64,000 nucleotides of DNA from Aggregicoccus sp. 17bor-14 (GTDB lineage: Bacteria; Myxococcota; Myxococcia; Myxococcales; Myxococcaceae): positions 62,001 through 126,000 of the forward strand of contig NZ_VJZZ01000014.1 of the NCBI RefSeq assembly GCF_009659535.1, read 5' to 3'. How positions within the stretch are numbered: position 1 is the stretch's first letter; every line of letters begins with the position of its first letter. A program made the translations under genes and the position numbers. Below, piece by piece: positions 1 to 64,000 of this stretch. The notes under the pieces were generated by a model that was not told where the DNA came from, did not search any database, and worked only from the letters and a program-made list of their open reading frames with translations.

Positions 1-544
1 CGATGCAGATGACGTACACCTTCAGCCGCCGCTTCGGCACCAGCGCGGACACCTGCAGCGCGAGCGTGAGGTACACCACCGCCGAGAGCATCGAGTGGCC
101 GCTGGGGAAGCTCGCGGTGAGCGTCTGCGTCAGGTGCGGCACCACGTCCGGGCGCGGGCGCGCGAAGCCCTCCTTCAGCAGCAGGCTCAGCGCGAGGCCC
201 CCCAGCGTGGTGCCCAGCACCAGCCAGAGCGAGCGGCCCTTGCCCGAGAGCGCGAGGAAGCCCGCCACCGTGAGCGTGATGAACGCGAGCACCGGCACTC
301 CACCCAGCGCCGTCGCGTCGCGCGCCGTCTCCGGCAGCCACAGGGGGCCCAGCGGGCGCGCCGGGTCCGCGGGGTCTCGCAGCGCGCGCACCACCTCGCG
401 GTCCAGGTGCTGCGTCTCGCCCTCGTGCACCTCGTCGGCGATCTGCAGGAAGACCCAGAGCGCAGCGACCAGCAGCAGCAGGGTGAAGAAGAGCGGGCTG
501 CCCACGGGGGCGCGGCGCAGGAGCGAGAGGGGAGAGGGGCGCAC
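1..544 (-). CDS. PAP2-family membrane phosphatase, C-terminus outside window
   Basis: The protein belongs to the PAP2 (type 2 phosphatidic acid phosphatase) superfamily of integral membrane enzymes that remove phosphate from lipid or isoprenoid phosphates. The first motif, K-x6-RP, is visible as KEGFARPRP, and the second as SFPSGHS. The third motif (SR-x5-H) would lie beyond the left window edge. The N-terminus has a hydrophobic helix (LFFTLLLLVAALWVFLQIA), and two more follow. I chose the GTG at 544 because the frame has no ATG upstream of the first helix. The lipid substrate cannot be inferred. Family confidence is high; the exact start is moderate. Confidence 0.8.
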   Translation of the reverse strand, partial: MRPSPLSLLRRAPVGSPLFFTLLLLVAALWVFLQIADEVHEGETQHLDREVVRALRDPADPARPLGPLWLPETARDATALGGVPVLAFITLTVAGFLALSGKGRSLWLVLGTTLGGLALSLLLKEGFARPRPDVVPHLTQTLTASFPSGHSMLSAVVYLTLALQVSALVPKRRLKVYVICI

Positions 545-634
545 GGGACGAAGCTAGGTCCTCGGCGGCGCGCAGGGAGGCGCCGCGCGCGCGAATGTCC
601 GGCCCCCGGCAGGCTGCCCGCTTATGAGGGGGAC

Positions 635-1411
635 GTGAGGCACAGCTCCCGCACGCTGCCGGGCCCCGAGGGCGCGCTCGCGCTGAGCGAGGCGGGGGAG
701 GGCGGTGTGCCCGCGCTCCTCGTGCACGGCGGCGGCGCGGACCGCGGCCACTGGGAGCCGCTGCAGCAGCTGCTGCCCACCCGCAGCCTCGCGCTCGACC
801 TGCGCGGCATGGGCGAGAGCGCCCCACCCGCCGACGGCCGCTACGGCGTGGAGCCCGCCGCGGAGGACGTGGCCCGCGTGGCCGAGGCCCTGCTGCCCCA
901 GCCCTTCTGCCTCGTGGGGCACAGCTTCGGCGCCGCGGTGGCGCTCGCGTACGCGGCGCGCCACCCCGCGCGCCTCGCGGGCCTGGTGCTGGTGGACCCG
1001 GCGTCCGACCCACGCCACCTGTCCGCGCCGCAGCGGCAGGCGCTGCACGAGGGGCTCTCACCCGGGCGCTTCCGCGCCTTCACCGAGACCTGGTTCGAGG
1101 GGCTCCTCGTCCACGCGCGCGCCACCACGCGCGCGCGGGTGCTCGGCTCGCTGCGCGCCACCGCGCCCGCCGTCTTCGCGGCCTGCCTCGAGAGCAGCCT
1201 GCACTTCGACCCGTGCGCCGCGCTCGCGCGCTACGGCGGCCCGCGCCTCGCGCTCGTGAGCGAGGCGCTCGCGGGCCCGGACTCCCTGCACCTCCAGGCC
1301 GCATCGCGCCTTCCGCACGTGACGCTCGCGCAGGTGAGCCACTGGCCGATGCTGGATGCGCCCGGGCAGGTGGCCGCGCAGCTCGGGCGCTTCCTCCAGC
1401 CGCTCGGCTGA
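635..1411 (+). CDS. alpha/beta-fold hydrolase
   Basis: A 258-residue single-domain alpha/beta hydrolase, probably cytoplasmic. The oxyanion segment LLVHGGGADRGHW is near residue 30. The nucleophile elbow GHSFG is near residue 92, and the catalytic histidine is in VSHWPMLDAP near the C-terminus. The acidic residue is not certain by eye. The GTG at 635 is preceded by a purine-rich GAGGGGGA ribosome site; the longer open frame upstream is antisense to the PAP2 gene and was discarded. The gene is divergent from the PAP2 gene. The substrate (ester, epoxide or haloalkane) cannot be told from sequence, so it is named by fold only. Confidence 0.85.
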   Translation: MRHSSRTLPGPEGALALSEAGEGGVPALLVHGGGADRGHWEPLQQLLPTRSLALDLRGMGESAPPADGRYGVEPAAEDVARVAEALLPQPFCLVGHSFGAAVALAYAARHPARLAGLVLVDPASDPRHLSAPQRQALHEGLSPGRFRAFTETWFEGLLVHARATTRARVLGSLRATAPAVFAACLESSLHFDPCAALARYGGPRLALVSEALAGPDSLHLQAASRLPHVTLAQVSHWPMLDAPGQVAAQLGRFLQPLG

Positions 1412-1428
1412 AGCGCCCGGAGGCGCGC

Positions 1429-1809
1429 TCACGGCGCCGGGTGGTAGCCCGCCTCGCCCCAGGGCCGCAGCCGCTCGAGCCACAGCGCCTCGAGCACCTT
1501 CAGCTCCTCGCGCAGGGCGGCCGGGTCCAGGCGCGTGCCGTCCTTCGGCTCGGGCAGCAGGTCCAGCGTCTCGAAGGCAAAGGCCTCCGGGCCCAGCTGC
1601 TCCCAGTCCGCCTGCAGCGCCGGGGCGACCCGGTGCAGGCGCTGCTGCAGCTCGAAGCGCAGCCGGTTGAGCATGCCGGGCACGTTGGGGCTCGCGCCCA
1701 GCAGCACCTTGCCGCTGCGCAGGTTGCGCACCGCCCAAACACCCGCGGGCGGCGCGGCCTCGCGGTACTGGCGCTTGAGCTCGGCACGGCTCGCCCTGGA
1801 CTCAGCCAT
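1429..1809 (-). CDS. GIY-YIG-like nuclease-family protein
   Basis: This 126-residue protein resembles the small stand-alone GIY-YIG family. The usual GIY...YIG pair appears as GVW...LLG in GVWAVRNLRSGKVLLGAS, and it is followed by NRLRFELQQ and the family-typical DWEQLGPEAFAFETLDLL block. In this group the glycine and tyrosine positions are often changed, so nuclease activity is uncertain. Its ATG lies inside the end of the upstream gene (8-nt overlap), which implies translational coupling of the two. It ends just downstream of the convergent hydrolase gene. Family assignment is good; function is open. Confidence 0.7.
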   Translation of the reverse strand: MAESRASRAELKRQYREAAPPAGVWAVRNLRSGKVLLGASPNVPGMLNRLRFELQQRLHRVAPALQADWEQLGPEAFAFETLDLLPEPKDGTRLDPAALREELKVLEALWLERLRPWGEAGYHPAP

Positions 1810-2368
1810 GGGCCACCTCCCCGTAGCCGAGCTGCCGCAGGCGCTGCTCGAGCCGGGCGCGCGCAGCGGGGTCCTTCGGCCGCGCCCAGTCGTGCCCGAT
1901 GCGCTCCCAGTCCGGGTCCGAGGGGTCCAGCCCCAGCGCGCGCACGAAGCCCGGCTCGCACACGACGAACTGGCGCGGGCCGTAGGGGAAGAGCATCCCG
2001 GGCGCCGCCTGCAGCGAGGCGCGCGCCTCCTCGTACGACGAGAACCAGCGGTTGAGGAAGCCGTGCAGGTTGCCCCGGAACAGCGTGCGCGTGTCGAGCG
2101 CGGGGGCTTCCGCCTCGCGCGCCGCCTTGAGCTGGGCCCAGGAGGCGAAGCCCTGCTCGTGGGCGATGCACGCGAGCGCGTGCTTGCGCTGCACGTCCTC
2201 GCGGTGCTGCAGCAACTGCTCGAGTGGGACGGAGGCGAAGCCGGGCAGGGTGCGCAGGCGCAGCGCAGCCTCGCGGGCGCGCGCGGCGTCCGGGCCGTGC
2301 AGCGCCTTGAGCAGCAGCGAGGCGCGCACCCGGCACTCGGACAGCGGCAACGGGGTGGAAGTTCTCAT
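1802..2368 (-). CDS. hypothetical protein with ankyrin-protein-like N-terminal helical segment
   Basis: A 188-residue cytoplasmic protein with no signal peptide. The segment HALACIAHEQGFASWAQLKAA resembles the helical N-terminal region that precedes ankyrin repeats in many bacterial proteins, but no ankyrin repeats follow. The C-terminal half (FLNRWFSSYEEARASLQAAPG...FVVCEPGFVRALGLDPSDPDWERIGHDW) is not recognised. It overlaps the GIY-YIG-like gene by 8 nt, so the two probably form an operon. The reading frame, start and codon bias are convincing; the role is unknown. Confidence 0.7.
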   Translation of the reverse strand: MRTSTPLPLSECRVRASLLLKALHGPDAARAREAALRLRTLPGFASVPLEQLLQHREDVQRKHALACIAHEQGFASWAQLKAAREAEAPALDTRTLFRGNLHGFLNRWFSSYEEARASLQAAPGMLFPYGPRQFVVCEPGFVRALGLDPSDPDWERIGHDWARPKDPAARARLEQRLRQLGYGEVAHG

Positions 2369-2456
2369 GAGGCTCCCTCGACGTCGGCCCGCACCCGTTC
2401 GGGGACCGTGGAAGGAACTTCAGCGAGAACTGGAGCAGCGGGTGAGGCGAGGGTGA

Positions 2457-2774
2457 CGTCGTCTTTTCGGGCAGGCGCCCCTCGGCACCTGTGACCGCGA
2501 GGAGTACCGGTGGCCGGCGGGGCAGGGCAAGGGCTTTCATCCGCCGCGCCCCGGCGCCCGCGTCACCCTGGAGAGCCTGAAAGGGCAGGGGGGGTGCTCG
2601 ACGACGGGGCGCACGGGTGCGGGCCCTGCCGCAACGAGCTCCCCCGAGCTGCTCGCGGTGGCGCGCGCGCTGAAGGACCCGCCGGTCACCTTCCTCGCCG
2701 TGCACGACGAGTCCACGCGGGGCGCCCAGAACGCAGTGGAGGACTTCATCCTGAGGAAGCCGGATGCACAGGGT
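2457..2774 (+). pseudogene. coding-like fragment without a start codon, cut by a MITE-like repeat
   Basis: This frame is open after a TGA at 2454 and reads like genuine protein: LFGQAPLGTCDREEYRW near its start and PELLAVARALKDPPVTFLAV, then HDESTRGAQNAVEDFILRKP, near its end. Third codon positions are mostly G or C. There is no ATG and no well-placed GTG before residue 67 or so (GTG at 2658). The frame runs directly into the left inverted repeat of the element at 2769-3139, after which the protein-like character stops. I infer a gene remnant whose 3' part was lost or displaced by the repeat. No family was recognised. Confidence 0.4.
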
Positions 2775-3139
2775 CGCTTCGTGCCGTCCCCTGCCCAGCA
2801 CGGCGCCCGCGCCTGGAGGAAAGGCGGGAAGGGCAGGGGGCCTCCCGTGGCCGCCGAGCCCGTGGGGCGTCGGCCTGCGCGGCGCTCGGGGGTGACGAAG
2901 GGGAGGGTGTCCGGCGGGGTGGTGCGCGCACCTGTTCTGGGATGTCGGGGGTTTTGCTGAACAATTTTCAGCGCTTGAGACCCCTGCCGCCCCCGAGCAC
3001 CCCTGGAATGAAGCTTCCATCCAAGCCTCCGCCCGTCGCCCGACCGAGGCTGGAATGAAGCTTCCGTCCAGCGCTCCGCCGGGCCCGGAGGCTCCCTGGA
3101 CGGAACGCTTCGGGTAGGGGACGGCACGAAGCGCCCCTG
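2769..3139. mobile_element. MITE-like element with 28-bp terminal inverted repeats
   Basis: The left arm 2769-2796 and right arm 3112-3139 are inverted copies over 28 bp with two mismatches. The 18-bp core CGCTTCGTGCCGTCCCCT (2775-2792) is matched perfectly by 3116-3133. The roughly 370-bp interior has no credible open frame. It contains the block CGGCCTGCGCGGCGCT (2871), CCTGTTCTGGGATGTCGGGG (2931) and a series of quasi-palindromes, all of which recur in the same order at 62.17-62.50 kb. No target-site duplication was obvious. It is described from sequence alone; mobility is inferred from the inverted ends and the second copy. Confidence 0.55.
3004..3112. repeat. quasi-palindromic repeat units, copy 1 (three units)
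   Basis: Three related units lie in a row: TGGAATGAAGCTTCCATCCA at 3004, TGGAATGAAGCTTCCGTCCA at 3051 and TGGACGGAACGCTTCG at 3097. Each reads nearly the same on both strands and could fold as a short hairpin. The same set of three, in the same order and orientation of flanks, is found at 62385-62496, and two units are at 44579-44650. Confidence 0.7.
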
Positions 3140-3146
3140 GCCTGCC

Positions 3147-3545
3147 TCACTCACGGGGCCGCGTGAGCTCCGTGCAGCTCGCGAGCTCCGGCGCCTCCAC
3201 CCAGCGCCCCTCCTGGAGTCGCGAGACACAGCGGGCCTCGGGCTGGGCGCTGCGCTCGGGGCAGGGCTCCTCGCGGCACTCGTAGCGTCCATCGCCATCC
3301 AGGTCCCACTCGCGGCGCAGCAGCGTGTCCTCGAAGTCCTCGTACTCGCGCGTGCGGAGCCCGCTCGTCGGCCAGCGAATCCGCAAGACCCGCACCCACG
3401 TCCACTGCCCGTCGTGGCGGCGCACCGGGCGCAGGTTCCAGAAGAACACCGCGACGAGCGTCACGAGCAGCGCGAGCGTGAACAGCCCCAGCAGGCGCCA
3501 GCCCCAGCGCGCCTCGCGAGCACTCCGCGCCTCCACGTCCTGCAT
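3147..3545 (-). CDS. single-pass membrane protein, hypothetical
   Basis: A 132-residue protein with one predicted transmembrane helix near residues 15-36 (LLGLFTLALLVTLVAVFFW). It is followed by a soluble domain of about 95 residues with four cysteines and an acidic DLDGDGRYEC stretch that resembles a calcium-binding loop. The N-terminal 14 residues are charged, so a cytoplasmic N-terminus with an external domain is plausible. It stands alone between the MITE-like element and a divergent lipoprotein gene. No family was recognised. Confidence 0.65.
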   Translation of the reverse strand: MQDVEARSAREARWGWRLLGLFTLALLVTLVAVFFWNLRPVRRHDGQWTWVRVLRIRWPTSGLRTREYEDFEDTLLRREWDLDGDGRYECREEPCPERSAQPEARCVSRLQEGRWVEAPELASCTELTRPRE

Positions 3546-3715
3546 CGCGACCTTCCTCCCTCGGTCGTCCCGCGCCAGATGCTCATCCCGGGGCTCATCC
3601 GCCGACAGCCCCCGCCGGTGGAGCGTCCGTCACCCCACAACGTCCGGATGCGCGGGCCTTGCGGGAAAGGGAGGGATGGGCAGCTTGCGCCGGAGCACCG
3701 GGGCGGGAGACGGGG

Positions 3716-5053
3716 ATGAAGGCAAAGTGGCTGCGTGGAGCGGTGGTGGCATTGTGGCTCAGCGCCTGCGGGTCGCCCCCGCAGACGGCGGCACCGTGCG
3801 AAGGCGCGTGCGGCGCGGAGGCAACGCCCGCCCCAGGGACCTCCCTCCCTGGCGAAGAGGGGACCGCCCCACACGCGGACCCGCCGGACGCCGGGCAGGG
3901 GGAGCACCTCCCCGACGCGGGCGTGCCGCCGGTGGCCGACGCGGAGTGCGCCCCCACCGTGAAGCTCGCCGAGGCGATCCCCGAGCCCGAGGGCGGCTGG
4001 GAAGCCGTGAGCCGGCCTTCCGCGGCCTACCAGCCCCCGGCCGACGACGCGCCCTTCGGCCTCACGGAACCCGCGGCGTGCGTTCCCTCTGACGGTCGTC
4101 CTTCTCTCGCGAGCTGGTGTGAGCGGGCGCTCTATTACAACGACGGCGTCCTCATCGAGCGCACCACCCGCTCGGCCACCGGCACCCACTGGACGCAGAC
4201 GCACGGCTGCAGCCCTTCGGAGCCCTGCACCCATCCCCCGAACGAGTTGCAGTACGACCCGCAGGAGCGGCCCCTCGAGCGCTCCTACTGGGACTGGGGC
4301 CGCGACAGCGTCATCCACGAGCTGTGGCAGTGGAGCCCGGACGGACTGCTGGAGACCTTCCTCGAGGAGAGCTCGCACCTCGGTGCGGTCGGCCACACCC
4401 GCTGGCAACTGCACCGCGCGTGCGACGGGAGGCCTGCCCACTACGAGGTCTCCTACCCCGATTCGCCCTCCCGCCCGGTCGAGCGCCGTGAGCTGACCTA
4501 CGACGCACGCGGCCACCGCACCCTCGAGCTCACCCCCCTGCGCAGCGTCGCGCGCGCCTGGGATGCCTCGGGACACCTGCGGGCCGAGGAGGAGGCCATC
4601 CTCACCTCCAACACCACCACCTCGACCCGGCGCTACTTCGACGCGGCGGGGGCGGAGCTGGCGAGCCTCTACACCTTCAGCGGGAACATGGGCGAAGCCA
4701 CGACCTGGACCTGGGACGAGCGCGACGCGCAGGGCCGCGTGGCGGTGCGCCGCCAGCTCCACACGTACAGCGGGAACACGTCCTACCTCACCCGCTTCGC
4801 CTACGACCCGGAGGGCCGACAGGCGCTCGCGTGGACCACCGCGCGCAACGCCTCTGGAGGGCTCCGCCAGGCACAGCGCTGGACCTACGCCTGCGGCGCC
4901 CCGGACCCCGTGCGCCTCGAGACGAGCAGCAGCGTGGACGGCTCCGTAGGCGAGGTGACCACGTGGACCTGGGACCCGCTCACGCGCACGATCGCGGAGC
5001 GCCAGGCCAACAGCTACTACTGGACCCAGTACCGCTTCGACTGCACCCCCTGA
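3716..5053 (+). CDS. RHS/YD-repeat-like lipoprotein
   Basis: The 445-residue product starts with a lipoprotein signal (MKAKWLRGAVVALWLSACGS), with the lipobox cysteine near residue 17. A Pro/Ala/Asp-rich linker follows to about residue 80. The C-terminal 300 residues carry loosely repeated YD-like strands, for example LTYDARGHRTLELTPL, RRYFDAAGAELASLYTF and FAYDPEGRQALAWTTA. This resembles RHS/YD repeat proteins that build beta-shells around surface or toxin cargo. No toxin domain or C-terminal RHS core signature is present, and the protein is short for the family. The ATG at 3716 was chosen because it begins the signal peptide and follows GGGAGACGGGG. Confidence 0.75.
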   Translation: MKAKWLRGAVVALWLSACGSPPQTAAPCEGACGAEATPAPGTSLPGEEGTAPHADPPDAGQGEHLPDAGVPPVADAECAPTVKLAEAIPEPEGGWEAVSRPSAAYQPPADDAPFGLTEPAACVPSDGRPSLASWCERALYYNDGVLIERTTRSATGTHWTQTHGCSPSEPCTHPPNELQYDPQERPLERSYWDWGRDSVIHELWQWSPDGLLETFLEESSHLGAVGHTRWQLHRACDGRPAHYEVSYPDSPSRPVERRELTYDARGHRTLELTPLRSVARAWDASGHLRAEEEAILTSNTTTSTRRYFDAAGAELASLYTFSGNMGEATTWTWDERDAQGRVAVRRQLHTYSGNTSYLTRFAYDPEGRQALAWTTARNASGGLRQAQRWTYACGAPDPVRLETSSSVDGSVGEVTTWTWDPLTRTIAERQANSYYWTQYRFDCTP

Positions 5054-5059
5054 GCGGCG

Positions 5060-6118
5060 CTACGCCGCGTCCGCAAGCCGCGCATTGGCGCCCACCTGCT
5101 CCCAGCGCCGCAGGGCGTTCGCCGCGAGCTGCGCCACGTCCACGCCGAGCCCGCGTGCGAGCGCGTGCTCGCGCGAGAGGTCCGTGCCGAAGTTCGCCGG
5201 ATCGTCCGTCGCGACGGCGCAGCGCACCCCGTGCTGCAGCAGCACCGCGAGCGGGTGGAGTCCGCCGTGGCGCGCCGAGAGCTCGGCGAGCGTGGGCCCG
5301 ATGAGCAGCGCGTTGCTCGTGGGGCACACCTCCAGCGTGGTGCCCAGCTCCGCGAGCCTGCGCATCAGCGGCTCGCTCTCCACCGCGCGCACGCCGTGGC
5401 CCAGGCCGTCCGGGCGCAGCGCGAGCGCCTGCTCGATGGACTCCGCGCCCTCGAGCTCGCCCGCGTGCAGGGTGAGGTCCAGCAGCTGCGGGCGCAGGCG
5501 CTCGAGGATGCGCACCAGCCCCTCGGGCAGCGGCTCCGCGAAGCCGCGCGCGGGCTTGCCCTGCACGTCCATGCCCACCAGCGCGCCCGTGTACTCCTGC
5601 ACCATGTCCGCCATGGCGGCGTAGCGCGGCTCGCTCTCGAAGGTTCGGCTGAAGCCCAGGCGCAGGCGCACGCGGCGGCCCGTCTCGCGCTCGGCGGCGT
5701 CGCGCCCCGCGAGCACCGCCTCCAGCACGCCGCGCGCGTGCACGTCCGCGAAGGGGACGGGGGCCAGGGTCTCCACCCTCGTCCCCACGTTCGCCAGGTA
5801 GTCGCGCGTCATGGAGTAGAGGCCGAAGCGCAGCTCGCAGCGGTCCATCTCCGCCGCCACCTCCACGCAGGCGAGCCGGGTGAGCTCGCGCACCACGTCC
5901 AGGGACGCGTAGGCGCGGCGCGCGAAGAGGACGCAGCGGTAGAAGTCGTCGAAGGTGCCCGGGCCCTGCATCACCAGCCCCTCGGCGATGGCGGGCGGCA
6001 GCAGGGGCGCGCCGGAGGCATCGCGCAGCGCGGGGATGGGGAAGTGGCGGGCCACCTCGGCCAGGGCCGCCGGCGAGTGGCTCCCCTCCAGGTGCCGGTG
6101 CAGGTCGATGCGCAGCAT
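5060..6118 (-). CDS. add: adenosine deaminase
   Basis: A 352-residue metal-dependent amidohydrolase of the adenosine/AMP deaminase family, which converts (deoxy)adenosine to (deoxy)inosine in purine salvage. The first metal pair is in DLHRHLEG (residues 5-12). The catalytic LHAGE motif is near residue 216, TLEVCPTSN near residue 260, and the metal-binding aspartate is in ATDDPANFGTD near residue 290. Length and motif order match the family. Relatives can deaminate adenine or other purine derivatives, so the substrate is probable rather than certain. It is convergent with the YD-repeat lipoprotein and ends 7 nt from it. Confidence 0.9.
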   Translation of the reverse strand: MLRIDLHRHLEGSHSPAALAEVARHFPIPALRDASGAPLLPPAIAEGLVMQGPGTFDDFYRCVLFARRAYASLDVVRELTRLACVEVAAEMDRCELRFGLYSMTRDYLANVGTRVETLAPVPFADVHARGVLEAVLAGRDAAERETGRRVRLRLGFSRTFESEPRYAAMADMVQEYTGALVGMDVQGKPARGFAEPLPEGLVRILERLRPQLLDLTLHAGELEGAESIEQALALRPDGLGHGVRAVESEPLMRRLAELGTTLEVCPTSNALLIGPTLAELSARHGGLHPLAVLLQHGVRCAVATDDPANFGTDLSREHALARGLGVDVAQLAANALRRWEQVGANARLADAA

Positions 6119-6259
6119 GGCGCCTCTTCATGCAAATGCTGCAATTCGTCAAGTTCCCGCGCCCGGTGCGCCCCACACCGTGGAAGGGGTTGCGGCCGCG
6201 GCGGCGCTCTGTGAGAGGACGGGGAGCGCACCTGAACCCCCTCGCACGGGAGCCTGCCC

Positions 6260-7039
6260 ATGAACCTCGAGCTCGCGAACAAGGTCGTCCTCGTCACCGG
6301 TGGCTCGGACGGGCTGGGCGCGGCCGCCTGCGTGCGGCTCGCGGAGGAGGGGGCGCGGGTGGCCTTCTGCGGCCGCGATGCCGAGCGCCTCGAGCGCACG
6401 CGCGCCGCCGTGAAGGCCGCCGGCGGCGAGGGGCTCGCGGTGAGGGCGGACATCACGCGCGCGGAGGACTGCGAGCGCTTCCTCGCGGAGAGCGTGCGCG
6501 CCTTCGGCCGGGTGGACGCACTCGTGAACAACGCGGGCACGGCGGCCGCGCGCCCCTTCGAGTCCGTGGACGACGCGGCCTGGGCCGCGGACCTGGACCT
6601 CAAGCTGATGGCGGCCGTGCGCCTCATCCGCGGCGCGCTGCCGCACCTGCGCGCGGCCGGCGGGGGCAGCATCCTCAACGTGCTCGCCATGGCGGCCAAG
6701 GCCCCCGGCGCCCGCTCGGCTCCCAGCAGCGTGTCGCGCGCGGCCGGCATGGCGCTCACCAAGGCGCTCTCCAAGGAACTGGGGCCGGAGGGCATCCGCG
6801 TGAACGCGGTGCTGATCGGCCTGGTGGAGAGCGGGCAGTGGGAGCGCAAGGCGAAGGCGGCCGGCCAGAGCGTGGAGGCGCTCTACGGGCAGCTCGCGCG
6901 CGACAGCGGCATCCCCCTGGGCCGGGTGGGGCGCACGGCGGAGTTCGCGGACCTCGTCGCCTTCCTCCTCTCCCCGCGCGCCGCCTACCTCAGCGGCACG
7001 GCCATCAACCTGGACGGCGGCCTGTCGAGCGCGGTGTAG
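6260..7039 (+). CDS. SDR-family protein lacking the Tyr-Lys catalytic pair
   Basis: A 259-residue short-chain dehydrogenase/reductase fold. The dinucleotide-binding motif TGGSDGLG is at residues 13-20 and NNAG near residue 90. The typical SDR C-terminus (GRVGRTAEFADLVAFLLSPRAAYLSGTAINLDGG) is complete. At the active site the usual YxxxK is absent: the segment reads APSSVSRAAGMALTKALSKE. The tyrosine position holds serine and the lysine position is also changed. A subgroup of SDRs annotated as 3-oxoacyl-ACP reductase-like shows the same loss. It may bind NAD(P) without classical catalysis. Confidence 0.8.
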   Translation: MNLELANKVVLVTGGSDGLGAAACVRLAEEGARVAFCGRDAERLERTRAAVKAAGGEGLAVRADITRAEDCERFLAESVRAFGRVDALVNNAGTAAARPFESVDDAAWAADLDLKLMAAVRLIRGALPHLRAAGGGSILNVLAMAAKAPGARSAPSSVSRAAGMALTKALSKELGPEGIRVNAVLIGLVESGQWERKAKAAGQSVEALYGQLARDSGIPLGRVGRTAEFADLVAFLLSPRAAYLSGTAINLDGGLSSAV

Positions 7040-7052
7040 ACCGGGAGGCCCC

Positions 7053-7514
7053 ATCTCGACGCCCGCCGAGATCCGCGCTGCTGCGAGCGCCCTCTTCGAC
7101 GTCCTCGAGCAGCCGATGGGCGACGCCGAGCGTGAGGCCGCCCTGCGCCTGGCACTCGATCGACTCGCGCTCGCACAGCACTTCGCTCACGGTCCTGGCG
7201 ATGAGCGGCGCTTCCCCGAGCCCGCGCTCACTCCCCACGACGCCCTGCGCGCACGACTCGGCCCGCTCTTCCCCGGGCTCGGCCTCTACGACGCGGTGCT
7301 CGAGTCCACCGAGCACCTCGGCGAGCCCGAACTCGGCATCGGGGATGCGCTCGATGACCTCATCGACATCGCGCGCGAGCTGGAGGGCGTCCTCCTGCGC
7401 TGGGAGTCCACGAGCGAGGCCGACGCCCTCTGGCACCTCCGCTTCGGTTTCGACTCCCACTGGGGAAAGCATCTGCGCAGCCTGCAGCTGTACCTGCACC
7501 GGCGCGCGCGCTGA
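7053..7514 (+). CDS. DUF5063-like protein, probable ATC start
   Basis: The C-terminal part (LDDLIDIARELEGVLLRW and HLRFGFDSHWGKHL) matches the pattern of DUF5063 proteins, small soluble proteins of unknown role. The first ATG is at 7116, but coding-like residues continue upstream (STPAEIRAAASALFDVLEQP) to an ATC at 7053. That ATC follows GGGAGG with a 4-5 nt spacer, just after the SDR stop. No ATG, GTG or TTG exists between. I therefore place the start at the ATC, with 7116 as the conservative alternative. The spacing suggests co-transcription with the SDR gene. Confidence 0.7.
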   Translation: MSTPAEIRAAASALFDVLEQPMGDAEREAALRLALDRLALAQHFAHGPGDERRFPEPALTPHDALRARLGPLFPGLGLYDAVLESTEHLGEPELGIGDALDDLIDIARELEGVLLRWESTSEADALWHLRFGFDSHWGKHLRSLQLYLHRRAR

Positions 7515-7566
7515 CGCGGATGAGCGCCATAGACCGCGCGCCCCACGTCACGCGTTCGAGCATCCC

Positions 7567-8355
7567 ATGCTCCCCGCCGCGCTCTTCCTGACCCTCGCCG
7601 TCCTCGCCTCATCCCCGCAGGACACGCTCGCCCAGCGCTTCCCACCTCCCGCGGGCTACGTGCGCGAAGATGCCGCACCCTCGAGCTTCGCCACCTGGCT
7701 GCGCGCACTCCCCCTGCGCCCCGCGGGCAGCCCCGTGCGCCTGTACACGGGCGCGCTCAAGCGCCGGCAGGACGTGCACGCCGGGGTGCTCGCGCTGGAC
7801 ACCGGGACGCGCGACCTGCAGCAGTGCGCGGACGCCGTCATCCGCCTGCGCGCGGAGTACCTCTACGCGCGAGGGAGGCTCTCCGAGCTCCACTTCCGCA
7901 CCACCTCCGGCGAGCCGCTTCCCTTCGCGCGCTGGGCCGCGGGCGAGCGGCCGCAGGTGCGCGGCCGGCACGTGACGTGGACGCAGGGCGGGCGCGCGGG
8001 GACGGACCGCGCGAACCTGCGCGCCTACCTGGACGTGGTGTTCACGTACGCGGGCACGCAGTCGCTCGCGCAGGAGCTGCGGCGCGTGGACGTGACACAC
8101 CTGCAGGCCGGAGACGTCTTCCTGCAGCCGGGCGCTCCGGGCCACGCGGTGCTGGTGGTGGACACGGCGGTGCAGCCGCGCACGGGCGCGCGCCTCTTCC
8201 TCCTCGCACAGGGCTACATGCCCGCGCAGGACGTGCACGTACTGCGAAACCTCGAGCAGCCCCTTCTCGGCGCCTGGTACGCGCTCGACTTCGGGGAGCA
8301 GCTGCGCACGCCGGAGTGGACCTTCACGCCCAAGGACCTGTGGCGCTTCGAGTGA
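7567..8355 (+). CDS. DUF4846 domain-containing exported protein
   Basis: A 262-residue protein with an N-terminal signal sequence (MLPAALFLTLAVLASSPQDTLAQ). The DUF4846 pattern is clear: RFPPPAGYVRE, SFATWLRALPLRP, then DVHAGVLALDTGTRDLQQCA and DAVIRLRAEYLYARGR, and a late GDVFLQPGAPGHAVLVVD block. DUF4846 proteins are common in myxobacteria and Bacteroidetes, and their biochemical role is unknown. It is the last gene of a rightward run (SDR, DUF5063, this gene). No lipobox is present, so it is probably periplasmic or secreted. Confidence 0.8.
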   Translation: MLPAALFLTLAVLASSPQDTLAQRFPPPAGYVREDAAPSSFATWLRALPLRPAGSPVRLYTGALKRRQDVHAGVLALDTGTRDLQQCADAVIRLRAEYLYARGRLSELHFRTTSGEPLPFARWAAGERPQVRGRHVTWTQGGRAGTDRANLRAYLDVVFTYAGTQSLAQELRRVDVTHLQAGDVFLQPGAPGHAVLVVDTAVQPRTGARLFLLAQGYMPAQDVHVLRNLEQPLLGAWYALDFGEQLRTPEWTFTPKDLWRFE

Positions 8356-8372
8356 CCCGGCGCGCCCGCGCA

Positions 8373-8930
8373 TCACATGCCGAAGTACTCGCGCAGCCCC
8401 TCGCAGTAGGACACGTGGCTCTCGTAGTCCGACGCATCGAAGGGGCGGAGCACCCACTCACGCAGCTGCGACAGCCACTTCGGGTCCACCGTGGGATCGA
8501 GCGCGAGCCCGTCCAGGAAGGCCCCCATCTCCTCGCGCGTGCGGTGCATCGAGAGCATCTCCACCTCGATGCTGCATGCCGCGTCGAAGCTCGACGTCTT
8601 CGCCTCGTAGATGAGCGTGGCGTCGCGCGCCTCACCCTTCAGGTGCAGCAGGAAGCACAGCGCGCGCGGGGCATCACCGCACCTGTGCTCCCGACGCATC
8701 GCCTGCGTCTCGTGCCGGACCAGCAGCCGCGTCAGCGCGAGGTCCTCGGGCCTCCAGTTCCGCCACAGCGCCAGCGCCACCTCGAAGAGGGCGCGGTCCC
8801 GCGCGTCGCCTCCGGAGGGCAGCCCCGCGAGGGAGGCCGCGACGAGCCGCTCGCGCTCCTCCGGCGCTCGCACGTCTCGGGCGCGCTGCACCAGGGACAT
8901 CGGATCGGAGTGCTCGCTCGCCGGGGACAT
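8373..8930 (-). CDS. hypothetical soluble protein
   Basis: A 185-residue protein without signal peptide or membrane segment, largely alpha-helical by composition (RDRALFEVALALWRNWRPED and LTRLLVRHETQAMRREHRCG). It has three or four cysteines and a C-terminal DASDYESHVSYCEGLREYFGM. The open frame has consistent GC-rich third positions and an ATG. It converges on the DUF4846 gene and is followed upstream by the GST gene on the same strand. I do not recognise a family. Confidence 0.6.
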   Translation of the reverse strand: MSPASEHSDPMSLVQRARDVRAPEERERLVAASLAGLPSGGDARDRALFEVALALWRNWRPEDLALTRLLVRHETQAMRREHRCGDAPRALCFLLHLKGEARDATLIYEAKTSSFDAACSIEVEMLSMHRTREEMGAFLDGLALDPTVDPKWLSQLREWVLRPFDASDYESHVSYCEGLREYFGM

Positions 8931-8995
8931 GGGCTGCTCCTTATCGCAGTCTCGGGAACGCAGCTCCGCCCGGCACCCTCACGCAGGCCCTCTCG

Positions 8996-9625
8996 TCACA
9001 GGTCCACGCGAGCGTTGGCGGGGTAGGGCGCAGGGCCGGGGAAGAAGTCCGGCTGCGCCTCCACGCGCGCAATCCACGCGCGCACCGCGGGGAAGGGCCC
9101 GAGCGACACGCCGGCCTCCGGCGCCAGGTGGCTGTACGCGTACAGCGCGATGTCCGCGACGCTGTAGTGCTCCTCCACGAAGAAGCTGTAGCGCTGCAGG
9201 TGGCGCTCCATCGTCTCGAGCGCGCCCTTCCCCGCCTCCTTCAGGTATGCGAGCGCCGCCTCGCGCCCCTTGTCCCGCCCGGAGAGGATCCAGAAGCGCG
9301 CGCTGCCCAGCTTCGGCTCCACGGCGTTCTGCTCGAAGAACATCCACCCCAGCGTGCGCGCGCGAATCGCCGGGTCGTCACTGAGCAGCACCGTGCCCTG
9401 CGCGAGGTAGAAGAGGATGGCGTTGGACTCGGGCAGCCACTGCCCGCCCTCCAGCTGCAGCACCGGAATCTGTCCGGAGGGATTGCCCTCGAGGAACGCG
9501 GGCGTGCGGCTCTCGCCGCGGAAGATGTCCACCTCCACGAGCTCGTAGGGGCGGCGCAGCTGCGCGAGCAGCAGGCGGACCTTGTAACCGTTGGCAGAGG
9601 CAGCGCAGTCGTGCAGGCGCAGCAT
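8996..9625 (-). CDS. glutathione S-transferase family protein
   Basis: A 209-residue cytosolic GST. The N-terminal thioredoxin-like domain (residues 1-78) starts MLRLHDCAASANGYKVRLLL and carries the cis-proline motif SGQIPVLQLEGG. The glutathione gamma-glutamyl contact PESNAILFYLA follows. The C-terminal helical domain runs to the end (FVEEHYSVADIALYAYSHLA near residue 150). The likely catalytic serine or cysteine lies at residues 7-10. Myxobacterial genomes carry many such GSTs; the substrate is unknown. A glutathione synthetase gene in the same window (50.3-51.3 kb) is compatible with glutathione use. Confidence 0.85.
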   Translation of the reverse strand: MLRLHDCAASANGYKVRLLLAQLRRPYELVEVDIFRGESRTPAFLEGNPSGQIPVLQLEGGQWLPESNAILFYLAQGTVLLSDDPAIRARTLGWMFFEQNAVEPKLGSARFWILSGRDKGREAALAYLKEAGKGALETMERHLQRYSFFVEEHYSVADIALYAYSHLAPEAGVSLGPFPAVRAWIARVEAQPDFFPGPAPYPANARVDL

Positions 9626-9706
9626 GGGCAGGGCTCCTTCGAGAGAGGGATGCGAGCTCCTGTCTAACGCCGCCCGCCCCCGCGCCGCGCTCCGCTTCTT
9701 GCGCCC

Positions 9707-11440
9707 CTATCGCGAAGGCGACGGGCGCGCCTGGGCCCCGGACGCCTCGCGCCACAGCGCCGCGCGGGTGAGGGGCGTGTCCGCCTGCGCCCAGGCCTCG
9801 CGGAACTGGGCGCGCACGGCCTCGGCCTCGGGGGCGTGGCCCTCGCCCTGCAGCGCCTGCGCGAGCCCGAACAGCGCCCAGCCGTTCTTCGGGTTTCGCC
9901 GCAGGTCCTCGCGGAACACGGCCTCGGCCTCGGGGAAGCGCTTCGCGTCGATCAAGGCCGCGCCCTGGAAGTGGCGCACCGGGTAGAACCAGTCCGCGGG
10001 CTCCGAGTACGCGAGCCCGTCCGCCGCCTTCACCGCGGCCGCCCAGCGCTCCAGCGCGTCCGGGGCGCGCGCGCGCTCGGCGATGCCCGCCTCGAGCACC
10101 TGCGAGGCCACGCCCAGCACGTCGCGCGCGGTGTTGTTGCCGGCGGGCATGTCCGCGGGCACGGTGCGCGCGAGCTTCGCGAGCTCCGCAGCCGCCTGGC
10201 GCGCCTCGGGCAGGCGCCCCTTCGCCGCGAGCGCGAGCCCGTGCGCGTGCAGCCACAGCCCCGTCATCACCGGGTACTTGGGGTCCGGGCGCGGCTCGCG
10301 CAAGAGCGCGTCGTAGCGGCCGAAGCGCACCATCGCGAGCAGGGGCTCGGAGATGAAGAAGTCCATGCCCGGCATCATCTTCAGCATCTCGGGCGGCGCG
10401 GCCCTGGCGCTCTCGCGCGCCGCGTGCACGGCCTCCTCGGCGCGCCCCTGCATGCTCGCGCTGAAGGCGAGGAAGCCCCAGTTGTGCGCGAGGTACATGG
10501 GGTAGTAGCCGGGCGGCTTCGTGCGCGCGAGGTACGCGTCGTCGGCCTTCACCGCGCGGCGGTTCGCCTCGCTCGCGTCCGCGTAGCGCCCCACGCGCTG
10601 GAAGATGTGGGCGGGCATGTGCACCACGTGGCCTGCGCCGGGCATGAGGCCCGCGAGCCGCTCGGCGGACGGCAGCGCGCGGTCCGGGGTGGGCGAGGCC
10701 TCCACCACGTGGATGTAGTAGTGGTTCGCGCCCGGGTGGTCCGGGTCGCGCGCGAGCACGCGCTCGAGCCGCGCGACGATGGCCTCGGTGCCGGGTGCGG
10801 GCGTGCCGTCCAGGCCCCACAGCTTCCACGGGCGCAGGTTCATCTGCGCCTCCGCGGTGAGCACCTGCACGTCCAGGTCGTCCGGGAACTGCTGGGCCAC
10901 GGCCTCCATGGCGCGCGCGTAGGCCTCGCTGTAGGGCTGCATCGCGGGCGGGTCCTTCGGCTCGGGGCCGGGGTAGCGCTTCGCGATGGCGCCGATGAGC
11001 GCGCGCTGCACGGGGCTCGCGCTGGGCGCGAGCGCCTGCGCGCGCTGCACGCCCTCCCACGCCGCCTGCGCGCGGTCCGGCAGCATGGGCACGTTGTAGT
11101 TGGGCCCCAGCGCGAGCGCGGCGCCCCAGAAGCAGAGCGCGCACCGGGGGTCCAGCTGCGCGGCGCGGGCGAAGGAGCGCGCGGCCTCGTCGTGGTTGAA
11201 GCCGTACACGAGCCTCAGGCCCTGGTCGAAGAAGGCCTGCGCCTGGGCGTTCTGTGTGGCCGGGTAGTGCAGCGAGCCGAGGTCCGGCAGCAACAGGGCG
11301 CCCTGGGCGAGCGCCTCCAGCGAGCCGGGTGCGGCGCCGTGCGCCGCGGCGTGCGGCGGGGTGGCGTGCGAGGGCGGCGGCGGCGTGCCCGCGCACAGCA
11401 GCAGACCGAGGGCGGCGAGGGCGAGCAGGGCAGGGCGCAT
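9707..11440 (-). CDS. secreted TPR-repeat protein
   Basis: The 577-residue product begins with a signal sequence ending around residue 25, then a long superhelix of tetratricopeptide-like repeats. FFDQGLRLVYGFNHDEAARS and SFARAAQLDPRCALCFWGAA are typical. The segment HPGANHYYIHVVEASPTPDR and a later HMPAHIFQRVGRYADASEAN are hallmark blocks of a widespread exported TPR family whose function is not established. The ATG at 11440 follows GGAGG with an 8-nt spacer and begins the signal peptide. A scaffolding role in the periplasm is an inference only. Confidence 0.8.
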   Translation of the reverse strand: MRPALLALAALGLLLCAGTPPPPSHATPPHAAAHGAAPGSLEALAQGALLLPDLGSLHYPATQNAQAQAFFDQGLRLVYGFNHDEAARSFARAAQLDPRCALCFWGAALALGPNYNVPMLPDRAQAAWEGVQRAQALAPSASPVQRALIGAIAKRYPGPEPKDPPAMQPYSEAYARAMEAVAQQFPDDLDVQVLTAEAQMNLRPWKLWGLDGTPAPGTEAIVARLERVLARDPDHPGANHYYIHVVEASPTPDRALPSAERLAGLMPGAGHVVHMPAHIFQRVGRYADASEANRRAVKADDAYLARTKPPGYYPMYLAHNWGFLAFSASMQGRAEEAVHAARESARAAPPEMLKMMPGMDFFISEPLLAMVRFGRYDALLREPRPDPKYPVMTGLWLHAHGLALAAKGRLPEARQAAAELAKLARTVPADMPAGNNTARDVLGVASQVLEAGIAERARAPDALERWAAAVKAADGLAYSEPADWFYPVRHFQGAALIDAKRFPEAEAVFREDLRRNPKNGWALFGLAQALQGEGHAPEAEAVRAQFREAWAQADTPLTRAALWREASGAQARPSPSR

Positions 11441-11820
11441 GGCGGACCTCCGGAGGCGTTCGACTTCGACGGAGGGGGCCGGCGCGGGGCCGCACGTCGG
11501 GCGCGCGCGCAGGTGGACGCACGGACCGCCCGCAACACTGCGCACCCCGTGGCGCGCGCGCAGCAGCCGCGCGGTGCGGGCGCTGCGTGCGCTGGTGCAC
11601 GTCCGGCCGCAGGGTGCAGCGCTCGACCCCCCGGGCGACTCGGACGAAGGTGCAGCGGGCCGGCGCACCCGCCCCCTCGCGCAACGCACGGAGCGCCGCC
11701 CCCCTTCCGCCCGCCCCGCACCGGCTGTCCGTGGGCAACCCCCGCTCCGGCTGCGGCGAGCGCCGCCGCCCGCCTCCGTGCGAGTCTGGGCTCCCCAGCG
11801 AGGCACTCCGGGAGGGAAGG
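11441..11820. other. non-coding stretch between divergent genes
   Basis: About 380 nt between the leftward TPR gene and the rightward small membrane protein gene. It is extremely GC-rich and I see no convincing gene, repeat, terminator or promoter consensus. Long open frames crossing it are a by-product of the GC content. It must contain the promoters for both flanking genes, but none could be picked out. Confidence 0.5.
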
Positions 11821-12330
11821 CTGACCGCTCCAGCGACAGGACGCGCCCCCGGGCTGCGGCAGCGGCTGGTGCTCTTCGTCGGCTACGGGCTCTTCCTTCC
11901 GGGCTCGGCGCACTGGCGGGCAGACCTGCCGGGCGTGGGCCTGATCCTCTCGGCAGGCCAGTGCCTCGGCGTGTACCTGGTGGACCGCGGCCACCGGACG
12001 GCCCGCGTCGCGCTCGTGGCCGTGCTCACCCTCTGGGCGCTGGACCTGCTGGGCGGCGTGCACGCGGTGTGGCGCCACAACCAGGGCGAGGACGTGCGGC
12101 GCTTCAACCGGCCCGGCCGCGGCGCGCTCATCCTGGGCCTCTCCGTGCTGCTGGGCCTCGCCCTGCACCCGCTCGTGCCCCCCATCGCCCCCGCCGAGGT
12201 GCGCGAGCGGCTCGCGGCGCTCGCGCTGCAGCTGGCGACCCGCCACTCGGCCGAGGACGCCTGCGACCCGCGCCGCGAGAAGTGCCTCACCCCCCCGGCT
12301 CCCGTCTGGCAGGACGATGGGCGCTGGTAG
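11821..12330 (+). CDS. small membrane protein, probable CTG start
   Basis: A protein of about 169 residues with three hydrophobic segments (LVLFVGYGLFLPG, VALVAVLTLWALDLLGG and ALILGLSVLLGLAL), separated by short charged loops. The C-terminal tail has two cysteines (AEDACDPRREKCLTPP). No ATG is available. A CTG at 11821 sits 5 nt after GGAGG and is my preferred start, with GTG at 11869 as the alternative. The next gene starts 59 nt after the stop, or overlaps it if the ATG at 12317 is used. No family was recognised. Confidence 0.55.
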   Translation: MTAPATGRAPGLRQRLVLFVGYGLFLPGSAHWRADLPGVGLILSAGQCLGVYLVDRGHRTARVALVAVLTLWALDLLGGVHAVWRHNQGEDVRRFNRPGRGALILGLSVLLGLALHPLVPPIAPAEVRERLAALALQLATRHSAEDACDPRREKCLTPPAPVWQDDGRW

Positions 12331-12388
12331 CGCTCCGCGCCCCGGTGGCCGTGCCCCGCCCACCCCGGCTGTGGTACCAGGGTGCACT

Positions 12389-14341
12389 GTGAGCTCATCG
12401 GGCGAAGGGGCGGCGCCGCGCTGGCGGCTGGAGTTGCTCGGAGGCGCTGCGCTGCAGGGCGTGGCCGCGGGGGGCGCGGAGGCCGTGCGCCTGCCGCTGG
12501 ACCTGCGCCCCGCGGCGCTGCTCGCGCTGCTCACCCTGGAGGGGCCGCAGCCGCGCGCCCGGCTCGCGAGCCTGCTCTGGCCCGCCTCCCCCGAGACCAC
12601 CGCGCGCAACAACCTGCGCCAGCTGCTGCGGCGGCTGCGCCAGGCGGCGGGCGAGGAGCTGGTGGAGGACGTGGAGGGCCGGCTGCGGCTCTCCCCGCAG
12701 GTGGCGGTGGACGCCGCCGAGCTGGAGCTGCACGCCACCGCCGGGCGCTACGCGGACGTCGCGCGCCAGGAGGGCGAGCTCCTGTGGGGCCTCGACTACG
12801 ACGCCCTGCCCGAGCTGGGCGACTGGGTGCACGCCCAGCGCGAGCACCTGCGCGGCGTGCGCGCCGGCGCCCTGGAGCAGGAGGCGGCGCGGCTCGAGCG
12901 CGCGGGGGCGCTGCACCCGGCGCTCGAGTGGAACGCGCGCCTGCTGGAGCTCGCCCCGGCGCAGGAGGCGGCGCACCGGCGCAGCATGCGCCTGCACGCG
13001 GCGCTGGGCGACCGCGCCGCCGCGCTGCGCGCCTTCGACCGCTGCCGCCTCGCGCTGCAGCGCGAGCTGGACCTGGAGCCCTCCGAGGAGACGCGGGCGC
13101 TCGCGCGCGACATCGAGCGCGGCCGCGCCGGGCGCAGCGACCCGGGCGCCCCGGCCGCCGCCCCCGCGGCCCCCCGCGCGGCCCTGCTGCCCACCGCCAT
13201 CCTCCGCCCGCCGGTGCTCGCAGGGCGCGCGCGGGTGTGGGCGCAGCTCAACGCCGCGTGGGAGGCGCGCCAGTCCGTCTTCCTCTACGGCGAGCCGGGC
13301 TCGGGCAAGACGCGCCTGCTCACCGAGTTCCTCGCCTCCCGCGGCGAGGACACGCTGCTCGTCCCCGGCCGCCCCGGCGACGCGCTGGTGCCCTACTCCA
13401 CCTCCGTGCGCCTGTGGCGAAAGCTGCTCGCGCGCAGGCCCGGGGCGGCCCTTCCCTCGTGGGCGCGCCGCGAGCTCGCGCAGCTGGTGCCCGAGCTGAG
13501 CGAGGAGGTGCCCTCGCGCGGCGGCGAGACGGACAAGGCGCGCCTCTTCGAGAGCCTGGTGGAGCTGATGCGCCACACGGCGGACGGGCTCGGCGCCATC
13601 GTCACGGACGACCTGCAGTACATCGACACCAGCAGCATGGAGACCGCGGGCTACCTGCTCGCGCGCCAGGCAGAGGGGATGGAGCTGCCGCGCTTCATGA
13701 CCGGCATCCGCTCGCACGAGCTCGCCCCGGAGATGGAGGCGCAGGTGCAGCGCCTGGTGGACGCGGGGCTCGCGGTGCGCCTGCACGTGGAGCCGCTCAC
13801 GGCCGAGGAGGTCGTGGAGATGGTGCGCGGCCTCGGCCCCGCGTTCGGGGACGCGGACGCGCTCGCGCCGCTGCTCACGCGCCACACCGGCGGAAATCCC
13901 CTCTTCGTGGTGGAGACGCTCAAGAGCCTCATGGAGAGCGGGGAGCTCTCCGCGCGGCTCCCGGAGCGCCTGCCGCTCAGCAGCCGGGTGGAGCCGGTGC
14001 TCAGCCGCCGCCTCAAGCGCCTCAGCCTTCCGGCGCTGCAGCTCGCGCGGCTGGTGGCGGTGGCGAAGGACGACTTCAGCCCGGAGCTCGCCGAGGAGGT
14101 GCTCGGCGTGGCCCCGCTGGACGTGGCGGGCTACTGGCAGGAGCTGCTGGACGGGCAGTTCATGCGCGAGCGCTGGTTCACGCACGACCTGCTCTACGAG
14201 GCCGTGCTGCGCGAGATGCCCGCGCCCGTGCGCCGCTGGTTCCACCGCCGCGTCGCCGAGGCCCTGGAGGCCCGCGCCCTGCCGCCTTCCCGCATCGCGC
14301 CGCACTGGCACGAGGCCGGCGAGGTGGAGCGCGCCCACTGA
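12389..14341 (+). CDS. BTAD/SARP-like regulator with AAA ATPase, lacking C-terminal repeats
   Basis: About 650 residues. The N-terminal part is a winged-helix domain (LRPAALLALLTLEGPQPRAR) followed by a BTAD helical domain (residues ~95-240, ending in LALQRELDLEPSEETRAL), as in SARP and AfsR-type regulators. An AAA/STAND ATPase follows: Walker A GEPGSGKT near residue 302 and Walker B AIVTDDLQYID. The protein stops at HWHEAGEVERAH, exactly where related regulators continue into a TPR-like sensor region. The GTG start at 12389 was chosen over an ATG at 12317, which overlaps the previous gene. Target genes are unknown; the adjacent lipoprotein is a candidate. Confidence 0.75.
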   Translation: MSSSGEGAAPRWRLELLGGAALQGVAAGGAEAVRLPLDLRPAALLALLTLEGPQPRARLASLLWPASPETTARNNLRQLLRRLRQAAGEELVEDVEGRLRLSPQVAVDAAELELHATAGRYADVARQEGELLWGLDYDALPELGDWVHAQREHLRGVRAGALEQEAARLERAGALHPALEWNARLLELAPAQEAAHRRSMRLHAALGDRAAALRAFDRCRLALQRELDLEPSEETRALARDIERGRAGRSDPGAPAAAPAAPRAALLPTAILRPPVLAGRARVWAQLNAAWEARQSVFLYGEPGSGKTRLLTEFLASRGEDTLLVPGRPGDALVPYSTSVRLWRKLLARRPGAALPSWARRELAQLVPELSEEVPSRGGETDKARLFESLVELMRHTADGLGAIVTDDLQYIDTSSMETAGYLLARQAEGMELPRFMTGIRSHELAPEMEAQVQRLVDAGLAVRLHVEPLTAEEVVEMVRGLGPAFGDADALAPLLTRHTGGNPLFVVETLKSLMESGELSARLPERLPLSSRVEPVLSRRLKRLSLPALQLARLVAVAKDDFSPELAEEVLGVAPLDVAGYWQELLDGQFMRERWFTHDLLYEAVLREMPAPVRRWFHRRVAEALEARALPPSRIAPHWHEAGEVERAH

Positions 14342-14481
14342 GCGACCCCCGCCGTACACCACCGCCCACCCGCCCCTGAGCGCCTGCGCACTGGCGGACG
14401 TCCGGGCCGCGGCCCCCTTCCCCGAGCCTCCCCGCGTTCCTACCTCGGGCGCTGGCGGGGCAGGGTGGGGAGGGGGAGGCG

Positions 14482-16194
14482 ATGGCGGGGAGCAGGGGAG
14501 TGCACGCGCTGGGTGCGCTGCTGGCGCTGGGGCTGCTCGCGGCGGGCTGCGGGGGGACGGAGGGGGGCGGGGGGCTCGCCACGACGCGGCTGCAGGCGAG
14601 CGCCGCGGCCCTGCGCTTCGAGCCGGCCTTCGTGGGGCAGCGGCGCGAGGGCATGGTGCGGGTGCTCAACGCGGGAGAGCGCCCACTGCGGGTGACCTTC
14701 CGCTCCGACTCCCCGGCCTTCACGGCGCCCGAGCCCCTGGAGCTGCCGTCGCTCGGCTACCGCGAGGTGCAGGTGCAGTTCGCGCCGGAGGCGGTAGGGC
14801 TCTTCGCGGGGCGGCTGCGCGTGGAGGGCGAGGGCGGCGAGGCCGTGGAGGTGGAGCTCGAGGGGCGCGCAGCCCCGGCGCCCCGCTGCGAGGCGCTGGG
14901 CCCCTGCCGCACGGCGCACCTGGATGTGGAGGCGGGCGTGTGCACGCACGCGCTGGCGCCGGACGGAACGGCGTGCGGGGCGAACGCGTGCGCGGGGGTC
15001 TGCGCGGCGGGCACCTGCGTGACGGACAGCGGCGAGCTGAGCGCTGCGTGGCGCTACGCGCAGCCAGAGGGCAAGAAGCTGAACTTCCCCGGGCTCGTGG
15101 ACGCCGAGGGCAACGTGTACTGGTTCGAGTACGTGCGCCTCAGCGCGGGCGCGGACTGCGAGCTGGTGTCGGCGAGCCGGCAGGGGCTGCCGCGCTACCG
15201 GGTGGCGCTGGGCAAGGGCGACTGCGCGAGCACCGCACAGGGCACGCTGCTGGTGTCCGGTGACGACGTGGTGCTCGGCGTAAACGGTCCGCCAGAGTGG
15301 CGCAGGCGGGAGGACGGCAGCCTGCGCTGGCGCCCGGAGCTGGCGGATACGCTGGGGTTTGCCCTCGGGGTCCCGGGCAGCGCGCTGCAGGGCACGGCGG
15401 TGTGGGGGCTCGCGGCGCGCAGCAACGGGGACGTCTACGCCCTGGTGCACACCGCGACCCAGCAAGCCCCCGCCTCACTGCTGCTGCGGCTGCAGCCCGC
15501 GCAGCGCGCGGTGCACGTGCTGACGCGCTTCGAGCAGGGCTACGCCCCCACCCGCCTGCTGCTGGACGAGGGGGGCTGGGTGTACGTGGGAGACGAGGCG
15601 CTGCACGAGCTGCGCGCGCTGGATGCGCAGGGCAACCTGCGCTGGCGCGCCCCGCAGGTGGGCACCCCCCGCGCGGCGTGGGGCGTGCGGGTGTGGACCG
15701 ACGGGGGCCAGGTGCTGGACGCGCAGACGGGCGCGCTGCTCTATGGCAGTCGCGGAGCGGCCTGGATGCCCAGCCCGGTGGGCGGCGATGCGCTGGCCTT
15801 CGCCTGGACGAACGCGACGGAGGGCCGCACGCAGCTCTCGGCGCTGGACGTGCGCACGGGGCTGCCCCGCTGGAGCGTGGTGACGCCGCAGCCGAGCCGC
15901 GCGCTGTACACCGCGCGCGGCAGCGTGCTCCTGCCCGTGCGCCCGGGCGACGGCAGGAGTGAGCTGCGGGAGGTGTCGGCGGAGGGGCAGACGCTGCAGG
16001 CGCCCGCACTGTGTGAGCAGGAGACGGTGCAGGGGGACTGGGCGCTGCACGCGGGGCGCGTCTTCGCGCTCGCCACCGCGCCCGGCGGCACGCCGCAGGT
16101 GCGCGCCTACGACCTGCCGCAGCGGGTGGAGCCCGCCGAGCGCGGCTGGGCGGTGGAGCGGGGCACGGTCACCCGCGCGAGCACCGCGCGCTGA
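14482..16194 (+). CDS. lipoprotein with ASPM/choice-of-anchor-like domain and PQQ-like repeats
   Basis: A 570-residue lipoprotein (lipobox LLAAGC near residue 23). Residues 35-130 form an Ig-like domain of the ASH/choice-of-anchor type (LRFEPAFVGQRREGMVRVLN, then VQVQFAPEAVGLFAGRLRVE). A cysteine-rich segment covers about residues 135-175. The rest shows repeated beta-strands like a PQQ-type propeller (DGSLRWRPEL, DAQGNLRWRAPQVG, LDVRTGLPRWSVVTP). It is probably surface- or periplasm-exposed. The ATG follows GGGGAGG. It lies 140 nt downstream of the BTAD regulator. Confidence 0.75.
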   Translation: MAGSRGVHALGALLALGLLAAGCGGTEGGGGLATTRLQASAAALRFEPAFVGQRREGMVRVLNAGERPLRVTFRSDSPAFTAPEPLELPSLGYREVQVQFAPEAVGLFAGRLRVEGEGGEAVEVELEGRAAPAPRCEALGPCRTAHLDVEAGVCTHALAPDGTACGANACAGVCAAGTCVTDSGELSAAWRYAQPEGKKLNFPGLVDAEGNVYWFEYVRLSAGADCELVSASRQGLPRYRVALGKGDCASTAQGTLLVSGDDVVLGVNGPPEWRRREDGSLRWRPELADTLGFALGVPGSALQGTAVWGLAARSNGDVYALVHTATQQAPASLLLRLQPAQRAVHVLTRFEQGYAPTRLLLDEGGWVYVGDEALHELRALDAQGNLRWRAPQVGTPRAAWGVRVWTDGGQVLDAQTGALLYGSRGAAWMPSPVGGDALAFAWTNATEGRTQLSALDVRTGLPRWSVVTPQPSRALYTARGSVLLPVRPGDGRSELREVSAEGQTLQAPALCEQETVQGDWALHAGRVFALATAPGGTPQVRAYDLPQRVEPAERGWAVERGTVTRASTAR

Positions 16195-16238
16195 CCGCCT
16201 GGAGCTTCACCCAGCGGAAGCTCGCGAGCGAAGCCGTC

Positions 16239-16259
16239 CCCTCTCCCCCTGGGAGAGGG
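16239..16259. repeat. CCCTCTCCC hairpin repeat
   Basis: A 9-bp perfect inverted repeat, CCCTCTCCC-CCT-GGGAGAGGG, lies between two convergent genes (16194 and 16272). It is one of about ten copies of this motif in the window. Position and structure fit a REP-like element or a weak bidirectional terminator; there is no T-run. Confidence 0.75.
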
Positions 16260-16271
16260 ACCTGCGCCGCG

Positions 16272-19082
16272 CTACTTCCGCCCCGCCGCCGGCACCGGCG
16301 TCCCCTCGGCGCTGCGCGCCTTGGCCCCGGCAAAGTCCCCCGCCCGCACGACGGTGAGCTTCGCGGGGTCGATGTGCCGGCGCAGCGCCTCCTGCACGTC
16401 CTTGGGGGTGAGCTGCGCGATCCTCCGCTCCAGCTCCGCGTCCCACTGCAGCGTGCGTCCGAGGAACAGGTAGCCGCTCAGCTGGCGCGCGAGCCCTGCG
16501 TCCTGGGCGCGGCCCGACTGGCGGTACTCGAGCAGCCCCGCGCGCCCCTTCTCCAGCTCCTCCTTCGTGAAGCCCGCGTCGAGCACGCGCTGCAGCTCCT
16601 CGCGCACGGCGGTCTCCAGGCGCTGGGCGTTCTCGGGGGCGTAGATGGCGTTGGTGAAGAAGGCGCCCACGGGGTCCAGCGCGCTCGCGGTCAGGGAGCT
16701 GCTCACCCCGTAGCTCAGGCCCTCCTTCTGGCGCACGCGGGTGGCGAGGCGCGAGTTGAGGAAGCCGCCGCCGAGCAGGAAGTTGCCCAGCACGAGCGCG
16801 GGGTAGTCCGGGTCGTCGTCGCGCAGGCGCAGGTTCTGGCCCGCGAGGAACACGGCGTTCGCCTTGTCCGGCGTCTCCAGCACCTTCGTCTGCGCGGGCA
16901 CGTCCTTGAACTCGCCGGGCACGCGCACGTAGGGACGCGGGCTCTTCCAGCGGCCGAAGAGCTCGCCGGCGAGCTGCGCGAGCGCCTTCTCGTCGAAGTC
17001 GCCCACGGCGGCGAGCTCGGCGTGGTCCGCGCCGTAGAACTCCTTGTAGAAGGCGCGCGCCTCGGCGAGCGGGGTGCGCTGCAGGTTGTCGATGTTCTCC
17101 TGCAGGGTGGGCACGTAGAAGGGGTGGCCCTTGGGGTAGGGCAGCAGGGTGCGGCGGTAGGCGGTGTAGCCCTGCGCATCCGGCTCCGAGCGCTGGGACT
17201 CGGCGGAGGCGAGCCAGGCCTGCTGCAGCTCGCCGAACTCCTTGGGGTCGAAGGCGGGCTGCTGCAGCACCTCGGCCACCAGGCGCAGCACGGCGGGGAG
17301 GTTCTCGCGGGTGGTCTCGATGAAGGCGCTCGCGCCGAGCGCGCCGCCGCCCACGCCCACGCGCGCCTTGAGCTTGTCGAAGAGATCCTTGAGCTCCTGG
17401 CGGCTGTGCTTCTGCGTGCCGCGCATGAGCATGGCACCGGCGTAGTCGGCCGCGTCGCTCTTGCCCTTCACCGCCTCCAGGGTGCCGAAGTGCAGGGACA
17501 GCTGCACGTTCACCATCTGGCCGCGCGTCCTCTTGCTGAGCAGCGCGAGCTTGAGCCCGCCGGGCAGCTGCGAGCGCTTCACGCGCGCCTCCACGCTCGC
17601 GGGGCTGGGATCGAAGGCCTCGCCCTGCGCGACCTCGGCGCGGCCCTTGTAGCCCTCGAGCATCTTCGCCACGTCCACGTGCGGGGGCTGCGGCGCGCGG
17701 TCGGGCTTCGGCGTGGGCACGAACTCGCCCAGGGTGCGGTTGCTCTGCTTCAGGTAGTCCTGCGCCACGCGCGTCACGTCCTCGGGCTTCACGGCCTCGA
17801 TGCGGTCGCGGTGCAGGAAGAGCATGCGCCAGTCGCCGATCGCCGCCCACTCGGACATGAGGATGGCGGCGCGCTCGGAGTTGTTGAGCGTGAGCTCGAT
17901 GCCCTTGAGCAGCGTGGTCTTCGCACGCGAGACCTCCTCGGCGGTGAAGGGCGCCTTCGCCGCGCCCTCCACGGTCTCGAGCAGCGCCGCGCGCGCGGGG
18001 GCGAGCGGGGCGCCCGCGCGCAGCTCCGCGCTGAAGGCGAGCACGCCGGGGTCCTGCAGCTGGTAGTTGAAGGCGCCCGCGCTCGCCGCCTTCTTCGTCT
18101 CCACCAGCGCCTTGTAGAGGCGGCCGCTGGGCGCCGAGCCCATGATCTCCGTGAGCACGTCGATGGCGGCGAAGTCCGGGTGGGCGCCCTCGGGCACGTG
18201 GTAGACGGCGCCCACGAGCCCCACCTCGCCCACGCGCCGCAGGGTCACCTCGCGCTCGCCGTCCTGCACCGGCTCCTCGGTGTAGCTGTGGGGCAGGGCG
18301 CGCTTGGGGCGGGGCAGCTTGCCGAAGGTGGCCTGCGCGAGCTCGAGCGCGCGCTGCGGCTCGAAGCGCCCGGCCACCACGAGCATCGCGTTGTCCGGCT
18401 GGTAGTAGGTCCGGTAGAAGGCCTGCAGCCGCTCGATGGGCACGTGCTCCAGGTCCGCGCGCGCGCCGATCGTGCTCTTGCCGTAGTTGTGCCAGAGGAA
18501 GGCGCTGCTCATCATCCGCTCGAAGAGCACGCCGTGCGGGTCGTTCTCGCCGCGCTCCAGCTCGTTGCGCACCACGGTCATCTCGCTCGCGAGGTCGGAG
18601 GCGCGCACGAAGCTGTTCACCATCCGGTCCGCTTCGAACCCGAGCGCCCACTGGAGGTTGGCCTCGGAGGCGGGCAGGGTCTCGAAGTAGTTGGTGCGGT
18701 CCAGCCAGGTGGTGCCGTTGGGGCGCGCGCCGCGCTCGGTGAGCGCCTGGGGCACGTCGGGCGTGGTGGGCGTGCCCTTGAAGAGCAGGTGCTCGAGCAG
18801 GTGCGCCATGCCCGTCTCGCCGTAGCCCTCGTGCTTGCTGCCCACGAAGTAGGTCACGTTCACCGTGACGGTGGCCTTGGTGGGGTCGGGAAAGAGCAGC
18901 ACGCGCATCCCGTTCGCGAGCCGGTACTCGCGGATGCCCTCCACGCTGGCCACGGGCGCGGGCAGCGCCGGGGCCGCAGCGGCGGGGGGCGGCGCGGCGG
19001 AGGCGGCGGGCGCCGGGGCAGGGCCGGCTGCCTGGCTGCTGAAGGCGACGAGGAGGAGGGCGAGCGCGAGGCGGGTGAGCAT
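16272..19082 (-). CDS. M16-family (insulinase) zinc peptidase, two-domain
   Basis: A 936-residue secreted peptidase with a signal sequence ([18 protein letters not shown]) and an Ala/Pro linker. The N-terminal M16 half has the inverted zinc motif HLLEH in [12 protein letters not shown] (residues ~97-108) and the downstream glutamate region [16 protein letters not shown]. The second half (from about residue 480, [14 protein letters not shown]) repeats the M16 fold without HxxEH, so it is the structural, non-catalytic half. Length agrees with fused M16 peptidases of the pitrilysin type. It is probably periplasmic and degrades peptides. Two further M16 genes lie at 37.5-40.5 kb. Confidence 0.9.
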
Positions 19083-19198
19083 CGTAGAGCTTCTAACCCA
19101 CCGCCCCGCAGCCCACATCCCGGATGGCGGCTCTCGCTTGCGTGTGCGGGCGCGAGCGGTCAGCGTGGAGGTCTTCTCTGGAAGGAGTCCACCCCCCC

Positions 19199-20992
19199 AT
19201 GAAGCGCTTCCTCATCGGCCTGCTCGCCGCCATCGGCGTGCTCAGCCTGCTCCTCTTCTTCGGCCTGATCGCGCTGGTGTTCGTGGGCGCCTCGCGCAAG
19301 CCCACGGTGCCCTCGGCCACGGTGCTCGAGCTGCAGATCGAAGCGCCCCTGCCGGAGAGCGCGCCGGAGGGGGACCTGGCCTCCGCGTTCGGCGGGAGCA
19401 AGACCACGGTGCGCGACGTGGTGGACGCACTGGAGAAGGGCGCGAAGGACGGGCGGGTGAAGGCGCTGGTGGTGCGCATCAGCGGCAGCCCGGGCTCCTT
19501 CGCGGCGGTGCAGGAGCTGCGCGACGCGGTGAAGGCCTTCCGCAAGAGCGGCAAGAAGGCGGTGGCGTACGCGGACACCTTCGGGGAGTTCAGCGGCGCG
19601 AACGGCGCGTACTACCTGGCGAGCGCCTTCGACGAGGTCTACGTGCAGCAGAGCGGGGACATCGGGCTGGTGGGGCTCTCGCAGGAGACGCCCTTCGCGC
19701 GCGAGGCCTTCGACAAGCTCGGCATCCAGCCGCAGATCTCCAAGCGCTACGAGTACAAGAACGCGCCCAACACCTACACGGAGAAGGGCTACACGGCGCC
19801 GCACCGCGAGGCGACGGAGAAGTACCTGGGCAGCCTGCAGGGACAGATGCTCCGGGGCATCGCCGAGGACCGCAAGCTCACGGTGGAGGGCGTGCAGGCG
19901 CTGGTGGACCGCGCGCCCCTGATGGCGAGCGAGGCACTGCAGGCGAAGCTGGTGGACGGGCTCGCGTACCGCGACGAGGTGATCGAGAAGGTGAAGAAGG
20001 CGGCGGGCCACGACGCGGAGCTGCTCTACCTGAGCAAGTACCTCAAGCGCGCGGGGCGCCCGCACGAGTCGGGCCGCGACAAGGTGGCGCTGGTGTACGG
20101 GGTGGGCGGGGTGGAGCGCGGCAAGAGCCACGGCAACCCGCTCTCCGGTGACGGCAGCATGGGCGCGGACACGGTGGCCGGGGCGCTGCGCAAGGCGATC
20201 GAGGACGACGCGGTGAAGGCGATCGTGTTCCGGGTGGACAGCCCGGGCGGCTCCTACGTGGCGAGCGACACCATCCGCCGCGAGGTGCAGCGCGCGAAGG
20301 AGGCGGGCAAGCCGGTCATCGTGAGCATGGGCGGCCTCGCGGCGAGCGGCGGCTACCTGGTGTCCATGGACGCGACCCGCATCGTGGCGCAGCCGGGCAC
20401 GCTCACCGGGAGCATCGGCGTGTTCGGCGGCAAGTTCGTGACGGCCGGGCTGTGGGAGAAGCTGGGCGTGAACTGGGACACCATCGCGCTGGGGAAGATG
20501 GCCACGCTGACCAGCTCGGACGCGCCGTACACGCCCGAGCAGCAGGCGCGCATCGAGGCGATGATGGACCGCATCTACCTGGACTTCACCACGCGCGCGG
20601 CCGCCGGGCGCAAGCTGCCGCTCGAGAAGCTGCAGGCGATTGCCCGCGGGCGCGTGTGGACGGGCGAGGACGCGAAGGCGCTGGGCCTGGTGGACGCGCT
20701 GGGCGGCCTGCCCACCGCGCTGAAGCTCGCCAAGGAGGAGGCGAAGCTGGCCGCGGACAAGGAGGTCCGCGTGGAGCTGTTCCCGCGCACCAAGAGCCCG
20801 GGCGAGCTGATCGCCGAGCTGCTCGGCGGCGGCCAGGAGGACAACAGCGACGAGGAGGTGGGCGAGGCGAGCGTCTCGCTCCAGCCGCTGCGCCAGAGCG
20901 CGCGCACCCTCTCGCGCCTCGCGCAGCAGCTGGGCGTGGGCACGCAGCAGGAGCAGCACGTGCTCGCGCCCATTGCGGACCCGATGAACTAG
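19199..20992 (+). CDS. sppA: signal peptide peptidase SppA, 67-kDa type
   Basis: A 597-residue inner-membrane serine protease with an N-terminal anchor (FLIGLLAAIGVLSLLLFFGLI). The two tandem S49 domains are visible. The first holds the presumed catalytic lysine in the KRYEYKNAPNTYTEKGY segment near residue 185. The second carries VFRVDSPGGSYVASDTIRRE and the nucleophile serine in GGLAASGGYLVSMDA near residue 385. Spacing matches the E. coli enzyme, which cleaves leftover signal peptides. The ATG at 19199 follows GAAGGAG. It is divergent from the M16 peptidase gene. Confidence 0.92.
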   Translation: MKRFLIGLLAAIGVLSLLLFFGLIALVFVGASRKPTVPSATVLELQIEAPLPESAPEGDLASAFGGSKTTVRDVVDALEKGAKDGRVKALVVRISGSPGSFAAVQELRDAVKAFRKSGKKAVAYADTFGEFSGANGAYYLASAFDEVYVQQSGDIGLVGLSQETPFAREAFDKLGIQPQISKRYEYKNAPNTYTEKGYTAPHREATEKYLGSLQGQMLRGIAEDRKLTVEGVQALVDRAPLMASEALQAKLVDGLAYRDEVIEKVKKAAGHDAELLYLSKYLKRAGRPHESGRDKVALVYGVGGVERGKSHGNPLSGDGSMGADTVAGALRKAIEDDAVKAIVFRVDSPGGSYVASDTIRREVQRAKEAGKPVIVSMGGLAASGGYLVSMDATRIVAQPGTLTGSIGVFGGKFVTAGLWEKLGVNWDTIALGKMATLTSSDAPYTPEQQARIEAMMDRIYLDFTTRAAAGRKLPLEKLQAIARGRVWTGEDAKALGLVDALGGLPTALKLAKEEAKLAADKEVRVELFPRTKSPGELIAELLGGGQEDNSDEEVGEASVSLQPLRQSARTLSRLAQQLGVGTQQEQHVLAPIADPMN

Positions 20993-21000
20993 GGCCGCTG

Positions 21001-21033
21001 CGTCCTCCCTCTCCCACGGGGAGAGGGAGGACG
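21001..21033. terminator. perfect 15-bp palindrome between convergent genes
   Basis: CGTCCTCCCTCTCCC (21001-21015) is mirrored perfectly by 21019-21033 with a 3-nt loop, 9 nt after the sppA stop and 2 nt from the end of the convergent VWA gene. It is the longest perfect version of the CCCTCTCCC family. It could end transcription from both sides, but no U-tract follows, so a role as REP-like element is equally likely. Confidence 0.5.
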
Positions 21034-21035
21034 CC

Positions 21036-22196
21036 CTAGAACGCGTAGCCCTCTTCCGCAGCCTCGGCCTTCGCGCTCTGGAGCACGGCGCTGTCGAGCG
21101 TGGCGGCGCCGGCCGCGGCGCTCTTCTTCTCCTCCGCGGCGAGGAAGGCCTGGCGCTCGGCGGCGAGCTTCGCGATGCGCTGCTGCAGCTGCTCGCGCTC
21201 CTTCGACTTCTTCTCCACGTACGCCTCGCGCTCGGGCTCCGAGAGCGCGCGCAGCTCCGCGGGCAGCTGTGCAACGGGCGCTGCCGCCGCGACCGACTCT
21301 CCCTTGCGCTTGCGGTCCACCAGGTCCCAGCTCGAGTTGTCGTACGCGCCCGAGGCCTTGCTCACCGCGCGCTCGGCCGCGGCGCTCGGAGACGCGCTCT
21401 TCGCGTTCGCATCCTGCATGCCCTGGCGCGCTGCGGCCGCCGGCGCCTGCGCGCCGTAGCCCACGTAGGTGCGGTTGAGCGCCTCACCCAGCTGGGCAAT
21501 CTCCGCGTCCTGCGGCGCCGCCACCTGCGCCACCGCGCGCGTGTGGTCGAAGGCGAGGTAGCGCCCGCCACCCGCGAGCGCCGCCTCCTTCCAGCCCGTG
21601 CGCGCGCCCTCGTCCGCGTCTCCGCAGTGCAGCGTGTTCACGCGCACCCCGTGCTCCTTCGCCGCCGCCACCGCCGTCTTCCATGCCACGGGCCCCTGGC
21701 TGAAGGGCTCGTTGCCCGCGATGTAGAGCAGCTTCAGGTCGCCCTTGCGCGTGCTCCACGCGAGCTGCTGCGTCGCGCGCTGGATGACCTGGCCGCAGTA
21801 CTCGCTGCCGCCGTTCGTGGTGAGCCCGAAGAGCGCCTCGGACACGCGGTCCAGGTCGCGCGTGAAGGGCAGCACCTGGCGGATGTAGCCCCCCTCCGCG
21901 CTGAGCGAGTCGTTGCCGTACTCGTAGAGCGCGATCTCCAGCGTGGGCCGCACGCCCTCGCGCCGCGCGTGGGCGAAGGTATTGACCACCTTCCACAGCT
22001 GCTCGCGCGCCTGGTGGATGAGCCCGTCCATGCTGCCGGAGGTGTCCAGCAGCAGGGCGATCTGCACCCGCGGCGCCGCGGCCGCGGCCTCCGGGGAAGG
22101 CTCTCCCACGCGCACCGGAGGCGTGGGCGCAGCGGCGAGCGCGGGAGCGGCGAGGAACACCAGGGCAGAGAGCAGGGCAGGGCGGACGCGGGACAT
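21036..22196 (-). CDS. exported VWA-domain protein
   Basis: A 386-residue protein with a signal peptide (MSRVRPALLSALVFLAAPALA). A von Willebrand A domain follows (residues ~45-225) with an intact MIDAS start, LLDTSGSMDG, and the later NGGSEYCGQVI and LKLLYIAGNEPFSQGP blocks. The C-terminal 100 residues are charged and coiled-coil-like (EAYVEKKSKEREQLQQRIAK and LAAERQAFLAAEEKK). It probably binds a protein partner through a divalent metal. The partner is unknown, and neighbouring genes give no clear hint. Confidence 0.85.
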   Translation of the reverse strand: MSRVRPALLSALVFLAAPALAAAPTPPVRVGEPSPEAAAAAPRVQIALLLDTSGSMDGLIHQAREQLWKVVNTFAHARREGVRPTLEIALYEYGNDSLSAEGGYIRQVLPFTRDLDRVSEALFGLTTNGGSEYCGQVIQRATQQLAWSTRKGDLKLLYIAGNEPFSQGPVAWKTAVAAAKEHGVRVNTLHCGDADEGARTGWKEAALAGGGRYLAFDHTRAVAQVAAPQDAEIAQLGEALNRTYVGYGAQAPAAAARQGMQDANAKSASPSAAAERAVSKASGAYDNSSWDLVDRKRKGESVAAAAPVAQLPAELRALSEPEREAYVEKKSKEREQLQQRIAKLAAERQAFLAAEEKKSAAAGAATLDSAVLQSAKAEAAEEGYAF

Positions 22197-22344
22197 GGCT
22201 TTCCTCTCTTCCGCCGGAGGCGCGCACGGGGGCGCAGGCTCCGGCAGGAGGGCAGGGTGGGACGCAGCGACGGGGACGCGGGCCGGTGGCAGCAGGCCCA
22301 GCGAGGTGAACGCGCCGCGCGCGAAAAAGGTCTACGGCCGCGCG

Positions 22345-22956
22345 CTAGTGCCGCGCGTCCACACCCTGGGGCCGCTCGGGCAGCGGGCGCACCACGCGGC
22401 CGAACACGGAGTCGTAGCGCAGCTGGCGCAGGTGACAGCGCTGGCGCGCGAGGTCGAACACGAGGCAGCTGTCGATGGGCCGCGCGTAGACGTGGAGGCT
22501 CACCGCGGGGCCGTCCAGTGCGCGCACCCGGTGCACCGAGGCGCTCGGGGTGCGGTGGTCCACGTGGCCCACGCCCACCGGACCCACGCACTCGGGCGGA
22601 CCCAGCCGCGCGTGCCCCGGCACCCGCCCGCCCGCGAGCAGCGGGAAGTTCTCCAGGAGGAAGGCGCCGGCCTGGATGGAGAACCAGCACTCCTGCCCCG
22701 CGTGCTCGTGCACGGGGCTCACCGCCCCGGCGTCCCAGCAGTTGAGCACCAGCTCGAAGGCGTCGTCCCGGTAGACGAGGTTGCGCGTGTAGTGCCCGGG
22801 GCGGAAGAAGAGGTAGGGCCCGAGGCTCTCGACCTCGATGCGCACGCCGGCGAGCTCCGAATCGAGCTCCGGTGCGGACACGGCCACCGTCCCCGCGTCC
22901 GGGGACGAGGGCTGCAGCCGGTCGCGCAGGCGCGCCAGCAGGGCTTCCAGGGTCAT
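22345..22956 (-). CDS. cysteine dioxygenase-family cupin
   Basis: A 203-residue non-haem iron cupin of the type I cysteine dioxygenase family, which oxidises cysteine to cysteine sulfinate with O2. Iron ligands are His83 and His85 in SPVHEHAGQECW and His142 in SVHRVRAL. Cys90, five residues after the second histidine, and Tyr157 in SLHVYARP occupy the positions of the thioether-linked Cys-Tyr pair of mammalian enzymes. Many bacterial homologues have Gly at the Cys position. Other thiol substrates (3-mercaptopropionate) cannot be excluded. The ATG at 22956 was chosen; the frame stays open further upstream. Confidence 0.8.
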   Translation of the reverse strand: MTLEALLARLRDRLQPSSPDAGTVAVSAPELDSELAGVRIEVESLGPYLFFRPGHYTRNLVYRDDAFELVLNCWDAGAVSPVHEHAGQECWFSIQAGAFLLENFPLLAGGRVPGHARLGPPECVGPVGVGHVDHRTPSASVHRVRALDGPAVSLHVYARPIDSCLVFDLARQRCHLRQLRYDSVFGRVVRPLPERPQGVDARH

Positions 22957-23203
22957 GCGCTCCACGGGGGCGAACGTGCGCACTGCGCCTACATCCCACC
23001 AGCGGAGAGTTGGACGGCCCAACAGTCGGACAGTACGTTTGAGGGCAAGCGGGAAGAATGAAGCAGAGTGTCCCACCGTCACGGACACGGGCGGTGGCGG
23101 TCCGGCTACCCTCCGGGCGAGCCTCGGGATCGGGAAATGCGAGCAGGTCCGGGCGGTTGCAGCGCGGTAGGCGTTCGGCAGGGCAGGAGAGCAGCGAGGG
23201 ACG
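22957..23203. promoter_or_regulatory. divergent promoter region with short inverted repeat
   Basis: This 247-nt region separates the leftward cysteine dioxygenase gene from the rightward MshEN gene and is less GC-rich than its surroundings. It contains GTTGGACGGCCCAAC at 23009-23023, a 5-bp inverted repeat followed by CAGTCGGACAGTACG. This could be an operator for either gene. No sigma consensus was identified with confidence. Confidence 0.3.
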
Positions 23204-24583
23204 ATGAAGCGGCGACTGGGTGACATCCTCGTGGCGCAGGGAGCGCTCGATCCGCTGCAGCTGCAGGCGGCGCTCGCGTACCAGCGCACGTGGGGGGTTC
23301 CCCTCGGTCAGGTGGTGGTGGACCAGCGCTTCTGCTCCGCCGGCCAGGTGCTGCAGGCGCTCGCCACCCAGACGGGGCTGCCCGCCGTGGACCTGGACGC
23401 ACAGCCCCTGGACCCGGCGCTCGGGCGGCTCGTGCCGCTGAAGGTGGCCGAGGCCCACCGCGTCGTCCCGCTGCGCGTGGAGGGCCCGCGCGACACCGTG
23501 CTCGTGGTGGCCATCGCCGCCCCGGCCACCCTCACCTCGCTGGACGCGGTGAAGAGCGTGTCGGGCAAGGGGCGCGTGACGCCGCACCTCGCCACGGACG
23601 CCGCCATCCAGCGGGCCATCCAGCGCATCTTCCACCCCGAGGAGGCGGCTCCGGCGAGCGCCGTGCCGATGACGCCCATCAGCCTCCCCGAGGCCGAGGC
23701 GGACATGCCCTTCGAGGTGGAGTCCTGGGCCGCGACGGTGAACACCCCCGTGCACGGCATGGACGTGCGCGCGCTGCGCCAGCCCGGCACCCCCGGCGGC
23801 CCGCCCGCGGCGCGCCCCTCGGGGGTCACCCCCACGCCCTTCCGCCCACCCGCTCCGGCCCCTGCCGCCCCGCGCCCGGCCCCCGGCGCGACGCCGCTCC
23901 CCTTCCGCCCCGAGCCCGCCGCCCACCGCCCCGCGCCCGGCGCGACGCCGCTCCCCTTCCGCCCCGAGCAGGGCACAGCCGTCCGCCCACCCGCGGGCGC
24001 CACCCCGCCGCCCCTGCCCAGCGCACGCCGCCCCACCGGCTCCTTCCCGGCCGTGACGAGCGCTGGCGCCGCGCCGGCGCACGAGGGCGCTTCGGCGAAC
24101 CGCGCCTCCGCCGCCCCACCCTCCGCCGCCGCGAGCCGCGCTCCGCTGGCGCACGAGCCCCCTGCATCCGCGGCGGCCCCGCCCGCCCCTGCGGCCCGCC
24201 CCAGCGGGGTCCATGCCGCGGTCCCCTCGGTCGCGCCCACCGGCGTGCGCGTCCTCTTCTACGGCTGGGGCACCGAGGCGACGGCGGGGCTGCTGCGCGC
24301 GCTCGCGGCCGAGGGCCTGCCGATGCAGGTGGCGAGCACCGCGGACGTGCTCGCCGCGGACGCGCGCACCGTCGTCATCGCCCCGCTGCCGGCGATGGAG
24401 GGTGTGGGCCAGCGCGTGCGCGCCCAGCTCATCGTGGCGGGCAAGGCACCCGAGGTGGACCTCGTGCGCGCCCAGGCGCTCGGGGCGAAGGGCTTCCTCG
24501 CCGCGCCGCTCGATGCGGACCTGCTGCTGCGCGCGGTGCGCCGGCTGCGCAAGGCGCTCGAGGAAGAGGCCGCGAAGGGCTGA
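23204..24583 (+). CDS. MshEN (GspE N-terminal) domain protein with Pro-rich linker and pseudo-receiver
   Basis: The 459-residue protein has three parts. Residues 1-150 form a MshEN/GspE-N module (MKRRLGDILVAQGALDPLQL and LPAVDLDAQPLDPALGRLVP). In other proteins this type binds cyclic-di-GMP or docks type II/IV ATPases. Residues ~180-345 are a Pro/Ala linker with two copies of an 18-residue unit (PAPGATPLPFRPE core). Residues 350-459 look like a receiver-type fold (VRVLFYGWGTEATAGLLRAL ... GAKGFLAAPLDADLLLRAVR), but no phosphorylatable aspartate is evident. No ATPase domain is present. A signalling adaptor role is inferred. Confidence 0.75.
   Translation: MKRRLGDILVAQGALDPLQLQAALAYQRTWGVPLGQVVVDQRFCSAGQVLQALATQTGLPAVDLDAQPLDPALGRLVPLKVAEAHRVVPLRVEGPRDTVLVVAIAAPATLTSLDAVKSVSGKGRVTPHLATDAAIQRAIQRIFHPEEAAPASAVPMTPISLPEAEADMPFEVESWAATVNTPVHGMDVRALRQPGTPGGPPAARPSGVTPTPFRPPAPAPAAPRPAPGATPLPFRPEPAAHRPAPGATPLPFRPEQGTAVRPPAGATPPPLPSARRPTGSFPAVTSAGAAPAHEGASANRASAAPPSAAASRAPLAHEPPASAAAPPAPAARPSGVHAAVPSVAPTGVRVLFYGWGTEATAGLLRALAAEGLPMQVASTADVLAADARTVVIAPLPAMEGVGQRVRAQLIVAGKAPEVDLVRAQALGAKGFLAAPLDADLLLRAVRRLRKALEEEAAKG
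23876..23968 (+). repeat. 54-bp tandem duplication in linker of MshEN protein
   Basis: Two direct copies with a 54-bp period encode PAPGATPLPFRPE twice. The first copy begins near 23876 and the second near 23930, with a nearly identical core of about 39 bp. It is an in-frame duplication inside the Pro-rich linker, so the linker length may vary between strains. Confidence 0.7.
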
Positions 24584-24588
24584 GAGGC

Positions 24589-25164
24589 CTAGCCCTCCTG
24601 CGGGAGCCAGAGCACCGCGAGCTCGAGGGGCACGGCGTCGAAGGGCTCGGGCCGGCACACCTCGTCGCGTCCGAACACGCCGCGCAGCACCCAACCCTCG
24701 GGCGAGTGGCGGAACACCTCCAGCGAGCGCTCGAGCGGATCGATGAGCCACGCGTGCGCGACACCCTCGCGCGCATAGGCCGTGAGTTTGCGCCCGCGGT
24801 CGTGCAGCGCGATGGAGGGCGAGAGCACCTCGCACACCCAGTCGGGCGCGAGCGTGACGAAGGGCTCGCTCGGCGCAGGCGGCTTCACCATCCGGTCGCG
24901 CCGCCAGCCCGCGAGGTCGGGCACGAGGATGTCGCGGCCCAGGTGCAGCTCGGGCTCGTCCAGGATCCACCAGCCGCCGGGGCCGTTGCGCCCGCGGTCG
25001 AAGGGCCCGCTCAACTCCCCGCCCAACATGGACGCGACGCGCGCGTGCCCGAACGCCGGGCGCGGCGTGGCGAACAGCCCGTCCTCGACGATCTCTCCCA
25101 CCCAGCCGACGGGCAGCGCCTCGATGTCCGCGTACGTCGCCGGCTTCTTCGTCTTCACGTCCAT
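24589..25164 (-). CDS. Uma2-family (DUF820) putative nuclease
   Basis: A 191-residue protein of the Uma2 family, which has a PD-(D/E)xK-like fold. Family blocks are ATYADIEALP, EIVEDGLFATPRPAFGHARV, DILVPDLAGWRR with the likely metal aspartate, and DWVCEVLSPSIALHDRGRKL with the acidic residue, then AYAREGVAHAWLIDPLERSL. The catalytic residues look intact. Members are abundant in cyanobacteria and myxobacteria, but their targets are unknown. It ends 5 nt from the convergent MshEN gene, and starts just before a run of two short rightward genes. Confidence 0.85.
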   Translation of the reverse strand: MDVKTKKPATYADIEALPVGWVGEIVEDGLFATPRPAFGHARVASMLGGELSGPFDRGRNGPGGWWILDEPELHLGRDILVPDLAGWRRDRMVKPPAPSEPFVTLAPDWVCEVLSPSIALHDRGRKLTAYAREGVAHAWLIDPLERSLEVFRHSPEGWVLRGVFGRDEVCRPEPFDAVPLELAVLWLPQEG

Positions 25165-25248
25165 GCGTCACCACCCCCTGCTGCAACCCCGCAGCGCCCG
25201 CCGTACAGTCCCGCGCACCAGTGTAGCGAAGCGGCTGACGGAGACCTC

Positions 25249-25431
25249 GTGACCCCCTTCTTCGAGAAGAGCAGCGATCGGGTGGGTCTTGCTGCGGCGG
25301 AGCCGGAGTGGCTGCTCGTCGCAGCGGCGGTGCTCGGTGCAGTGGCACTCATGGGGGTCGTCGTATGGCTGCGCAGGCCGCGGGCGGCGCTCACGTCCCT
25401 CTTCCACGGGGAAGACGCATGCGGCGACTGA
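25249..25431 (+). CDS. 60-residue single-pass membrane protein
   Basis: A small protein with one hydrophobic helix (WLLVAAAVLGAVALMGVVVWL, residues ~21-41) and a basic segment after it (RRPRAA), so the C-terminus is probably cytoplasmic. The GTG at 25249 follows GGAG with a 6-nt spacer. Its last 13 nt overlap the following lipoprotein gene in another frame, which suggests translational coupling. It is too short for family assignment. Confidence 0.5.
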   Translation: MTPFFEKSSDRVGLAAAEPEWLLVAAAVLGAVALMGVVVWLRRPRAALTSLFHGEDACGD

Positions 25432-25919
25432 TCTTCCTGTTACCGCTGTGCGCCTGCGCAGCCGCGCCCGTGCGTTTCACGCCGGAGGCCTGCCTCGACC
25501 CAGAGCCCAGCGCGCAGGAGAAGGCCGTGTACGCGGTCGCGCTCCCGCTCCTCTACCGGGGCGTGCCGCTGCACCTCGAGCCGCGCGTGCTGCCGCTCAC
25601 GCACCGCCTCTCCGTCTCCACGGAGGATGCGCCCCCACCTCCGCCCGCGCCCCACACGCAGCGCGCCGCATGCCTCGCCAGCCTCCCCGCGATGCCCGCG
25701 CTCGCGCCCGCGAGCTCCAGTGCAGCACCCGTCCGCCTCAGCCTGTCGCGCGTGCAGTTCAGCGAGGACCAGCGCCGCGCCGAGCTCACCGTGTCCCTGA
25801 GCTGCGCGGACGCGACCGCGCTCGCCTTCCCCCAGCCGCTGGTGCTCGAGCTGCGCGAGGGCCGGTGGGTGGACGCGTACGGGCTCGCTCCGCGCATCGA
25901 GCCGGAGCCCTGCCGCTGA
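25419..25919 (+). CDS. putative lipoprotein, hypothetical
   Basis: A 166-residue protein beginning MRRLIFLLPLCACAAAP, a short signal with cysteines at residues 11 and 13 that could be lipidated. The mature part includes a Pro-rich segment (APPPPPAPHTQRA) and a C-terminal beta-rich region (VRLSLSRVQFSEDQRRAELT) with several cysteines. The ATG at 25419 follows GGGGAAG and lies inside the end of the preceding 60-codon gene. No recognised family. Confidence 0.6.
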   Translation: MRRLIFLLPLCACAAAPVRFTPEACLDPEPSAQEKAVYAVALPLLYRGVPLHLEPRVLPLTHRLSVSTEDAPPPPPAPHTQRAACLASLPAMPALAPASSSAAPVRLSLSRVQFSEDQRRAELTVSLSCADATALAFPQPLVLELREGRWVDAYGLAPRIEPEPCR

Positions 25920-25990
25920 GGCGGTGCGCGCCGCGCAGCCCAGCGCGCGCGTGCAGCGAAGCAGCTGACAGGACCGCAGGCTGCGCTCAC

Positions 25991-26033
25991 GTCCCTCACC
26001 CCGCCCTTCTCCCAGGGGGAGAGGGAGGACGCA
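25991..26033. repeat. CCCTCTCCC-type hairpin repeat with GTCCCTCACCCC tail
   Basis: A slightly diverged copy of the hairpin (CCCTTCTCCC...GGGGAGAGGG) preceded by GTCCCTCACCCCG, the tail seen at several other sites. It lies between the lipoprotein gene (ends 25919) and the convergent mnmE gene (ends 26073). Confidence 0.7.
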
Positions 26034-26072
26034 TCGGGCAGCGCGCGCGACGCCTGCCGCTCATCGACCGCG

Positions 26073-27404
26073 CTACTTGCCGATGCAGAAGCGGGCGAAG
26101 AGGGTGTCGAGCAGCGCCTCGGAGACGTTCGTGCCCGAGACCTCGCCGAGCGCCTCGAGCGCGAGGCCGACCTCACCCGAGACCACCTCGAGGGGCGCGA
26201 GCGCGGCGGCCTCCTCGGCGCGCGCGAGCGCCTCGCTGCAGCGCCGCAGCGCATCCGCGTGCCGCTCCGAGGCGAGCAGCACCGCGCCCGGCATGCCCCC
26301 GCCCCACAGCCGCGCGAGCACCTCCCCGCGCAGCCGCTCCACGCCCTCACCCGTGAGCCCACTCACGCGCAACGTCCCCTCTCCATCCGCGTGAGGAGGC
26401 CGCCAGGCCGTGTCCGCCTTCCCGTACACCACGAGCACCCCATCCGCCGCCTCCGCGCGCCACGCCTCGGCCTCGCGCGCGCTCACGCCCGGGGGCAGCA
26501 CGAGCACGGCGAGGTCCGCACCGCGCAACGCCTCGCGGGTGCGCGCGATGCCCAGGGCCTCGAGGCGACCGGGCTCCTCGCGCAGGCCCGCGGTGTCCAG
26601 CAGGGTGAGCCCGAGCCCCTCCCACTCCACGCGCGCCTCGAGCACGTCGCGCGTCGTGCCGGGCTCTGCATCCACGAGCGCGCGCTCCTCGCCGAGCAGG
26701 CGGTTGAACAGCGTGCTCTTGCCCGCATTCACCGGCCCGTAGAGCACCACGCGCGCCCCGCGGCGCACGAGCCGCCCACGCGCGAGCTCCGCCCCCAGCG
26801 CGCGCGCCTGCGCAGCGAGCGCCGCCACGCGCTCGGCCGCACCCGCCTCCGCGCCCTCCGCCTCGTCCGGGAAGTCGAGCGCGCCTTCCAGATCCGCGTG
26901 CAGCGCGCGCAGCGGCTCCTCGAGCGCGCGCACCCGCGAGGACAGCGCCCCGGCGAGCCCCGCGGCGGCCGCGCGCACCGCCGCCTCCGAGTCCGCCTCC
27001 ACCAGGTCCGCCACGGCCTCGGCGCGCGCGAGATCCAGCCGCCCGCTCGCGAGCGCGCGCCGGGTGAACTCGCCGGGCCCCGCGGGGCGCACGCGCGGAT
27101 CCTCGAGCGCCCGCGCGAGCAGCATGCGCAAGAGGCGCGGGCTGCCATGCGCGTGCAGCTCCACCACGTCCTCACCGGTGAAGGAGCGCGGTGCCTGGAA
27201 GTAGAGGAACAGCCCCTCGTCGAGTCGCTGCCCGCCCGCGTCCACGAAGGCCGAGAGGTACGCGTGGCGCGGGGCAGGGGACTGCGGGACCTGCGGCGCG
27301 AGCCTGCGGCCCACCTCCAGCGCCGCGGGGCCGCTCAGGCGCAGGATGCCCACCGCGCCGGGCACGGGGGGCGTGGCGAGCGCGGCGAGGGTCATGGGTT
27401 GCAT
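26073..27404 (-). CDS. mnmE: tRNA modification GTPase MnmE
   Basis: A 443-residue GTPase that works with MnmG to add the carboxymethylaminomethyl group to wobble uridine 34 of certain tRNAs. The N-terminal formyl-THF-binding domain covers residues 1-120, and the helical domain surrounds the G domain. G1 is GPVNAGKST (223-231), G2 TTRD (250-253) and G3 DTAG (270-273). The G4 motif reads GKAD where NKxD is expected. The C-terminus CIGK carries the essential cysteine. The ATG at 27404 was chosen; a second ATG is at 27395. It is the last gene of the leftward rpmH-rnpA-yidD-yidC-jag block. Confidence 0.93.
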   Translation of the reverse strand: MQPMTLAALATPPVPGAVGILRLSGPAALEVGRRLAPQVPQSPAPRHAYLSAFVDAGGQRLDEGLFLYFQAPRSFTGEDVVELHAHGSPRLLRMLLARALEDPRVRPAGPGEFTRRALASGRLDLARAEAVADLVEADSEAAVRAAAAGLAGALSSRVRALEEPLRALHADLEGALDFPDEAEGAEAGAAERVAALAAQARALGAELARGRLVRRGARVVLYGPVNAGKSTLFNRLLGEERALVDAEPGTTRDVLEARVEWEGLGLTLLDTAGLREEPGRLEALGIARTREALRGADLAVLVLPPGVSAREAEAWRAEAADGVLVVYGKADTAWRPPHADGEGTLRVSGLTGEGVERLRGEVLARLWGGGMPGAVLLASERHADALRRCSEALARAEEAAALAPLEVVSGEVGLALEALGEVSGTNVSEALLDTLFARFCIGK

Positions 27405-27410
27405 GGCTTC

Positions 27411-27459
27411 GCTCACGTCCCTCACCCCGACCCTCTCCCAGAGGGAGAGGGAGGACACG
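27411..27459. repeat. CCCTCTCCC hairpin repeat between co-oriented genes
   Basis: CCCTCTCCC-AGA-GGGAGAGGG (27431-27451) is preceded by CACGTCCCTCACCCCGA. Unlike most copies it lies between two genes of the same direction: the 77-residue gene upstream and mnmE downstream. It could attenuate transcription into mnmE. Confidence 0.7.
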
Positions 27460-27693
27460 CTAGCGCGAGGCGGGCGGGGGCGGCGGGTTGGAGCCGCGCG
27501 CGGCCTTCTCCACCGCGTCGCGGTGCTCGACGATGTACTGCTCGACGGCGGCGTCCTGCAGCTCGAGGTCGCGCAGCACGCCCGGGTACACCACCTGGAA
27601 GGCGGGAGAGTCCTCGTCGCCGCGCAGCCGGAAGCTCATCTTGAGCACCGCCGCGCCGAACAGCTTGTCCTTGAGACCCTTCGCCTTGCCCAT
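27460..27693 (-). CDS. 77-residue hypothetical protein in the jag-mnmE interval
   Basis: A small soluble protein (MGKAKGLKDKLFGAAVLKMS at the start, a central SFRLRGDEDSPAFQVVYPG, and a C-terminal Pro run). It follows the jag gene by 12 nt on the same strand and precedes mnmE, an interval that is normally empty in this conserved cluster. No signal peptide or membrane segment. The reading frame has strong codon bias and an ATG. I do not recognise a family; the context suggests a link to translation or membrane insertion, but that is inference. Confidence 0.6.
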   Translation of the reverse strand: MGKAKGLKDKLFGAAVLKMSFRLRGDEDSPAFQVVYPGVLRDLELQDAAVEQYIVEHRDAVEKAARGSNPPPPPASR

Positions 27694-27705
27694 GTGCCCC
27701 TGCCT

Positions 27706-28503
27706 CTAGTCCTCGAGGTCCTCGTCGTCGTCCACCGGCAGCGCACTGCTGCGGCGCGGGAGCGGCGCGGGCTTCTCCGGGGTGAACACCACCCGGCGGT
27801 TGCGGCCCTCGCCCTCGCACGCCACGCGCACGCCGGCCACGCCCTCCACACCCTTCAAGACGCGCGCGCGGTCCTCCGGATACATCGCCGCCAGGGCGTA
27901 GAAGCGCCCCAGGCCGCTGGACTTCTGGGCGAGCAGGCGCGCGGCAGCCTGCAGCGCGGCGTCCTCCGCCACCTCCAGGGTGCGCTCATCCTGCTCGCGC
28001 GGGCGGGCGGGGGCAGCGGCCGCCGCCGGCGCGGGCTTCTGCGCAGGCGCGGCGCCCTTCTGCGGCGCGGCGGGCTTCGCGGCGGCAGCGGCGGCGGGAG
28101 CGGCGGGCGTCCGGGCGGGCGCGGGCGCGGGCGCCGCGGCGGGGGCCTGGGCCGCGCGCGGCGGCTGGGCGGGGCGCGGCTCGGGGTGTGCGCCGCAGCC
28201 GAGCGCCACGTGGCGGCGCTCCTGCCCGGGACGCTGCAGCATCTTGTTGAGGAGGAACTGCAGCGCGTCCATCACCTGGCTGCGCTTGCCCACCTCGACG
28301 CCCGGGGGCGGCGCGCCCTCGAAGTGCAGCGCGACCGAGAGGCCGCCCGCCTCGGTGTCCTTCACGTCGAGGCTCGCGGGGCAGCCCATCATCCCGAGGA
28401 TGTCCGCGAGCAGCCGCACGGTGCGCTCGCGTAGCTGCGCGAGCGCGGCGGCGGCGTCCGCCGGAGCAGGCGCTCCAGGCGCGGGAGGCAGGGGCGCGCT
28501 CAC
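27706..28503 (-). CDS. Jag/KhpB-like protein with degenerate KH and R3H domains
   Basis: A 265-residue protein in the position of jag (khpB), directly after yidC with a 4-nt GTGA overlap. The KH-like segment (DALQFLLNKMLQRPGQERRH) is recognisable, but the usual GxxG loop reads EVGKRSQVM. An Ala/Pro linker of about 75 residues follows. The C-terminal R3H-like domain (RFYALAAMYPEDRARVLKGV and GRNRRVVFTPEKP) retains the arginine but has leucine where the R3H histidine is expected. The protein may have lost classical RNA-binding contacts. It ends in an acidic tail (DDDEDLED). Assignment rests on gene order plus partial motif match. Confidence 0.75.
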   Translation of the reverse strand: MSAPLPPAPGAPAPADAAAALAQLRERTVRLLADILGMMGCPASLDVKDTEAGGLSVALHFEGAPPPGVEVGKRSQVMDALQFLLNKMLQRPGQERRHVALGCGAHPEPRPAQPPRAAQAPAAAPAPAPARTPAAPAAAAAAKPAAPQKGAAPAQKPAPAAAAAPARPREQDERTLEVAEDAALQAAARLLAQKSSGLGRFYALAAMYPEDRARVLKGVEGVAGVRVACEGEGRNRRVVFTPEKPAPLPRRSSALPVDDDEDLED

Positions 28504-30278
28504 TTGCGCTTGCCTCCGGCGCTCACTGCGGTGGCCGGCTCGAGCGCGGGCGCGCGCCGGGCGATCCACCGCTTGAGGCCCCACTGCTGCACGATGGTGA
28601 GCAGGTTGTTGGTGAAGATGTAGAGCGAGAGGCCCGCGGGGTACTGCATCAGCGAGAAGGTGAAGACGATGGGGACCACCCAGGTCATGATCCGCGCCTG
28701 GGCCGCGTCCATCATCTGCGGCTGCAGCTTCTGGGTGATGATCATCGTCACGCCGAGCGCGAGCGGCAGCAGGTAGGTGGGGTCCTTGTAGGTGAGGTCG
28801 CGCCACACCGGGCCGACGAAGGGCTCCCAGTAGATGTCGAAGCTGTTGCGCAGGGCGGTGAAGAGCGCGATCCACACCGGCATCTGGATAAGCATCGGGA
28901 GGCAGCCGCCCAGGGGGTTCACCTTGCCCTCCTGGTAGAGCTTCATCATCTCCAGGTTCTGCCGCTCGCGGTCGCTCGCGTACTTCTTGCGGATCTCGTC
29001 CATGCGCGGCTGCAGCTTCTTCATCCCCTCCATGGCGACCATGGACTTGTGGGTGAGCGGCAGCAGCACGAGCTTCACCAGCACGGTGAGCAGGATGATG
29101 GCGACGCCCCAGTTGCCGGCGATGCCGTGGAAGAACTTGAGGATGATGAGCAGCAGGTTGGCGATGACCGCCCAGAGGCCCAGGTTGATGGTCTTCTCGA
29201 GCGGCGGGTGCACGCTGCCCGCGGCCCCGGCGACGCCCAGGCCCACGGCCTTGAGCAGGTCCGGGTCCTTGGGCCCGAGGTAGGCGCCGAAGGGCAGCTG
29301 CACCTCCTGGCCCGGTGCCACGCTGAGCGGGAAGGCCACCTCCACCGTGCGCTTGTCCGCCGTGGCGCTCAGCACGCAGCGCCCGTCGCGCGCGCCGCCG
29401 GTGGGGTAGAGCGCGGAGAGGAAGTACTGCTGGTTGATGCCGAAGTAGGCCACCTTGCCCACGCCGTCCGCGGGCTTGAACTCCTTGCCCGGGTGCAGGT
29501 CGTGCGCGTCGTCACCGACGAAGCAGGTGGGCAGGCTCTGGTTGCCCACGCCGCCGAAGAAGGAGGGGGCGTGCTCGAACTCCGGGTCGATGGCGCGGTT
29601 GTGGTGCATCACCAGCTCGCCCTGCTGCGGCTGCGCGGAGACGTTCTTCACCGTCACCACGTACGAGAGCTCGAAGCCCTCCTTCGGCCAGGTGAGGCGC
29701 TTGGTCAGCTCCCACGGCCCGCTGCGGCCGACGAAGGTCACGCCGTTGCCGCCCGCGTCCTCCTGCACCGCGTAGCGCGTCTGGGCGGGGAAGGGCTGGG
29801 CGCCGGTGATGGAGACGCTGAAGGGCAGGGGCTCGCCGGCGACCGGGTGGGCGAGGTTCATCTGCGGCGCGTCGATCTTGTGGGTGCCGAACAGCAGCCC
29901 GAAGCCCTCGCGCACGCTGGTGTTCTGCTGCTCGCGCATCTTGGGGCCCTCGAGCTCCGCGAAGGTGAGCCCCGCGCCCTCCGAGCTGAAGCGGTAGCGG
30001 GCGGTCTCGCGGGCGCGCTCCACCGTGCGCACCGGGGGCGCGTCGGCGGAGGGCGCGGCCACCTGGGCGCCCGTGCCCGGAGCGGGCACGGCGGCGGTCG
30101 CGGCCGGGGCGGCGGTGCCGGCATCGGCGGTGGCGGTGGCGCTCGTCGCGCCGGGCGTGGGCGCGGGCGGCTTGGGCCCGAACAGCTGCCAGGCGGCGAT
30201 GACGGCGAAGGACAGCGCGAGCGCGGTCATCAGGCGCCGCTGCGACTCGTTGGACTGGGGGTTCAGCGGGTCGTTCAT
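28500..30278 (-). CDS. yidC: membrane protein insertase YidC
   Basis: A 592-residue inner-membrane insertase/chaperone of the Gram-negative type. The first transmembrane helix is at about residues 17-34 (ALALSFAVIAAWQLFG). A large periplasmic beta-domain covers roughly residues 90-350. The conserved Oxa1/YidC core follows, with five helices including NWGVAIILLTVLVKLVLLPL, a coiled cytoplasmic loop (MKKLQPRMDEIRKKYASDRE) and NPLGGCLPMLIQMPVWIALF. The C-terminus is basic (GGKRK). The ATG at 30278 starts MNDPLNPQSNESQRR. It is transcribed with rpmH, rnpA and yidD upstream and jag downstream. Confidence 0.95.
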   Translation of the reverse strand: MNDPLNPQSNESQRRLMTALALSFAVIAAWQLFGPKPPAPTPGATSATATADAGTAAPAATAAVPAPGTGAQVAAPSADAPPVRTVERARETARYRFSSEGAGLTFAELEGPKMREQQNTSVREGFGLLFGTHKIDAPQMNLAHPVAGEPLPFSVSITGAQPFPAQTRYAVQEDAGGNGVTFVGRSGPWELTKRLTWPKEGFELSYVVTVKNVSAQPQQGELVMHHNRAIDPEFEHAPSFFGGVGNQSLPTCFVGDDAHDLHPGKEFKPADGVGKVAYFGINQQYFLSALYPTGGARDGRCVLSATADKRTVEVAFPLSVAPGQEVQLPFGAYLGPKDPDLLKAVGLGVAGAAGSVHPPLEKTINLGLWAVIANLLLIILKFFHGIAGNWGVAIILLTVLVKLVLLPLTHKSMVAMEGMKKLQPRMDEIRKKYASDRERQNLEMMKLYQEGKVNPLGGCLPMLIQMPVWIALFTALRNSFDIYWEPFVGPVWRDLTYKDPTYLLPLALGVTMIITQKLQPQMMDAAQARIMTWVVPIVFTFSLMQYPAGLSLYIFTNNLLTIVQQWGLKRWIARRAPALEPATAVSAGGKRK

Positions 30279-30357
30279 GGTCTCGGGTCTCGGGGGGCCT
30301 CCCGGCGCGGGCTGCGCGCGCGGGCGGCGGGGGAGGGGAGGCGGGGTCAGGCGCCCG

Positions 30358-30579
30358 TCAGGGCACCGGGTCGAGCCCACCGGGGTGGAAGGGGTGGCAG
30401 CGCAGCAGGCGGCGCACGGTGAGCCAGAGGCCGCGCAGGCCGCCGTGGCGCTCGAGCGCCTGCAGCGCGTACGCGGAGCAGGTGGGGTGGAAGCGGCAGG
30501 TGTTGGGCGGCAGCAGGCGCGAGAGCGTCGCCCGGTAGAGCCGGATGGGCAGCGCGAGGAGGAAGGCGAGCGGGCTCAT
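30358..30579 (-). CDS. yidD: membrane protein insertion efficiency factor YidD
   Basis: A 73-residue protein with the YidD pattern: [20 protein letters not shown], then [19 protein letters not shown], and a C-terminal [15 protein letters not shown]. The three conserved cysteines are present. It is a small, basic, membrane-associated protein that helps YidC-dependent insertion. The ATG at 30579 was used; a GTG two codons upstream is possible. It lies between rnpA and yidC, the canonical position. Confidence 0.92.
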
Positions 30580-30604
30580 GCACACAGGGCTCCGGGCGCG
30601 AGGC

Positions 30605-31093
30605 CTAGCGCGGGGTCCCGTCCTCCGGGGAGGGCGGCGGCGGCGCACTGCTGCTGCTGGCGTTGCTGCTGCTGCTTCGAGCGGCGTTGCTGGCGCTGCC
30701 GGCGGCGCGGGGCATGCCGGGCAGCTTCGGGATGCGGCGCTCGAGCTGGTCGAAGGCGCGCGTGAGCTCGGCGAGCCCCGCGTCCTTCGCGGAGGTGCGC
30801 GCCACGAGCACCACGTCCACTCCGAGGGGCCAGCGCGCGCGGCGCTTGCGGTACAGCTCGCGCATGAGGCGCCGCAGCCGCGCCCGCACCACCGCATTGC
30901 CCACCTTGCTGCTCACGGTGAGGCCGATGCGGGTGTAGGGGCGGCCATTGCGGCGCACGAGGGCGAGCAGCGGGTCCGCGGACACCTTCTGCCCCCCCTC
31001 CTGCACCTGGAGGAACTCGCGCCGCTTGCGCAGGCGCTGCGCCTTCGGGAAGCGCTCGGACGGCCGGGCCTGCGGGAGCTCCTCGGCCGACAC
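30605..31093 (-). CDS. rnpA: ribonuclease P protein component with Ser-rich tail
   Basis: The protein subunit of RNase P, which helps the catalytic RNA process tRNA 5' ends. The core (residues ~15-120) has [20 protein letters not shown], the conserved RNR-type helix [20 protein letters not shown] and the final [20 protein letters not shown] block. At 162 residues it is longer than usual because of a low-complexity tail of about 35 residues rich in Ser, Ala and Pro. The GTG at 31093 starts 9 nt after the rpmH stop. No RNase P RNA gene was seen in the window. Confidence 0.93.
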
Positions 31094-31102
31094 GCTGCGG
31101 GC

Positions 31103-31255
31103 CTACTTCTTGGCGGCGGAGACCACGAGCCGCTTGCGGCCCTTCGCCCGGCGGCGCTTGAGGACGTCCTGCCCGGCCCGGGTGGAGTTCCGCTTGCGGA
31201 ACCCGTGCTTGCGGTTGCGCTTGATCTTCGACGGCTGGTACGTGCGCTTGGACAC
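31103..31255 (-). CDS. rpmH: 50S ribosomal protein L34
   Basis: A 50-residue, very basic protein that begins [20 protein letters not shown] after the start and ends RLVVSAAKK. It matches L34 in length and motif. The GTG at 31255 is preceded by AGGAG with an 8-nt spacer. It is the first gene of the leftward block and faces dnaA across a 421-nt gap, the standard bacterial arrangement. Confidence 0.97.
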
Positions 31256-31676
31256 GGCGAATGCTCCTGACGGCAAGGTGCCCAACGCCCGCGGAACTGC
31301 GCGCGCGAACACCCATCAAAGAAAAGGCGGCGCTCGTAACCCGATCTCCCACTCAAGTCAACGTCCTGCCGCACGCGGGGCGCCGGAGCCGCCCTTCCTG
31401 CCTGCCTGGCAGATCGGTCTGGATCACCCGCACGCGGAGTCAAGTTCTCCGCACCGTCACTAGGGCTTGGGGGGCGGGCCGGCCGGGGCCACAACCCCTT
31501 CCGCGCGGCACGCCCGTTGCCGATCGAAAACAGGGGGCGAAGTGGGCGAAAGTCCTGTGCTTCCGGCCGGGAACTTGATCGCCCAGGAGGCGTTTGTTAG
31601 CACGGCCGCTCGCCCGCAGAGCCACCCGCCGCGCCCGCGTACCCCTCCCGTGACCGCCCTCGCCGAAGCCGCCTCC
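31256..31676. other. rpmH-dnaA intergenic region
   Basis: This 421-nt gap between divergent rpmH and dnaA must carry both promoters, and in many bacteria it also carries oriC. I searched both strands by eye for TTATCCACA-like boxes and found none convincing. There is a modest A-rich patch (CATCAAAGAAAAGG, 31314) but no AT-rich unwinding element. An alternative GTG start for dnaA at 31650 lies inside it. Confidence 0.6.
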
Positions 31677-33017
31677 ATGCCCCTAAGTGCAGAGAATACC
31701 TGGGCTCTCGCCCTGGATTCGATCCGCCACGAGGGCAAGACCTACGCGCTCACCTGGCTGGAGCGGATGCGCCCGCTGGAGGTGCGCGAGAACGCGCTCG
31801 TGCTCGGCGTCCCGGACCGCTTCTTCCGCGACTGGGTGGACGACCACTACCGCGCGCTGCTCGAGGGCACGCTCGCGCGCGTCGCCGAGGGGCTGCAGCG
31901 CGTGGCCTACGAGGTGGTGGAGGTGGCGGCCGTGCCCGAGGCGCTCGTACCCGCACCGGGAGTTCAAGGCGCAGCCCGCGGCGCGCCGCTCGCGCGGCCT
32001 CCGCGGCTCAACCCGCGCTTCACCTTCTCTACCTACGTGGTGGCGGACAGCAACCAGCTGCCCGCGGCCGCCGCGGCCGCCGTGGCGGATGCGCCGGGGC
32101 GGGCCTACAACCCGCTCTTCATCTACGGCGGCACCGGCCTGGGCAAGACGCACCTCTTGCACGCGGTGGGCAACCGCGTGTTCGAGCGCGACCCGAGCGC
32201 GCGCATCGTCTACCTCTCCAGCGAGCAGTTCACGAACGAGTTCGTGGAGAGCGTGCGCGACCACCGGATGACGGACTTCCGGCGCAAGTTCCGCGAGGAG
32301 TGCGACCTGCTCCTCATCGACGACGTGCAGTTCCTCGGCAAGCGCGAGGAGACGCAGAAGGAGTTCTTCTACACCTTCAACACCCTGCACGAGATGGGCA
32401 AGGGCATCGTGCTCACCAGCGACACGGTGCCCGCGGAGATCCCAGGCCTCGAGGACCGGCTGCGCAGCCGCTTCGCGATGGGCCTCATCACGGACATCCA
32501 GGAGCCCAACTACGAGACGCGCGTCGCCATCCTCAAGAAGAAGGCCGAGGCGGACGGCTTCCGCGTCCCGGACGGGGTGTGCCACTTCATCGCCAAGAAC
32601 GTGCACAAGAACGTGCGCGAGCTGGAGGGCGCGCTCGTCAAGGTGAGCGCGGTGCACTCGCTCACGGGTCAGGCCGTCACGGAGGAGTTCGCCGCGCACG
32701 TGCTCAAGGACCTGCTGCCCGCGAACCGCCCGCTGGACGTGGAGACCATCCAGCGCGAGGTGGCCCGCTACTACCGCGTGGCCGCGGAGGCGCTGAAGGA
32801 GGACCGGCGGCACAAGGCGCTCGCCCATGCGCGCCAGGTGGCCATGTACCTGAGCCGCCGCCTCACCAAGTGCAGCTTCCCGGAGATCGGCGTGCACTTC
32901 GCCAAGGACCACTCCACCGTCATCTCCGCGGTGCGCAAGGTGGAGCGCCTGCGCGACACCGACCCCGCGGTGAAGCGCGAGCTCGACGAGCTCGAGGGCA
33001 AGCTCGGCTCGCACTGA
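31677..33017 (+). CDS. dnaA: chromosomal replication initiator DnaA
   Basis: A 446-residue initiator that binds DnaA boxes at oriC and unwinds DNA. Domain I covers residues ~5-75 (NTWALALDSIRHEGKTYALT), and the linker is short. Domain III has Walker A GGTGLGKTH near residue 151, Walker B LLLIDDVQFLG near 211 and sensor RLRSRFAMGL. Domain IV ends with the DnaA signature CSFPEIGVHFAKDHSTVISA near residue 402. The ATG at 31677 is preferred; the in-frame GTG at 31650 would add nine residues. It is transcribed away from rpmH. Confidence 0.96.
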   Translation: MPLSAENTWALALDSIRHEGKTYALTWLERMRPLEVRENALVLGVPDRFFRDWVDDHYRALLEGTLARVAEGLQRVAYEVVEVAAVPEALVPAPGVQGAARGAPLARPPRLNPRFTFSTYVVADSNQLPAAAAAAVADAPGRAYNPLFIYGGTGLGKTHLLHAVGNRVFERDPSARIVYLSSEQFTNEFVESVRDHRMTDFRRKFREECDLLLIDDVQFLGKREETQKEFFYTFNTLHEMGKGIVLTSDTVPAEIPGLEDRLRSRFAMGLITDIQEPNYETRVAILKKKAEADGFRVPDGVCHFIAKNVHKNVRELEGALVKVSAVHSLTGQAVTEEFAAHVLKDLLPANRPLDVETIQREVARYYRVAAEALKEDRRHKALAHARQVAMYLSRRLTKCSFPEIGVHFAKDHSTVISAVRKVERLRDTDPAVKRELDELEGKLGSH

Positions 33018-33019
33018 GT

Positions 33020-33061
33020 CCGTGTCCTCCCTCTCCCCCAGGGAGAGGGTCGGGGTGAGGG
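33020..33061. repeat. CCCTCTCCC hairpin repeat with TCGGGGTGAGGG tail
   Basis: A perfect 9-bp hairpin (33029-33049) directly after the dnaA stop codon, followed by TCGGGGTGAGGG. The 41-nt block is identical to the one at 51461-51501 apart from loop bases. It may act as the dnaA terminator, although no U-tract follows. Confidence 0.75.
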
Positions 33062-33180
33062 TGCCGGGTTCCCCGCTGCGCGCCCCCGCAAAGCGCCTTT
33101 ACGCGCGGCTCGCCGAAATTCGGTCACCCTGCGGCGTGCGCGCTCCGCCCACACCTGCAGCGGCCCTTTCCGCTCCGCCG

Positions 33181-33200
33181 GATTGACTCGCCAGTCAATC
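33181..33200. promoter_or_regulatory. perfect inverted repeat, possible operator or enhancer
   Basis: GATTGACTCGCCAGTCAATC is an 8-bp perfect inverted repeat with a 4-nt spacer, centred about 165 nt upstream of the -12 element of a putative sigma-54 promoter (33342-33357). Such spacing is typical for sites bound by sigma-54 activators. It could also be a TetR-type operator. The region 33062-33454 otherwise shows no large gene. Confidence 0.45.
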
Positions 33201-33330
33201 TCGCAACTTCCGCTCGCCCCACGGTGCGGGACACGCGCCGCGGCCCCTCCCGCCGTTGAACTGCTTTCGGTCAGGCGCCGCTGTGGGTGCGGGTCGCTCA
33301 CGCGCCGCGTCGTCCTCTGACGGAGGCCTC

Positions 33331-33423
33331 ATGACGCGCAATGGCACGGACGCTGCTCAGGCCCCGCCCCCGGCGTGCTGCGCGCGGGCCTCCAAACCGC
33401 ACGTGGTGGACGCCCTGACGTGA
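33331..33423 (+). CDS. possible 30-residue leader peptide
   Basis: A short frame [20 protein letters not shown]... starts with ATG after GGAGG at a 4-nt distance, a good ribosome site. It ends in TGA that overlaps another ATG, 32 nt before the amidase gene. It coincides with the putative sigma-54 promoter, and both interpretations cannot be fully true. There is no support other than the ribosome site. Confidence 0.2.
33342..33357 (+). promoter_or_regulatory. putative sigma-54 promoter
   Basis: TGGCACGGACGCTGCT fits the -24/-12 consensus TGGCACG-N4-TTGCW with one mismatch, and the GG-N10-GC spacing is exact. It lies 98 nt upstream of the amidase lipoprotein ATG, with a perfect inverted repeat about 165 nt further upstream. 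Sigma-54 promoters are common in myxobacteria. Not tested experimentally here. Confidence 0.45.
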
Positions 33424-33454
33424 TGCTCCCCACCCGCTGCCGAAGGACCGTCCC

Positions 33455-35059
<1,605 letters not shown>

Positions 35060-35066
35060 GAGTCTC

Positions 35067-36239
35067 ATGCATACTGCCTCCCCGGACAGGCCGCTCCGCC
35101 GCACCGTGCGCCCGGGCGCGCTGCTCGCCCTCGTGCTCACCGTGGCCGGCGGCTGCACGCAGCGCGGCTGCGGCGGAGCAGGCCCGTCCGTGGAGGCGCT
35201 CCCCCTCGCCGAGCGCCGGGCCATCCCCGGCGCCCTCGCCTTCGTCTCCGAGCGCGGCGGGAACAAGGACGTGTGGCTCGTCACCCCCGCGGGCGAGGAG
35301 CGCCCGCTCACCCGCGGCCCCGCGGACGAGTACCCCGCGGCGGTGCGCCCGGATGGACGCGCGCTCGCCATTGCCGCCGCGCGCGAGGAGAAGGGCGTGC
35401 ACCTGGAGCAGCTGATGCTGCTCTCGCTCGAGCCCGGCGCGACGCACGAGCCCGAGCCGCTCTCGCGCCCCAGCGCCCGCTCGCGCGCGCCCAGCTGGGG
35501 GCCGGATGGCACCTGGCTCGTGGCCGAGTCGGATGCCACGGGCTTCAGCGACCTGGTGCAGCTGCGCGTGGGGAGCCCCGGGGAGGGGATCGCGGGGGGG
35601 AGCACGCCTGCGCCGCGCCGCCTCACCGAGGTGCGCGAGGGCGCCTTCGAGCCGGCGGTGAGCCCGGCTGGAAAGCAGCTCGCGTTCGTCTCCAGCCACG
35701 AGGGAGACCCCGAGCTGTACGTGATGGACCTCGCGGGCGGCCCACCGCGCCGCCTCACGTTCTTCCACCTGGAGGACGTGTCTCCGGCGTGGAGCCCGGA
35801 CGGGCGCTGGCTCGCGTTCCTCAGCAACCGCGAGGGGCGCGACCGCGTCTTCGTGGTGCGCCCGGACGGTACGGACCTGCGCGCGGCGAGCGGCGCGCAG
35901 ACGCACGGGGACGAGCGCGACCTCGCGTGGCGTCCGGACTCGCGCGCGATTGCCTTCGCCGAGCGCACCAGCGCGGACACGACGCGGCTGTGGCTCGCGC
36001 CTCTCGAGGGCGGCGTGCCCACGCAGCTCACGGATGGCAAGTCGCGCGACGACAGCCCGGCGTGGAGCCCGGACGGGCGCTACCTCGCGTTCGTGTCCAG
36101 CCGCACCGGGGACGACGAGCTCTTCCTCATGCGCGCGGATGGCAGCGCCCCCACGCAGCTCACCCACGCGAAGGGCGCGGACTGGCTGCCGCGCTGGGTG
36201 CTGCCGGCGCAACCTCGCGTCTCTGCTTCCTCGCCGTGA
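35067..36239 (+). CDS. TolB-like beta-propeller lipoprotein
   Basis: A 390-residue lipoprotein (VLTVAGGC) made of PD40/TolB-type WD-like repeats: AFVSERGGNKDVWLVTPAGE, AWSPDGRWLAFLSNREGRDR and AWSPDGRYLAFVSSRTGDDE. Six or so blades can be counted. It lacks the TolB N-terminal domain, so it is not the Tol-Pal TolB itself. The ATG at 35067 follows TAGGAG, which overlaps the stop of the amidase gene. The 7-nt gap shows the two are co-transcribed. A role in envelope protein interactions is inferred. Confidence 0.8.
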   Translation: MHTASPDRPLRRTVRPGALLALVLTVAGGCTQRGCGGAGPSVEALPLAERRAIPGALAFVSERGGNKDVWLVTPAGEERPLTRGPADEYPAAVRPDGRALAIAAAREEKGVHLEQLMLLSLEPGATHEPEPLSRPSARSRAPSWGPDGTWLVAESDATGFSDLVQLRVGSPGEGIAGGSTPAPRRLTEVREGAFEPAVSPAGKQLAFVSSHEGDPELYVMDLAGGPPRRLTFFHLEDVSPAWSPDGRWLAFLSNREGRDRVFVVRPDGTDLRAASGAQTHGDERDLAWRPDSRAIAFAERTSADTTRLWLAPLEGGVPTQLTDGKSRDDSPAWSPDGRYLAFVSSRTGDDELFLMRADGSAPTQLTHAKGADWLPRWVLPAQPRVSASSP

Positions 36240-36246
36240 GCAGTGG

Positions 36247-36265
36247 CCCCTCTCCCCTGGGAGGG
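36247..36265. repeat. diverged CCCTCTCCC hairpin repeat
   Basis: CCCCTCTCCC-CTG-GGAGGGG followed by AAAGGGTGGGGGAAGGGG lies just after the TolB-like gene. It is a less perfect member of the family, here between two co-oriented genes. Confidence 0.55.
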
Positions 36266-36364
36266 GAAAGGGTGGGGGAAGGGGCCGGTCGCTACGCCCC
36301 TGCGCGCTCGCCTGCCTGCTTGCGACCTCCGCGCGCGACCCACAGCTTGTCCACAGGAGGCTGC

Positions 36365-37324
36365 GTGGCGGAGCTGAAGGACAAGCTGAAGAAGGCCCTG
36401 CAGGAGAACCGCATCCTCGTGCTGGGCACCCAGGTGCTGCTGGGCTTCAGCTTCCGCGCTGCCTTCGAGGAGGGCTTCAGCGAGCTGCCGCGCGCGACCC
36501 AGCACCTGGAGCTGCTGTCGCTCGGGCTGCTGCTGCTCACCTTCGCGCTGCTCATCACCGTGCCCTCCTTCCACCGCATCGTGGAGGGCGGAGAGGACTC
36601 GCACCGGCTGCACCACCTCACCGGGCGCCTCATGTGCTGGGTGCTGCCGCTGTTCGCGGTGGGCATCGGGCTGGACCTCTACGCCTCCGCGGAGAAGGTG
36701 CTGGGGCGCGGCGCCGGGCTCGCCCTCGGCGTGAGCGGCGGCGCGGTGGGGCTGCTGCTCTTCATCGCCTTCCCCGCCGTGCAGCAGCGCCGGCGCGCCC
36801 CCGAGATCGAGAGGAAGAAGGCCATGGACCCGCAGCAGGAGCAGGGCGGCAAGGGCACCGAGCTGAAGGACAAGATCGACCACGCGCTGCAGGAGAGCCG
36901 AATGGTGCTGCCCGGCGCTCAGGCGCTGCTCGGCTTCCAGATGGCCATCCTGCTGATGAAGACCTTCGACCAGCTGCCCTGGGGCTCGCGCGTGGTGCAC
37001 CTCGCGAGCCTCGGCTGCGTGGCCCTCAGCGTGCTCCTGCTGCTCACCCCGGCCGCCTACCACCGCATCGTGGAGCAGGGCGAGGAGACGCAGCACTTCC
37101 ACCGCGTGGCGAGCGCGCTCGTGCTCGCCTCCACCGTGCCGCTCGCGCTGGGCTTGAGCGGGGACGCCTTCGTCGTCGTGCGCAAGGTGCTCGGGTCCAC
37201 GACGGCGGGCCTGTGGGCAGGCGGTGGGAACCTGGTGCTATGCCTCGGGCTGTGGTTCGGGTTCACGCTGGTGGCGCGGGCGCGGCGGCAGCGCGGGCGG
37301 GAGCTGCAGCAGGCGGCGGCGTAG
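36365..37324 (+). CDS. tandem DUF6328 integral membrane protein
   Basis: A 319-residue protein composed of two homologous halves. Each starts with a similar amphipathic segment (ELKDKLKKALQENRILVLGT and ELKDKIDHALQESRMVLPGA) and has four hydrophobic helices. Conserved HRIVEGGEDSHRLHHL and HRIVEQGEETQHFHRV blocks follow the second helix. DUF6328 proteins are usually single-unit, about 150 residues, so this is a fusion or internal duplication with about eight helices in all. The GTG at 36365 follows AGGAGG. A lone TTGTCCACA sequence just upstream overlaps the ribosome-site region and is not taken as a DnaA box. Confidence 0.8.
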   Translation: MAELKDKLKKALQENRILVLGTQVLLGFSFRAAFEEGFSELPRATQHLELLSLGLLLLTFALLITVPSFHRIVEGGEDSHRLHHLTGRLMCWVLPLFAVGIGLDLYASAEKVLGRGAGLALGVSGGAVGLLLFIAFPAVQQRRRAPEIERKKAMDPQQEQGGKGTELKDKIDHALQESRMVLPGAQALLGFQMAILLMKTFDQLPWGSRVVHLASLGCVALSVLLLLTPAAYHRIVEQGEETQHFHRVASALVLASTVPLALGLSGDAFVVVRKVLGSTTAGLWAGGGNLVLCLGLWFGFTLVARARRQRGRELQQAAA

Positions 37325-37346
37325 GGCGCACGGCAACTGCGGACAT

Positions 37347-37383
37347 CCCTCACCCCGACCCTCTGCCTCCAGGACAAAGGGAG
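37347..37383. repeat. decayed copy of the CCCTCTCCC repeat
   Basis: CCCTCACCCCGACCCTCT is the left half and tail of the repeat, but the right half is altered to GCCTCCAGGACAAAGGG. It lies after the DUF6328 gene. It shows that copies degrade in place. Confidence 0.5.
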
Positions 37384-37499
37384 CGGGGACAGTTTCCGGA
37401 ATAAGGGACCCAGGAGGCAGGTACCCCACGAGGCCGGCCCGGCGCCCGGTGCGCCGTGGTAAGCCGCACCCCTTCCCTGGAGCAGGAGAAAGCCGCCTC

Positions 37500-38915
37500 A
37501 TGAGAGCGATCCTCGCTGCCGTCGTCCTCGGCCTCGCCGTGCCCGCGCTCGCGCAGGCACCGCAGGCCCCGACGCCGGCCTCGGCCCCGCAGAAGCAGCA
37601 GCAGCCCGGCCTCGACATCCCCTTCCAGAAGTACACGCTGAAGAACGGCCTCGAGGTCATCCTCAGCGTGGACCGCAAGCTGCCGGTGGTCGCCGTCAAC
37701 ATCTGGTACCACGTGGGCGCCATCGACGAGCAGCCGGGGCGCACCGGCTTCGCGCACCTCTTCGAGCACATGATGTTCCAGGGCTCGAAGCACGTGGGCG
37801 ACGACGTGCACATCTCGATGCTCGAGCAGCTGGGCGCCAACGACCTCAACGGCACCACCAACTTCGACCGCACCAACTACTTCGAGACCGTGCCCAGCAA
37901 CCACCTGGAGACGGCGCTGTGGCTGGAGAGCGACCGGATGGGCTTCCTGCTGGACACGCTCACCCCGGAGAAGCTCAAGACGCAGCAGGAGGTGGTGAAG
38001 AACGAGCGGCGCCAGGGCTACGAGACCGCGCCCTACGGGCTCGCGCGCGAGAAGCTCTGGCACGCGCTCTTCCCCCAGCCGCACCCCTACTACGGCTCGG
38101 TCATCGGCTCGATGGAGGACCTGGACGCGGCGAGCGTGGACGACGTGAAGGCCTTCTTCCGCACCTGGTACGCGCCCGCCAACGCGACCCTCGCCATCGT
38201 CGGTGACTTCGACGTGGAGAAGACCAAGGCGCTCATCGAGAAGTACTTCGGCTCGCTGCCCAGCGGGCCCAAGCCGAAGCAGCCCACCATCGCGCCCGTG
38301 AAGCTCACGAAGGAGGTGGAGATCCGCCACGACGAGCAGGTGGCCACGCTGCCGCTCGTGTACATCGCGTGGCACAGCCCCGCCTTCTACAAGGAGGGCG
38401 ACGCCACGGCGGACGTGCTCGCCACCGTGCTCAGCGACGGCAAGGCGAGCCGGCTCTACCGGCGGCTCGTGTACGAGAAGCAGCTCGCGGTGAGCGTGAG
38501 CGCGAGCCAGCAGAGCCTCGGCGCGCAGAGCGTGTTCGCCATCCAGGCGGTGGCGAGCCCCGGCGTCTCCACCGACACGCTGAAGAAGGAGATCGACGCG
38601 GTGCTCGACGAGGTGCGCCGCGACGGCGTGACGCCCGAGGAGATCGCCCGCGCGCGCAACCGCTACGAGACGCGCACGCTCTCGGGGCTGCAGTCCATCG
38701 GCGGCTTCGGCGGCAAGGCGGACACCCTGCAGGGCTACAACCACTTCCTCGGCAACCCCGACTTCCTCGCCCAGGACCTCGACCGCTACAACCACGTGGA
38801 CGGCGCCAAGGTGAAGGCCTTCGCCACCCAGGTGCTCGCCCCCGACGCGCGCGTCGTCGTGCACGCCGTGCCTCCCGGCGCGGCCGCCCCCACCGTCTCC
38901 CAGGAGAAGAAGTGA
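37500..38915 (+). CDS. M16-family zinc peptidase, catalytic partner
   Basis: A 471-residue secreted M16 peptidase with a signal sequence (MRAILAAVVLGLAVPALAQA). The zinc motif HLFEH is in TGFAHLFEHMMFQGS near residue 90, and the downstream glutamate lies in QQEVVKNERRQGYETAP. The second M16 lobe follows (AFYKEGDATADVLATVLSDG, then SRLYRRLVYEKQLA). Length is that of half-size M16 subunits that act with a non-catalytic partner. The next gene overlaps its stop (TGATG) and encodes such a partner. Probably periplasmic. Confidence 0.9.
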   Translation: MRAILAAVVLGLAVPALAQAPQAPTPASAPQKQQQPGLDIPFQKYTLKNGLEVILSVDRKLPVVAVNIWYHVGAIDEQPGRTGFAHLFEHMMFQGSKHVGDDVHISMLEQLGANDLNGTTNFDRTNYFETVPSNHLETALWLESDRMGFLLDTLTPEKLKTQQEVVKNERRQGYETAPYGLAREKLWHALFPQPHPYYGSVIGSMEDLDAASVDDVKAFFRTWYAPANATLAIVGDFDVEKTKALIEKYFGSLPSGPKPKQPTIAPVKLTKEVEIRHDEQVATLPLVYIAWHSPAFYKEGDATADVLATVLSDGKASRLYRRLVYEKQLAVSVSASQQSLGAQSVFAIQAVASPGVSTDTLKKEIDAVLDEVRRDGVTPEEIARARNRYETRTLSGLQSIGGFGGKADTLQGYNHFLGNPDFLAQDLDRYNHVDGAKVKAFATQVLAPDARVVVHAVPPGAAAPTVSQEKK

Positions 38916-40498
38916 TGCGCCGCCTCTCAGCTGCCCTGCTCTGCGCCGCCGCGCTCGCCAGCGCCTGCGCCTCTGCTCCCAAGCCGCAGCCCGCGCCGGC
39001 CCCCGCCCCCGCACCCGCGGCCGCCGCCGCCAAGCCGCAGCCCGCGCCGGCCGGAGACAACACCGTGGGCTCCGCCGCGGACGAGCCCTTCCGCGCGCAC
39101 GCGCCCGCGCCCGGCCAGAAGCCGGAGCTGGTGCTGCCCAGGTTCGAGCAGGCGAAGCTCTCCAACGGGCTCACGGTGATCGTGAGCACGCGCAAGGAGC
39201 TGCCGCTGGTCTCCATGGGCGTGGCCTTCGCGGACGGCGGCGCGCAGGACACGCGCGGCAAGGCGGGGATCAGCGACCTCGCGTACGCGATGCTGCTCGA
39301 GGGCGCCGGCGGGCTGGACGCCATCGCGCTGGACAACGCCTTCTCGGACCTGGGCGCGAGCCCCTCGCTCAACGTGGGCGCGGACGGCGCCTTCCTCTCC
39401 ACGCGCGTGCTCACCCGCAACCTGGAGCCCGCGCTGCAGCTGCTCAGCCGCGTGACCCAGCAGCCCACCTTCGCGCCCAAGGACTTCGACCGGCGCAAGA
39501 AGCAGCACCTCAAGGGGCTGGTGCAGCGGCTCGGCAGCCCGGGCTTCCTCGCGCAGCAGGCCTACCTCGCGCAGATCTACGGGGAGAACCACCCCTACGG
39601 GCACGTCTCCGGCGGCACGCCCGCGACCGTGCAGAGCGTGAGCCTGGCGGATGCGCGCAACTGGTACCGCTCGCACACCGGTCCGCGCGCCGCCGCGCTG
39701 GTGTTCGCCGGTGACATCACGCTCGCGGACGCGCAGGCGCTCGCGCAGAAGTACTTCGGTGGCTGGAAGGGCGGCGCCGTGCGCCCGAAGCCGCCGCCCG
39801 CGCCGCCCGTGCCCCCGCGCCAGGCGGTGCTCTACGTGCCCAAGCCGGGCCTGCAGCAGACGCTGATCACCGTGGGCCGCCCGGGCCTGCAGACGGGCCA
39901 CCCGGACGAGTACGCGCTCGAGCTCGCCTCCACCGTGTTCGGCGGCTTCTTCGGCAGCCGGCTCAACATGAACCTGCGCGAGGCCAAGGGCTACACCTAC
40001 GGCGCCAACGCGAGCAGCAGCGCGCGCTACGGCGTGGGACCGCTGAGCGCGAGCAGCGCCGTGCGCGCGGACGTCACCGGCCCCGCGCTGCTCGAGGTGA
40101 TGAACGAGCTGGAGGGCCTGCAGGAGCACCCCATCACCGACAAGGAGCTGGAGAGCGCGCGCGAGGGCCTCGTCGCCGCGTTCCCGGGCGCCTTCGACAG
40201 CGTGGAGGGGCTCGCGGGCAGCGCCGCGGCGCTGTTCCAGCAGGACCGCCCCATGGACGAGTTCAACCGCACCGTGCAGGGGCTGCAGGAGGCGAGCGCC
40301 GCGGAGGTGCAGCGCGTGGCCGAGCTCTACTTCAAGCCGGAGCTGATGCAGATCGTCCTCGTGGGGGACCCGCAGGTCATCTCCGAGGCCGTGGAGCCGA
40401 TGCGCCTGGGCAAGCTGCAGGCGCGGCCCGTGCCGGGGCTGCCCTCGGGTGGCGCGGCCGGTGCGCCTCAGGGCACCGCGGGCAAGAGCAAGCCCTAG
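38915..40498 (+). CDS. M16-family lipoprotein lacking the zinc motif
   Basis: A 527-residue M16-like protein with a lipoprotein signal (LLCAAALASAC) and an Ala/Pro linker. The fold is clear (LSNGLTVIVSTRKELPLVSM ... VFGGFFGSRLNMNLREAKGY, with TYGANA), but where HxxEH is expected the sequence reads DLAYAMLLEGAGG. It is therefore the non-catalytic subunit. Overlap with the upstream peptidase gene suggests a 1:1 complex. The R/Y pair typical of such partners (NLREAKGYTYG) is present. It ends before a strong intrinsic terminator at 40524. Confidence 0.88.
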   Translation: MRRLSAALLCAAALASACASAPKPQPAPAPAPAPAAAAAKPQPAPAGDNTVGSAADEPFRAHAPAPGQKPELVLPRFEQAKLSNGLTVIVSTRKELPLVSMGVAFADGGAQDTRGKAGISDLAYAMLLEGAGGLDAIALDNAFSDLGASPSLNVGADGAFLSTRVLTRNLEPALQLLSRVTQQPTFAPKDFDRRKKQHLKGLVQRLGSPGFLAQQAYLAQIYGENHPYGHVSGGTPATVQSVSLADARNWYRSHTGPRAAALVFAGDITLADAQALAQKYFGGWKGGAVRPKPPPAPPVPPRQAVLYVPKPGLQQTLITVGRPGLQTGHPDEYALELASTVFGGFFGSRLNMNLREAKGYTYGANASSSARYGVGPLSASSAVRADVTGPALLEVMNELEGLQEHPITDKELESAREGLVAAFPGAFDSVEGLAGSAAALFQQDRPMDEFNRTVQGLQEASAAEVQRVAELYFKPELMQIVLVGDPQVISEAVEPMRLGKLQARPVPGLPSGGAAGAPQGTAGKSKP

Positions 40499-40523
40499 CG
40501 CCCGCTCTCCGGGCTGCTGTTCA

Positions 40524-40573
40524 GACGCGGGCGTCGGTGCTCCTCCCGGGAGCCCGGCGCCCGCGTCCTTTTT
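40524..40573 (+). terminator. Rho-independent terminator
   Basis: A perfect 10-bp stem (GACGCGGGCG at 40524 with CGCCCGCGTC at 40558) contains a second inner stem (GCTCC...GGAGC) and is followed by CTTTTT. It lies 26 nt after the stop of the M16 lipoprotein gene. It is the clearest intrinsic terminator in the window. Confidence 0.88.
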
Positions 40574-40669
40574 CGGGCAGCCCGGGGGGCAGGCAGGCCC
40601 CGGCGGCTCCGGGGGCGATGGCTAGGTTGAACCCATCACCTCATCGCCAGCCCTGGAGGCTCCACCCCC

Positions 40670-40954
40670 ATGTACCCGGTGACGCTGTACACGAAGACCT
40701 ACTGCGCGTTCTCGAAGCGGGCGCTCGCGCTGCTGGATTCGAAGGGGGTGCTCTACGAGAACATCGACGTGACGGACAGCGACCAGCGCTTCACGGAGAT
40801 GGCCAAGCGGGCGCACGGCGCGCTCACCGTGCCGCAGATCTTCATCGGCGGGCAGCACATCGGCGGCTGCAGCGAGCTCGAGCAGCTCGAGCGCGAGCGG
40901 AAGCTGGACGCGATGCTCGGCCGCGGCGACAGCAGCGTGCCCAGCCCCTCCTAG
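40670..40954 (+). CDS. grxC: glutaredoxin with CxxS active site
   Basis: A 94-residue glutaredoxin of the GrxC size class, a cytoplasmic GSH-dependent thiol oxidoreductase. The fold markers are MYPVTLYTKTYC, the cis-proline TVPQIFIGGQHIGGCSEL and the glutathione-contact GGCSEL. The active site is YCAFS rather than CPYC, so the second cysteine is serine and the mechanism is probably monothiol. An extra Cys is in GGCSE. Named grxC by length and similarity of pattern; the residue change means reductase activity on disulfides could be reduced. It ends 12 nt from the convergent DUF2378 gene. Confidence 0.85.
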   Translation: MYPVTLYTKTYCAFSKRALALLDSKGVLYENIDVTDSDQRFTEMAKRAHGALTVPQIFIGGQHIGGCSELEQLERERKLDAMLGRGDSSVPSPS

Positions 40955-40965
40955 CGCGCCTCCGC

Positions 40966-41523
40966 TCAGGGCTTCGCGGTCCAGCGCACCGAGAGCACGC
41001 AGTGGGTCTCGGCGCGCTCGGTGACGGTGACCTCGGGCTGCACGCGCGTGCGCAGCAGGATGCCCGCGATGAGCCCGCCGCAGAAGTCCGCGAGGATGCC
41101 GCGCTCGCGCAGCGTCACCGACCAGTGGCGCTCGCCCAGCTGCACCGGCGTGACCTCCACGTTCGGCTGCGAGGAGGCCCACGCGCGCTTGAGCTTCTGC
41201 ATCACCGTGTCCGGCCCCAGCATGGGCAGCGTGGCGCCGAGCATCTTGCCCGCCAGCGTCTGGAAGAAGCCCTCGATGAAGAGCTGCCCGAGCCGGTGCT
41301 CGCCCGCCGCGCGGGAGAGCTGCGGGAAGGTGTGCTGGCGCGCCACGTCCAGGCAGGCCTGCCACACGCGCGTGGGGTAGTCCGCGCGCGCCGGCTGCGC
41401 CGGGTCGTAGCCCGCCGCGCGCAGCTGCTCGGCGAAGCGCCCCGTGGGCTGCAGCGCGCGCACGAACATCCCCTCGAAGGCGGTACCGCGGGTGACGGAC
41501 TCGGCGGGCAGGGGCGTGGACAT
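40966..41523 (-). CDS. DUF2378 (TIGR02265) family protein
   Basis: A 185-residue soluble protein of the TIGR02265/DUF2378 family, which is almost restricted to myxobacteria and expanded there. Family blocks are GTAFEGMFVRAL near the start, YPTRVWQACLDVARQHTFPQ, then LGQLFIEGFFQTLAGKMLGA, and the final DFCGGLIAGILLRTRVQPEV. Function is unknown. The ATG at 41523 (MSTPLPAESV) was chosen over an upstream start because the family begins here. It supports the myxobacterial assignment of the window. Confidence 0.88.
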   Translation of the reverse strand: MSTPLPAESVTRGTAFEGMFVRALQPTGRFAEQLRAAGYDPAQPARADYPTRVWQACLDVARQHTFPQLSRAAGEHRLGQLFIEGFFQTLAGKMLGATLPMLGPDTVMQKLKRAWASSQPNVEVTPVQLGERHWSVTLRERGILADFCGGLIAGILLRTRVQPEVTVTERAETHCVLSVRWTAKP

Positions 41524-41666
41524 GGGGAGCGGCCCGAAGTGTAGGGACACCTCCCGAGGCGCGTCACCTGGGGCACTCCGCACCCTCCACGCAGCGAGGG
41601 CGCGACCGCCCGGCCCTGGGTGAGCCGTGCCATCACGCCCTCGAGGGGTGCTGCTCCCGCGCCGCG

Positions 41667-42389
41667 CTAGCGGGTGGTGCTGCCGCTCGTGTCGCTCGCG
41701 CTGCCCGAGCCACCGGTGCTGCTGGACGTGTCGCTCGTCGTGCTCGACGACGAGGAGTCCTGGGTGGAGCTGGAGGAGCTGCTCGACGAGGAGCCCGAGC
41801 CGCCGGTGCCGCTCGTGTCGCTCATGCTGCTGCCCGAGCCGCCGGTGCTGCTCGTGTCGCTCATGGAGCCCGAGCCGCCGGTGCCGGACGTGTCGCTCAT
41901 CGAGCCCGAACCCCCCGTGCCGCTCGTGTCGCTCATGCTGCCCGAGCCGCCGGTGCCGGAGGTGTCGCTCTGGTACGAGCCCGAGCCGCCGGTGCCGCTC
42001 GTGTCACTCATGGAGCCGGAGCCACCGGTGCCGCTGGTGTCGTCGCTCATGGAGCCCGAGCCGCCCGTGCCGGAGGTGTCGCTCATGCTGCCCGAGCTGC
42101 TGTCCTCCATGCCGCTGCCGCCGGTGCCGCCGTCCATCGCCGCGCTGCTGCCGGTGTGGCTCTTGGCATGCTTGGACGAGTGCTTGCTCGTCGTGGTCGT
42201 CGTCTTCTTCGTCGTGGTGCTGGACGTAGAGCCGGAGTCGCCGGTCTTGCCGCTGGTGCTGTCGGCGCTCCCCGTGCTCCCCGTGCTTCCCGTCCCACCC
42301 GTCGTCTGTGCCAGCGCTGCCGGCGCGACGGCCACCGCTGAGCCCACCAGGCCCACCGCAACCCACCGCTTCATACGCTTCATCGACAT
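41667..42389 (-). CDS. secreted Ser/Gly-rich tandem-repeat protein
   Basis: A 240-residue protein with a signal peptide (MSMKRMKRWVAVGLVGSAVA, cleavage near AALA-Q). The mature part is almost entirely Ser, Thr, Gly and Asp. It has a basic KKTTTTTSKHSSKHAKSH patch at residues 61-78. Residues 101-199 are eight copies of a 12-13 residue unit (SMSDTSGTGGSG), then a polyserine run. The ATG follows GGGAGG with a 7-nt spacer. It is probably an extended, disordered surface or matrix protein. Codons in the repeats are uniform, as expected for recent expansion. No family assigned. Confidence 0.75.
   Translation of the reverse strand: MSMKRMKRWVAVGLVGSAVAVAPAALAQTTGGTGSTGSTGSADSTSGKTGDSGSTSSTTTKKTTTTTSKHSSKHAKSHTGSSAAMDGGTGGSGMEDSSSGSMSDTSGTGGSGSMSDDTSGTGGSGSMSDTSGTGGSGSYQSDTSGTGGSGSMSDTSGTGGSGSMSDTSGTGGSGSMSDTSSTGGSGSSMSDTSGTGGSGSSSSSSSSSTQDSSSSSTTSDTSSSTGGSGSASDTSGSTTR
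41793..42089 (-). repeat. coding tandem repeat, about 36-39 bp unit, eight copies
   Basis: The unit, on the coding strand, encodes SMSDTSGTGGSG. On the plus strand it reads like GAGCCGCCGGTGCCGCTCGT with GTCGCTCAT. Variants carry one extra codon (SMSDD, SYQSD, SSMSD). Copy number is likely to vary among strains. Confidence 0.85.
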
Positions 42390-42625
42390 GCAGATTCCTC
42401 CCGTCAGGGTGTCCTGTTCTGAAGGGTTGAGCCGGGCCGGTCGGATGGGGAGTGCAATGGGGACGATCGTCACTGCACCTGGCCGGACGGCAGGCGTGAG
42501 GTCGACGCCCCCGGTGCGCCGCCTGCTGCGCGCACGGGCACGCCCACGGGGGATCTCGACGCTGGCACCGCGCCGACACTGAACACAGGTTCAGCGCGGA
42601 CCCCCACACAGGAGCACGGACGCGA

Positions 42626-43039
42626 ATGGCTTTCGACGATCTGAAGCGCAACGGGATGATGGCGCACCTGCTCTCCTCGCTCGAGGCGGGAGAGGACATC
42701 GGCCACTACGGGCGCCTGGTGTTCGCGATGGTGGCGCGCCACTTCGTGAGCGACGAGGAGCTGGTGCAGAAGCTGTGCGAGGGCGCGGGCGTGGAGGAGC
42801 CCGAGGCGCTCGCGCTGGTGGAGCAGGTGAAGGGGCGCGACTACTCGCCGCCGCGCCGCGAGAAGGTGCTGCAGTTCCAGCAGCAGCAGGCCTTCCCCAT
42901 CCTCCCGGACGCAGAGGACCCGGACGCGGGCAACGTCTACAAGGACCTGCAGTTCCCGGACGAGGTGTACGCGCACATCCAGGAGTACCGCGAGCAGAAG
43001 GCACAGGCCCACGCGGGCGAGGGCGCGGCGGCGCACTGA
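42626..43039 (+). CDS. conserved-looking hypothetical protein
   Basis: A 137-residue soluble protein (MAFDDLKRNGMMAHLLSSLE at the start). The N-terminal half is helical (GHYGRLVFAMVARHFVSDEE, LVQKLCEGAG), and the C-terminal half is charged with a QFQQQQAFPILPDAEDPDAG linker. No signal, membrane segment or catalytic motif was recognised. It looks like a conserved myxobacterial protein, but that is from memory of pattern rather than a search. It is convergent with the next gene across a hairpin repeat. Confidence 0.65.
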   Translation: MAFDDLKRNGMMAHLLSSLEAGEDIGHYGRLVFAMVARHFVSDEELVQKLCEGAGVEEPEALALVEQVKGRDYSPPRREKVLQFQQQQAFPILPDAEDPDAGNVYKDLQFPDEVYAHIQEYREQKAQAHAGEGAAAH

Positions 43040-43061
43040 GCGCGCCGCACCCTGCGCTGCT

Positions 43062-43082
43062 CCCTCTCCCGCGGGGAGAGGG
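43062..43082. repeat. CCCTCTCCC hairpin repeat
   Basis: CCCTCTCCC-GCG-GGGAGAGGG lies between convergent genes (ends 43039 and 43089). Same family as 16239 and 21001. Confidence 0.75.
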
Positions 43083-43088
43083 ACGCGC

Positions 43089-43439
43089 TCAGGAGTCCTC
43101 GCCCATCATGTTCGCCACGGCGCGCCGCGCGAGCCGCGGGTCCGTGGGCTCGTCGTCCGAGGTGCCGCCGCTATCGCTCGCGAACCTGCGCTCGGACTCC
43201 TCGCGGCCGCGCGCCACGCGCGCCTCGATGTCCGCGTCCTCGATGACGGTGTGCACCTCGGGGTTGTTGCCGCCCACCGGCGCGTCGCTGTCGAAGGCGA
43301 ACTTGTTCTCGCTCGTCGAGTGGATGGACTCCGCTGCGTAGAGCGGACGCGTGGTGTCCGCCTCCTGGCCATCCACCTGGTCCACGTTCGGCCGATCCTC
43401 GTCGCTGCGCCCGCTGCTCTTCTTGCCCTTGCCTGCCAT
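43089..43439 (-). CDS. small acidic hypothetical protein
   Basis: A 116-residue hydrophilic protein (MAGKGKKSSGRSDEDRPNVD at the start; RLARRAVANMMGEDS at the end). It contains no signal peptide, membrane helix or cysteine. The high content of Asp, Glu, Ser and Arg suggests a disordered protein. The frame has an ATG and good codon bias. No family recognised. Confidence 0.55.
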   Translation of the reverse strand: MAGKGKKSSGRSDEDRPNVDQVDGQEADTTRPLYAAESIHSTSENKFAFDSDAPVGGNNPEVHTVIEDADIEARVARGREESERRFASDSGGTSDDEPTDPRLARRAVANMMGEDS

Positions 43440-43618
43440 GGGGAGCCTGCCTCCGGAAAAAAGGTGTCTGGCTCAAAGCTCTGCGCGCGCCGCCCACACA
43501 CAAGCTTCCCGGGCGCTGCGCGGTGTCGGCCGCTCGCACGTCTCCGGAGCGAGCGTGTGCCGCGTCCGCCCGCGGAGGGCTAGGGTGGAGGGTGGCCCGA
43601 CCCGCTGGAGGACTCCGC

Positions 43619-44434
43619 ATGCGCCGCACCCCCGGACTCGCCCTGCTCACCCTCGCAGCCCTCGCCTCCGCAGCGTGCAAGCGAGAAGAGCCTCCCGCCG
43701 CGCAAGCGCCCCACGCCGCGTCCCCCGGCGGCCCCGACGCCGGCAGCGAGAGCGTGCCCGCGCAGAAGCGCCCGCTGCCGCCCGGCACCGCGGCGCGGCC
43801 CGACACGCCGGGCGTCGCGGGCCCGGGTCTCGCGGTGCCCACGGATGCAGGGATTCCTGCCGCGGACGGAGGCACCATCGCTACCGACGGTGGCAGCGCG
43901 GCGTCGGGGAGCACGAACGCGACGAGTGCGGGCAGCGTGAGCGCGACCGCAGCCGATGCCGGCACCGCGTCTGGCGCGGCTTCGGGCAGCACGGGCACGT
44001 GGACGGCCGGAGTCGTCGAGAAGGCGCGCTCCAAGGCGCAGGCGGGCTCGGTGCAGCTCGCGGCGGTGCGTGCGGCGAAGCAGCCCGGCTACGACCGCGT
44101 GGTGTTCGAGCTCTCCGGGGATGCGCTGCCTGGCTACCATCTCGAGTACGTGGACCGGCCCATCGTGCGCTGCGGCTCGGGCGAGCCCACGCAGGTGGCG
44201 GGACAGGCCTGGCTGCAGGTACGGCTCACCGGCGCGCAGGCGCACACGGACGCGGGAAAGCCCACGGTGGGCCCGCGCGAGCGCAAGGAGTCGCTCGGCG
44301 TGCTGCGCGAGCTGGAGCAGACCTGTGACTTCGAGGGCGAGGTGACATGGGTGCTCGGACTGCAGCACCCCAATCGCTTCCGCGTGCTGGAGCTGAAGGC
44401 GCCCACGCGCCTCGTCGTGGACGTGCAGCAGTAG
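43619..44434 (+). CDS. AMIN-like domain lipoprotein
   Basis: A 271-residue lipoprotein (LASAACKREE, lipobox at about residue 20). A Pro/Ala/Gly/Asp-rich linker runs to about residue 130. The C-terminal 140 residues resemble the AMIN-like domain: RAAKQPGYDRVVFELSGDAL, PGYHLEYVDRPIVRCGSGEP and the final FRVLELKAPTRLVVDVQ. AMIN-type domains bind cell-wall or envelope partners. The ATG at 43619 begins the signal. The gene has no close partner on its strand. Confidence 0.75.
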   Translation: MRRTPGLALLTLAALASAACKREEPPAAQAPHAASPGGPDAGSESVPAQKRPLPPGTAARPDTPGVAGPGLAVPTDAGIPAADGGTIATDGGSAASGSTNATSAGSVSATAADAGTASGAASGSTGTWTAGVVEKARSKAQAGSVQLAAVRAAKQPGYDRVVFELSGDALPGYHLEYVDRPIVRCGSGEPTQVAGQAWLQVRLTGAQAHTDAGKPTVGPRERKESLGVLRELEQTCDFEGEVTWVLGLQHPNRFRVLELKAPTRLVVDVQQ

Positions 44435-44578
44435 GCGCACCCATGCCGCTGCTCTGAGGACACCCGGACCGGAAGGGTGACGGAGCGCTGCGGCCGCTCG
44501 CGGCGGGGCGTCGCCAGCTGTGCGTCGCTCAGGGGTGACACGCTAGCGTCCATGTGTTCGCGTCCACGGCGCTGCGCG

Positions 44579-44650
44579 GGATGAAGCTTCCGTCCTCGCT
44601 CGCACCCGCGCCGTCGGCCCTCCTTCGCCTGGAACGAAACGTCCGTTCCA
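44579..44650. repeat. quasi-palindromic repeat units, copy 3
   Basis: GGATGAAGCTTCCGTCC (44579) is followed by TGGAACG-N7-CGTTCCA (44630-44650). The pair resembles the units at 3004-3112 and 62385-62496, but the conserved flanking block found there (CCTGTTCTG...) is missing, so only the palindromes are shared. Confidence 0.55.
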
Positions 44651-44724
44651 CGCGCGAGCCCTCCAGCTCGAGGTCGCGCTTCACTCAGCGTGTGTCCCCG
44701 CTCGGGAGCGGCGGCCTGCGTCGC

Positions 44725-44757
44725 GCAAAAACGTAAAATAGGATTTTACCTTTTTGC
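44725..44757. repeat. 33-bp AT-rich inverted repeat
   Basis: GCAAAAACGTAAAAT (44725-44739) and ATTTTACCTTTTTGC (44743-44757) are inverted copies with one mismatch and a 3-nt loop. Such AT-rich DNA is exceptional in this window. With A-runs and T-runs on both sides it could act as a bidirectional terminator, or be an operator for a dimeric regulator. It lies about 155 nt from the end of the SDR operon and 290 nt from the end of the AMIN-like gene. Confidence 0.7.
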
Positions 44758-44911
44758 ATCACGCGCCTTTCCGCGCCCGGGAGGGCGTCTCCTTTCGGGA
44801 CAGCCGTCCCACGCGTCGTGGACGGCCTCTGCCACTCGGAGAAGCCCCGTTCCCTCCCGGCCTCTCCTTCTCGAGGCCGTGCCCCTCGCGCCACTCTCGC
44901 GTGTCCGATCT

Positions 44912-45724
44912 TCAGCCCTCCTCGGCCTTGGGGTCGGTCGAGGCGAGGTAGCGGTGCACGCGCGCCTTCACCGCATCCGGCACGAGCCCGCTCGCGGCGA
45001 TGGCCAGCGTGTGGCCGACGTTGCCGCCCACCACCTTCGCCTTCCCTGCGAGCAGCGCCTCCACGCCCTGGCGCGCGACCTCCGCCGGGTCGTCCTTGCG
45101 CCGCTGTGCCACGCGCGTGTCGCCCATCCCCGCGTCCTCGAAGATGCCCGTCTCCGTGGGCGCGGGCAGCAGCGCGGTGACGCTCACGCCGGTGTCCTTC
45201 AGCTCCTCGCGCAGGGAGGCCGCGAACGAGGAGAGGAAGGCCTTGGACGCCGCGTACACCGCCTCGAGCGGCGCGGGCGTGACGGCGGCGACGGAGGAGA
45301 CCACGAGCAGCCGCCCCTGCCCCCGCGCCACCATGCCCGGCAGCACGCGCTTGGCGAGGTGCACGCTGGAGCGCACGTTGAGCGCGATGAGCTGCAGCTC
45401 CTGCTCGAGCTCCGTCTCGCGCGCGAAGTCTCCGCCCACGCCGGCGCCTGCGTTGAGCGCGAGCACCTCCACGGGACGCCCCCGCGCTTCGAGGCTCTCC
45501 CACAGCGCCTCCACACCCTCGTGCGTGGCGAGGTCCACCCGCACGCCCTCCACCTGCGCGCCCGTGGAGGCCGCGAGCTCGGCCGCGACCTGGGTGAGCG
45601 CCTCGCCGCGCGCGGCGAGCAGCAGGTCGAAGCCGCGCCGCGCGAGCTCCCGCGCCAGCTCCAGCCCGATGCCGCGCGAGGCGCCCGTGACCACGGCGAG
45701 GGGCCGCTCGTTCGCGTCGCCCAC
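44912..45724 (-). CDS. classical SDR oxidoreductase (tandem copy 2)
   Basis: A 270-residue short-chain dehydrogenase/reductase. Motifs: VVTGASRGIG at residues ~10-19, ALNAGAGVGG, the catalytic serine in LLVVSSVAAV and YxxxK in YAASKAFLSS. The substrate tail is VTALLPAPTETGIFEDAGMG. It is a close paralogue of the gene upstream; the two share GVGGDFARETEL/DL and most of the C-terminal half. The GTG start overlaps the upstream TAG stop by one base, so they are translationally coupled. Substrate unknown. Confidence 0.88.
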   Translation of the reverse strand: MGDANERPLAVVTGASRGIGLELARELARRGFDLLLAARGEALTQVAAELAASTGAQVEGVRVDLATHEGVEALWESLEARGRPVEVLALNAGAGVGGDFARETELEQELQLIALNVRSSVHLAKRVLPGMVARGQGRLLVVSSVAAVTPAPLEAVYAASKAFLSSFAASLREELKDTGVSVTALLPAPTETGIFEDAGMGDTRVAQRRKDDPAEVARQGVEALLAGKAKVVGGNVGHTLAIAASGLVPDAVKARVHRYLASTDPKAEEG

Positions 45725-46521
45725 TAGTGCCCCTTCGCCTTCGGGTCCTTCTCGGACATGTGGCGGTGCATCTTCGCCTTCGCCGCGTCCGGCAGGACCT
45801 TGTTCGCCGCCGCCATCACCTTGTTGGTGGTGGAGCCGGCCACGGCCTTGGCCTCACCGCCCATCAGCGCCTCGAAGCCCTGGCGCGCCACCTGTGCCGG
45901 GTCGTCCTTCTCGTCCTGGCCCACGCGCGTGTCGTCCATGCCGGCGCGGTGGAAGAAGTTGGTCTCGGTGGGACCCGGCATCAGCGCGGTGACGGTGATG
46001 CCCGCGTCCGCGAGCTCGTTGCGCAAGGAGGCCGCGAAGGAGGAGAGGAAGGCCTTGGAGGCGCCGTACACCGCCTCGAGCGGCGAGGGCATGGTGGCGG
46101 CGATGGAGGAGGTGAAGAGCAGGCGCCCCTCCTTGCGTGCCACCATGTCGCGCGCGAGGCGCTTGGCCAGGTGCACCGAGGAGGTGACGTTGAGCGCGAT
46201 GAGGTTGAGCTCGGCCTTCAGGTCGGTCTCGCGCGCGAAGTCTCCGCCCACGCCCACGCCGGCGTTGAGTGCGGCGGCCGCCACGGGCCGGCCGAGCGAC
46301 TGGATGCGCGCGTACAGCGCCTCCACGCCCTCGCAGGTCGCGAGGTCCGCCTGCACGCTCTCCACCTGGACACCCAGCCCCTCCAGCTCGCGCGTCGCGG
46401 CCTGCAGCGCGTCGCTCTCCGCGGTGACGAGCAGGTCGAAGCCGTTCTGCGCGAACTGCTTCGCGAGCTCGAGGCCGATGCCGCTCGAGGCACCGGTGAC
46501 GACGGCAAGGGGCTTGGACAT
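45724..46521 (-). CDS. classical SDR oxidoreductase (tandem copy 1)
   Basis: A 265-residue SDR with TGASSGIG near residue 9, ALNAGVGVGG, FTSSIAATMP with the catalytic serine, and YGASKAFLSS with YxxxK. Its C-terminus (AANKVLPDAAKAKMHRHMSE) matches the end of the downstream paralogue (VPDAVKARVHRYLAS). The pair arose by tandem duplication. It is probably the first gene of a two-gene operon, 98 nt downstream of the MFS gene on the same strand. Cofactor preference and substrate cannot be told. Confidence 0.88.
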   Translation of the reverse strand: MSKPLAVVTGASSGIGLELAKQFAQNGFDLLVTAESDALQAATRELEGLGVQVESVQADLATCEGVEALYARIQSLGRPVAAAALNAGVGVGGDFARETDLKAELNLIALNVTSSVHLAKRLARDMVARKEGRLLFTSSIAATMPSPLEAVYGASKAFLSSFAASLRNELADAGITVTALMPGPTETNFFHRAGMDDTRVGQDEKDDPAQVARQGFEALMGGEAKAVAGSTTNKVMAAANKVLPDAAKAKMHRHMSEKDPKAKGH

Positions 46522-46619
46522 GGGGGCTCTCCAGAGCGGGGGGTTGGACGGAGCCTCAACATGGAGACGGCGCGCGGAGCGCACCAGCGCCGCGCTCCCC
46601 CCGCTGCCCGGGAAGCAGG

Positions 46620-47891
46620 CTAGCGCCGGTCTTCGAACACGCGCATGCGCTCGGGCGAGCCCACGCGCACCCAGGCCACCAGCGCGAGGAAGAGCAGCGC
46701 CGCGCCCACCGTGGCGATGCGCACCCCCACGTGGTCGCTCAGCAGGCCGAGCGCCACCAGCCCCAGCGCGTAGCCGCCGCCCAGCAGCGTGCTGAACAGC
46801 GAGCTCACGCGCGCCTGCATCGTGCGCGGCACGCGGCTCTGGCAGTAGGTGTTCGTGCCGGTCACCACCACCAGGTACACGCCGCCCAGCACGAAGATGC
46901 TCGCGGCGGCGAGGGCCGGCGTGGGGCTGAGCCAGTACAGCGCCGCCACCGGCCCGAGCAGCAGGCTGCCGCCCACCAGCAGGCGCCGGCGGCCCAGGTA
47001 GTCGTTGAGCGTGCCCACCCCGAGCGCGCAGGTGACGGCGCCCACACCCTGGCAGGTGGTGAAGAGCGAGGCGGTGGCCGCGCCCTGGTGGAACACGCGG
47101 ATGGCGAACACCGGCACCAGGCCGATGAAGGGCGAGATGAGCGCCGAGACGAAGAAGGTGAGCGAGAGCGCGAGCCGCAGGCCCGGGTCCGCCCACGTGT
47201 AGCGCAGCCCCTCGCGCACGCCGCCCCAGAGGCTCGTGCGCTGGCCGAGGCGCTCGAGCACCTCGGTGCGCACCTGGGTGAGCGCGGCGAGCACCGCGAA
47301 GAAGGAGAGGGCGTTCACGCCGAAGGCCCACTGCGCCCCGCCCGTCGCGAGCACCGCCGCGGCGAGCGCCGGGCCGATGATGCGCCCGAGGTTGAACTGC
47401 GCCGAGTTGAGGCTCAGCGCGCTGTGCAGGTCCTCGGCCGGCACCAGCTCCGCGAGCAGCGCGGTGAAGGCCGGGTTGAGCAGCGTGTTGAGGCAGCCGG
47501 TGAGGAACGCGAGCAGCGCCACGCTCGGCACGGTGAGCCGGTGCAGGAAGGCGAGCACCGCGAGCGCGCTGGCCACCACGGCCTGCGCGGAGGTCATCAC
47601 CGCGAGGTAGCGGCGCCGGTCGAAGCGGTCCGCGAGCGCGCCGCCGATGGGGCTGAGCACCACCGCCGGCAGGTACATCACCGCGGCCACCGCGCCCGTG
47701 GCCGCCGCGCGCCCCGTGGTCTCGGTGACGTACACGCCCACCGCCACCGTCTCCATCCAGGTGCCGATGTTGCTCACCAGCGCGCCGAGCCACAGCGCCA
47801 CGTAGCTGCGGTGGCGGAAGGCGCGCAGCGAGGAGAGGCGCTGGAGGCGAGAGGCGGGAGCGGAAGCGGGAGGGGGCTCGGAGAGGGGCAC
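46620..47891 (-). CDS. MFS transporter, EntS/MFS_3-like exporter
   Basis: A 423-residue membrane transporter with about twelve helices. The N-terminal YVALWLGALVSNIGTWMETV is typical of the MFS_3 (DUF894) group that includes enterobactin exporter EntS. The loop-2 motif is GGALADRFDRRRYLAV, and the second half has a matching GTLNDYLGRRRLLVGG. It starts at GTG 47891. Exporters of this group move siderophores or drugs; there is no siderophore gene nearby, so the cargo is unknown. Confidence 0.85.
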   Translation of the reverse strand: MPLSEPPPASAPASRLQRLSSLRAFRHRSYVALWLGALVSNIGTWMETVAVGVYVTETTGRAAATGAVAAVMYLPAVVLSPIGGALADRFDRRRYLAVMTSAQAVVASALAVLAFLHRLTVPSVALLAFLTGCLNTLLNPAFTALLAELVPAEDLHSALSLNSAQFNLGRIIGPALAAAVLATGGAQWAFGVNALSFFAVLAALTQVRTEVLERLGQRTSLWGGVREGLRYTWADPGLRLALSLTFFVSALISPFIGLVPVFAIRVFHQGAATASLFTTCQGVGAVTCALGVGTLNDYLGRRRLLVGGSLLLGPVAALYWLSPTPALAAASIFVLGGVYLVVVTGTNTYCQSRVPRTMQARVSSLFSTLLGGGYALGLVALGLLSDHVGVRIATVGAALLFLALVAWVRVGSPERMRVFEDRR

Positions 47892-48041
47892 GGCGGGGTG
47901 CGCTTGTAGCGCTTCCCCCGGGAGGCCGCCTCAACCGCGTGCGCCCACCTCCAGTGCTCGACACCCTGCATCCCGGCCAGGCGCAGCCTGTACCTCTTGC
48001 AGTGCGCCGCGCACCCACCCGCGGCGAGGCATGCGTCACCG

Positions 48042-48782
48042 TCACCACGCCATCGGCTGCCCGTCCCGGAAGAAGCCTCCCGTCGGTCCACCGGGAGGGA
48101 GCATCGCGGCCCACACCACGCCCGCGGCCCCCTCGGACACCGGCCGCGCGCCCAGCTCCGCCGTCCCCGGATGCGAGGCGATGAAGCCTGGGCACACGGC
48201 ATTGACCAGGATGCGCTCGGCGCGCAGCGCCTCGGCGAGCTTCAGCGTGAAGGCGTTGAGCGCCGCCTTGGACACGCCGTAGGCCCCGAGCGTCTCGCCG
48301 CGCGACGCCATGCCGTACGGCGCCCCGAAGGAGCCGGCCTCGCTCGACACGTTGACGATGCGCGCGTGCGGGCTGCGCCTCAGCAGGGGCAGCAGCGCGC
48401 TGCTCACGCGCCAGGGGCCGATGAGGTTGGTCCCCAGCGCGGCGAGCAGCTGCGGCTCGTCCACGTCCACCGTGCGCACGCGGAAGTCGAAGTTGCTGCC
48501 GGCGTTGTTCACCAGCACGTCGAGGTGTCCGTGCTGCGCCTCCAGCTGCGCGGCGACTCCCTGTACGCTCGCGTCGCTCGTCACGTCCAGCGCGAGCGCC
48601 TGCACCTCGAGGCCGTCGCCCTGGAGGCGCGCGGCGAGGTCCTGCGCGCGCGTGAGGTCTCTTGCGGTGAGCAGGACGCGCAGCCCGCGCTGGGCGAGCT
48701 GGCGGCAGGTCTCGTAGCCGAGGCCCTCGGCGCGGCTCGCGCCGGTGACCAGGGCCAGCTGCTGCGGTGGGGCGGTCGTCAT
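48042..48782 (-). CDS. SDR-family oxidoreductase
   Basis: A 246-residue SDR with a slightly expanded cofactor motif, VTGASRAEGLGYETC. NNAGSNFDF is near residue 92, the catalytic serine is in IVNVSSEAGSF, and YxxxK is in LGAYGVSKAALN. The C-terminal stretch LVNAVCPGFIASHPGTAELG is family-typical. It resembles carbonyl reductase-like SDRs. The ATG at 48782 follows GGAGG with a 7-nt spacer. It is about 150 nt upstream of the MFS gene on the same strand. Confidence 0.87.
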   Translation of the reverse strand: MTTAPPQQLALVTGASRAEGLGYETCRQLAQRGLRVLLTARDLTRAQDLAARLQGDGLEVQALALDVTSDASVQGVAAQLEAQHGHLDVLVNNAGSNFDFRVRTVDVDEPQLLAALGTNLIGPWRVSSALLPLLRRSPHARIVNVSSEAGSFGAPYGMASRGETLGAYGVSKAALNAFTLKLAEALRAERILVNAVCPGFIASHPGTAELGARPVSEGAAGVVWAAMLPPGGPTGGFFRDGQPMAW

Positions 48783-48835
48783 GGGCGGCCCTCCTCTCGT
48801 CTCGCGAGGGCCGATGCACGAGGGCGGGGCGGGTT

Positions 48836-49606
48836 TCACACGGGAGTGCGGCGCGGCGGCTCGAGCAGGGCCTCGAGCTCGGGCGCGTAGCCGCCGGGGC
48901 CCTCGCCATGGACGATGAGCGGCGGGCGCACCTCGAGCGCGCCCACCCGGTCGCGCACCGCGTGCACGAGGAAGCGCGTGGCGGGCGCGTGCACCCGCGC
49001 GTGCACGAGGCGCAGCGCGCGCGGGTGCAGGCGGGCAGCCGTGAGCGCGCCGAGCACCTCGGCGAGCCGGAAGGCCGGGTACACGAGGCTCAGCGCCCCT
49101 CCGGGAGCGAGTGCATGGCGCGCCGCCGCGCACACCGCGTCCACGCTGCAGGCGAGCTCCTGTTTGGAGAGCGCGCGCTCGGGGTCGGGGCTCTGCACGC
49201 CTGCCTCCGCGCGCCGGTAGGGTGGGTTGCTCACCACGTGGCCGAAGGCTCCCGCAGAGAGCAGCGCGCGCGCCTCGCGCAGGTCTCCGAGCAGCGGGAC
49301 GACGCGCCCCTCGCACCCGTTGAGCGCCACGCTGCGCACCATCCGGGCGTGCACCGCGGGCTGCAGCTCCAGCGCCGTCACCCGCGCGCGGCCGAACTGG
49401 CGCGCGAGGAGCAGGGAGACCACGCCGCTGCCCGCGCCCAGCTCGAGCACCGGGGTCTCGGGGGCAGGCCCTTCCGTCGCGGCGAAGTGCGCGAGCAGCA
49501 GCGCGTCCAGCGTGAAGCGGTAGCCGCCCCGCCGCTGCAGCACGCACACCCCCGAGGTGCCGATGGAGTCCAGCGTCTCGTCGGGGCCTGGCGCGTCGTC
49601 GCTCAC
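48836..49606 (-). CDS. TrmN6-like tRNA1(Val) adenine-N6 methyltransferase
   Basis: A 256-residue class I SAM-dependent methyltransferase. The SAM motif is VLELGAGSGVVSLLLA near residue 55 and the catalytic NPPY motif is in HVVSNPPYRRAEAGVQ near residue 120. The start region SGVCVLQRRGGYRFTLDALL is the hallmark of the TrmN6/YfiC group, which modifies A37 of tRNA1(Val). The GTG at 49606 was chosen; no ATG is available. Substrate assignment is by pattern and not certain. The gene lies between an SDR and a GNAT gene on the same strand. Confidence 0.8.
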   Translation of the reverse strand: MSDDAPGPDETLDSIGTSGVCVLQRRGGYRFTLDALLLAHFAATEGPAPETPVLELGAGSGVVSLLLARQFGRARVTALELQPAVHARMVRSVALNGCEGRVVPLLGDLREARALLSAGAFGHVVSNPPYRRAEAGVQSPDPERALSKQELACSVDAVCAAARHALAPGGALSLVYPAFRLAEVLGALTAARLHPRALRLVHARVHAPATRFLVHAVRDRVGALEVRPPLIVHGEGPGGYAPELEALLEPPRRTPV

Positions 49607-49677
49607 GATGCTCTCGAGCTTAGCGCCACCGGACTTGTGGAGAAGTTGTGAACAGCGCGCGAGCACGGCGCCCGCCT

Positions 49678-50301
49678 CTAACGCCGCGACGGCTTCTCGG
49701 GCGCGATGAGCGCGGTGAGCACGTGGTCTCTCCACTGCCCGTGGATGCGCAGGAAGTCGCGCGCGTAGCCCTCCACGCTGAAGCCCAGGCGCCGCAGCGT
49801 CGCCGCGCTGCGCTTGTTCTCCGGCAGGTGGTTCGCCTGGATGCGGTGGAAGCCGAGGCGGTCGAAGACGAAGGGGATCGCCGCCTGCAGCGCCTCGGTC
49901 ATGATGCCCTGTCCCTGCCAACGGTGGTCCAGCCCGTAGCCCAGCTCGCAGATCTGCAGCGGCCCGCGGCGGAACTGCGTGAAGCTCACGCTGCCGATGA
50001 TCGGCGCGAGCGCCGGCGCCGCCCCGCGCGGCATCAGGACCATCCTCAGCGCGCGGTCCTCCACGAAGTCCTCGCGGTCCTGCTCCAGCCGCATCCTCCA
50101 GTAGTCGAGCGTGTAGAAGTCCGGCGGGCGCTCGGGCTCGAAGGGGGAGAGGTGCTCGCGGTTCTCCTTCACGTAGGTGAGCGCGCGCAGCGCCGCGTCC
50201 GGCCCCGGCAGACACAGGCGCACACGCGGCGTCTCCAGCAGCGTGGGGCTGAAGGGGGGCTGGTGGGCCTCGTGGGTCTCGAGACGCGGCGGTCGGCTCA
50301 T
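49678..50301 (-). CDS. GNAT acetyltransferase, RimJ/RimL type
   Basis: A 207-residue N-acetyltransferase. The N-terminal LLETPRVRLCLPGPDAALRA and the acetyl-CoA-binding segment ELGYGLDHRWQGQGIMTEAL are clear; the last block NKRSAATLRRLGFSVEGYAR is typical of RimJ/RimL enzymes that acetylate ribosomal proteins or other N-termini. The Q/RxxGxG/A motif reads RWQGQGI. It starts 11 nt after the glutathione synthetase gene, so the two are probably co-transcribed. Confidence 0.88.
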   Translation of the reverse strand: MSRPPRLETHEAHQPPFSPTLLETPRVRLCLPGPDAALRALTYVKENREHLSPFEPERPPDFYTLDYWRMRLEQDREDFVEDRALRMVLMPRGAAPALAPIIGSVSFTQFRRGPLQICELGYGLDHRWQGQGIMTEALQAAIPFVFDRLGFHRIQANHLPENKRSAATLRRLGFSVEGYARDFLRIHGQWRDHVLTALIAPEKPSRR

Positions 50302-50311
50302 CGGTCTCTCG

Positions 50312-51274
50312 TCAGGCTCTCCGCGAGCGCGCGAGCCGCTCGGTCATGTCCAGCACCCGCGCCTCCACGGAGATGTGATCCAGCTGGTCGATCTCCACGA
50401 GCCCCGTGGGGCTGGTGACGTTCACCTCGGTGAGGAAGTCGCCGAGCACGTCGATGCCCACCAGCAAGAGGCCCCGCGCGAGCAGCTCCGGCTTGAGGCG
50501 GCGGCAGATCTCCTGCTCGCGCGCCGTGAGCTCGGTCTTCACCGGCTTGCCGCCGGCCGCCATGTTGCCGCGGTTGTCGTCCGCCGCCGGCACGCGCAGC
50601 ACCGCGCCCACCGGCTCGCCCTCCACCAGGATGATGCGCTTGTCGCCCGCGCGGCTCTGCGGCACGTAGGCCTGCGCCACCACCGCCTCGCGCCCACCGC
50701 GCGTGAGCAGCTCCACGAGGCTGCGCGCGTTGCGGTCCTGCGGGGTCAGGAACACCACGCCGAGGCCTCCGAAGCCGTCCACCGGCTTGAGGATGGTGCC
50801 CTGCGGCTGGCGCGCGATGAACTCGCGCAGCGTGGCGAAGTCGCGCGCGATGAGGGTCTCGGGCATCAGGTCGCTGTAGCGCAGGGCGAAGAGCTTCTCG
50901 TTCGCGTCCCGGATGCCCGCGGGGCTGTTCACGAACAGCGGGGGCGGGTGGCCGCCGCTGAGCTCCACCAGCTGCGTCGCGTGCAGGTACTCCGTGTCCA
51001 CCGGCGGGTCCTTGCGCAGGAAGAGCGCGTCCAGGCCGTGCACCGGCTGCACCGACTCCTCGAGCACCTCGAAGTGCCGGCCCGCCTCGCGCCGCACCCG
51101 CACGGTGCGCATGCGGCTGCGCGCGCAGCCGCCGGCGAAGTGCAGCCAGCCCTGCTCGAAGTAGCGCACGGTGTGGCCGCGCGCCTGGGCCTCGAGCATC
51201 AGCGCGAAGGTGGAGTCGTGGTTCACCACCACGCCTTCGAGGGGGTCCATGAGGAAGCCGAGGGTCAGGGGCAT
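50312..51274 (-). CDS. gshB: glutathione synthetase
   Basis: A 320-residue ATP-grasp enzyme that joins gamma-glutamylcysteine and glycine. The N-terminal GFLMDPLEGVVVNHDSTFAL and the DALFLRKDPPVDTEYLHATQ block are diagnostic for prokaryotic GshB. The ATP-grasp motifs GTILKPVDGFGGLGVVFL and the metal-binding end DVLGDFLTEVNVTSPTGLVE are intact. The ATG at 51274 was preferred over an upstream TTG three codons earlier. No gshA was seen here. It provides GSH for the glutaredoxin and GST encoded in this window. Confidence 0.94.
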   Translation of the reverse strand: MPLTLGFLMDPLEGVVVNHDSTFALMLEAQARGHTVRYFEQGWLHFAGGCARSRMRTVRVRREAGRHFEVLEESVQPVHGLDALFLRKDPPVDTEYLHATQLVELSGGHPPPLFVNSPAGIRDANEKLFALRYSDLMPETLIARDFATLREFIARQPQGTILKPVDGFGGLGVVFLTPQDRNARSLVELLTRGGREAVVAQAYVPQSRAGDKRIILVEGEPVGAVLRVPAADDNRGNMAAGGKPVKTELTAREQEICRRLKPELLARGLLLVGIDVLGDFLTEVNVTSPTGLVEIDQLDHISVEARVLDMTERLARSRRA

Positions 51275-51460
51275 GGCGGACAAGGCGCTCCAGTGGACAG
51301 GGGGACCAGGCGGGAATGTGCGTCGGGCCGGGCGCTTTCGCCCGCGAAAACGGCAGGGGGCTGTTCACTCCAGGCAGTGGGGCAGGGGAGCGAAGGGCTG
51401 CACGGGCCGCAGGGGGGAGATACCCTCCACGAAACCACCTTCCTCGCGTCGCTTCTCCAC

Positions 51461-51501
51461 CGTGTCCTCCCTCTCCCCCTGGGAGAGGGTCGGGGTGAGG
51501 G
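51461..51501. repeat. CCCTCTCCC hairpin repeat with TCGGGGTGAGGG tail
   Basis: The same 41-nt block as at 33020 apart from loop bases (hairpin 51469-51489). It lies in the divergent region upstream of the patatin gene, 20 nt before its ATG, so it may affect its mRNA leader rather than ending transcription. Confidence 0.7.
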
Positions 51502-51520
51502 ACGTGCCGGGAGCCTCCGT

Positions 51521-52459
51521 ATGTCCGTGCACCCCGTCCTCGAGATCCTTCACGCCCGCCGCGCCCAGAGGAGCGAGCCCGGTGCCCGAACGGACGGCGC
51601 GCGCATTGCCCTCGTCGTAGAGGGAGGCGGGATGCGCGGCGTGGTCTCCAGCGCGATGACCCAGGCGCTGGAGGAGGCGGGGCTCACCGCGTCTTTCGAC
51701 TTCGCGGTGGGCTGCTCGGCGGGGGCGCTGAATGCGGCGGCCCTGCTCGCAGGCGTGGCGAAGGGCTGCACCGTCGAGTACGCGGGCGCCTTCGCGAGCC
51801 GGCGCTTCATCAACCCCGCGCGCCTGCTGCTGGGCCGCCCCGCGGTGGACGTGGAGTACGTGCTCGACCACGCAGGCGATCACCTGGACGCCGCCCGCCA
51901 CGCGCGCACCCTCGCGAGCCCCATCCCGCTGCACTGCATCGCCACCGCGGTGGACAGCGCGGAGGGAGAGGACCTCACCGGCTTCACGGACCTGAAGGAG
52001 CTGCGCCATGCGCTGCTCGCCTCGAGCCGGCTGCCCTGGGTGGGCGGCGGTCCAGTGACCTTCCGCGGACGGCAGTACCTCGACGGCGGCCTGGTGGAGG
52101 CGATTCCGCTGCGTAGCGCACTGAAGCTCGGTGCCACGCACGTGCTGGTGCTGCAGACACGCCCCGAGGGCCTGCGCTATCCGGCGAGCGAGGGCTTCGC
52201 GGAGCGCATCGTGGAGGCGCGGCTGCGCGCGCTGAACCCCGCGCTGGTGGAGCGCTACCGGGCGCGAGGCCGCGCGTACGACGAGGCCTCGGACGAGGTG
52301 GCGCTCCGGGAGAGCGAGCGCGGCACTGGGCCGTACGTGCTCGGAGTGCGGTTGCCTTCGGGGACGCCGAGCGTGAGCCGCCTCGAGCGCCGCGCGCCGG
52401 TGCTGCGCGAGGCGGCGCGCGTCGCACTCGAGCACACGCGACAGCTTCTGGGCGTGTGA
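51521..52459 (+). CDS. patatin-like phospholipase
   Basis: A 312-residue protein with the patatin Ser-Asp dyad. The oxyanion motif is VVEGGGMRGVVSSA near residue 35, the nucleophile is in VGCSAGALNAAAL near residue 65 and the aspartate in YLDGGLVEAIPL near residue 190. It resembles bacterial patatins of the YjjU/RssA type that hydrolyse phospholipids or acyl esters. No signal peptide, so probably cytoplasmic or membrane-associated. It is divergent from gshB. Confidence 0.88.
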   Translation: MSVHPVLEILHARRAQRSEPGARTDGARIALVVEGGGMRGVVSSAMTQALEEAGLTASFDFAVGCSAGALNAAALLAGVAKGCTVEYAGAFASRRFINPARLLLGRPAVDVEYVLDHAGDHLDAARHARTLASPIPLHCIATAVDSAEGEDLTGFTDLKELRHALLASSRLPWVGGGPVTFRGRQYLDGGLVEAIPLRSALKLGATHVLVLQTRPEGLRYPASEGFAERIVEARLRALNPALVERYRARGRAYDEASDEVALRESERGTGPYVLGVRLPSGTPSVSRLERRAPVLREAARVALEHTRQLLGV

Positions 52460-52504
52460 CGAAGGCAGCGAGTGAAGAAGCCCCTGCGCCTCTCCGAAAA
52501 CACG

Positions 52505-52534
52505 GAGGGCCCGCGCCTTACGGAGCGGGCCCTC
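52505..52534. terminator. bidirectional hairpin between convergent genes
   Basis: GAGGGCCCGC (52505) pairs perfectly with GCGGGCCCTC (52525) across a 10-nt loop. On the minus strand the stem is followed by CGTGTTTT, so it is a candidate intrinsic terminator for the M3 peptidase gene that ends at 52601. It also lies 46 nt after the patatin stop. Confidence 0.6.
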
Positions 52535-52560
52535 GAGTGACGCAGCGGTGAGTCAGGATC

Positions 52561-52597
52561 CCTCACCCCGGCCCTCTCCCGGAGGGAGAGGGAGGAC
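52561..52597. repeat. CCCTCTCCC hairpin repeat with CCCTCACCCC tail
   Basis: CCCTCTCCC-GGA-GGGAGAGGG (52573-52593) is preceded by CCCTCACCCCGG. It lies 4 nt beyond the M3 peptidase stop and next to the separate hairpin at 52505. Confidence 0.75.
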
Positions 52598-52600
52598 TCC

Positions 52601-54859
52601 TTACTGCACGGTCTTCTTCTCTGCGGAGGCCGCCGGCACCGGGAAGCCGCGCTTGCGCATCAGCGCGCCGATGCCCGCGTCGTGGCCGCGGAAGGCGCGG
52701 TACGCGTCCGCCGGGTCCACGGTGTTGCCCACGCTCAGCACGTTCTTGCGCAGCCGCTCGGCCACGGTGTGGTCGTAGGGCCCCTTGCCCTCGAGGAAGG
52801 TCTCGAACGCGTCCGTGCTCAGCGTGTCCGCCCACAGGTAGCTGTAGTAGCCGGCCGAGTACCCGTCGCCCGAGAACACGTGCCCGAACTGCGGCGTGCG
52901 GTGGCGCATGACGATCTCCTTCGGCATGCCGAGCTTCTCGAGCGTCTCCTTCTCGAACTGGTCCGGATCGATCTTCTGGCTGCCGGCCAGGTGCAGCTTC
53001 ATGTCCACGAGCGCGCTGGCCAGGTACTCCACGGTGGCGAAGCCCTGGTTGAAGGTGCGCGCCTTCTCGATCTTCTTCACCAGCGCCTGGGGCAGCGGCT
53101 TGCCGGTCTTGTAGTGGAGCGCGAAGCGGTTGAGCACCTGGGGCGTGGGCAGCCAGTTCTCGAGCATCTGGCTGGGGAACTCCACGTAGTCGCGCGCGAC
53201 GCTGGTGCCCGAGAGGCTCGGGTAGGTCACGTTGCTGGACAGGCCGTGCAGCGCGTGGCCGAACTCGTGGAACAGGGTCTCCGCGTCGGTCCAGCTCACG
53301 AGCACGGGCTCGCCGGGCTTGCCCTTCACGAAGTTGGAGTTGTTGCTCACGATGGTGGTCACGTCACCCGCGAGCCGCTCCTGGTTGCGGTACGCGTTCA
53401 TCCACGCGCCCGAGCGCTTGCCCTTGCGCGCGTAGGGGTCGAAGTACCAGAGCCCCACGTGCTTGCCGCTGGTCTTGTCCTTCACCTCCCACACGCGCAC
53501 GTCCGGGTGCGGCACGGGCACGTTGGTCACGGGGGTGAAGGAGAAGTTGAGCAGCTCGCCGGCGACCCAGAACATGCCCTCGCGCAGCTTCTCGAGCTGC
53601 AGGTAGGGCTTCACCTCGTTCTCGTCCAGGTCGTACTTCGCCTTGCGCACCTTCTCGGCGTAGTAGCGGTAGTCCCACGGCGCGATGGTGATCTTCTCCG
53701 AGTGGCTCTTCGCGCTCTCGGCGTCGGCCACCTTCTGCATGTCGGCGACCTCCTCGTGCACGCGCGCGACGGCCGCCGGCCACACGGCCTCCATCAGCTG
53801 CACGGCGCGCTCGGGCGTCTTGGCCATGGAGTTCTCCAGGCGCCAGTGCGCGTGCGTCTTGTAGCCGAGCAGCTTCGCGCGCTCGGCGCGCAGCTGGAGG
53901 ATCTCGGTGATGAGCGCGTTGTTGTCGTTCGCGTCACCGTTGTCGCCGCGGTTCACGTAGTTCTTCCAGACCTTCTCGCGCAGGTCGCGGCGCGAGGAGT
54001 AGGTGAGGAAGGGCTCCATGCTGGAGCGGGTGTTGGTGATGGCCCACTTGCCCTTCTGGCCCAGGTCCTCGGCGGCCGCCGCGGCGCCCGCGCGCACGCT
54101 GTCCGGCAGGCCCGCGAGCTCCTGCTCGCTCTCGAGCACCGTGGCGTAGCTCTCCTCGTCGTGCAGCAGGTGCTGGCTGAAGTCCGTGTAGAGCGAGGCG
54201 AGGCGCAGGTTGATCTCCGCCATGCGCTTCTTGCCGGCCGCGTCCAGCTTCGCGCCCGCGCGCACGAAGTTCGTGTACGTGAGCCAGGTGAGGCGCTGCT
54301 GCTCGGGGGTGAGCTTGCTCTTCTCGGGAGAGTTGTAGACCTGCTCGATGCGCGCGAAGAGCGGCGCGTTCTGGGTCACCTCGTCGGAGAAGGCGGCGAG
54401 CTTCGCGTCCATCTCCTTCTCCACCGCCTGGAACTCGGGGCTGCTCAGCGTGGAGCCCCAGATGCCGTACACGGTGGACACGTCGTTGAGCACGCGGCCC
54501 GAGTTGTCCATCGCGGCGATGGTGTTCTCGAAGGTGGCGGGCGCGGGGTTGCTCGCGATGGCGGCGAGCTCGCGGCGGTTGAGCTCCATGCCCCACTCGA
54601 GCGCGGGCTTGAAGTGCTCCACCTTCACCTGGTCCAGCGGCGGCACGCCGCCATAGGGGCCGGTCCACTTCGCGATGAGCGGGTTGTTCACGGGCGCCTC
54701 CATCTTCGGCTTCGGCGCGGGCGCAGCGGTCTGCGCCGCGGCAGGGGCTTGGACCAGCGGGGCCTGCGCCTCGGTCTTGACCTCCGTCTTGGCAGAGGTC
54801 GCGCACGCTGCGGACATGAGGGCCGCGGCGCTCGCGCCGGCGATCAGGGACTTACGCAT
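52601..54859 (-). CDS. M3-family metallopeptidase lipoprotein (Dcp-like)
   Basis: A 752-residue zinc peptidase with a lipoprotein signal (AAALMSAACATS) and an Ala/Pro linker to about residue 55. The thimet oligopeptidase/peptidyl-dipeptidase fold is complete. The zinc motif HEFGH is in ETLFHEFGHALHGLSS near residue 518, followed by the conserved DYVEFPSQMLENW with the third ligand. The C-terminal block RHRTPQFGHVFSGDGYSAGY, then YSYLWA, is diagnostic of M3. Close homologues are annotated Dcp. It likely degrades short peptides in the periplasm. The ATG at 54859 was preferred over the TTG just upstream. Confidence 0.92.
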   Translation of the reverse strand: MRKSLIAGASAAALMSAACATSAKTEVKTEAQAPLVQAPAAAQTAAPAPKPKMEAPVNNPLIAKWTGPYGGVPPLDQVKVEHFKPALEWGMELNRRELAAIASNPAPATFENTIAAMDNSGRVLNDVSTVYGIWGSTLSSPEFQAVEKEMDAKLAAFSDEVTQNAPLFARIEQVYNSPEKSKLTPEQQRLTWLTYTNFVRAGAKLDAAGKKRMAEINLRLASLYTDFSQHLLHDEESYATVLESEQELAGLPDSVRAGAAAAAEDLGQKGKWAITNTRSSMEPFLTYSSRRDLREKVWKNYVNRGDNGDANDNNALITEILQLRAERAKLLGYKTHAHWRLENSMAKTPERAVQLMEAVWPAAVARVHEEVADMQKVADAESAKSHSEKITIAPWDYRYYAEKVRKAKYDLDENEVKPYLQLEKLREGMFWVAGELLNFSFTPVTNVPVPHPDVRVWEVKDKTSGKHVGLWYFDPYARKGKRSGAWMNAYRNQERLAGDVTTIVSNNSNFVKGKPGEPVLVSWTDAETLFHEFGHALHGLSSNVTYPSLSGTSVARDYVEFPSQMLENWLPTPQVLNRFALHYKTGKPLPQALVKKIEKARTFNQGFATVEYLASALVDMKLHLAGSQKIDPDQFEKETLEKLGMPKEIVMRHRTPQFGHVFSGDGYSAGYYSYLWADTLSTDAFETFLEGKGPYDHTVAERLRKNVLSVGNTVDPADAYRAFRGHDAGIGALMRKRGFPVPAASAEKKTVQ

Positions 54860-54964
54860 CAAGGACTTCCTCCAGAGAGGTAGGACAGCGGAGCCGGACC
54901 TTAGAGGCCCGGCGCCCGATGTCGAAGATTGAGAGAGGCCGGCCCCAACAGCCAGCCCGCCTGC

Positions 54965-55906
54965 TCATTCCCCGGGCGCACAGGCGGGAGCGGGCTTCGG
55001 CGCGGGCTCCAGGTTCGCCGCCGCCGCGCCGAGGAACACCAGCACCGCGCCGGCCGCCTGCCGCCAGCCGAGCTGCTCTCCCAGTACGGCCGTCCCCAGA
55101 CACACCGCGATCATCGTGTCCGCAAGCGGGATGACGCCGATGGCCACCATCGACACGCGCTTGAGCAGCCAGAAGAGGCACAGGAAGGTCGCCACCGTGC
55201 CGAAGGCCGCGAGGTACAGGAGGCACCCCACCGCCTTGAGGCTGAAGTGCGCGGGCGCGTGCGGCTGGAAGACCCCGTGCAGCGAGAGCAGCAGCAGCCC
55301 GCCCACCAGCGTCTGCACCCACAGGTTCACCGCGGGCGTGACGTCGGCGAGCCGCTTCTTCTGCAGCACGTTGCCGAAGGCCGACACCATCGCGGAGAGC
55401 ACCACCAGCAGCGCCACCGGCGGCACGCCGCCGCGGCCCACGTCCCCGCCGGAGGCGAGCGCGCGCAGCGCCGGCGCCTCGAGCACCAGGATGCCGCCCA
55501 CCCCCAGCGCCGTGGCCACGCCCTTGCGCACGGAGAGCGGCTCCGCGGGCAGGAGCGCGTGCGCGAAGAGCGCCGCCCAGATGGGGTAGGTGGAGAACAG
55601 CACCGCGGCGAGCCCCGAGTCGAGGTGCCCCTGCGCATAGAAGGTGAGCGCGTAGCTCAAGCCCAGCTGCAGCGCGCCCATCATCACGATGTTGCGCCAT
55701 GTGGCGCGCGAATGGTGCCGCAGCGGCTCGCGCAGCGCGAGCGGGGTGAGCATCGCGAACGCGATGAGCATGCGCACCCCGCCGAAGAGGAAGGGGGGCA
55801 GCTCGGTGAGCCCCAGCTTGATCACGAGCCAGGTGGAGCCCCAGAGCAGGCAGCACGTCGCGTACACGAGCAGGGTCTTGGTGCGCATGGAGAGCGCGCG
55901 CCCCAT
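54965..55906 (-). CDS. EamA/DMT-family transporter
   Basis: A 313-residue inner-membrane protein of the drug/metabolite transporter superfamily with about ten helices in two EamA repeats. The first has LLWGSTWLVIKLGLTELPPF and FYAQGHLDSGLAAVLFSTYP; the second has VNLWVQTLVGGLLLLSLHGV and VIPLADTMIAVCLGTAVLGE. The final AAGAVLVFLGAAAANL is typical. Cargo unknown. The ATG at 55906 was chosen; another is at 55888. Its upstream region is the origin-like segment 55931-56191. Confidence 0.88.
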   Translation of the reverse strand: MGRALSMRTKTLLVYATCCLLWGSTWLVIKLGLTELPPFLFGGVRMLIAFAMLTPLALREPLRHHSRATWRNIVMMGALQLGLSYALTFYAQGHLDSGLAAVLFSTYPIWAALFAHALLPAEPLSVRKGVATALGVGGILVLEAPALRALASGGDVGRGGVPPVALLVVLSAMVSAFGNVLQKKRLADVTPAVNLWVQTLVGGLLLLSLHGVFQPHAPAHFSLKAVGCLLYLAAFGTVATFLCLFWLLKRVSMVAIGVIPLADTMIAVCLGTAVLGEQLGWRQAAGAVLVFLGAAAANLEPAPKPAPACAPGE

Positions 55907-55930
55907 ATCACTGCAGGCCTGTAGCCCGCC

Positions 55931-56191
55931 TCCACACAGGGCTGTGGATTGGGTGTGGATGGCGGGCCTGCGGCTGTGGAGAGGCCGGGGGCGCATCCCA
56001 CCCCTGTGGACCCGTGGGGAGAACGCCTCGGTTGCCCACATGTAGCAGCTGCGGGATTGCCGTGGTGCGGCGCGGCCTTGCAGAGTTGTCCCCAACTCCG
56101 GCGCCTCTACTTTCACCACGGATCAATAAAGAAGATATTTCCCTTTGGGGAGAAGCACGCAGCGCTGTGGGCTCAGCTGGCCTGTGGATCC
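55931..56191. other. origin-like region: DnaA-box-like array plus AT-rich segment
   Basis: TGTGGA occurs at 55943, 55954, 55975, 56005 and 56183 on the plus strand, and TCCACA at 55931. The first three are TGTGGATTG, TGTGGATGG and TGTGGAGAG (consensus TGTGNATAA, the complement of TTATNCACA). The first four are spaced 11, 21 and 30 nt apart, close to whole helical turns. TTGTCCCCA is at 56086. The segment around 56122-56145 (CAATAAAGAAGATATTTCCC) is strikingly AT-rich. This pattern fits a DnaA-box cluster beside a DNA unwinding element. It is about 24 kb from dnaA. No box is a perfect consensus, so this remains a candidate. Confidence 0.45.
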
Positions 56192-56490
56192 TCGTCCGCG
56201 CTTCGCGGCTCCAGGCGCGCGAGCAGCCCGCTCAGCCGCTCGCGCAGCTGCGCATCCTGGGCCTCGAGGTCCAGGCGCGCCTGCTCCGGGCGCCCGTCCA
56301 TCAGCCCCTGCGCCTGCATGCGCTGCAGCACGCGGCGGCGCTGGTTGCGGGCCGTGAGCAGCGCCATCGCCTGCTCCACCTCGGCCGCGAGCGCAGCTCC
56401 CGCCGTCGGGTGACGCTCGAGCCCCACGCGCAGCCGCTCGATGAGCTCGCTGAGCTGGACATCGACCTCGTAGTCCACGGAGCGCGACAT
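56173..56490 (-). CDS. small helical hypothetical protein
   Basis: A 105-residue protein, almost wholly alpha-helical and rich in Leu, Arg, Glu and Ala (LSELIERLRVGLERHPTAGA, ARNQRRRVLQRMQAQGLMDG). It could form a coiled coil. No signal, no cysteines. The ATG at 56490 (MSRSVDYEVDVQ) begins the likely protein. Its 3' end overlaps the last TGTGGA motif of the origin-like region. Function unknown. Confidence 0.55.
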   Translation of the reverse strand: MSRSVDYEVDVQLSELIERLRVGLERHPTAGAALAAEVEQAMALLTARNQRRRVLQRMQAQGLMDGRPEQARLDLEAQDAQLRERLSGLLARLEPRSADEDPQAS

Positions 56491-56549
56491 GGGTGTAGCG
56501 ATCTTCCTACCAGGGGCCTCGCCCGTGCGAACGGATTTCGGCGGACGCC

Positions 56550-56891
56550 CTACAGCGCCCCGGCCCGCTCCCAGGCGGCCTGGGCGCTCTCCTGGACGAC
56601 GAGCGCAGGGGCGGAGGGGGTGGAGGCGGCTGCCGTCGCGAAGGCCGCGCGCAGGGCCACCAGGGTGAGCCGCGCGTGCACCGGGTCGCGCTCGAGCTCG
56701 GCCTGCAGCCCGCTCACCTGGAGCGGCTCGAGGTGGGGCGTGGTGGCGCCGGACGCCGCCGGCTGCATCGCCCGCTCGAAGAGCGCCGCGAGCAGCGCCG
56801 TGCGCGCTTCCTCGGGAAGGGCGTCCAGCGCGGGCTGCAGCTCCTCCGGGATGCGCACACGGTAGGCCTGCGGAAGGGTCTCGCTCGTCAT
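56550..56891 (-). CDS. hypothetical protein
   Basis: A 113-residue soluble protein (TSETLPQAYRVRIPEELQPA). The central part is helical (EEARTALLAALFERAMQPAA), and the C-terminus is Ala/Ser/Pro-rich. The start YRVRIPEELQPALDALPEEAR resembles the N-termini of small DNA-binding antitoxin-like proteins, but no ribbon-helix-helix or toxin partner can be shown. The ATG at 56891 was chosen. It lies 60 nt upstream of the previous small gene on the same strand. Confidence 0.5.
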   Translation of the reverse strand: MTSETLPQAYRVRIPEELQPALDALPEEARTALLAALFERAMQPAASGATTPHLEPLQVSGLQAELERDPVHARLTLVALRAAFATAAASTPSAPALVVQESAQAAWERAGAL

Positions 56892-57014
56892 GCGCCGCTT
56901 CTTCTGCAAGCGCGGCACCGCGCGTGGGCAAATGTTTTCCCACGCTTGCGCGAGGTGGGAGCGGGTGCGCCGGTAGGAAGTACCGGCGAGGGTGTCAGGG
57001 TGACATGTGGGTGC

Positions 57015-58100
57015 TCAGTAGCTGGGGCTGTCCAGCTTGCGGCCCACGGGGGAGGGGGGCGCCGCGTCGCCGTTCACCGTGAGGCCGCCGTGCATGAAGC
57101 TGCCGGCGCGCTCGAGGAACTCGGCGGGGAAGTTGAGCGCGGGGCGGCTCACCTCGTCGAGCGCCTTCAGCTGCTCGGGGCGCAGCCGGACGTCGAGCGC
57201 CGCGAGGTTCTGCTCGAGCTGCTCCTGCGTGCGCGCGCCGATGATGGTGGAGGAGACGCCGGGGCGGCTCTGCACCCACGCGAGCGCCACGTGCGCCGGG
57301 GGCACGTCCAGTTCGCCCGCCACCTTCTTGAGCACGTCCAGCACGCGGTAGGTCTGCTCGTTGAGCGCGCTCTCCACCCAGGGGCCGCGGCTCGCCTTCT
57401 GGGTGGTGCGGTTCTCGCGCGTGTACTTGCCGCTGAGCACGCCGCTCTTGAGCGGGCTCCACGGCGTCACGCCCAGGCCCAGCTCCTGCGCCATGGGGAT
57501 GAGCTCGCCCTCCACCGTGCGCTGCAGCAGCGAGTACTCGATCTGCAGGCCCACCAGCGGCGTCCAGCCGCGCGTCTGCGCGAGCAGCTGCGCCTGCGCC
57601 ACCTTCCACGCCGGCGTGTCCGAGAAGCCCACGTAGCGCACCTTGCCCGCGCGCACGAGGTCGTCCAGCGCGCGCAGCGTCTCCTCGATGGGCGTGTGCC
57701 GGTCCCACGCGTGCATCCAGTACAGGTCGATGTGGTCCGTCTGCAGCCGGCGCAGCGACTCGTCGCACGCGGCCATCAGGCTCTTGCGGCCCGCGCCGCC
57801 GCCGTTGGGGTCACCGGGGAAGAGGTTGCCGTAGAACTTGGTCGCGAGGACCACGCGCTCGCGGCGGCTCGGGTAGCGGCCCAGGTGGTCGCCGATGATC
57901 TTCTCCGAGTGGCCGAAGGTGTAGACGTTCGCGGTGTCGATGAAGTTGCCGCCGCGCTCGAGGTAGCGGTCGATGATCCGCACCGAGTCGGCGACGCTGC
58001 TGCCCCAGCCCAGGTCCTCGCCGAAGGTCATCGCGCCGAGGCAGAAGGGACTCACCCGCAGGCCCGAGCGGCCGAGGGTGACGTAGTCGTTGAGCGGCAT
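57015..58100 (-). CDS. aldo/keto reductase
   Basis: A 361-residue NADPH-dependent oxidoreductase with a TIM-barrel fold. Motifs in order: GRSGLRVSPFCLGAMTFGED, the catalytic aspartate and tyrosine in GGNFIDTANVYTFGHSEKI, the lysine in RVVLATKFYGNLFP and the histidine in YWMHAWDRHTPIEE. The cofactor-binding end STIIGARTQEQLEQNLAAL is intact. It resembles the AKR group around YajO/Tas. The substrate is not known. The ATG at 58100 starts MPLNDYVTLGRSG. Confidence 0.93.
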   Translation of the reverse strand: MPLNDYVTLGRSGLRVSPFCLGAMTFGEDLGWGSSVADSVRIIDRYLERGGNFIDTANVYTFGHSEKIIGDHLGRYPSRRERVVLATKFYGNLFPGDPNGGGAGRKSLMAACDESLRRLQTDHIDLYWMHAWDRHTPIEETLRALDDLVRAGKVRYVGFSDTPAWKVAQAQLLAQTRGWTPLVGLQIEYSLLQRTVEGELIPMAQELGLGVTPWSPLKSGVLSGKYTRENRTTQKASRGPWVESALNEQTYRVLDVLKKVAGELDVPPAHVALAWVQSRPGVSSTIIGARTQEQLEQNLAALDVRLRPEQLKALDEVSRPALNFPAEFLERAGSFMHGGLTVNGDAAPPSPVGRKLDSPSY

Positions 58101-58631
58101 GGAGGGGCTCCGGGTGTGAGGGGTGCAGCGGGGTGTAAGGGCCCCACGCCCCGCGCGCACCTCGCACTGCGGTGCAGGCGCACCGCGTGTTCGCTGGAGC
58201 CTGACAGGCCCTCGGGGACCCGGCCGTCCCTGCGAGCCCTCTCTCGAAACTGACCTCGCACCCACCCGAAGCGCGGGCCCTCCGAGGAGGGAGGGCGCTG
58301 TGTCGGGCTTCGGGGTGTGGATGCGTCCGCGGGTTCGGGCGGGGCGAGGGAGAGACGGTGAAGCGACTGCGCCAAGACCTTTTGCTTCCAGCGCGGGCGC
58401 TCGCCAGAGCAACCGCCGCGCCAGCCTCCGCGGGCCCGCAAGTCCGCGGGCTTGCGGGGAAGGGCCGGGCCCGGGGTGGAGCGTGGCTGCTCCAGTAGGG
58501 TGGAGCATTGGAGCGCGTGTGCTCCATAGGGCCGCGGCGGCGCACGGCCGGGGTGGTTATCCTGTGGGGGTAAGCTCCCCTTTCAGCTGACCTCCCCTGC
58601 GACGAGCGAGGCGGGCCATCCGAGGTCCGCC
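58101..58631. other. non-coding stretch
   Basis: This 531-nt region separates the leftward aldo/keto reductase gene from the rightward small gene at 58632. I found no gene with a usable start and no repeat from the two dispersed families. Short direct motifs such as GGTGGAGC (58475 and 58498) occur. The stretch GGTTATCCTGTGGGGG (58552) contains a TTATCC half of a DnaA box, but stands alone. Confidence 0.5.
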
Positions 58632-59045
58632 ATGCTCTCGTACCGCGTCGTCGTTCCCGCCCACCTCTCCCCGGCCTACCAGCGGCTCCCCAAGGAGATG
58701 CGCCTGGGCGTGGGGATGCACCTGCTCTGCCTCGCCGAGGCGGCGGCCGCCGTGCACGAAATCGGCGAGGGCGAGACGCCCTGGAGCAACCTGGCCGGGC
58801 TCGACGCCGGCGACCACCGCCAGCTCTTCGGCGAGCTCTGGCTGAGCTACTTCGTGGCGCCGCTGGACGGCGAGCTGGAACTGCTGGACTTCGGCGATGC
58901 GAGCCTCACCTCGCGCGTCGCGCCGCTGCCGCCGCTGCGCGCCCCCCGCCGCCACGACCGACCCCGGGGCGGCGGATCCCCGGCCTCCACCGTCGCCCGG
59001 TCGCGAGACCTGCACGCAGTGGAGGGAGGCTCCCATGTTCGATGA
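58632..59045 (+). CDS. hypothetical protein
   Basis: A 137-residue protein (MLSYRVVVPAHLSPAYQRLP). The first 100 residues look globular (KEMRLGVGMHLLCLAEAAAA, WLSYFVAPLDGELELLDFGD); the last 35 are Arg/Ser/Gly-rich and may be disordered. The overall layout is faintly RelE-like, but I would not assign it. Its 3' end overlaps the zinc-ribbon gene by 11 nt, which suggests coupling. Confidence 0.55.
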   Translation: MLSYRVVVPAHLSPAYQRLPKEMRLGVGMHLLCLAEAAAAVHEIGEGETPWSNLAGLDAGDHRQLFGELWLSYFVAPLDGELELLDFGDASLTSRVAPLPPLRAPRRHDRPRGGGSPASTVARSRDLHAVEGGSHVR

Positions 59046-59283
59046 CACCCGCATCCGCCAGCTCCTCGCCGCCGTGCAGCGGCAGCTCCCGGCCGCCTCC
59101 GCGGACCCGGTCCTGGAAGAGCCGCAGCGGCTGCTCACGGCCTGGGCCGCGCTGGTGGAGGGGCTCGGGCTGGGGCCCGAGCCCGAGCAGCGCGAGTGCC
59201 CGCACTGCGGCCATACCGGGATGCGCGCGGCGACCCGCTGCGGGTACTGCTGGCTCGCGCTCGTCCCCGTGTCCGCGCGCTAG
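59035..59283 (+). CDS. small zinc-ribbon protein
   Basis: An 82-residue protein with an N-terminal helical part (FDDTRIRQLLAAVQRQLPAA) and a C-terminal CxxC...CxxC zinc ribbon (CPHCGHTGMRAATRCGYCW). The ATG at 59035 follows GGAGGGAGG and lies inside the end of the upstream gene. Such ribbons bind nucleic acid or proteins; the partner is unknown. Confidence 0.65.
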   Translation: MFDDTRIRQLLAAVQRQLPAASADPVLEEPQRLLTAWAALVEGLGLGPEPEQRECPHCGHTGMRAATRCGYCWLALVPVSAR

Positions 59284-59407
59284 CCCGGCGCGAGCGCTCG
59301 TACGCCTGGCGTCAGGGCGCCAGAGCGCTCGGCACGCGCTGTCCCGGCAGAGGTGGAGGCACTACGTTCAGGAGAGGGGTCCTCGCGGGGCGGGAAGGAG
59401 CAGGCAC

Positions 59408-59710
59408 ATGCGTTTCACCGAGCGCATCCATGCGGGCCGCACGGTCGTGGCGGCGGGCGGAGAGTCGCTGGGCACCGTGGAGGGGCTGGTCATCGACTCC
59501 GAGAGCTGGAAGGTGGAGGCGCTGCAGCTGAAGCTCGCCTCGGAGACGGCGGACCGCGTCGGGGCGTACTGGAACTACTTCCACGCCGGGAGGCTCGAGG
59601 TTCCCACGCGCCTCGTCTCCTCGGTGAGCGACAGCGTGCTGCTCTCGGCCTCGGTCGACGAGCTGGGCCGGCTCCAGGCAGGCGAGTCCCCGGCCGCGTC
59701 TCCTCCTTGA
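59408..59710 (+). CDS. PRC-barrel domain protein
   Basis: A 100-residue protein. The sequence VVAAGGESLGTVEGLVIDSE, followed by SWKVEALQLKLA, and the later RLEVPTRLVSSVSDSVLLSA match the PRC-barrel pattern found in RimM and photosynthetic reaction-centre H subunits. Here it is a single stand-alone domain. The ATG at 59408 follows AAGGAG. It is 25 nt upstream of the histidine kinase gene, so co-transcription is likely. Confidence 0.75.
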   Translation: MRFTERIHAGRTVVAAGGESLGTVEGLVIDSESWKVEALQLKLASETADRVGAYWNYFHAGRLEVPTRLVSSVSDSVLLSASVDELGRLQAGESPAASPP

Positions 59711-59735
59711 ACGGTGCACCGACCGGGAGCTGCGC

Positions 59736-60824
59736 GTGAGCCGCTTCGGATCCAGGCAGGAGGTGGACGCGCACTTCCGACACCTCGTCGAGAGCGCGCG
59801 CACCTACGCCATCTTCGGCATGGACCTCGAGGGGCGCATCACCAGCTGGAACGAGGGCGCCCGGCGCATCAAGGGCTACACGACCGAGGAGGCCGTGGGG
59901 CAGCACTTCCGGATGCTCTTCCTCCCCGAGGACCAGGAGCGCGGGCGCCCCGAGCAGGAGATGCGCCAGGCGCTCGAGCAGGGCTGCTACACCGGCGAGG
60001 GGGTGCGACGGCGCAAGGACGGCAGCGCCTTCGACGCGGAGGTCTCCCTGCACGTGCTGCACGACGACCAGGGCACCCCCATCGGCTTCGTGAAGGTCAC
60101 CGAGGACATCACCGAGCGCAAGCGTCTGCAGCACGGCGCGGAGCGCGCCCAGGAGTTCCAGAAGCTGCTCGCGGCCATCGTGAGCCACGACCTGCAGAAC
60201 CCGCTCAACGCCGTGCAGATGGCGGCGCGGCGGCTGCGCGCGCAGAGCCCCGACGAGGCCGTGCAGACCACCGCGGCGCGCATCTCGAGCGCCTCGGAGC
60301 GGGCCAGCCGCATCGTGAGCGACCTGCTGGACCTCTCCCAGGCCCAGCTGGGCAGCGGCATCCCGGTGACGCGCGCGCGCGGAGACCTCTACACCACGGC
60401 CGCGCGGGTGATGGACGAGCACCGCGGCACCTTCCCCGAGCGAGAGCTCATCCTGCGCCGCGAGGGTGACACGGTGGGGCACTTCGACGCCGCACGCATG
60501 ATGCAGGTCCTCGCCAATCTCCTGAAGAACGCGCTGACCTACGGCACGCCGGGCAGCGCGGTGGAGGTCTGCGTGCGCGGCGGACCGGACGAGCTGTGCG
60601 TGAGCGTGCACAACCCGGGCGCCCCCATCCCGGCGCAGCTGCTGCCCCACCTGTTCAAGGCGTTCCGCCGCGGAGCCGAGGAGAAGCCCGAGGCGAAGAG
60701 CCTCGGGCTGGGGCTGTACATCGTGGAGCGGATCGCCGCGGCGCACGGGGGCCGCGTGGCGGTGCACTCCACGGCGCAGGAGGGGACCACCTTCGAGGTC
60801 CACCTGCCGCGCGCCGCGACCTAG
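59736..60824 (+). CDS. PAS-domain sensor histidine kinase
   Basis: A 362-residue soluble kinase. Residues ~12-130 form a PAS domain (YAIFGMDLEGRITSWNEGAR, RIKGYTTEEAVGQHF) with a PAC end (GFVKVTEDITERKRL). HisKA follows with phospho-acceptor His in IVSHDLQNPLNAVQ near residue 150. The HATPase_c domain has the N box LANLLKNALTYG near residue 255 and the G box SLGLGLYIVERIAAAHGG. No transmembrane segment, so the signal is cytoplasmic. No response regulator lies nearby, so this is an orphan kinase. The GTG at 59736 is the start. Confidence 0.92.
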   Translation: MSRFGSRQEVDAHFRHLVESARTYAIFGMDLEGRITSWNEGARRIKGYTTEEAVGQHFRMLFLPEDQERGRPEQEMRQALEQGCYTGEGVRRRKDGSAFDAEVSLHVLHDDQGTPIGFVKVTEDITERKRLQHGAERAQEFQKLLAAIVSHDLQNPLNAVQMAARRLRAQSPDEAVQTTAARISSASERASRIVSDLLDLSQAQLGSGIPVTRARGDLYTTAARVMDEHRGTFPERELILRREGDTVGHFDAARMMQVLANLLKNALTYGTPGSAVEVCVRGGPDELCVSVHNPGAPIPAQLLPHLFKAFRRGAEEKPEAKSLGLGLYIVERIAAAHGGRVAVHSTAQEGTTFEVHLPRAAT

Positions 60825-60834
60825 AGGCCAGAGC

Positions 60835-61875
60835 CTAGAGGTCGTCTTCCGGATCCGGGTACGACTCCTCGTCGTCCTCGGCGCCGGCGCTGCCCTCGGG
60901 CTCGTCGTGGCCGGAGCTGCTCTCGGCGTCGTGCTTCGAGTCCGGCATGTGCTCGCCGGGCAGCACGTACCACTGCTTGCCCTTGAGCTGCTGCATCTTG
61001 AGCAGGCCGTCGCGCTCGAGCGCGCCGAGCAGCTTCACGAAGGTGCTGAAGCCGTAGTCGCGCGGATCGAAGTCCGGCTCCTTGCGCACCAGCGTCTCCT
61101 TGATGATGGAGGGGTTGAGCGGGCCCGTGGCGCGCGCGAGCAGGTTGGCCACCACGTCGCGCACGTGGCGCGGCACCTGGCCCTTGCTGCTCTTCTCCTT
61201 CTCGCCGCCCTTCTCGGAGCCCTTCGCGCTGCTGCCCGCCTCGGCCTTGTCCTTCTCGCCGCGCTCGCGCTCCCGGCCTCCCCCGCGCCGGCTGCTGCCG
61301 CCGCCGCGCCGGCCGCCCTCGCCCGCGCGGCCCGTGAGGTAGATGAACTCGTCGCAGGCCTTCACGAAGAGGGGACTCGTGCTGTCGCGCACCGCGAGCC
61401 CGATGACCGTGCGGCCGTTCTCGCGCAGCTTGTACGCGAGGGGGCAGAAGTCGCTGTCGCCCGAGGCGATGACGAACGTATCGATGCTCTCGCGCGCGTA
61501 GCAGAGCTCGAGCGCATCGATGACCAGGCGCATGTCCGCGCCGTTCTTGCCCGCGCGGGTGCTGGGCGGCACGTCGATGAGCTCGACGCCGTGGTCGTGC
61601 AGCGTGCGGGTGGCGTCGCGGAAGCGGCTCCAGTCGCAGTAGGCGCGGCGGAACACCACCTTGCCCTTCTCCAGCAGGCGGTCCATCGGCGCCTGGAGGT
61701 CGAAGTTGCTCGCGCTGAGCCCCGTGTTGGTCACGAGGTTCTCGAAGTCGAGGAACAGGGCGATACGGCGTTCAGTCTTCTCGGGCAAAAGGACCTTCGG
61801 GGGTGAGGAGGGGCCGCGCACCCCACAGAGGCGAGCAGCTCGAACGGCGGGCAGCGGCGGGCGTGGCATGTCCAC
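60835..61875 (-). CDS. NYN-domain putative RNase with C-terminal OST-HTH-like domain
   Basis: A 346-residue protein. Residues ~35-180 form a NYN/PIN-like nuclease domain: RIALFLDFENLV with the first acidic residue, VPPSTRAGKNGADMRLVIDA and VIASGDSDFCPLAYKL with the Asp pair. The middle is a basic, charged linker. Residues ~235-310 resemble an OST-HTH/LOTUS-type winged helix (GPLNPSIIKETLVRKEPDFD, STFVKLLGALERDGLLKMQQ), which binds RNA in eukaryotic homologues. The C-terminus is acidic. The GTG at 61875 was chosen for its ribosome site; an ATG is at 61869. It is convergent with the histidine kinase. Confidence 0.85.
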   Translation of the reverse strand: MDMPRPPLPAVRAARLCGVRGPSSPPKVLLPEKTERRIALFLDFENLVTNTGLSASNFDLQAPMDRLLEKGKVVFRRAYCDWSRFRDATRTLHDHGVELIDVPPSTRAGKNGADMRLVIDALELCYARESIDTFVIASGDSDFCPLAYKLRENGRTVIGLAVRDSTSPLFVKACDEFIYLTGRAGEGGRRGGGSSRRGGGRERERGEKDKAEAGSSAKGSEKGGEKEKSSKGQVPRHVRDVVANLLARATGPLNPSIIKETLVRKEPDFDPRDYGFSTFVKLLGALERDGLLKMQQLKGKQWYVLPGEHMPDSKHDAESSSGHDEPEGSAGAEDDEESYPDPEDDL

Positions 61876-62741
61876 CCCGGCTCCCGGTCAGACCCTTGTA
61901 ATCCCTACAGCCCCCGGATGCTTCCACGAATCGTCGGATTGTTCCCCGGCAGGCGCCCCTCTGCAGGGCTGCTCCGCGTCGCGCGCTCTGCGAAGCAGCA
62001 ACGACGTCGAGCCTGTCCCGAAGCGCTTCGTCCCCACCTGAGTCGCTCCACACGCAGTCGAGCTCCCGCCGGCGCAGGAGCTGGCGCGAGTGGCCTCGTC
62101 CAGGAAGGAGGTGCGTGGACTCGGCACCTCCGCGTCACGGAGATTCACGGCACTCCACGCAACGGATGCCCTACCTCCGCACGCCGCGGGCTCCTGGCGG
62201 AAGGAGGGATGGGACGGGCACTGTCGGGGCGGCCGAGCGCGGGCGGGCGCCGGCCTGCGCGGCGCTCCGGGGGACCTGGAGAGGGGCCTCCCGGGCGCGA
62301 GGTCGCGCGCTCCTGTTCTGAGATGTCGGGGGTTTTCCGGAACAATCTACAGGGGTTAGGCCCCCCTCCGGCGCACGGAAGGCCTGGATGGAAGCTTCAT
62401 TCCAGGGTGCTGTCGGGGGGACGCCGGGCGTGGAAGGAGGCTTCATTCCAGCGCCCACCCGGGACCGGCTGGGGGCTGGACGGAACGCTTCGTCCGGCGC
62501 GGCCTCTTGCCCCGAGGAGGGGTGCCGAGGGTAGCCCACCTGGGCACACGGGGCGGCGTGGCGTGCCGGCAGCGCTTGGCGCCGTGCGGAGCTCTACGGC
62601 CTCTCCTCCGTTTCTCCCGTCCCCCCCTCAGGCCAGGGCAGCGGGCACGGGTGGGGGCACTGCCGCGTGCCCACCTCAGGGTCCTTCCACTCGAGACGCA
62701 TCGCCCACCCGTCGCGGGATTCCGATGGTGCGTCACCCGGC
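61876..62741. other. long gap with decayed repeat element
   Basis: 866 nt between the NYN gene and the membrane-protein gene at 62742. The right half (62175-62496) is a diverged copy of the MITE-like element at 2769-3139. The left half (61876-62174) shows no gene. CAGGCGCCCCTC (61950) recurs at 2471 before the first copy, which hints that the similarity between the loci extends leftwards. No credible coding frame. Confidence 0.55.
62175..62496. repeat. copy 2 of the MITE-like element, without clear inverted ends
   Basis: In order it shares with 2795-3112: GGAAGGAGGGATGGGACGGG (like 2817), CGGCCTGCGCGGCGCT (62251), CCTGTTCTGAGATGTCGGGG (62312), GAACAAT, and the three quasi-palindromes at 62385, 62431 and 62478. 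The first palindrome, TGGATGGAAGCTTCATTCCA, is the exact reverse complement of the corresponding unit at 3004, although the flanks are in direct orientation. The long terminal inverted repeats of copy 1 are not evident here. Confidence 0.6.
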
Positions 62742-63284
62742 TCAGGGCGACTGAACGCGCCGCGCCCGCAGTCCGCGCACCAGCAGGTAGATCGCGCCCA
62801 CCAACGACACCACGCCCACGCCGGTGAACGCACCTCCCACGCGCGCGAAGGGTTCGCGGTCGTCGTGACGGAGGCTCAGTCCCTGCCGGGGATCGCGCTG
62901 GAACGCGAGCACGCGCGAGACGTCCTGCTGCGGCGCCTCATCCGAGTCCACGGCCCACTGGTACGCGAGCGGGAAGGAGCCGGCGCTCGTGTCCACGTTC
63001 GCGCGGAAGATGCTGTTGCCCGCGCTGCGCGAGGAGCGGCCGCGCTCCACGTGCGCGCCCTTCAGCTCCGCGACGGTGAAGCGCGTCACCTCCTCCGTCG
63101 TAAGGTAGCCCGAGCGCGTGAGCTCGCAGGGCCCACCGGACGCGCACTGCAGCTGCACGAGGCCTTTTCCGTTGAGGAGCCAGGGCCCGAAGAAGAGGAA
63201 GGGCAGCGCAATGAGCGTGAACGCAGCGGCGCCCACGAGGGCGGCGTTGCGCGGAGGCGGAGCGTCGGAGGGAACGGGGCGCAT
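62742..63284 (-). CDS. two-helix membrane protein, hypothetical
   Basis: A 180-residue protein with one transmembrane helix near the N-terminus (ALVGAAAFTLIALPFLFFGP) and one near the C-terminus (FTGVGVVSLVGAIYLLVRGL). The 100-residue loop between them is probably periplasmic (two cysteines in LQCASGGPCELTRSGYLTTE). A basic tail (RARRVQSP) suggests a cytoplasmic C-terminus. No family recognised. It is divergent from the small lipoprotein gene. Confidence 0.65.
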   Translation of the reverse strand: MRPVPSDAPPPRNAALVGAAAFTLIALPFLFFGPWLLNGKGLVQLQCASGGPCELTRSGYLTTEEVTRFTVAELKGAHVERGRSSRSAGNSIFRANVDTSAGSFPLAYQWAVDSDEAPQQDVSRVLAFQRDPRQGLSLRHDDREPFARVGGAFTGVGVVSLVGAIYLLVRGLRARRVQSP

Positions 63285-63393
63285 GGCAGAGGCGCGCGCA
63301 GCCTAGTCGCGCGGTCGCGTGAAGTCTGCGTGCGGCGTGTGCGGGCGATCCCCGAAGTGCTTTGAGTCATCCATCTCGCTTAATTTGCCTTCC

Positions 63394-63744
63394 ATGATCC
63401 TGGATCCACGGAGCCTCTGGGCGCGAGGCTCGCTGCGGACGAAGGCTTCGGTGCTGGCGCTTTGCTTGGTGGGCCTCCTCGGGTGCATCCGGCATCTCAC
63501 CTACATTGGAGCGCGCCGCGTTCCGCAGGAGAGCCTCGAGCGCCTCCATGCGCCGTGCACGAGCAACCGGGACTGCAACGAGTTCCAGAAGTGCCAGCCA
63601 TCCCCTCAGGTGGCGGGCTCGTTCTGTGAGATCCCCTGCGAAGTCTCGCCCGGTGTCTTCGACGATCTCCGCTGTCCCGCTCCGCGTGGCTGCTACACGG
63701 AGCGTTCGTGCTGCGACGCAGGCATCGTGGGCTTCTGTCTCTAG
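63394..63744 (+). CDS. small cysteine-rich lipoprotein
   Basis: A 116-residue protein with a basic N-terminus, hydrophobic core and lipobox (VLALCLVGLLGC). The mature part contains about nine cysteines (APCTSNRDCNEFQKC, GCYTERSCCDAGIVGFC), so it is probably disulfide-rich outside the cytoplasm. The CTSNRDC spacing resembles dickkopf-like small domains, but this is only a pattern. The ATG at 63394 begins the signal peptide; the longer open frame upstream is not needed. Confidence 0.65.
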   Translation: MILDPRSLWARGSLRTKASVLALCLVGLLGCIRHLTYIGARRVPQESLERLHAPCTSNRDCNEFQKCQPSPQVAGSFCEIPCEVSPGVFDDLRCPAPRGCYTERSCCDAGIVGFCL

Positions 63745-63765
63745 CGGTGCTGAGACCTGTGCCAG

Positions 63766-64000
63766 CTAGAGATCTTCTGCGGTCGTGCCCTGCACCACGA
63801 GGGAGTCGAGGAACCACTCGGCCTCAGGGAAGGGATCCGCTTCGAGCGATACCGCCTGGAGCATCACGAGGCCGGTGCCCGCGATGACCCAGCGGTCGCG
63901 GAGCATGTCTCCCTGCGCTCGACTTCGCCACTCCCAGCCAGACCAGGGCGCGGGCAACGGCCTGAGCTCCTCCACCGGTATGCCTTTGACGAGGTCTTGC
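63766..64000 (-). CDS. hypothetical protein, N-terminus outside window
   Basis: The last 78 codons of a leftward gene are in the window, with an open frame to the right edge (QDLVKGIPVEELRPLPAPWS). The residues AGTGLVMLQAVSLEADPFPE, then AEWFLDSLVVQGTTAEDL, look like genuine protein. Use of the internal ATG at 63906 is unlikely, since the frame is coding-like upstream. No family recognised from this fragment. Confidence 0.5.
   Translation of the reverse strand, partial: QDLVKGIPVEELRPLPAPWSGWEWRSRAQGDMLRDRWVIAGTGLVMLQAVSLEADPFPEAEWFLDSLVVQGTTAEDL

Follow-up and report, generated by a model that had tools for sequence, protein, structure and literature searches.

Gene content and motif cluster of the locus

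The window analysed here is a 64-kb stretch of the Aggregicoccus sp. 17bor-14 genome (G000, 38 contigs), spanning positions 62001-126000 of contig C14, with a GC content of 73%. The dnaA gene (31677..33017, + strand) was identified by its PF00308 and PF08299 domains. It ends 22.9 kb before a cluster of DnaA-box-like motifs, found in or beside the gap at 55907-56172. On the left, the gap is bordered by a gene for an EamA-family transporter (54965..55906, - strand; PF00892, E 7e-44). On the right, two small proteins are encoded on the - strand (56173..56490 and 56550..56891). Neither had a Pfam match; by eye, the first was similar to the right neighbour of the corresponding element in genome G070, and the second to that in G040.

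The core motif TGTGGA (TCCACA on the - strand) was found five times on the + strand. Four copies, here called boxes 1 to 4, lie at 55943..55948, 55954..55959, 55975..55980 and 56005..56010, so that their starts are separated by steps of 11, 21 and 30 nt. The fifth, distal copy (56183..56188) lies past an AT-rich run, within the 3' end of the first small gene. TCCACA begins at 55931, and an opposed DnaA box, TTGTCCCCA, occupies 56086..56094 (+ strand). All of these positions and steps were as described in an earlier note on this DNA. Two members of the set did not hold up in full as parts of a conserved element: the TCCACA at 55931 was not conserved in the alignment with relatives, and the distal copy, inside a gene, had a counterpart in 16 of the 32 aligned sequences.

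The triplets CTA CTT (56107..56112, + strand) follow the opposed box after 12 nt and resemble DnaA-trios in the BUS layout (PMC8287927). Further downstream is the AT-rich run GATCAATAAAGAAGATATTT (56121..56140, + strand), a candidate unwinding element and the kind of adjacent AT-rich segment looked for in an oriC. At 80% AT, this 20-mer equals the maximum of the window, in agreement with its earlier description as rare there.

The density of the motifs was compared with 300 first-order Markov shuffles of the window, and by this test the DnaA-box cluster was beyond chance. Five TGTGGA/TCCACA copies (both strands) fell within 75 nt and six within 255 nt, versus shuffle maxima of three and four, respectively. 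Among the 6-mers that occur less than 60 times in the window, only TGTGGA/TCCACA reached five within 75 nt. The triple TGTGGA cluster was unique in the 6.92-Mb genome. The rpmH-dnaA gap had been noted before as free of such boxes, and indeed no box with a CCACA core was found there; its best matches, TGATCCAGA and TTCTCCGCA, were both poor.

Conservation in the Myxococcaceae

The element was aligned across 32 Myxococcaceae loci. Boxes were found at relative positions 0, 11, 32 or 33, and 62 or 63, the step to box 3 being 22 nt instead of 21 in genera g8 and g11. The loci had been collected with boxes 1 to 3 as a requirement, and the conservation of these boxes is partly the result of this selection. 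The block CCCACATGTAGC (56035..56046, + strand) and everything after it were absent from the collecting patterns. This block was invariant in 32/32 sequences, and the longer CCCACATGTAGCA was present in 31/32. An opposed box of the form TT[GTAC]TCC[AC]CA followed CCCACATGTAGC after 39 nt in all 32 loci, as TTTTCCACA, TTCTCCACA, TTATCCCCA or TTTTCCCCA in the relatives. A GATC was located 26-31 nt past the opposed box in 32/32, together with AT-rich DNA, and the whole conserved plan spans about 200 bp. Boxes 2 and 3 were separated by an additional box in some g39 sequences, and G022 had a shifted box between boxes 3 and 4, its fourth box being changed. CCCACATGTAGC has no known binding protein, and it might be bound by another origin factor.

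For counting, a strict pattern was used, consisting of a box followed by CCCACATGTAGC. It had one match per genome in 44 of the 145 genomes of the order, from eight genera, all of them Myxococcaceae, and the reversed control had no match in the 145 genomes. The earlier note had named a lack of conserved motifs and spacing in related species as a refutation. Its claim survived this check, family genomes having a single copy each of the 11/21(22)/30 plan with its downstream blocks. A loosely spaced triple TGTGGA was detected in 84 of 96 family genomes. Some of these matches were simple or coding repeats, and the reversed loose pattern also matched many genomes.

The left neighbour of the element varies between genera, while the element stays. 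In the relatives inspected, the EamA transporter gene was replaced by other genes at this place, and it was rejected as a synteny handle, its homologues not adjoining the element. In G000, G022 and G070, a gene that by eye resembles glutathione synthetase was located 2-6 kb left of the element, and small genes lie to the right of the element.

Position relative to dnaA and parS

In all 14 family genomes in which both were mapped, the element was downstream of dnaA and on the same strand, as is the predicted Myxococcus oriC of the DoriC type. The distance between the two ranged from about 20 to 147 kb. Four perfect parS cores, TTCCACGTGGAA (12-mer), were located at G000:C14:53242-53866, 64 kb upstream of the element. 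The order parS, mnmG/rsmG, dnaA, putative oriC was kept in G000, G007, G022, G040 and G070, where all four were mapped. The putative origin and dnaA have drifted apart in the Myxococcaceae with this order retained in those genomes. In M. xanthus, parAB has been placed about 35 kb from oriC (PMC3899335). The number of parS sites varied, with four 12-mer cores in G000, whereas the relatives searched had between 1 and 31 copies of the 14-mer.

GC skew

The two g15 genomes, G070 and G071, had a skew switch at the element. With a resolution of 1 kb, the raw change-point fell at an offset of +813 bp (G070) and +552 bp (G071) relative to the element, and this was matched in 0 of 1000 block permutations. 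Corrected skew, that is third-position skew adjusted for gene strand, placed the switch between -3.9 and +5.8 kb of the element in G070 and between -2.7 and +3.1 kb in G071. These switches were 148 and 97 kb from dnaA, respectively, and in G070 a switch at dnaA fitted 12 log units worse. In G022 (genus g23), the raw change-point was +282 bp from the element; corrected skew allowed both dnaA and the element, without distinguishing them.

Genus g8 gave a different picture. The switch was 133 kb (G007) and 106 kb (G040) from the element, beside parS and the mnmG-rsmG gap. A switch placed at mnmG-rsmG fitted better than one at the element by about 20 log units, although both genomes carry the element intact. 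On contig C1 of both genomes, the interval from mnmG-rsmG to the element formed a domain of its own, in which A exceeded T on the plus strand.

Cumulative GC skew had been named earlier as a check on an origin at this site. It came out in favour in the two g15 genomes and was compatible in the g23 genome; it pointed elsewhere in the two g8 genomes, and the 168-kb draft contig of Aggregicoccus sp. 17bor-14 gave no skew signal. G044 had no significant switch in part of its region. In a dnaA tree, Aggregicoccus sp. 17bor-14 was placed with g15, g23 and g39 and not with g8 (support 85/86), a moderate support in a tree with two very long outgroup branches. This groups the species with genera whose skew supports the element, and the placement was counted in favour of an oriC.

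A second DnaA-box site between mnmG and rsmG

To the left of the window, near parS, a second site was found between rsmG (PF02527) and mnmG (PF01134), at G000:C14:58156-58248 (L167:18156-18248). It consists of TTATCCACA, TTGCCCACA and TTGTCCACA, which are 73 and 11 nt apart. TTATCCACA is the only perfect DnaA box in the contig. The pattern TTATCCACA-N(56-76)-CCACANNTTGTCCACA had one match per genome in 28 of the 96 family genomes, from six genera, and its reversed control had none in the 96. In G070, the mnmG-rsmG boxes were located at 5,572,780; another window with three boxes in that genome, at 5,653,302, was set aside as lying within a predicted gene.

Both conserved sites may act as origins, or together as one bipartite origin, with a preference that depends on the lineage: g15, and probably Aggregicoccus sp. 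17bor-14, would use the element, and g8 would use mnmG-rsmG. We regard this as possible, if rather doubtful. In its favour are the recurrence of the second site once per genome and the switch near it in G007 and G040, with log gains of 33.1 and 30.7 over no switch. An inversion of the interval between parS and the element in g8 was rejected as the cause of that switch, since its genes follow the same order as in G022. However, the tested sample comprises two g8 species, the second site yielded no unwinding element, and its boxes in G040 are about 2 kb outside the switch interval. Furthermore, G070 had no switch at the second site, and skew is a record of history rather than of present use. Tentatively, then, the Myxococcaceae might keep two DnaA-box sites 60 to 250 kb apart, between which lineages would have switched their main origin without rearranging the genes in between. 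This overlaps with an origin at the element described here, which could serve as such in Aggregicoccus sp. 17bor-14 and g15 even if g8 uses the other site. The find thereby hints at an origin switch in a single genus, which can be put to the test.

Comparison with known origins

For Myxococcus hansupus, oriC has been predicted at 8,613,829-8,614,077, with dnaA at 8,645,240-8,646,592 (PMC4765838). According to that publication, this oriC is similar to the DoriC entries ORI92210206 (M. xanthus) and ORI94030396 (M. fulvus). Our genome G082 had the element at 8,614,038-8,614,075 and dnaA at 8,645,249-8,646,556, both on the - strand. These positions match the published ones, from which we infer that G082 is M. 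hansupus. The published interval begins at box 1, is about 250 bp long, and lies about 31 kb from dnaA, in the same orientation to it as here. The two cases differ in the species and in the distance, which is 22.9 kb in Aggregicoccus, and the published prediction is computational too. The likeness to the Myxococcus oriC is based on the M. hansupus coordinates and the alignment with the g23 genomes. No experimental mapping of a Myxococcus origin was found in the literature searched, which was mostly without subscription papers. An origin at this element has already been predicted computationally in Myxococcus, and the find is solid rather than new, save for the hint of an origin elsewhere in g8.

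The arrangement downstream of the four boxes resembles the BUS-type origin of Bacillus subtilis (PMC6669920, PMC8287927), with a DnaA box, a 12-nt spacer, lower-strand triplets with a central A, and AT-rich DNA. Unlike the published search, which demands a minimum of three consecutive trios, the window has two. In a module test allowing a DnaA box with at most 2 mismatches, a spacer of 0-16 nt and at least three trios, the window fell short: TTGTCCCCA, with 2 mismatches, and the 12-nt spacer were within these limits, but only CTA CTT follow. At least three central-T triplets were present 12 nt past the opposed box in 21 of the 32 aligned sequences, which passed.

A myxobacterial origin away from dnaA has also been described for Sorangium cellulosum. 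Its predicted oriC adjoins dnaN and is nearly 2 Mb from dnaA, as cited in the review PMC8538405. By this description, it differs from the present element in the far larger distance and in the neighbouring gene.

Predicted origin and alternative explanations

Judged from sequence, the chromosomal replication origin (oriC) of Aggregicoccus sp. 17bor-14 very probably corresponds to the element at about 55943-56140. The earlier note had offered an oriC or a DnaA-titration site. The first option is the better supported, by the motifs and their spacing, by a plan conserved in a single copy per genome, and by the skew switch at the element in the two g15 relatives.

At such an origin, DnaA would load on the four near-helically spaced boxes and on TTGTCCCCA, the opposed box, and a DnaA filament starting at the latter would extend across the short spacer onto the trio-like triplets. 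The filament may then open the AT-rich run, where the helicase would be loaded and from which two forks would leave. The steps after recognition are modelled on work in B. subtilis and on general knowledge of oriC. DnaA binding, unwinding at the AT-rich run and the use of the origin in Aggregicoccus sp. 17bor-14 are thus expected by analogy.

The second option of the earlier note was a titration or regulatory site of the datA or DARS kind, at which the boxes would set the level of free DnaA while replication starts elsewhere in all species. The distance between dnaA and the element would fit such a role, as would the g8 switch away from the element. However, it leaves the G070 and G071 switches, which lie at the element, unaccounted for, and it does not need an AT-rich run and trio-like triplets after the opposed box. 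The published oriC prediction also coincides with the element. We consider titration alone, with a start elsewhere in all species, quite unlikely. The most improbable reading is that the element belongs to a neighbouring gene, as a conserved control region or an RNA leader; it is suggested by the position just upstream of the EamA transporter start (55906, - strand). Against it, the left neighbour changes between genera while the element stays, an Rfam search gave nothing near a gathering score, and the skew switch would be left unexplained.

An oriC at the element would fix the likely origin in a family where dnaA is easily assumed to be its site, which matters for work on replication and segregation. 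It would also illustrate clearly how an origin can drift 20 to 147 kb away from dnaA while the order is maintained.

Outside the family, a near-identical spacing of four TGTGGA motifs was observed in cyanobacteria, Poribacteria and actinobacteria (loci L065-L108). These matches were often within dense TGTGGA arrays that look origin-like.
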